From positions 1 to 21,866 of IMG/VR virus record IMGVR_UViG_3300007344_000299: a stretch of 21,866 nucleotides of DNA. One strand, written 5' to 3'. A program made the translations under genes and the position numbers. Shown in pieces: positions 1 through 21,866 of the stretch. Under the pieces are notes generated by a model. The model worked only from the letters and a program-made list of their open reading frames with translations, searched no databases and was not told where the DNA came from. The DNA is from a virus. Position 1 is the stretch's first letter; the number at the start of each line of letters is the position of its first letter.

Positions 1-134
1 AGTACCTTAACTATGGAGTAGAGAAAGTTCTCTACCTCCCGCGCAGCAAGAAAGCTGCACCCGCCAAAGCGGCAGACCCAGATAAGGGTCGCGTCTCTAC
101 GGCTGCTCTCGGTTCACTGGACTTCTCTCTCTGA
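1..134 (+). CDS. C-terminal end of a protein of unknown function (5' partial)
   Basis: Frame 3 is open from the window edge to a TGA at 132-134 and encodes the last 43 residues of a protein. The visible tail is rich in Lys, Ala and Pro and ends in the short sequence LGSLDFSL. The next gene, 9 bases downstream on the same strand, also ends in a Lys/Ala/Pro-rich tail closing with GLDF, so the two products may share a C-terminal interaction peptide. The globular part lies outside the window and no function can be assigned. The open frame, the amino-acid bias and the tight junction support a real gene. Confidence 0.6.
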   Translation, partial: YLNYGVEKVLYLPRSKKAAPAKAADPDKGRVSTAALGSLDFSL

Positions 135-143
135 TTTACGACC

Positions 144-974
144 ATGGTCTTTATCGCAGGCAAATTTTCGGCTGATGAAATTCTTTGTCAGATCCCGCCG
201 CACACGCTTCGCATCGACCTTCAGGCTCGTCGTTGGAAATCCGATACTGATCCTGACGCGGCCATCACCGACTCGAACGACAATGGGATACCCATTGAGT
301 TCATCCTTCTTGGGTTCACCCCGTATTTCGGTAACCTCGGTATGCGATCGCACGAGGAGTTTATTCGTATTAGTTACATTGGTGTCACACCTTCTCATCG
401 TCTGCTTCCTCCACGCTGTGTCTGCACTAGCATCATCAGCGGTAAGTCGAGCCAGAAGAACTTTATTTCGTACTTCCAGACGCTCTACAACAACCGGATT
501 AACGTTGGTGAGGTGATCACATCGACTAAATTCGTTCAGAAGTCCTTCAACGAGAGGGACCCTATGACGGGTGCAGACGGTGCCAAAATCAATTACAACG
601 CTCTGGAATTCAAGGACCGCCCCGCTCAGAATGATGATGAGCGCAAGCTTATCGAAGACATTTCGGCGTGGCTCGAGGGTGGTTCAGGAGACCTGGTGGC
701 ATCTGCTCTACGAAGTGGTATCCCCGGCTCTAATCTGGTTGAGCTTCCTCTGGGCGAAGACCACGGGGCGATTAAAGAGGCTTTCATGGAAGCCAACCCC
801 AAACGACTAGAGGGCGCGGCTCCTGCTGGACTCGCCTCTCTGCCTGCTGGTGCTGGTACGCCGGGTGCAAAAACCGAGGAATCGGAACCGCCCACTGCTA
901 AGAAAGCAGCTCCGAAGAAGGACCTCAGTGAGGAGCAGAAGGCAGCTCTCAAAGCAGCCGGTCTAGACTTCTAA
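144..974 (+). CDS. Hypothetical protein with acidic, Phe-ending tail (possible ssDNA-binding protein)
   Basis: This 276-residue protein is not recognised from sequence. Residues 1-175 look folded and strand-rich (for example FILLGF, IRISYIGV, VITSTKF). Residues 215-260 are a Pro/Ala/Gly/Lys-rich linker, and the last residues (SEEQKAALKAAGLDF) form a short charged tail ending in Phe. Bacterial and phage single-strand DNA-binding proteins often have this organisation (core, flexible linker, tail with terminal Phe), and the neighbouring cluster is replicative, so an SSB-like role is possible but unproven. The ATG at 144 lies 9 bases after the preceding stop. A strong terminator follows the stop, so this gene ends its transcription unit. 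An HIP1 octamer (GCGATCGC), typical of many cyanobacterial genomes, lies at 344-351. Confidence 0.75.
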   Translation: MVFIAGKFSADEILCQIPPHTLRIDLQARRWKSDTDPDAAITDSNDNGIPIEFILLGFTPYFGNLGMRSHEEFIRISYIGVTPSHRLLPPRCVCTSIISGKSSQKNFISYFQTLYNNRINVGEVITSTKFVQKSFNERDPMTGADGAKINYNALEFKDRPAQNDDERKLIEDISAWLEGGSGDLVASALRSGIPGSNLVELPLGEDHGAIKEAFMEANPKRLEGAAPAGLASLPAGAGTPGAKTEESEPPTAKKAAPKKDLSEEQKAALKAAGLDF

Positions 975-996
975 CACAAGAGGATGAGTCAAAGAG

Positions 997-1022
997 GGAG
1001 CGTTTAGGCGCTCCTTTTTTTT
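997..1022 (+). terminator. Intrinsic terminator after the first plus-strand unit
   Basis: The stem GGAGCG (997-1002) pairs with CGCTCC (1009-1014) around a 6-base loop and is followed by eight T residues (1015-1022). It sits between the convergent stops at 974 (plus) and 1027 (minus). The T-run is only on the plus strand, so the main direction is plus. On the minus strand the same stem is followed by CTCTTTG and would be weaker. Confidence 0.9.
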
Positions 1023-1026
1023 GTGC

Positions 1027-1260
1027 CTACAGATCCAGTAAGTCACCGAAGGAAGGCAAGTGTACTCCATAACTCACACAGTACTTTATAATGTTCTCAA
1101 GGATTTTGCCGCGAATCAGATAGTTTGCATATACAATTCCAAGGACCTCTCGCGCCTCCTGAGGGCTCAGCTTCTCAAGCCCATCCAGAAAAGCACGGTG
1201 AGTGAAACTCTGTTCAAGAGTTAGGTGCGACTTAAGCTTATTTAGTAATTCTTCAGTCAT
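1027..1260 (-). CDS. nblA: NblA-like phycobilisome degradation protein
   Basis: This 77-residue protein has the size and helix-turn-helix layout of NblA, a small dimeric adaptor that binds phycobilisomes and directs them to the Clp protease during starvation. Visible family features are an N-terminal LTLEQSF segment (residues 13-19), then LSPQEAREVL (31-40), then an amphipathic helix with the spacing L..xxY..YLIR....NIIKY (40-60). Cyanobacterial NblA proteins read in parallel with LEQ.F, LSREQAQEFL and LY..MMVRE...KHFLKH. The identification is by recalled family pattern, not by a search. Cyanophages such as Ma-LMM01 are known to carry nblA. The gene is alone on its strand, convergent with the terminated upstream unit. 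Its ATG (1258-1260) overlaps the ATG of the divergent gene at 1259, so its promoter and leader must lie inside that gene. No clear ribosome-binding site is visible. Confidence 0.65.
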   Translation of the reverse strand: MTEELLNKLKSHLTLEQSFTHRAFLDGLEKLSPQEAREVLGIVYANYLIRGKILENIIKYCVSYGVHLPSFGDLLDL

Positions 1261-1795
1261 GTCCAGCTTTTACACCGTACCTCGGTATATTTTCGATCCT
1301 ATCGGGAATTCTGGGCTTATCGACGGTGTGATCCTCCTGCCCTGCGACTTTAACGGGCAGCTAGAAAAACAGATAAGACGAACAGGACTAAGCGACATCG
1401 TGACAAACGACAACGAAGAAAATCTTGTAGATCTTGACTGGTGGGTGGCGCAAAAAGACCAAGCTGACTGGGTTATAGCAATCACACAAGGTATGAAGGA
1501 CTACACAAAATGGATAACAGAGTGTGGGTTACAGGCAGCTAGAAAAGGTGTGTGCATACTAGATCGATTAACATTCTTAGAGCCCACGCGGGCACGAGAA
1601 GATTTCTTACAGGACTCTTCTCTCACAAACATTAAGATCTTGAGCCCAAGGCCTTCATTCCGTGCGGATGGTACTACAGCAAAAGATCCTGTGACTTCAG
1701 CGTGGTTTGTCTTTCAAAAGCCAGGTGCAGCAGCTGTAAATACACAGATAGATTTCGAAGTAGGCTGGCACCGCCCTCAAGACCTTAAATTGTGA
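1259..1795 (+). CDS. Methyltransferase-like protein with degenerate catalytic motifs
   Basis: This 178-residue protein follows the plan of phage and cyanobacterial adenine-type SAM-dependent methyltransferases, but the key motifs have changed. Residues 24-35 (VILLPCDFNGQL) stand where those enzymes have a VLEPCAGDG-type SAM-binding loop. Residues 47-54 (IVTNDNEE) match the acidic strand-2 region. Residues 70-78 (DWVIAITQG) stand where a DWVVTNPPY catalytic motif would be, and no N/D-PPY is present. Downstream motifs are well kept: RLTFLEPTRAR (103-113), ILSPRPSF (127-134) and DPVTSAWFVF (143-152). It is therefore probably an inactive binding protein or a decoy rather than an enzyme. The ATG at 1259 is chosen because the longer frame from 1202 would run into the nblA-like gene and has no family-like sequence. 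It overlaps the next gene by four bases (GTGA). Confidence 0.7.
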   Translation: MSSFYTVPRYIFDPIGNSGLIDGVILLPCDFNGQLEKQIRRTGLSDIVTNDNEENLVDLDWWVAQKDQADWVIAITQGMKDYTKWITECGLQAARKGVCILDRLTFLEPTRAREDFLQDSSLTNIKILSPRPSFRADGTTAKDPVTSAWFVFQKPGAAAVNTQIDFEVGWHRPQDLKL

Positions 1796-2112
1796 GCAAG
1801 CGTCTGTACAAGCAGCTCGACAACTTAATTGAGCTCCAGAAAGAACAGAACGTACTGCTAGATAAAATCAGTGCGTTGCTTGTAAGTCAACAGCTGCTTA
1901 CTGAGTGCGTTGACTATCAGGGTAACGTTCGTAGCCCTGAAGAGTGCGCAGACATCACAATCGAGGGTTTCTCCGCAGCTCTGTGTCTCATGTCGGAGAT
2001 GGAGCAACGCAACAGAGCCTATCAGTATCAAAAACAAGAATTCTTCCTGGACGATGAAGATGATGAAGATGAAGATGATAATGACGGAACTATAATCTCA
2101 AGTTCGTTCTAA
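1792..2112 (+). CDS. Small coiled-coil protein with acidic C-terminus
   Basis: This 106-residue protein starts at a GTG that overlaps the upstream TGA (GTGA), so its translation is probably coupled to the methyltransferase-like gene. Residues 1-35 look like a short coiled coil (LDNLIELQKEQNVLLDKISALL, with hydrophobics in heptad spacing). Residues 87-97 are almost all Asp and Glu, and the protein ends in a Ser-rich tail. No family is recognised. The acidic stretch could mimic nucleic acid or bind a basic partner, but that is speculation. The overlap and the unbroken cluster make the gene itself likely. Confidence 0.7.
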   Translation: MSKRLYKQLDNLIELQKEQNVLLDKISALLVSQQLLTECVDYQGNVRSPEECADITIEGFSAALCLMSEMEQRNRAYQYQKQEFFLDDEDDEDEDDNDGTIISSSF

Positions 2113-2138
2113 GCTAATGGGGAATTGACACTTTTATT

Positions 2139-2918
2139 GTGTCCGATACACGAGTAACGGTTAACGGTTTAAGGCACTACGTTTGTAATGGCGTCCCCAA
2201 GCCACTACCTTCTGTAACCTCAATCCTGAGCGCCACGCAGACTGAGGCTACACGAGCAAAACTTGCTCATTGGAACGCCTTAAATCCTGGCGCAGCAGAC
2301 GCCGCTGCTACTAGAGGAACGTGGATACACAACAGTGTTGAAGATTACTTGAGGGGGCTTCGTGTTATCCCGTCCGAGCAATACAAGCCTTACTGGGACG
2401 GGGTGCCTGAACTACTAGATGATCTTCTTGAAGGAGGTCGCGTTCTCTGGTCTGAGAAACCTTTCAATCAACCACGCTGGGCAAAGTACGTAGGTGATGA
2501 CGGCGTAGGTCGGATTCACTATTACGACGAAAAGACTGGGCACGGCTACGCAGGTTGCTGTGACTTGATCTACATGAACTCGAACGCTGAGATCATCTTG
2601 GCTGACTTCAAGACCAGCAACGGACCTTACTCAGCTCGGTTTCCAAATAAAAACCACAACATCGACGAAAAGACTAAGAAAGCTTTGATCTCGGGCGTAT
2701 TTAAAACAAAGAAGACAAGGCTCCAACTTGCTGCTTATAAAGCTGCTGCGGAAGCTTGTTTAGGAATTAAAATCGATAAGACTCAAATTATTGTTACGAC
2801 AGCTATTAAAGAATTCAACACGCAAATATTCACCTTCGGACCTGAGGAGGTTGAAAAAGACGAAGTAAGTTGGTTCGAAGTTGTTAAACAGTACTACGAG
2901 TTAAATCCGGCGAAGTAG
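2139..2918 (+). CDS. PD-(D/E)XK nuclease (RecB/Cas4-like exonuclease)
   Basis: This 259-residue protein carries the ordered motifs of the RecB/Cas4-type PD-(D/E)XK nuclease family: a GTWIHNSVEDYL helix with His64 (consensus GxxxHxxxExxL), SEKPF around Glu106, GCCDLI with Asp142, ADFKTS with Asp156 and Lys158, and QLAAY with Gln196 and Tyr200. These residues normally bind two metal ions and cleave DNA ends. Length and motif order suit a stand-alone phage exonuclease, which would act in recombination, replication-fork processing or host DNA degradation. It precedes the primase-helicase on the same strand, supporting a replication role. The start is a GTG at 2139. No strong Shine-Dalgarno sequence is visible, as is common in this window. 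Confidence 0.85.
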   Translation: MSDTRVTVNGLRHYVCNGVPKPLPSVTSILSATQTEATRAKLAHWNALNPGAADAAATRGTWIHNSVEDYLRGLRVIPSEQYKPYWDGVPELLDDLLEGGRVLWSEKPFNQPRWAKYVGDDGVGRIHYYDEKTGHGYAGCCDLIYMNSNAEIILADFKTSNGPYSARFPNKNHNIDEKTKKALISGVFKTKKTRLQLAAYKAAAEACLGIKIDKTQIIVTTAIKEFNTQIFTFGPEEVEKDEVSWFEVVKQYYELNPAK

Positions 2919-3020
2919 AATCAGGTCCGCCAGACCGGCGCCCAGGAAAGGGTTCTTCACTTTTTCTTAGGGTCCAAACCCCGGAAAACACGCCATACTA
3001 GAGACGCTCAGCGACATCCC

Positions 3021-5783
3021 ATGAAGTTCATTTGCTCTGTAAACCTCGGGGTTGTCCCTCACCTGCACCCTGAGCTGGGCAAAATCGCTGACGGCGGCAA
3101 CTTCGCGGCATTTAACTCTGGCTGGGATTCCTGCGAATTGGCCACGGGTGAGCTAGCGGAAATTCTGGGTCGCCAGGCAGGTCTCTGCGCGTGGCATCTA
3201 CAAGACGGAAAACGTCAAAAAAACTCAACAGGAGTTATCCAAGCTGGCTTAATAATTGTCGATATCGATAATCAGGCTGATCATAAAGATCAGGGTGGTA
3301 ACAAAGTACAAAAGCAAGAATTAACTGTAGAACAAGCTCTAGAGCTTGATATCTGTAAAAAGTACCTGACCCTTGGTTATTACTCTCCTTCTACGAAAGA
3401 CGGTTGGCCTAGGTTTCGCCTGGTCTTTGGCTTAGAGAAGCCAGTCATCAACGCTTCCTTTTACCAGTGGTTCTGTAAACAGATTTATGCCCAGATTCCT
3501 GGGTCTGACGTCAGGGCCACGACGGTTCCGAATCTCTTCTACGGGCCTAAGAACCAGGACGCAATCTTTGCACAACCTGGTCGGTTCATACCTATTGAAA
3601 AGATTGACGAAGCAGTCCGCGCGTTTGCGTCCCTCCCTCCAGACGAAACAGATTCAGGGGACCCAGCTGAGTACCTAACTAAGACAACCATCCGTGAAAA
3701 CGGTATGGACCTCGAGCGCTTAGTCTCAAACACTGTACGCTCCGTCTTGGATGGGGAGGAAGTAGGCGACCGCAGCTCGACGATGGCTGCCGTTTTTAAG
3801 GAGTTGCTTGGATGGGCAAACTGGTGCTCGGCAAATGAGGTAGCTCTGTGCGTTGAGCCATTGACGCTAGCACACCGTGCGTTCTATAATATCTATGGCT
3901 ATCCGCACGACATCGATGGAAAATTCGATCGCATCCTTAACTCCATTCGAAATCCAGAGGAATTACAGCCTGCAGTCTCCCTAGCTTCAGAACTGGGTGA
4001 GCTCGGTACGTGGAAGAAGATCAGGCGTATCAGTCGGTCTGTCTTCGACACACACGCTTCGTTCGAGGTTAAGGAGGCTCTAGCTCAAGCAAAACGAGAT
4101 GTGGCCGTAAACGCTGTGCTCGATATGTCTGAGTTTGATCTGAGTTCTTCCTCTGAACAAAAAACAACATCAAAATCAACAACAAAAACAAAAGACGTGA
4201 ACACACCATCAACTCCCACGCAGCTCGTCAACCTCCAAGGAGGTACAAAAAACAGAGAGTTTTCGGAAAATGACGTTGCAGATATCATCGTCACGAACCA
4301 GGGAGATCAGTTTATATACGACAGTTACTTAGATCAGTTCTACCACTACGACGAAGATCAAGATATTTGGTACCACCAAGATGAACAACACATCAAACGC
4401 AGGATCGTAAAAGCACTAGACTCATTTGTTACCGCAGGTGTGTTGTCGAAGTACAACGCAGCTATGATAAATAGCGTCTTTTCGATCCTGAAGGCAAAAC
4501 TCCTTAAGTCTGCAGACGGAGGTCGCCGCAGTATCTGGACGAAATCACGAGGCTATATCCCTTTTAGGAACGGGGTTCTTGACACAACTACGTTGGAGTT
4601 CGAGGAAGGCAGGAGGAAGGAGCTCTATCTCCGCCATAAGCTCCCTTATGAATACGACGCCAAAGCGCAATGCCCTGAGTTCATGCGCTGGATCACTTCT
4701 GCACTAGATAAAGGACAAGAAATTCTGATTCAAGCATTTGCTCGCGCTCTGTTAACCGGTTACACGGCAGGTGAGAGATTCCTGCACCTCGTAGGTCCTG
4801 GTGGCACGGGCAAATCGACGATGCAACAGCTGATGGTTGCACTGGCCGGCTTCCACGGCACTCACACGTCGAGTCTCGAAGTTATCGAGACTAATAAGTT
4901 TGAGAGCTACAACCTGATCGGCAAGAAGCTCTTGCTGTTGACGGACGAATCAAACTACAACCGTCGAATGGACGTTTTGAAAAAGCTGACGTCTGCTTCC
5001 GATACCCTTCGTGCTGAAAGAAAGTACGGGAAAGAGATCATAAGCTTTAAGCCAGAATGTTTAGTTTGTATAGCTAGTAACGAACACATCACATCAAACG
5101 ACTCCAGTAGCGGTCTGGAGCGTAGGCGACTGACTATCCTCATGGATAAAGTCGTAGACCCGAGTCTCCGCAAGGAATTAATTAGTGTCTTCGACGATCG
5201 CATCGAAGGCGCTTTCGTTCCTGAGATGAGTGGCATTGTCACCTGGGCTCTCTCAATGCCCTACGCCACCATGAAAGACGTGCTAGCTAACCCGACTAAA
5301 CACGTCCCGTCCCTAAACCGCACGAACATCGAGGCTCTCCTATTCAATAATCAGTTCGTTGCGTGGCTCCACGATTGCTGCCTTTACGCTCCAAACAGCG
5401 TTACGCCTGTTGGCCAAGGGGCGCGGAAGCCAAATACTGACGAGGCCGAGAAAGGAATGTATGTGGCCAATGCTTATGGTGCTTTATATCCCAGTTACGC
5501 AAACTTCTGTAAGGCTTGCGGATACAAGCCCGCCGCAAAGCACCGTTTCGTAGAGCGTACTAAGGAAGCTTTAACGAATATCTTGAAGCTACCGAACGTA
5601 AAAGTAGTGTTAAACGATGGTATCCCCGGTATAAAAGGGCTCCGCATCAAAGCTTTTGACCTACAATCCGATCGTGCAGCAAAAGGCCCTGATCGACTCC
5701 CCTCTCCAGTGGAGTTTGCCCAGGACATCAACAACACTCGCTGGGAAACAGCTTTCCAGAAACATGATCCGGTTAAATCCTAA
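3021..5783 (+). CDS. Primase-helicase, D5/P4-like, with SF3-type ATPase
   Basis: This 920-residue protein combines a primase-like N-terminus with a helicase. In the first 200 residues, IIVDIDN (Asp81, Asp83) and the segment PSTKDGWPRFRLVF (123-136) resemble the acidic pair and following strand of archaeo-eukaryotic-type prim-pols. That assignment is weaker than the helicase one. After a Ser/Thr/Lys-rich linker (about 375-400) comes a D5_N-like region. The SF3 ATPase core follows: Walker A GPGGTGKST (592-600, Lys598), Walker B LLLLTDES (637-644), sensor-1 Asn687 in CIASNEHI, and Arg701-703 in GLERRR as arginine-finger candidates. The C-terminus is probably a winged-helix region. The enzyme would prime and unwind phage DNA. 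A 102-base spacer separates it from the nuclease gene, and its end overlaps the next gene by 20 bases. Confidence 0.9.
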   Translation: MKFICSVNLGVVPHLHPELGKIADGGNFAAFNSGWDSCELATGELAEILGRQAGLCAWHLQDGKRQKNSTGVIQAGLIIVDIDNQADHKDQGGNKVQKQELTVEQALELDICKKYLTLGYYSPSTKDGWPRFRLVFGLEKPVINASFYQWFCKQIYAQIPGSDVRATTVPNLFYGPKNQDAIFAQPGRFIPIEKIDEAVRAFASLPPDETDSGDPAEYLTKTTIRENGMDLERLVSNTVRSVLDGEEVGDRSSTMAAVFKELLGWANWCSANEVALCVEPLTLAHRAFYNIYGYPHDIDGKFDRILNSIRNPEELQPAVSLASELGELGTWKKIRRISRSVFDTHASFEVKEALAQAKRDVAVNAVLDMSEFDLSSSSEQKTTSKSTTKTKDVNTPSTPTQLVNLQGGTKNREFSENDVADIIVTNQGDQFIYDSYLDQFYHYDEDQDIWYHQDEQHIKRRIVKALDSFVTAGVLSKYNAAMINSVFSILKAKLLKSADGGRRSIWTKSRGYIPFRNGVLDTTTLEFEEGRRKELYLRHKLPYEYDAKAQCPEFMRWITSALDKGQEILIQAFARALLTGYTAGERFLHLVGPGGTGKSTMQQLMVALAGFHGTHTSSLEVIETNKFESYNLIGKKLLLLTDESNYNRRMDVLKKLTSASDTLRAERKYGKEIISFKPECLVCIASNEHITSNDSSSGLERRRLTILMDKVVDPSLRKELISVFDDRIEGAFVPEMSGIVTWALSMPYATMKDVLANPTKHVPSLNRTNIEALLFNNQFVAWLHDCCLYAPNSVTPVGQGARKPNTDEAEKGMYVANAYGALYPSYANFCKACGYKPAAKHRFVERTKEALTNILKLPNVKVVLNDGIPGIKGLRIKAFDLQSDRAAKGPDRLPSPVEFAQDINNTRWETAFQKHDPVKS

Positions 5784-6333
5784 TCTTGCGTTGGCAGTAG
5801 CGGCCTCTGCCGCTGTTGGTATCACCACGGCTGCTGTGGCTCCGCAGTTTGTAGGGGCGTCGCTTGCTTTTGCTGGCGGTCTTATCGGAGGTGCTGGTAT
5901 TGGACGCGAGCGTGCTCTGCGCCAAAAACACAACGAAGAGACTGCGGCACGAGTTACTGCCTGCTTCTCTACGCTTTACGAAACGAATCGAGGAGTGATC
6001 GATCCCATCCAGCTTGGGGTGCTCGCCAATATCCCTCCTCAACGTGCACACGACTTTTTATGCGACTTAGCTGAAAGCACGAACGGTCAAAAAATTACAG
6101 TCAAACAAGGTGGCGGAGTTATCTTCGCGTTCCCGCACTCGCAATCTGCCTTGGATGAACTGACCTTCAACGCACGTAAATGGGCAGAGGCTCAGACACA
6201 GCAATTAAGTGCTGAGCTAAATCAACATAAACAGGCTTTGCAATACTTGCAGTTGCAGCAAGCGGCGTCCACGCTGCCAAAAACTCCTGCTCCAATCCAA
6301 GAACCGAGCCCTTGGGAGAACGTCAATCCGTAA
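5764..6333 (+). CDS. Membrane protein with winged-helix-like segment and coiled coil
   Basis: The start chosen is the ATG at 5764, 20 bases inside the end of the primase gene, giving 189 residues. An upstream in-frame start at 5656 would add 36 residues of out-of-frame primase coding sequence with no domain character. Residues 8-47 are Ala/Gly/Val-rich and form one or two membrane helices. Residues 62-120 look like a winged helix: a first helix (TACFSTLYETN), then GVIDPIQLGVLANIPPQRA, then a strand ending in GGGVIFAFP. The C-terminal third is a Gln-rich coiled coil followed by a Pro-rich tail. It could tether replication proteins or DNA to the membrane, but this is inference from domain order and from its place directly behind the primase-helicase. 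Confidence 0.75.
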   Translation: MIRLNPNLALAVAASAAVGITTAAVAPQFVGASLAFAGGLIGGAGIGRERALRQKHNEETAARVTACFSTLYETNRGVIDPIQLGVLANIPPQRAHDFLCDLAESTNGQKITVKQGGGVIFAFPHSQSALDELTFNARKWAEAQTQQLSAELNQHKQALQYLQLQQAASTLPKTPAPIQEPSPWENVNP

Positions 6334-6339
6334 ACAGCC

Positions 6340-6549
6340 GTGACTGAATCAAAAACTAGAGGGCTCTCCTCGGATAGTTACGCAGTCGTGAAGGCTGCTC
6401 ATGATTTGGATTGGACAAACACTAAGGCGATTGCAGCTGTACTACGCACAGTGGCGTTTCGTTTAAGCTTCGGTCACGCCACGGGGTCTGGTGTTATCGA
6501 TGAAGACGATCTACGAGCTTTGGCTGATGAAATCGAAGGTACAAAGTAA
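6340..6549 (+). CDS. Small hypothetical protein
   Basis: This 69-residue protein starts with GTG six bases after the previous stop, so it belongs to the replication cluster. It is mixed alpha-helical, with a hydrophobic AIAAVLRTVAFRLSF stretch (residues 28-42) and an acidic C-terminal helix (DEDDLRALADEIEG). No membrane segment, metal site or recognised family is seen. The tight junction and reasonable composition support a gene. No function is proposed. Confidence 0.6.
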   Translation: MTESKTRGLSSDSYAVVKAAHDLDWTNTKAIAAVLRTVAFRLSFGHATGSGVIDEDDLRALADEIEGTK

Positions 6550-6573
6550 ATCTACACACTACGAGGTTCAACA

Positions 6574-6642
6574 ATGATTCAAGAACATTCGATTACTCCG
6601 CCGCCTGAGTTAATACGCAAGTGGAATGAAGAAGCCCAGTAG
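6574..6642 (+). CDS. Very small Pro-rich protein at the end of the replication cluster
   Basis: A 22-codon frame with an ATG preceded by GAGG at 7 bases, one of the clearer ribosome-binding sites on this strand. The product contains SITPPPELIRKWNEE, which resembles short ITPPPELV.QW-type proteins that I recall from cyanophages and cyanobacteria, although those I remember are usually longer. It may be a short or truncated member. It ends 13 bases before the convergent stop at 6656, with no obvious terminator between. Confidence 0.5.
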   Translation: MIQEHSITPPPELIRKWNEEAQ

Positions 6643-6655
6643 TCAGACCCACTAA

Positions 6656-7528
6656 TCAGGTAAAAGCTCTGCTCATCACAGGGAATCTGCGGTCAAACCA
6701 ATCCCAATCCGTATCTGTTGCAGGCTTCCCAGAAAGCCTTTGGACGTAGTTTTCTAGAAGTTGATTTCTGGCTGCCGGTCTGGCGCTTTCCTTGCGTTTG
6801 CCTTGGAGAACACTCTGGGATTTTGTGCTGGACACAGGTGCTTTCGTCTCGGCAGCTTTCGTGGTTTGTGCAGCAAGCCGAGGGATATCTAAACCAGCGG
6901 TAAACTGAGTGGACTGCTGAGCAGGTGTTGCAGTCACATCAACATAAGAAGTACCTTCAGGAGCGCGATAACCTTCTTCAGGTGCACGAGTGCTAGCAGG
7001 TAAAACCCAGGTTTCGCGGGGCTTACCTTGGAGCATATTAATAACTTGCTGACTTGTCATCGGACCACCAGCAAAGAAAACACCTTTGCCGGCTTCGCCC
7101 ACGCCTTCCTGACCAGGCATAAATACTGGTCGGAACGCGTAATTCATGCCAGAGCCAAAGTCAGTCGCAGTGCCTCCAGCAAACTGACCTCCAGGACCTT
7201 TGATTGCGGTTTCAACTCGCGCGCCAATATCCATCCCTTGTTTGCGTAGCTCTTCTACACCTGCTCGAATTTCCGGTTCGGTCAATCCTGCTTCCTGCGC
7301 ACGCATATAGGCTCCAGCGCCGAAGCCGCCGGGCGCCGCATATTGAGCGAGTGCTCCAGTGTAAGAAGGAGTCTTTGGTTGAGCAGCAGGGGCGGAAACC
7401 TGACTGGCGAGACGCTCAACACGCTTAGGTGCTAAGCCAGTCTTAGCTGCCACACGCTCCTGCGACTTACCTGCTTCCAGCATCCGCTGAGCTTTAGCTT
7501 TAGCTTGCTGCCTCTGATTGTCAGCCAC
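6656..7528 (-). CDS. Hypothetical protein with N-terminal helix-turn-helix-like segment
   Basis: This 290-residue protein starts with GTG. Residues 8-40 are basic and helical, and the stretch AGKSQERVAAKTGLAPKRVE looks like a helix-turn-helix (alanine before the turn, Gly-Leu-Ala after it). The rest is low in complexity, rich in Ala, Gly, Pro, Gln and Thr, with a central Gly-rich region (about 115-170), and ends in a short aromatic motif (DWDWFDRRFP). Proteins of this style are often minor virion or scaffold-like proteins, but no family is recognised. It is the last gene of the minus-strand run from thyX, 54 bases downstream of the thyX stop and convergent with the replication cluster. Confidence 0.7.
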   Translation of the reverse strand: MADNQRQQAKAKAQRMLEAGKSQERVAAKTGLAPKRVERLASQVSAPAAQPKTPSYTGALAQYAAPGGFGAGAYMRAQEAGLTEPEIRAGVEELRKQGMDIGARVETAIKGPGGQFAGGTATDFGSGMNYAFRPVFMPGQEGVGEAGKGVFFAGGPMTSQQVINMLQGKPRETWVLPASTRAPEEGYRAPEGTSYVDVTATPAQQSTQFTAGLDIPRLAAQTTKAAETKAPVSSTKSQSVLQGKRKESARPAARNQLLENYVQRLSGKPATDTDWDWFDRRFPVMSRAFT

Positions 7529-7582
7529 AACTATTTCTAAGACTTAACTCTATGTTACCAATAAAGAAGATACAAAGCTGAA

Positions 7583-8281
7583 TTACTGAGGTAGGTAACG
7601 CAGAAAGTCCCAACCTTTAAGAGAAGGATCCCCAGATTCTTTTACAGCCTTAACAACCGTAGGCAGTTCACGAGCGAGTCGATAACCGATAGAGCGTGCG
7701 ATCTGCCGATGCTCTTTTTGAGTGTCGTCTTTACCCCGTAAACCTACATAGTGGATAAAACTCCTGACGGTTCCACTCATGTGCATACGGGTAGGTGTAT
7801 ACAACGGAAGAATATTCCTTGCGCATTCACGAGCCACGCCTGCTTCGAGCATCTCGTTATAGAGCCCTTGGATTTGACTATCGACAATTTCCAACCGCTC
7901 CCAGAACGATTCGCACAGATAAACAGGCAGACGGTCGACGCTGCTCTGCCGATTCTTAGACGCTTGGAAGCGAAGCTCGAACTGAAAGGGCTTCTCTTCG
8001 AGTTCTAAGGTTTCGCTAGGAGCACAATAACGCTGACTCAGCTCCTGAAATACGAAGCTCCTGTGCCTCAAAACTTGAGGCGATATCGCCCTAGTTGTCG
8101 AGATCTCAAAACTGGCAGACGCTTGCTCAAAAACAGACCAGTGTCCGTGTTTGATGCAATAAACTAAAAGCTTCTCGTAATCCTCACGATCAGGGTCTTT
8201 AGTAGAGACCCTGGCGTGTCTTGCAATTACTTTCTCCGCATCTGGCGTGATCCAATCCAGATCAGCAGTATGCAGTTGCAT
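7583..8281 (-). CDS. thyX: Flavin-dependent thymidylate synthase
   Basis: ThyX makes dTMP from dUMP with methylene-tetrahydrofolate, NADPH and FAD. The 232-residue protein carries the signature RHRX7S: Arg72-His73-Arg74 followed by Ser82 in RHRSFVFQELSQRY. It also has the preceding HWSVFEQASASFEI segment and a downstream GTVRSFIHYVGLR segment that fits the family substrate-binding helix. The length is normal. The ATG at 8281 shares one base with the stop of the 45-residue gene upstream (TGATG), so the two are probably translationally coupled. Phage ThyX supplies thymidylate for phage DNA synthesis, and many cyanobacteria and cyanophages use ThyX rather than ThyA. Confidence 0.96.
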   Translation of the reverse strand: MQLHTADLDWITPDAEKVIARHARVSTKDPDREDYEKLLVYCIKHGHWSVFEQASASFEISTTRAISPQVLRHRSFVFQELSQRYCAPSETLELEEKPFQFELRFQASKNRQSSVDRLPVYLCESFWERLEIVDSQIQGLYNEMLEAGVARECARNILPLYTPTRMHMSGTVRSFIHYVGLRGKDDTQKEHRQIARSIGYRLARELPTVVKAVKESGDPSLKGWDFLRYLPQ

Positions 8282-8418
8282 CAGCTACGGGGAAAAGTTT
8301 GAGAATACCGCAATCTAGCAGTAATCTCACTCGGGTTCGAGACCATGCGCGCAATATCTTTAGGGCCATAACCTAAGCGCATACCCGCCATGCGCAGGTT
8401 ATCAGCTTGTGCGTGCAT
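8281..8418 (-). CDS. 45-residue hypothetical protein between two TGATG junctions
   Basis: Read on the minus strand, an ATG at 8418 opens a 45-residue frame ending in TGA at 8281-8283. Both ends are one-base overlaps of the TGATG type: its ATG shares its A with the stop of the 171-residue gene upstream, and its TGA shares its A with the ATG of thyX. Such a double junction is unlikely by chance and supports translation. The product is basic, with Met and Arg residues in helical spacing and a central RLGYGPKDIARMVSNPSEI segment that could be a short helix-turn-helix. No family is recognised. Confidence 0.75.
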   Translation of the reverse strand: MHAQADNLRMAGMRLGYGPKDIARMVSNPSEITARLRYSQTFPRS

Positions 8419-8933
8419 CATTTGGCAGGCTTCACTGGAAGTTGAAGGGGCAGTGTTCCACCAGTGTTATAGCTCTGGGGAAGCATCGCCATGGTGGGGT
8501 CAGGCGCATTCAAGAAATTCTGTTGAGGTAGTGATGTAAGAATCTTCAGTTGATTGCGTAGCTCTGGATTAAGGGTGTTCTGGGTTTTCACCAGATATTC
8601 GCCCTTGCTGAGATCAGCGGCACGCTCGGGGATAACTAAGTTATCTCGGTGGTTGTACCCAGCAGGCCCTGTCAACTGCTGGCTCGGTACGATATTGCTG
8701 GCCTGAACATCCGTAGGACCCACGGGCTCACGTGCGTACTCACCCCGATCACGCTGGTACTGGGAGTACACTCGATTGACATTGTCGAGCTGAGTTGCAC
8801 GATTCAGCTCAATCATCTCAGGGGTGTTCTGGTAAAGAGCAGGAACACCTGTTGCAGGACTACCGAGAGGCTTCACTCGACCTGCCATAGGGCCGAGACC
8901 GCCTGGGCGCTGCAGGAAGTTTTGTCCGTTCAT
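8418..8933 (-). CDS. Hypothetical Pro/Gln/Asn-rich protein, possible minor virion protein
   Basis: This 171-residue protein begins with ATG. It is rich in Pro, Gly, Gln, Asn and Leu, has no obvious membrane segment or catalytic motif, and looks extended at both ends (N-terminus RPGGLGPMAGR, C-terminus GGTLPLQLPVKPAK). A helical patch lies around residues 41-65 (LNRATQLDNVNRVYSQYQRDRGEY). It is coupled by TGATG to the next small gene and lies 14 bases downstream of the HNH gene. The composition fits a small structural protein of a phage particle, but this is a guess. Confidence 0.7.
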   Translation of the reverse strand: MNGQNFLQRPGGLGPMAGRVKPLGSPATGVPALYQNTPEMIELNRATQLDNVNRVYSQYQRDRGEYAREPVGPTDVQASNIVPSQQLTGPAGYNHRDNLVIPERAADLSKGEYLVKTQNTLNPELRNQLKILTSLPQQNFLNAPDPTMAMLPQSYNTGGTLPLQLPVKPAK

Positions 8934-8947
8934 AGATTTATCTTAGC

Positions 8948-9181
8948 TCAATCGGGGTTTCTAGTTCTATTTCTAGAAGCGTCAATAGCTCTCAGATTGG
9001 AGGGAGAATTATTATGAGGATTTCCGTCTTTGTGGTCGACGTCCTTACCATCGCCCTTACGGACCCTACCATTGCGTTCCATAAAGCGCCGAGCTTTATT
9101 ACGCGCAGCACGGCGCTTCTTTACTTTCTCTGTACCATCATAATTCTCATATTCTTTTTTATAATCTCTCTTATACGCCAT
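8948..9181 (-). CDS. Small HNH endonuclease
   Basis: This 77-residue protein has a basic helical N-terminus (MAYKRDYKKEYENYDG, then RRAARNKARR) and the compact HNH core VDHKDGNPHNN (residues 48-58) followed by SNLR (61-64) and a basic tail. Asp49-His50 and the Asn residues form the metal and catalytic site. In the third position of the usual H-N-H triad there is Asn/Arg-rich sequence instead of His, as in several short phage members. Similar tiny HNH proteins are frequent in marine and freshwater podoviruses. It may be a free-standing homing nuclease or a packaging-associated nickase. It is inserted between structural or lysis genes with 14-15 base spacers on each side. Confidence 0.85.
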   Translation of the reverse strand: MAYKRDYKKEYENYDGTEKVKKRRAARNKARRFMERNGRVRKGDGKDVDHKDGNPHNNSPSNLRAIDASRNRTRNPD

Positions 9182-9196
9182 CAGCTTACTAAGTTT

Positions 9197-9451
9197 TTAC
9201 AATTCTAACCCAGCTACAAAAAGGTCAGACACGCTAAGTCCACGCTGAGCTACCGCGTGGCGGCAAAACTCAGTGATATCAGCTTGAAATCGCTGAAACA
9301 GGCCGGTATAGCAACCAGTACCCGGAGCATAAAAATCATACAAAGCATCTAAAAAGTCCGCTTTGCTCTGCTCGTCATGAACACTCCAGTTTTCAAGGAT
9401 TTTCTGGTAGTCGAACTGAGCAGCCGGCATGGGAGCTACGTTGGGGCTCAC
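9197..9451 (-). CDS. Hypothetical protein downstream of the endolysin gene
   Basis: This 84-residue protein begins with a GTG 8 bases after the endolysin stop. An internal ATG at codon 8 (MPAAQFDY) is an alternative start. It is predicted mainly helical, with acidic and aromatic residues (YQKILENWSVHDEQSKADFLDALYDFY) and two cysteines, and has no membrane segment or signal peptide. The position directly behind the endolysin suggests co-transcription with lysis, but nothing in the sequence shows a lysis role. Confidence 0.65.
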   Translation of the reverse strand: MSPNVAPMPAAQFDYQKILENWSVHDEQSKADFLDALYDFYAPGTGCYTGLFQRFQADITEFCRHAVAQRGLSVSDLFVAGLEL

Positions 9452-9459
9452 ACTCTAGC

Positions 9460-10695
9460 TCACTTAGCCAGAATCACCCATCCCGATTTCGACCCCTCTA
9501 CCAGGAATCTGGGTCCTAGGTTTTCCTTGGAATACAGCCTGTACTTACCGTCAGTAGATACGTAGTTTCCATTGACAAGATCAAGATCCCCAAAAGGATC
9601 ATGGATCCAAAGTTTAGTCTTATCTGCGGTTACCCCCACGCAGCAGATCCAATGACCCCCACCCACTGGGTTAGAGACGGGTCCTTTATGCAGAATACCC
9701 ATAGGTACAGGGATGCCCCTTTGAAGCTGGTGCTCGATCAGATCCCAGTCGGCGTTCTGAACAAATCGCGCATCGACGCCAAAGTGCTTAAGTGTTTCCA
9801 ACTGAGCTGAGGCTTCAGTAGTGTCTCCATACTTATAAACTTCATTAATGTATTCATCGTCTCCTTCGATTGCGTCTGGGTCGACGCCAGCAAGCAGCAT
9901 GGCACAGCTACTACTGAAGCAGGTGCGCATAGGGTCCTTCTTATTATCGCGTTGCGAAAAATAAGGAATAACTAACTTAATCTCATTATCTAAAGACGGT
10001 GCTTTTTCCTGCGTCTTAGTGTCGTTGATAATTTTCCAGTGATCTGGGTAAAACCACCATTCCTGCTCCGGTTTCTGCTCCAGAATGACGCGCTGATGGG
10101 TCTCGCCTGCGTAGATCCGAATTTCGTTCCACTGCCACGCGCTGCCTTTCGGAACAAACAGCTTGTCTTCTGGGGCTAGAGAAGATGAATCAACAGGACG
10201 TCGCTTAAGCCAAGTATCACGCTCAGCCAGTATGGATTTAGCCAAGAGAGGGTGCTTAACTTTCTCTAAGAATAACTTTTTCTCCTCGTCGCGACGACGA
10301 ACTAGACCGGGTACGGGTTTATCGTCACCTGCCTTAACCCAGCGAGAAAATTCTGCTGCTACGACGCTCCGCTCGGCTCCGTGGTTTAAAAGCCTTAGAA
10401 GCGTACTGTTAACGAAGGCGGTAGGTCCGATGTTGAATGTAAAAGAGACTAAAGCGTCATACTCATTCTGATTAATTTTTACAGTCACAAAGCTACTTAC
10501 AGTCTGCTGAGCACTTTCGGTGTCGCGCCACAGCAGTTCTTCTGCTTTTTCTTCGGTTATTCGCAGACCGGATTTGACATCATCACCGGTATGCCCATAG
10601 CCAATAGTTAGAACACCGGCTGGGCAGATATACGCAGTTAAACGAAGACCTTCGAACTTTTTAATTAGATCTATGCCGTTCTGTGAGACGCGCAT
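9460..10695 (-). CDS. Two-domain endolysin: GH24 lysozyme plus C39-like peptidase domain
   Basis: The 411-residue protein opens with a phage GH24 lysozyme domain (residues 1-150). Its catalytic set fits the family pattern E-x8-D/C-x5-T as Glu15 (KKFEGL), Cys24 (ICPAG) and Thr30 (LTIGYGHTG). A linker with Trp-rich strands follows (175-235). The C-terminal part (240-411) looks like a papain-fold C39-type domain: IPYFSQRDN, Cys259 or Cys264 in TCFSSSCAML, His348 in GGGHWICC, and Asp366 in WIHDPFGD. The first domain would cut the glycan strands and the second probably cuts or binds peptide. There is no signal peptide, so release would need a holin, and a holin-like gene lies at 12316-12495. The ATG at 10695 follows directly on an RNA hairpin that holds its ribosome-binding site. 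Confidence 0.93.
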   Translation of the reverse strand: MRVSQNGIDLIKKFEGLRLTAYICPAGVLTIGYGHTGDDVKSGLRITEEKAEELLWRDTESAQQTVSSFVTVKINQNEYDALVSFTFNIGPTAFVNSTLLRLLNHGAERSVVAAEFSRWVKAGDDKPVPGLVRRRDEEKKLFLEKVKHPLLAKSILAERDTWLKRRPVDSSSLAPEDKLFVPKGSAWQWNEIRIYAGETHQRVILEQKPEQEWWFYPDHWKIINDTKTQEKAPSLDNEIKLVIPYFSQRDNKKDPMRTCFSSSCAMLLAGVDPDAIEGDDEYINEVYKYGDTTEASAQLETLKHFGVDARFVQNADWDLIEHQLQRGIPVPMGILHKGPVSNPVGGGHWICCVGVTADKTKLWIHDPFGDLDLVNGNYVSTDGKYRLYSKENLGPRFLVEGSKSGWVILAK

Positions 10696-10736
10696 CAGTC
10701 GAATCCTGCCTTAAATAGTCTGGCAGAACCCGACTG
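10696..10736 (-). promoter_or_regulatory. Hairpin covering the endolysin ribosome-binding site
   Basis: In the minus-strand RNA, CAGUCGGGUUCUGCC (10736-10722) pairs over all 15 positions with GGCAGGAUUCGACUG (10710-10696) around an 11-base loop. Three of the pairs are G-U. In the plus-strand RNA these three would be A-C mismatches, so the element is built to fold in the coding-strand message. The second arm contains the AGGA Shine-Dalgarno sequence, 8 bases from the ATG, and one further pair could reach the A of the start codon. No T-run follows, so it is not a terminator. It probably limits lysozyme translation on long read-through transcripts, as a hairpin does for the T4 lysozyme gene e. 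Confidence 0.8.
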
Positions 10737-10756
10737 AATTAAACGCGAATATTTAG

Positions 10757-11155
10757 TTAAACGACGTAAGCCTGAATGCGATATTCAGTTTCGCTGCGAC
10801 CTTTACGGTACACATAAACAGTCGCTGTCTCACTAGAGCTGACGTTGTAAGCAATACCTGCTCCAGAACGACGAGTCATCTTCGGAGCTTCAACTTCGCC
10901 GACCAGCGTCCCGTCGTTCTTATAAACAGCAAACCCCGAAACACCAAACGCTTCTGCGTCTAAAGCGACTGTGCCGACACCAGTAGCTCCATAAGTAATT
11001 TCATATACATCAGCAAGGCCTAAGCCGCCATCACCAGCAAATGACCGATAGCTGTTTACAGTTACGTTCAGTCCGTTGTCGGTGCGCAGCTGCCCAAAAC
11101 GGGTGATGCCCACGGGGGCGGCACCTAACTCACGATTGAAAGTAGCCTCGGCCAT
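10757..11155 (-). CDS. Hypothetical beta-rich protein, possible virion decoration or fibre protein
   Basis: This 132-residue protein starts with ATG (MAEATFNRELG). It is rich in Gly, Ala, Val, Thr and Tyr, with alternating strand patterns (YEITYGATGVGTVAL, GFAVYKNDGTLVGEV, ATVYVYRKGRSETEYRI). It has no cysteine, signal peptide or membrane helix. This is typical of a small all-beta virion protein such as a decoration or head-tail protein, but no family is recognised. It is the first gene of the minus-strand lysis run, 61 bases upstream of the endolysin, and divergent from the plus-strand gene starting at 11195. Confidence 0.75.
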   Translation of the reverse strand: MAEATFNRELGAAPVGITRFGQLRTDNGLNVTVNSYRSFAGDGGLGLADVYEITYGATGVGTVALDAEAFGVSGFAVYKNDGTLVGEVEAPKMTRRSGAGIAYNVSSSETATVYVYRKGRSETEYRIQAYVV

Positions 11156-11194
11156 GGCTAGATTAAAACCACTTCGATATAAAGATTCTAAGTT

Positions 11195-11518
11195 ATGTAC
11201 AACAAGATAAACGCGCTGATTTACGAGCTGATTACTTTTTTATGCAGGTTCTACCCTCTGAAGAGAAAACCATGGATTCGACAAATTCTTGACTACTGTT
11301 TAGAGGATTGGGCTGCATTTAGAGCTGAAGTAGCTATTAAGGACGTCGACAAGCAGGTCGAAGCTCTCCACGCGGAGTGGGATAAGCAAGAAGAAATTAA
11401 AAGAAAACCCGTATATAGCGAACTGCCTTCAGATGGCTCAAAGGCTCAAGAACTACTAGGTGGCGAAATGCGACTTAGCGCTCCTTGGACTGTCGATAAG
11501 CGCGAGCTTTCCGACTAG
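11195..11518 (+). CDS. Hypothetical helical protein on the isolated plus strand
   Basis: This 107-residue protein starts at ATG 11195. Its N-terminus is hydrophobic and aromatic (INALIYELITFLCRFYPL, residues 5-22), then basic, then a charged helical region (about 45-70) that could form a coiled coil, and a flexible polar C-terminus. The N-terminal helix might touch the membrane. No family is recognised. No other long frame covers 11195-11470, and it sits 39 bases from a divergent start, so a real gene is likely. The last 44 bases overlap the convergent minus-strand gene ending at 11475. A TATAAAG sequence at 11178-11184 lies just before the start. Confidence 0.6.
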   Translation: MYNKINALIYELITFLCRFYPLKRKPWIRQILDYCLEDWAAFRAEVAIKDVDKQVEALHAEWDKQEEIKRKPVYSELPSDGSKAQELLGGEMRLSAPWTVDKRELSD

Positions 11519-11687
11519 CTCGTTTAGCCACTTCGGTATTCTCTACGTGAGTATTAACCGGCTTACCTTGCGTAGCTCGTTTTTTCTTTTCGTCTGTGGC
11601 GCGACGCTCCTCAGCAGACATGGCCGCCCACGCTGATTTAGGGAGGTATCTCTCTGTGCGGCCCTTCTCGCGAGCTAAGTCAGCCAT
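11475..11687 (-). CDS. Small basic phage protein
   Basis: This 70-residue protein is strongly basic, with a core YLPKSAWAAMSAEERRATDEKK (residues 14-35) followed by NTHVENTEVAKRASRKAR. Short proteins with this order of motifs (aromatic-Pro-Lys-Ser-Ala-Trp, a Thr-x-x-Lys-Lys helix, then an xxNTxxAKxA tail) recur in environmental phage genomes as I recall, always without known function. The basic charge would suit nucleic-acid binding or capsid association. Its ATG lies inside the end of the upstream 36-residue gene (8-base overlap), and its 3' end overlaps the plus-strand gene at 11518. Confidence 0.7.
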   Translation of the reverse strand: MADLAREKGRTERYLPKSAWAAMSAEERRATDEKKKRATQGKPVNTHVENTEVAKRASRKARAYRQSKER

Positions 11688-11790
11688 CAGATTCGTCTTC
11701 CTCGTAAAGGGGACAAGGTTCTTCGAAAAGCACGGAAATTTTCATCTCCTTTACTCGCTCTTCAAGCTCATCAAAGTCTTCCTCGTTCAT
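11680..11790 (-). CDS. 36-residue acidic protein
   Basis: An ATG at 11790 opens a 36-residue frame to a TGA at 11680-11682. The start forms an ATGA four-base overlap with the upstream gene, and the end overlaps the start of the basic gene at 11687 by eight bases. The protein is very acidic, with Glu/Asp clusters at both ends (MNEEDFDELEERV and YEEDESDG) and a short hydrophobic centre (KISVLF). It fills what would otherwise be a 100-base hole between overlapping genes. Its opposite charge to its three neighbours suggests it could pair with one of them. Confidence 0.65.
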   Translation of the reverse strand: MNEEDFDELEERVKEMKISVLFEEPCPLYEEDESDG

Positions 11791-12011
11791 TTATCTTTCT
11801 CATACTCTTCTCGTGTTTGCCAATCCTCCTTAGACCACTTGCTTAAGCGATTCTCGGAAGACTTCTTGCCTTCATATCGACCGCCGGCTTCTTTGTAGTA
11901 CTTGGTGGCTAACTGCATAGCACGCGCGGAATGGCCCCCGAGCTTCTTACGGGCTTTAGCTTTGGCTCGAGCCCACTTAGCTGGATCTTTCTTCTTAGCT
12001 ACTTCAGCCAT
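11787..12011 (-). CDS. Small basic protein with GGHSAR...YYKEAGG motif
   Basis: This 74-residue protein is Lys/Arg-rich. It contains DPAKWARAKAKARKKLGGHSAR (residues 9-30), then MQLATKYYKEAGGRYEGKK and NRLSKWSKEDW. The order of motifs (basic helix, SAR.MQLA.KYYK, GG.Y.GKK, LSKW..E.W) resembles a short domain seen in viruses of aquatic microbes. I recall DUF5872 as similar but cannot verify it. The start is coupled to the upstream gene by TGATG and the end to the next by ATGA. A structural or nucleic-acid-condensing role would fit the charge, but the function is unknown. Confidence 0.75.
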   Translation of the reverse strand: MAEVAKKKDPAKWARAKAKARKKLGGHSARAMQLATKYYKEAGGRYEGKKSSENRLSKWSKEDWQTREEYEKDK

Positions 12012-12271
12012 CAGTCCCGGCCCTCCGTGTTACGTTCAAATTTACGCCCTTCTTTACGCTCCATCTTGTATTTTTTAGCGCGAGTCTTGGCCCGACTAGC
12101 CTTACTCATCTCTCCGCGACGAGCTCCTTTTTTAGTTGGTTCTTGCGTACCTTCTTTTAGGTCACCCGATTTTTGAAGCTGCTTAGTGGCAATCGCATAG
12201 GCCGAAGATTCACTCATCTTCGGGTTTTTCTTCATAATTGACTTAACAGCGTCGTCAAGTATCGCAGGCAT
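12011..12271 (-). CDS. Small phage protein with SSAYAIATKQLQKSGDLKEGT core
   Basis: This 86-residue protein has a helical N-terminus (AILDDAVKSIMKKNPKMSESSAYAIA), a GDLKEGTQEPTKKG turn region and a very basic C-terminus. The sequence order (xxVxxxxxxNPxxSxSSAYAIAxxxLQKxGxLKxGTxxxTxxG) is one I recall from many phage genomes, unnamed and uncharacterised. It is the first of four overlapping minus-strand small genes. Its TGA shares a base with the ATG of the next (TGATG). It is divergent from the holin-like gene at 12316, with 44 bases between the starts. Confidence 0.78.
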   Translation of the reverse strand: MPAILDDAVKSIMKKNPKMSESSAYAIATKQLQKSGDLKEGTQEPTKKGARRGEMSKASRAKTRAKKYKMERKEGRKFERNTEGRD

Positions 12272-12315
12272 AAAAAGACGAATGCTCTTAGAATTCTACT
12301 AGCTGAGGTAAAACC

Positions 12316-12495
12316 ATGATTCATTATTTATCTGAAAACTGGGCTGAAGTCGCTGGCGTTTTAGCTGCGCTTCATGTGCTGGCTCTAGCTATCGTCAACG
12401 CCACGCCGACTCCTAAGGACGACGAGCTGTACGGCAAGCTGTACAAGGTTATCGAAGTTATTGCAGGTATCCTTACCAAAACCGCCAAGAAGTAA
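12316..12495 (+). CDS. Holin-like small membrane protein
   Basis: A 59-residue frame with a clear ribosome-binding site (GAGG, 7 bases before the ATG). Residues 11-29 (EVAGVLAALHVLALAIVNA) form a single membrane helix, followed by TPTPKDDELYGKLYKV and a second amphipathic helix ending in basic residues. Small phage proteins with one helix and a NxTPTPKDDE...YKVIE pattern are often annotated as holins. A holin would open the inner membrane so that the signal-less endolysin (9460-10695) can reach the wall. It is on the opposite strand to the endolysin and separate from it, so timing would have to come from its own promoter. The holin function is inferred from size and topology only. Confidence 0.7.
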   Translation: MIHYLSENWAEVAGVLAALHVLALAIVNATPTPKDDELYGKLYKVIEVIAGILTKTAKK

Positions 12496-12496
12496 T

Positions 12497-12862
12497 TCAA
12501 GCGGCTGCGCTAACTACTGGTAAGTAGACAGGCACCAAAGAAAGAAGATCGGGTTCTCGTTGGTTCACCCAACAAAGAATCCGATCTTCTCTATCTTGAG
12601 TCCAAAAGTCTTGAGCTCTAAACCACTCGAACCACGGCTGACTGGACTTCTCCAGGTTGCAAGCTCCGCAAGCAGCAATTAGGTTTGATTTAATCGTCGC
12701 GCCGCCCTTTGCCTTAGGAACGACGTGATCTAATGTCGTTGGCTTGGTTCTGCCGCAGTAGGCACAGCAGCCCCAGTCTTCAAGGATCTGCTTTCGGAAT
12801 CGTTTTCTTGCAAACCTTTTCTGTAAACAGGTAAGGTCAAAAAGAAGATCCCGTTCGCTCAC
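12497..12862 (-). CDS. HNH endonuclease with zinc-binding cysteines
   Basis: This 121-residue protein has a classical HNH fold: CCAYC with Cys33 and Cys36, then LDHVVPKAKGG with Asp45-His46 as metal and catalytic residues, Asn60 (KSNLIAAC), and Cys65-Cys68-Asn69 (CGACN). The four cysteines would bind structural zinc. The N-terminus is basic (KRFARKRFRKQ) and probably binds DNA. It starts with GTG. It lies just behind the terminator of the fibre operon, convergent with the holin-like gene (one base between the stops). It may be a mobile homing-type nuclease or a phage recombination or packaging nuclease. Confidence 0.9.
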   Translation of the reverse strand: MSERDLLFDLTCLQKRFARKRFRKQILEDWGCCAYCGRTKPTTLDHVVPKAKGGATIKSNLIAACGACNLEKSSQPWFEWFRAQDFWTQDREDRILCWVNQREPDLLSLVPVYLPVVSAAA

Positions 12863-12910
12863 AAGTGTGAGTGCGGCTGACTATATTTTAATCGATATAT
12901 GTGTTGAAAG

Positions 12911-12945
12911 TATTAAAAAACCCCTCGGATTTGAGGGGTTTTGGT
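12911..12945 (-). terminator. Intrinsic terminator of the fibre operon
   Basis: The stem AAAACCCCTC (12917-12926) pairs with GAGGGGTTTT (12933-12942) around a six-base loop. On the minus strand the stem is followed by a run of T (six consecutive), immediately behind the stop at 12950. On the plus strand the tail is TTTTGGTTTG and would terminate less well. It separates the fibre operon from the HNH gene, which then needs its own promoter or read-through. Confidence 0.92.
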
Positions 12946-12949
12946 TTGT

Positions 12950-13312
12950 TTAGGTTTGAGGGATCGAATTTAGAATTTGTTGAAGCTCGTCCACGGATGT
13001 AGCGGCTTCGATTTCAGCAGCGTAATCAGGGTATGTTTTAAGCATCCACTTTTTAGCCTGATCTAATGGTAAGGGCTGATATTCAAAAACTTCACGTACA
13101 CAATAGGGGTAAGCTATAGTATTTGACCAACGATAAACATACAGAAAAGCTGAGTAGTTTGCGGTGTCCGGGTCTACGACTTTTTCCTCGAAGTAACCAT
13201 TATCAGCTAACTCCTCTACGGAAGTAGACTCCGGGTCGAACCGAGTATTAACTCGGATCCAATCAGAATCGACCCAATTAGGCTCGGAAGAGGGATGATA
13301 AAACTGGTGCAT
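12950..13312 (-). CDS. Hypothetical protein at the end of the fibre operon
   Basis: This 120-residue acidic protein starts with ATG (MHQFYHPSSEPNW). It is aromatic-rich (Tyr, Trp, Phe) in the first 75 residues and ends in a helical region (LDQAKKWMLKTYPDY, then SVDELQQILNSI). It has no collagen, propeller or membrane features. As the last gene before the terminator, downstream of a fibre gene, it could be a fibre-assembly chaperone, which is often a small acidic protein in this position. The sequence itself does not prove this. Confidence 0.7.
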   Translation of the reverse strand: MHQFYHPSSEPNWVDSDWIRVNTRFDPESTSVEELADNGYFEEKVVDPDTANYSAFLYVYRWSNTIAYPYCVREVFEYQPLPLDQAKKWMLKTYPDYAAEIEAATSVDELQQILNSIPQT

Positions 13313-13342
13313 GGCTAATCAAGAAAGCTAACTAAGACTACC

Positions 13343-14425
13343 TCAAGCAGGACGCGTGGGGAAGTCAGAGAGGTATACGTAGTAACTACCGATATTAGCT
13401 AAAGTCGTAAACTCAGAAATAAGTACAGACTCTGCCTCGTTGGGACCGCCAAATCGCGTAACTTTACCACCTGTGTCTAATCCTGAATTGAAGCCTCCGT
13501 AGTTTATCCATCGCCCCTCGCTAAAACTATAGGTATACACCATTCCTCGTGAACTAATAATCGTAAATTCACCAGTATCTGATGCAAGACACCTACCGCT
13601 ATACGTAAAATAATATAACTGATTAGTAAACAGAAAAGGGGTATTGCTGAAGGTTGACCACGACAAGCCCCCGTCTGTGGAATATTGAAGGGATGGCGTT
13701 GAAAAATCATTTCTTATCAAGTATCGGCCATTTCTACTCATGGCGACTAAGTTATACCCAGAAACAAGAGTATCGCTACCTGTTCTAGAAGTTCTATACT
13801 GATACCCTAAGTTGCTTAGATTTCCTGAATAATAACGACCGGAATAAGAACTATAGTTATTTCCCGCAAGATTCGGTCTATCCATAGCCGGGCTCTGAGC
13901 AGAAAAACTTGTTCCATCCGTTGTGAAATAAGAACCTCCGCCAGTGCCTACTATAAAATTGGTACCGTCATACCAAGCCCCCGAAGTTTCATTGCCGACC
14001 AAAGTGTTCCAACCACCGGAAGAAAACCCTAGGTCTGTAAAGTTTGCGCCGTAATCTGTGCTTTGAAAAAGGTTGCTATTAGGTCCCGTTACATGTGAAG
14101 ACATTATCGCACCATTAATTGGATTAATGAACATATCTACAATTGATTGTGAGCCGGCAGTTTTCTGGTTATTTGCAGTTACTCTCGTTTGTCCAGTAAG
14201 TGCATCAAAGTAATGATAGTATACAGGAACAGAGTTACTGCTGTTATAAGCATAATCATCTCGATAAAAAAGATACCTAGGCTTATCTTTAACCTCTATC
14301 CCGAAACACTGCATAATAATAGATGGACTGTCTCCGCTGTTACGAAATAACGCACGACTCCTGTAGAGTAGTCCGGGGCTACCTCCTATATAACCGTTTG
14401 CGTCAAACTGAGAAAACGTGCTCAT
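13343..14425 (-). CDS. Asp-box (sialidase-like) beta-propeller fibre protein
   Basis: The start chosen is the ATG at 14425, which forms a TAATG one-base overlap with the upstream stop and gives 360 residues. A GTG five codons earlier (14440) is possible. The protein is rich in Ser, Gly, Tyr and Asn and carries Asp-box-like turns (S-x-D-x-G-x-x-W/F): STDYGANF (122-129), TTDGTSF (168-174) and STDGGLSW (249-256). These mark blades of sialidase-type beta-propellers. No sialidase catalytic arginine cluster is recognised. It is therefore more likely a receptor- or glycan-binding adhesin than an enzyme. It is coupled to the Ala-rich fibre gene, and the two may form one fibre tip. Confidence 0.8.
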   Translation of the reverse strand: MSTFSQFDANGYIGGSPGLLYRSRALFRNSGDSPSIIMQCFGIEVKDKPRYLFYRDDYAYNSSNSVPVYYHYFDALTGQTRVTANNQKTAGSQSIVDMFINPINGAIMSSHVTGPNSNLFQSTDYGANFTDLGFSSGGWNTLVGNETSGAWYDGTNFIVGTGGGSYFTTDGTSFSAQSPAMDRPNLAGNNYSSYSGRYYSGNLSNLGYQYRTSRTGSDTLVSGYNLVAMSRNGRYLIRNDFSTPSLQYSTDGGLSWSTFSNTPFLFTNQLYYFTYSGRCLASDTGEFTIISSRGMVYTYSFSEGRWINYGGFNSGLDTGGKVTRFGGPNEAESVLISEFTTLANIGSYYVYLSDFPTRPA

Positions 14426-15225
14426 TAGTAGACTCGCCACCCACGCGTAGAATCAGTATAAACCAAAGTTACTGTTCTAGGAGCAAGATCTATTCTCATA
14501 TTCCTATTCTCGCTCATTATCGGCTGTTGATTGCCTGAAACAACGGTATCGGTGAATGGTCCCGTAACGTCGACTGTAACCTCAGACCCTTGGGCAGGAG
14601 AGCTAGGTAACGTCAAAAGAACACCAGAATTAAGAACGGCACAGCGTTCACGATTCACTAAAATTTTATTTGTAGACGTAGTCGTGTATGTATAACTACT
14701 CGAAGATAGGGCTAGCTCAATCGCAGCGTTACCCGAGGCTTGTGCGGTAGCGCTTTGAGTTAATGCTTGGTTAGCCGTACCGTTAGCTTGAACGGCTAAT
14801 GCGATTCCTGCGTTACCGCTCGCCTGCGCAACAGCTGCCGCGCTCAACGCAGCATTGCCCGACGCAAGAGCCGTCAGACCGATACTAATCCCTGCATTAC
14901 CCGAAGCTAAAGCAGTACTAGCGCTCGACTGAGCCGAAACACCGGAAGCTAACGCTCGGTCAGCTACATCTAAAGCAGCGACACCAGAAGCAAAAGCTAC
15001 ACCGTCTAAACCAATAGAAGAATCATCCCCGGTACCGACGAAGATAATCCCGCTTGGGTTAGGTGCTAACCGGACATCTACGCGCCTATCTTGACTGACG
15101 TTACCACCGCCGATTAAACCGCTACCAGCGGTCAAAATACCAGCGGCGACTCCGACAACCGAGTCACCATCAGGTAACTCAGAAGTAGTACCGGAAACAA
15201 TTACTAGCGGTCGCCGCGCGGTCAT
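14425..15225 (-). CDS. Ala-rich tail fibre with C-terminal knob
   Basis: This 266-residue protein has three parts. Residues 1-75 are a Gly/Val-rich head (VVGVAAGILTAGSGLIGGG). Residues 78-175 carry a repeated ALASGxA motif with seven ASG-type units at intervals of about 14 residues, which suggests a trimeric coiled-coil or beta stalk. Residues 177-266 are a knob that clearly matches the C-terminus of the collagen-like protein encoded at 18349-19977 (shared TTTS, LPSSP, FTxTV, IM, GWR). It would be a receptor-binding fibre of the virion. It starts with ATG, has a GAGAGG ribosome-binding site, and its stop overlaps the beta-propeller gene. Confidence 0.82.
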   Translation of the reverse strand: MTARRPLVIVSGTTSELPDGDSVVGVAAGILTAGSGLIGGGNVSQDRRVDVRLAPNPSGIIFVGTGDDSSIGLDGVAFASGVAALDVADRALASGVSAQSSASTALASGNAGISIGLTALASGNAALSAAAVAQASGNAGIALAVQANGTANQALTQSATAQASGNAAIELALSSSSYTYTTTSTNKILVNRERCAVLNSGVLLTLPSSPAQGSEVTVDVTGPFTDTVVSGNQQPIMSENRNMRIDLAPRTVTLVYTDSTRGWRVY

Positions 15226-15253
15226 GCTTAACTACCTCTCGCTTAAGTATAAC

Positions 15254-15760
15254 TCAGGGAACAAGAATGATGGGACTGTTGATCTCTAACTCTAATTGAG
15301 TAGTACTCACAGCAGTGCCCATAACCACGAGGGCTCCGTAACCATTGGTAGCTTCGACAGTACCTGACGCATTTGTCAGAGAAGTCACCTCACCCTTATA
15401 ACGGGAGAGATAATACAGCTCACCAGGTGTAAGTGTAGATTCAGCTGTAATATTAGCTGCGCTTACAGTCGCAAGACTATCGAGGACAACAGTAACTGCA
15501 GCGTTCTGGAAAGCCGCCGCTTGCGTCAAACCAATAGTCTCGTGCTCGGCATTCGAAGCACCGGAGAAAGCAGTGGCTGGTACTGCCCACACGCCGCTCA
15601 CAAAAACAGCTTCACCTTGGATCAGATCCTCAGAAGCCGTCAAAGAAGTCGTGCGCGCTGGGGTAGCGGAAGAAACACCGGCTCCGTTAACAAGCCAAAC
15701 GCTGGTGCCGCCGGAGTCGAACGACGTATATTGCCGATTAAATAGGGCTCTATCCGTCAT
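15254..15760 (-). CDS. Small adhesin-like virion protein A
   Basis: This 168-residue protein starts with ATG (MTDRALFNRQ). It is rich in Ala, Val, Ser and Thr and looks all-beta. Its core order (segment with GEAVFVSG, then HETIGLTQAAAFQNAAVTVVLDS, then LTPGELYYLS..GEVTSL, then VVMGTAVSTTQLELEI) matches that of the 129-residue protein encoded just upstream (15807-16196): NDFVFVNS, TTVGVALNSAAAGGFVKI, LSPGDMQYVA..GEIAN, PVGRAISSSGIEIE. The two are probably ancient tandem duplicates. A role as a small fibre or decoration domain is likely from context. Confidence 0.75.
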   Translation of the reverse strand: MTDRALFNRQYTSFDSGGTSVWLVNGAGVSSATPARTTSLTASEDLIQGEAVFVSGVWAVPATAFSGASNAEHETIGLTQAAAFQNAAVTVVLDSLATVSAANITAESTLTPGELYYLSRYKGEVTSLTNASGTVEATNGYGALVVMGTAVSTTQLELEINSPIILVP

Positions 15761-15806
15761 GTCCGTGCTTACAGAAGACCTCTGTTTATCTTAGATGATA
15801 AATATT

Positions 15807-16196
15807 TTAAAGCCCAGAGGCGCTAATAAAAGTAGGAAGGCCTCGCTCAATCTCGATCCCTGATGAGCTAATCGCGCGACCTACAGGAGTCAGGTAGGCG
15901 CCATCGTAACCACCAGAAACAACTGCGTTAATCCAGTTGGGGTAGTTGGCGATTTCACCTGAGGCGACAGCGACATACTGCATGTCTCCAGGAGACAGCC
16001 CACTAAAGGTCGCAACAAAAGCGTCGGACTCGATCTTTACAAAACCGCCGGCTGCTGCGGAATTAAGAGCCACGCCGACTGTTGTCGCTTGTGCCTGTGT
16101 CAGAGCACTAGCTTTAAATACGAGTCCGACAGAATTTACAAAAACAAAATCGTTAGCCGACACGCTATCGCCGGTAACAAGATAAAAACTCGCCAC
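15807..16196 (-). CDS. Small adhesin-like virion protein B
   Basis: This 129-residue protein starts with GTG. It lacks the N-terminal extension of its downstream relative but keeps the shared core: SANDFVFVNS, a TTVGVALNSAAAGG strand pair, SGLSPGDMQYVAV, and PVGRAISSSGIEI near the end. The pattern (a 'hot' value, a G-x-A strand pair and an L-S/T-P-G turn before a YY/YV strand) recurs in phage fibre and adhesin proteins as I recall. It lies within the fibre operon between a 41-residue basic gene and its paralogue. Confidence 0.75.
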   Translation of the reverse strand: MASFYLVTGDSVSANDFVFVNSVGLVFKASALTQAQATTVGVALNSAAAGGFVKIESDAFVATFSGLSPGDMQYVAVASGEIANYPNWINAVVSGGYDGAYLTPVGRAISSSGIEIERGLPTFISASGL

Positions 16197-16224
16197 TCTT
16201 ACACGTGTCGACTGCTAAGAAATT

Positions 16225-16350
16225 CTACTTCCCTTGTCCGCGATAAGGCTTCTTACCACGTCGCTCAGGTCTGGAGTTAACGCCATGCCCGATAGAGGTA
16301 GTTTTCGGCTTGGACTCGATTTTATTGAGTACGCCTTTGGGTTTAGACAT
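16225..16350 (-). CDS. Small basic protein ending in KKPYRGQGK
   Basis: An ATG at 16350 opens a 41-residue frame to a TAG at 16225-16227, filling a 200-base gap between two fibre genes. It is highly basic (about one third Lys and Arg) with SKPKTTSIGHGVNSRP and a KKPYRGQGK ending. I recall short phage proteins with the same K-x-YRGQG+ C-terminus, function unknown. No clear ribosome-binding site is visible, but coding on this strand is otherwise continuous. A role in binding DNA or another virion protein is possible. Confidence 0.6.
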   Translation of the reverse strand: MSKPKGVLNKIESKPKTTSIGHGVNSRPERRGKKPYRGQGK

Positions 16351-16396
16351 CAATCGAACGTAATGCGGTACGAGTATAGGCTAGATATTGCTTCCG

Positions 16397-17197
16397 TCAA
16401 GACACATTATTCATAGTCAGGATAATAGAAGGGATATCAGGATGAGGAGGTGTCGTGGCGCCACTAACGGCTACTGCTCTTACATCTGTATCGTCAGTGT
16501 GCCAGTATATCTCTGCATACTCGTTGGTGTTCATAGAAAGGAAGAAGTTCCAAGCGGCCACTTGGCGCTCAGATGAACCTGCTACCACAATCGTCGTTGC
16601 GCTCCAGGGGACATCGACATTATTTTTCCTGAGCCAGATATCAACATCTTCTTTATTAGCGCTTGATTTCTCAAGTTGAGCTGAGAACTGGATATCGTAA
16701 ACACCAGAGTTAGCTACCTGTAGCATCGTCCCGGATACAACTGATATCCCACGGGAATCGGCTGTGTTGTCGTAGCTAAAAGCGTTACCGCTGACGGCGG
16801 AATTAACTTGAGTAGTTGTGTCAAAAGCATTTAAGAAATATGTCTGATATACAGCTCCACTAGGTCCGGCGGCACCCGTTGCACCTGCTACGCCGGTAGG
16901 CCCCGTAGATCCTGCAGGTCCTGTAGGTCCTAGAGGTCCCGTAGCACCCACATACCCGGAGACTGCAACAGTAGAAGCGATACCACTTACCGCCGCGATG
17001 AATCCCGGAAGTTGCTCTAACGAATTTTGAACACCACTAAGGCTTATTTGTTTAGGTTGTGCAAGAGCTTGTTGCTCGTTGAGGTCTAGAACTAAGAATA
17101 TATCCTCTTGTGTAACTTGACGAGTATCGTTTAAATCTACAAGAGATTGTGATAAACGATTAAAATCCAGAGCTTTATTTAAGTTCTTGCGAGCCAT
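16397..17197 (-). CDS. Short collagen-like fibre with C1q-like head
   Basis: This 266-residue protein has an N-terminal helical region (residues 1-70), a collagen-like stretch of about 11 Gly-X-Y triplets (Gly81 to Gly114, mostly GPT, GAT and GPA types), and a globular C-terminal domain (117-266). The head shows the strand order YDIQFSAQLEK, VDIWLRKNNVDVPW, QVAAWNFFLSMN and EYAEIYWHTDD, characteristic of C1q/TNF-like jelly-roll heads found on phage fibres. The collagen part would trimerise and the head would bind a host receptor. It starts with ATG and lies 35 bases downstream of the glycosyltransferase gene. Confidence 0.88.
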   Translation of the reverse strand: MARKNLNKALDFNRLSQSLVDLNDTRQVTQEDIFLVLDLNEQQALAQPKQISLSGVQNSLEQLPGFIAAVSGIASTVAVSGYVGATGPLGPTGPAGSTGPTGVAGATGAAGPSGAVYQTYFLNAFDTTTQVNSAVSGNAFSYDNTADSRGISVVSGTMLQVANSGVYDIQFSAQLEKSSANKEDVDIWLRKNNVDVPWSATTIVVAGSSERQVAAWNFFLSMNTNEYAEIYWHTDDTDVRAVAVSGATTPPHPDIPSIILTMNNVS

Positions 17198-17232
17198 AGC
17201 TGCTCAGTAAGCGTTTACCTTATACAACTGTA

Positions 17233-18312
17233 TCAAGGCCGAAGCGTGTACCAACCAGAATCGGATAAGTCAAAAAGATCACTAAAAATACGATCGTACC
17301 TTTTACCGCATGTCTCCAGGCTGTAGCGATCTCGGCTAATTTTTGCGATTTCTTTACGATCTAGATCGCCCACTTTATCTAAAGCATCAACCCAATCACC
17401 GAGTGTGTGGCATCGGTACCCAGTAACCCCTTCGACAACAGTTTCCGTAAATGCCCCGTAATCAACGGAAATTAAAGGAGTTCCGCAGAGCATGGCTTCC
17501 ACGCCGCTGCCTCCAAAAGGTTCCGTAAAAACTGTAGGCATCAGTGCGGCTCTGGCATTCCGTAAAAAGGCTGAGCGCTCTTTACCGGAGATAGGCCCCA
17601 AATAAGTTATATTTTTGTGCTCCCAAGGAGAGGGATCACCCTGCCCGCACAGCAATATGGGCCATTTAGTGTGGTTAGCTAACTCCTTAATAGTATCAAG
17701 TCCTTTCATAGAGCATATTCGGCCTAAAAAGGCTAGATAAGTGCCTGGTTCATAAGACGGTTCCCACTCATCGATGTCAAAATAATTCGGCACAACCCAC
17801 TCGTAATTAACACCGTTGCGCCCCTCTTTTCCTTGGTGGTAGTGCATCCATGCGTAGCTCTCATAGACGTGGAAAGCGTTTGACATGGTCGTCGGGTAAC
17901 CGATACCGGTTTCTATGTGGCTATACCCGGAAAACAGCTCAACTAGGCGACTGTGAGCGTGTCCAAAGGGATGACAAATTATGTCTCCCTCCCGCAAACG
18001 ACTTTGGAGGCGAGGGATTAACTTGGTTTCGAAAAGCTGGTGTCCCTCACTCCCGACCACGGCTACATCGCCATAAAAATCAGACTTACGGCGAGAACCG
18101 TAAAGATCGTCAAATTCTTTCTTACTAAGAATTTCTACGTGCTCCGAGGCTTCTGATTCGCTACCAAAGTTACTATATTCGATTACGTTATAACCTTGAG
18201 CTCTCATCATCTTGGAAAAGCGTAAAACTTTCCCAGTAAAAGCACAGTGACTGTAAGCTTGTGTGACTCTAGTATGGAATAAACCTATTAAATGAAGTGT
18301 AGGCTTGCCCAA
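17233..18312 (-). CDS. GT-B (GT4-type) glycosyltransferase
   Basis: This 359-residue protein has a GT4-family C-terminal half: LAFLGRICSMKGLD with Arg198 and Lys203 that contact the nucleotide-sugar phosphates, LLCGQGD at the sugar-nucleotide strand, and the EX7E motif Glu264-Glu272 in EPFGGSGVEAMLCGTPLI. The N-terminal half starts with a Rossmann strand (TLHLIGLFHT). The start codon appears to be TTG at 18312, because the first strand follows directly and no upstream ATG exists before the collagen gene stop. It would transfer a sugar from a nucleotide donor. It lies between two collagen-like fibre genes, so the likely acceptors are fibre proteins. Modification of host surface glycans is an alternative. 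Confidence 0.9.
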   Translation of the reverse strand: MGKPTLHLIGLFHTRVTQAYSHCAFTGKVLRFSKMMRAQGYNVIEYSNFGSESEASEHVEILSKKEFDDLYGSRRKSDFYGDVAVVGSEGHQLFETKLIPRLQSRLREGDIICHPFGHAHSRLVELFSGYSHIETGIGYPTTMSNAFHVYESYAWMHYHQGKEGRNGVNYEWVVPNYFDIDEWEPSYEPGTYLAFLGRICSMKGLDTIKELANHTKWPILLCGQGDPSPWEHKNITYLGPISGKERSAFLRNARAALMPTVFTEPFGGSGVEAMLCGTPLISVDYGAFTETVVEGVTGYRCHTLGDWVDALDKVGDLDRKEIAKISRDRYSLETCGKRYDRIFSDLFDLSDSGWYTLRP

Positions 18313-18348
18313 GAGAGCTAAGTGTAATCTCGAGACTGAGTATAACCT

Positions 18349-20813
<2,465 letters not shown>

Positions 20814-20866
20814 TGGCTAGCAAAACCCCTCCCGTATTCTCCAGTTTAACTGAGGCAGATCAAATT

Positions 20867-21034
20867 CTACGCCTTTACACCATCCAGAGAAATTTTAAAA
20901 ACGAGTTCACCGTCTCTCTCGTGTACAGCGAAACTCTCAGCTAACTTCCAGGCCGGAATACCGAGCACAGTAGCTCTGCGCCGCAAGTCTTCCCAAGTAA
21001 TTTCTTCTACTGGCTGGACGGTAGTCTTCGACAC
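20867..21034 (-). CDS. 55-residue hypothetical protein, first gene of the fibre operon
   Basis: A GTG at 21034 is preceded by GGAGGAG at 6-7 bases, the strongest ribosome-binding site in the window, and opens 55 codons to a TAG at 20867-20869. The product (VSKTTVQPVEEITWEDLRRR... then a LGIPAWKLAESFAVHE helix and a short ELVFKISLDG strand pair) is helical with a small C-terminal beta part, and its IPAWKLAESF resembles a regulator-like helix. No family is recognised. A TTTACA-N16-TATAGA promoter lies just upstream, so it is the leading gene of the operon. Confidence 0.82.
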   Translation of the reverse strand: MSKTTVQPVEEITWEDLRRRATVLGIPAWKLAESFAVHERDGELVFKISLDGVKA

Positions 21035-21058
21035 AGTGCTCCTCCAGGTTTTATAAAG

Positions 21059-21086
21059 TCTATACCTTACTTAGAAATTATGTAAA
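21059..21086 (-). promoter_or_regulatory. Candidate promoter of the fibre operon
   Basis: Read on the minus strand, TTTACA (21086-21081) and TATAGA (21064-21059) are separated by 16 bases. The predicted start would fall around 21052, just ahead of the GGAGGAG ribosome-binding site and the GTG at 21034. The hexamers match bacterial sigma-70 consensus at four or five of six positions each. Confidence 0.55.
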
Positions 21087-21312
21087 CCACGGGCTAGCCG
21101 TCACCCTGTGATCAGCGTTTGAAAAAATTCGCTCCAAAGACTTTTTCTAAAATCACGCCTTATCAACCAAACTGTTCATAGTCAGCGAAAGATAAGTTAT
21201 TTGAGTCGTATTTAGATAAACGTATAGAGTTAGAGTCTTAGAAAACTACTAGGAAAACATTAAGGAGACGTCTTAAAAAACATAAAAACTCCAGTCTCAG
21301 CCCAGTCTCGTA

Positions 21313-21341
21313 TTGGATTCCCTTTTAAAAGAAAGTATTAT
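21313..21341 (+). promoter_or_regulatory. Candidate promoter for the right-edge gene
   Basis: TTGGAT (21313-21318) and TATTAT (21336-21341) lie 17 bases apart on the plus strand. The -10 matches consensus at five of six positions, the -35 at three of six. The message would start near 21348, with the gene start at 21411 or 21471. Confidence 0.4.
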
Positions 21342-21410
21342 TTCTAAGGGGTTCTGCGCCTACTGCTCTTACGTGAGTTCTGTGCGCTCTGAAAACTCCA
21401 TGCTTTCTTT

Positions 21411-21866
21411 ATGTGCTCTGACGCACTTGCGGTGCTATGCTGCGCCCAGAATGCGACACTTGGCATCGCTATGAACCTACGGGCAGTAGCTTTACTAGGC
21501 GTACTCGACCTAGACGACCGGGACTTGGCTGAGCCCACCGGGGCTCCCGAGACGGTCGAGAGATTCGGACACTGGCACGTCGAGCACCACTCAGAGGTCT
21601 CTACGTGGAAGTGCCTGTGCGGTCGTTCCGAGCCCCTCTTGATCCCTGCGTCCTTCCGCAACCGGGTTCGGCTTCCTCATGATCTGGTGCAAGCCTGCGA
21701 GGTGTGTCGCAATGAGCTCGCTGCCTGTTCCAGCCGCGCAGCCCGCCTCCATGCCTGGCTGGAGAGGAACCGGCCTTTGATCGATAGGACAGAGCATCTG
21801 GAGTACCCCGAGGACAAGGGCTTTACCTACAGTGAGGACGATGGGCAGTCCACGCGGACTCGGCGC
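21411..21866 (+). CDS. Hypothetical protein with possible Cys zinc site (3' partial)
   Basis: The frame is open from an ATG at 21411 (alternative ATG at 21471) to the window edge, more than 130 codons without a stop. The visible part has hydrophobic ALAVLCC and AVALLGVLDLDD stretches, then a WKCLC segment and, about 30 residues on, CEVC. Two Cys pairs in this spacing could bind zinc. Base composition is visibly GC-richer than the preceding control region. No family is recognised. The start is uncertain because no ribosome-binding site is visible at either ATG. Minus-strand frames over the same region look like shadows. Confidence 0.6.
   Translation, partial: MCSDALAVLCCAQNATLGIAMNLRAVALLGVLDLDDRDLAEPTGAPETVERFGHWHVEHHSEVSTWKCLCGRSEPLLIPASFRNRVRLPHDLVQACEVCRNELAACSSRAARLHAWLERNRPLIDRTEHLEYPEDKGFTYSEDDGQSTRTRR

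Follow-up and report, generated by a model that had tools for sequence, protein, structure and literature searches.

Cyanobacteria destroy their own light-harvesting antenna through the adaptor NblA, and control of the host antenna by phages is known from a few isolates. The locus described here raised the question of whether a short open reading frame at positions 1027–1260 of a virus record encodes a further phage NblA and, if so, what such a protein might do during infection. The window, i.e. the whole stretch of 21,866 bases that was analysed, carried genes for a P4-type primase-helicase, a PD-(D/E)XK exonuclease, ThyX, an endolysin and HNH nucleases together with tail-type genes.

The virus and the locus

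Megablast of the window returned no named phage, and neither an Rfam match nor a tRNA was found in it. Its near relatives G001, G002 and G003 were 84–86 kb in length, and G001 (85 kb) had 29 proteins in common with Synechococcus phage S-EIV1 (GenBank:KJ410740), several of them structural, in a colinear structural block. The window had 7 proteins in common with S-EIV1, which was also the named phage closest to its primase. Judged from these shared proteins, the window virus is a distant relative of S-EIV1, a freshwater cyanobacterial phage, and because of this kinship (the 29 proteins of G001 and the primase) its host is likely to be a picocyanobacterium. The gene for ThyX, a flavin-dependent thymidylate synthase (7583–8281, minus strand, E = 1.6e-41), was on the strand opposite to the replication genes, and the endolysin (9460–10695, minus strand) was a phage lysozyme (Pfam Phage_lysozyme, E = 1e-44) fused to a C39-like cysteine peptidase (Peptidase_C39_2, E = 4e-5). 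A glycosyltransferase gene (17233–18312, PHROG 3408) adjoined that for a protein of 542 aa in which a long collagen-like GATGPxG repeat occurs (18349–19977, minus strand); the tail region containing this repeat gene differed between the window and its close relative G001.

The preliminary description had placed a 77-residue product at 1027–1260 and named no strand. The plus strand had no open frame there, with stops throughout, and the product was found to be real and encoded on the minus strand, from an ATG to a TAG stop; the assignment of this gene, designated NblA-I, drew on the list of open reading frames, the Pfam NblA match, conservation and purifying selection. One scan found relatives at 28 loci, and pairwise pN/pS pooled over relatives was about 0.21 for the core and about 0.17 for the tail. 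The motifs reported earlier were at the residues given for them, LTLEQSF at 13–19, LSPQEAREVL at 31–40 and a helix at Y44–Y60, which reads YANYLIRGKILENIIKY. The NblA domain proper (aa 13–59, 1084–1224, minus strand) comprised the LTLEQSF motif, a loop and the long helix YxxYLIR...IIK, and was followed by a C-terminal extension (aa 60–77, 1030–1083, minus strand).

Downstream of nblA was a convergent plus-strand gene (144–974, 276 aa) with no confident family, a conserved flank that was also present at loci without nblA. Its intrinsic terminator (991–1022, plus strand), located just downstream of the nblA stop, consisted of GGAGCG-TTTAGG-CGCTCC followed by T8, with a predicted fold of −17.2 kcal/mol (z = −4.1). 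In the intergenic sequences of relatives the hairpin and T-run were kept with the stem sequence changed, and at related loci 45–73 bases separated NblA-I from the stop codon of its convergent neighbour. The consensus terminator scanner listed none at 991–1022, probably since the T run is itself paired as part of the stem. On the other side, a divergent plus-strand gene (1259–1795, 178 aa) gave a weak PHROG match to DNA methyltransferases; only its C-terminal part matched PHROG 799 (phage DNA methyltransferase, E = 8e-7), and its product is possibly a truncated methyltransferase-like protein. The ATG codons of nblA and this gene overlapped by 2 nt (window 1258–1261), an arrangement that recurred at several related loci and that requires the promoter of nblA to be within the divergent gene. 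A promoter search found no sigma-70-like promoter upstream of NblA-I, and no clear ribosome-binding site was seen at its start within the divergent overlap.

The PD-(D/E)XK exonuclease (2139–2918, plus strand, PHROG 298, E = 7e-26) served to mark the lineage when loci were scored for nblA, and 80 viral loci were found through it. NblA-I was present in 73 of these, at a fixed site about 850–890 bases upstream of the exonuclease and on the opposite strand; the remaining 7 loci, which lacked it, came from two branches of the tree built on the exonuclease, and in those inspected the genes on either side were still in place, as was the terminator behind the convergent gene. NblA-I is thus nearly fixed in its virus lineage, and it has the properties of an auxiliary gene: it is on a viral contig, is surrounded by exonuclease, primase, ThyX and endolysin genes, and is dispensable, as seen in the 7 loci without it.

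Relationship to the NblA family

The profile search that had been proposed gave a match between PF04485 (NblA) and NblA-I at 29.5 bits (E = 1e-6), covering profile positions 2–48 of 50, above the curated cut-off of 25 bits; among 14 control genomes, this cut-off was passed only in Synechococcus elongatus. In the reverse direction, a family profile built from 15 NblA-I relatives was searched against 386 genomes of the cyanobacterial phylum and matched 24 of them at E < 1e-3 (best, 2.9e-7), and the matches that were compared were nblA loci also marked by PF04485, a reciprocal relation. Profile–profile alignment by hhalign of NblA-I with cyanobacterial NblA gave E = 1e-9 and a score of 49.2, as compared to 17.1 for the best of 60 column shuffles; when repeated with 44 NblA-I relatives, the score was 50.5 against a shuffle best of 15.1. 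The best PDB sequence matches, though weak, were the NblA chains 1ojh, 2q8v and 2qdo, and the residues of the N-terminal motif LTLEQxF were conserved in the 15-sequence set. Taken together, the Pfam score above cut-off, the reciprocal family-profile matches and the profile–profile alignment support NblA-I as a member of the NblA family.

Several searches returned less. NblA-I had no match in NCBIfam, a first scan of cyanobacterial genomes with family profile patterns found nothing, and the Pfam score of NblA-I was low beside those of the NblAs of Microcystis phage Ma-LMM01 (52 bits) and Planktothrix phage PaV-LD (45 bits). The monomer was modelled as a helix-loop-helix with helices H22–29 and H33–64 (pLDDT 75, pTM 0.45, i.e. 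modest confidence); Foldseek and VIA searches with the NblA-I and NblA-II (see below) monomer models gave nothing significant and did not list NblA, short helical hairpins being uninformative there. The shortness of the protein, its modest Pfam score, the fold search that listed no NblA and the position of its gene among replication genes would all suit a short helical hairpin that resembles NblA by chance, in a protein with an unrelated replication role, but with a profile–profile E value of 1e-9, shuffles far below it and reciprocal matches, we regard such a coincidence as highly improbable.

In common with cyanobacterial NblA (PF04485; PDB 1ojh, 2q8v, 2qdo and 3cs5), NblA-I had a core of about 48 residues, an LxLEQxF start and, in the model of modest confidence, a helix-loop-helix layout, whereas it differed in the core (about 27% identity), in an 18-residue tail containing LPSFGDL and in being virus-encoded. 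The tree with cyanobacterial and phage NblAs that the preliminary description had proposed was built, and NblA-I formed a separate long-branched clade (support 100/95), with Ma-LMM01 and PaV-LD falling elsewhere. Comparison with the known phage proteins showed that 1) like those of the freshwater phages Ma-LMM01 and PaV-LD, NblA-I is a phage-borne NblA of a cyanobacterial virus, but it has neither the 52-bit score nor the WGLEP tail kept by the Ma-LMM01 protein, and it continues for 18 residues after the domain whereas the PaV-LD protein ends after two, 2) like ORF237 of marine cyanophage S-SCSM1, it is a distant NblA homologue carried as an auxiliary gene, the S-SCSM1 protein differing in its length of 54 aa, its lack of a PF04485 match and its lack of such a tail, and 3) S-EIV1, the related virus, has a protein with an NblA-like domain (AHV82245.1), which differs in its location (the NblA-II place, not the NblA-I site), its long acidic tail and its score below the cut-off. 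Nadel et al. (2019) reportedly presented a set of marine cyanophage NblA-like proteins. Among 50,697 named phages, tblastn with NblA-I, a distant member and NblA-II detected no relative, and tblastn with the S-EIV1 protein against named phages detected only itself; S-SCSM1 NblA and small Syn5 proteins matched none of the profiles.

The C-terminal tail and the proposed function

A C-terminus longer than that of a typical NblA had been noticed before, and it was borne out by counting the residues after the NblA domain: 18 in NblA-I versus 2–12 in a comparison set of 36 NblAs from cyanobacteria and two from phages. The tail (residues 60–77) had the pattern YCxxxxVxLPSFGDL, kept in the clade, in which LPSFGDL did not vary among the 15 sequences of the smaller set and was strongly kept among the 44 of the larger one; it stands in place of the WGLxP tail found in many cyanobacterial NblAs.

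ClpC binds near the N-terminus of NblA and phycobiliproteins near the C-terminus (PMC4103541; PMC7760959), and cyanobacteria made to express the NblA of freshwater or marine phages bleach (PMC9602691). We consider it probable that NblA-I is a phage NblA: a small adaptor for proteolysis that would bind ClpC and phycobiliproteins and lead to phycobilisome degradation in infection. By analogy with the NblAs studied, from which ClpC binding, phycobilisome binding, dimerisation and bleaching are carried over to NblA-I, contact with the host ClpC unfoldase would be made through LTLEQxF near the N-terminus, and binding of phycobiliproteins through the second helix together with the C-terminal tail; the ClpC-ClpP protease would then degrade the phycobilisome during infection, and its loss would free amino acids and cut light absorption. 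Antenna degradation by NblA-I is inferred because the phage NblAs tested bleach cyanobacteria (PMC9602691).

Since the tail differs in the very region reported to bind phycobiliproteins, it is plausible that the phycobiliprotein target of NblA-I has changed; a role for the tail in tuning which phycobiliprotein is chosen is speculative. A further-reaching alternative is that the NblA fold was repurposed, with ClpC binding kept and the tail delivering another host or phage protein, or with the protein acting as a decoy that blocks ClpC. Retention of LTLEQxF while the reported phycobiliprotein binder at the C-terminus was replaced by LPSFGDL, and the long branch separating NblA-I from other NblAs, would fit such a change; the core helix, however, is retained and strongly selected, and divergent phage NblAs elsewhere still bleach cells (PMC9602691), so that repurposing appears distinctly improbable to us.

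A second NblA-like gene and its possible counterpart in S-EIV1

All six large contigs with NblA-I (G001, G002, G003, G395, G396 and G397) contained a second NblA-like gene, NblA-II, 25–31 kb away. Its product had 77–84 aa with the pattern LTLEDDFTLTRLKN...CRERAYKSVM..GVxIDTNxDIF, and the gene (L129:1730–1963 of G001, plus strand; equivalents in L144–L168) adjoined a lysozyme-like gene where the structural region ends. Synteny indicates that some 4 kb separate the end of the window from NblA-II. The NblA-like identity first proposed for 1027–1260 held, on the curated profile, the reciprocal matches and the profile–profile alignment, as part of a picture whose second gene was out of the earlier reader's sight, the strand having been left unstated. 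For NblA-II, evidence of NblA kinship was weaker than for NblA-I: PF04485 gave 16 bits, below the cut-off, and hhalign to NblA scored 21.4 as compared to a shuffle best of 16.0.

In S-EIV1, AHV82245.1 (KJ410740.1, 73902–74222; L141:13902–14222), annotated as hypothetical, was marked as NblA-like by hhalign. Its alignment to NblA gave E = 3e-6 and a score of 34.8 (shuffle best, 18.8), and about 44 IMG/VR loci carried relatives. Because its gene occupied the same interval between matching blocks as NblA-II and each had a lysozyme or lysozyme-like gene beside it, the two may be positional counterparts.

Synechocystis NblA1 and NblA2 form a heterodimer (PMC4227741), and this precedent, together with the co-occurrence in six of six large contigs and the weak likeness between the NblA-I and NblA-II profiles (26.4 versus a shuffle best of 22.6), raises the alternative that NblA-I acts only with NblA-II in such a pair. 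We consider this obligate pairing unlikely, since 25–31 kb separate the two genes, which belong to different modules, just one NblA-like gene is present in S-EIV1, and some related loci are without NblA-I at the usual site. Whether NblA-I and NblA-II are sisters was left undecided by the tree (about 76 columns, AU p = 0.34). A looser version, tentative and somewhat doubtful in our view, is a two-adaptor lineage in which NblA-I, encoded in the replication region and bearing the LPSFGDL tail, and NblA-II, as heterodimer or successive adaptors, would direct host ClpCP to phycobiliproteins that differ from one stage of infection to another; a role for NblA-II as partner or as differently timed adaptor is speculative.

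With antenna degradation by NblA-I as the preferred reading, the core claim is ordinary, because phage NblA is a known kind of protein with published bleaching activity. What is new is the NblA-I clade, its conserved tail, its near-fixation in the lineage and the genomes with two NblA-like genes; no description of the NblA-I/NblA-II pair was found in the literature searched, which did not extend to Chenard 2015 (S-EIV1) and Nadel 2019, and priority is uncertain. These observations describe an nblA that is nearly fixed (73 of 80 loci) in viruses akin to a freshwater cyanophage, the few loci that have naturally lost it being available for comparison. Its conserved tail falls where NblA is reported to contact phycobiliproteins, and the same genomes encode a second NblA-like protein. 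The observations also suggest that S-EIV1, an isolated phage, carries an unrecognised NblA, which would make infection experiments possible.
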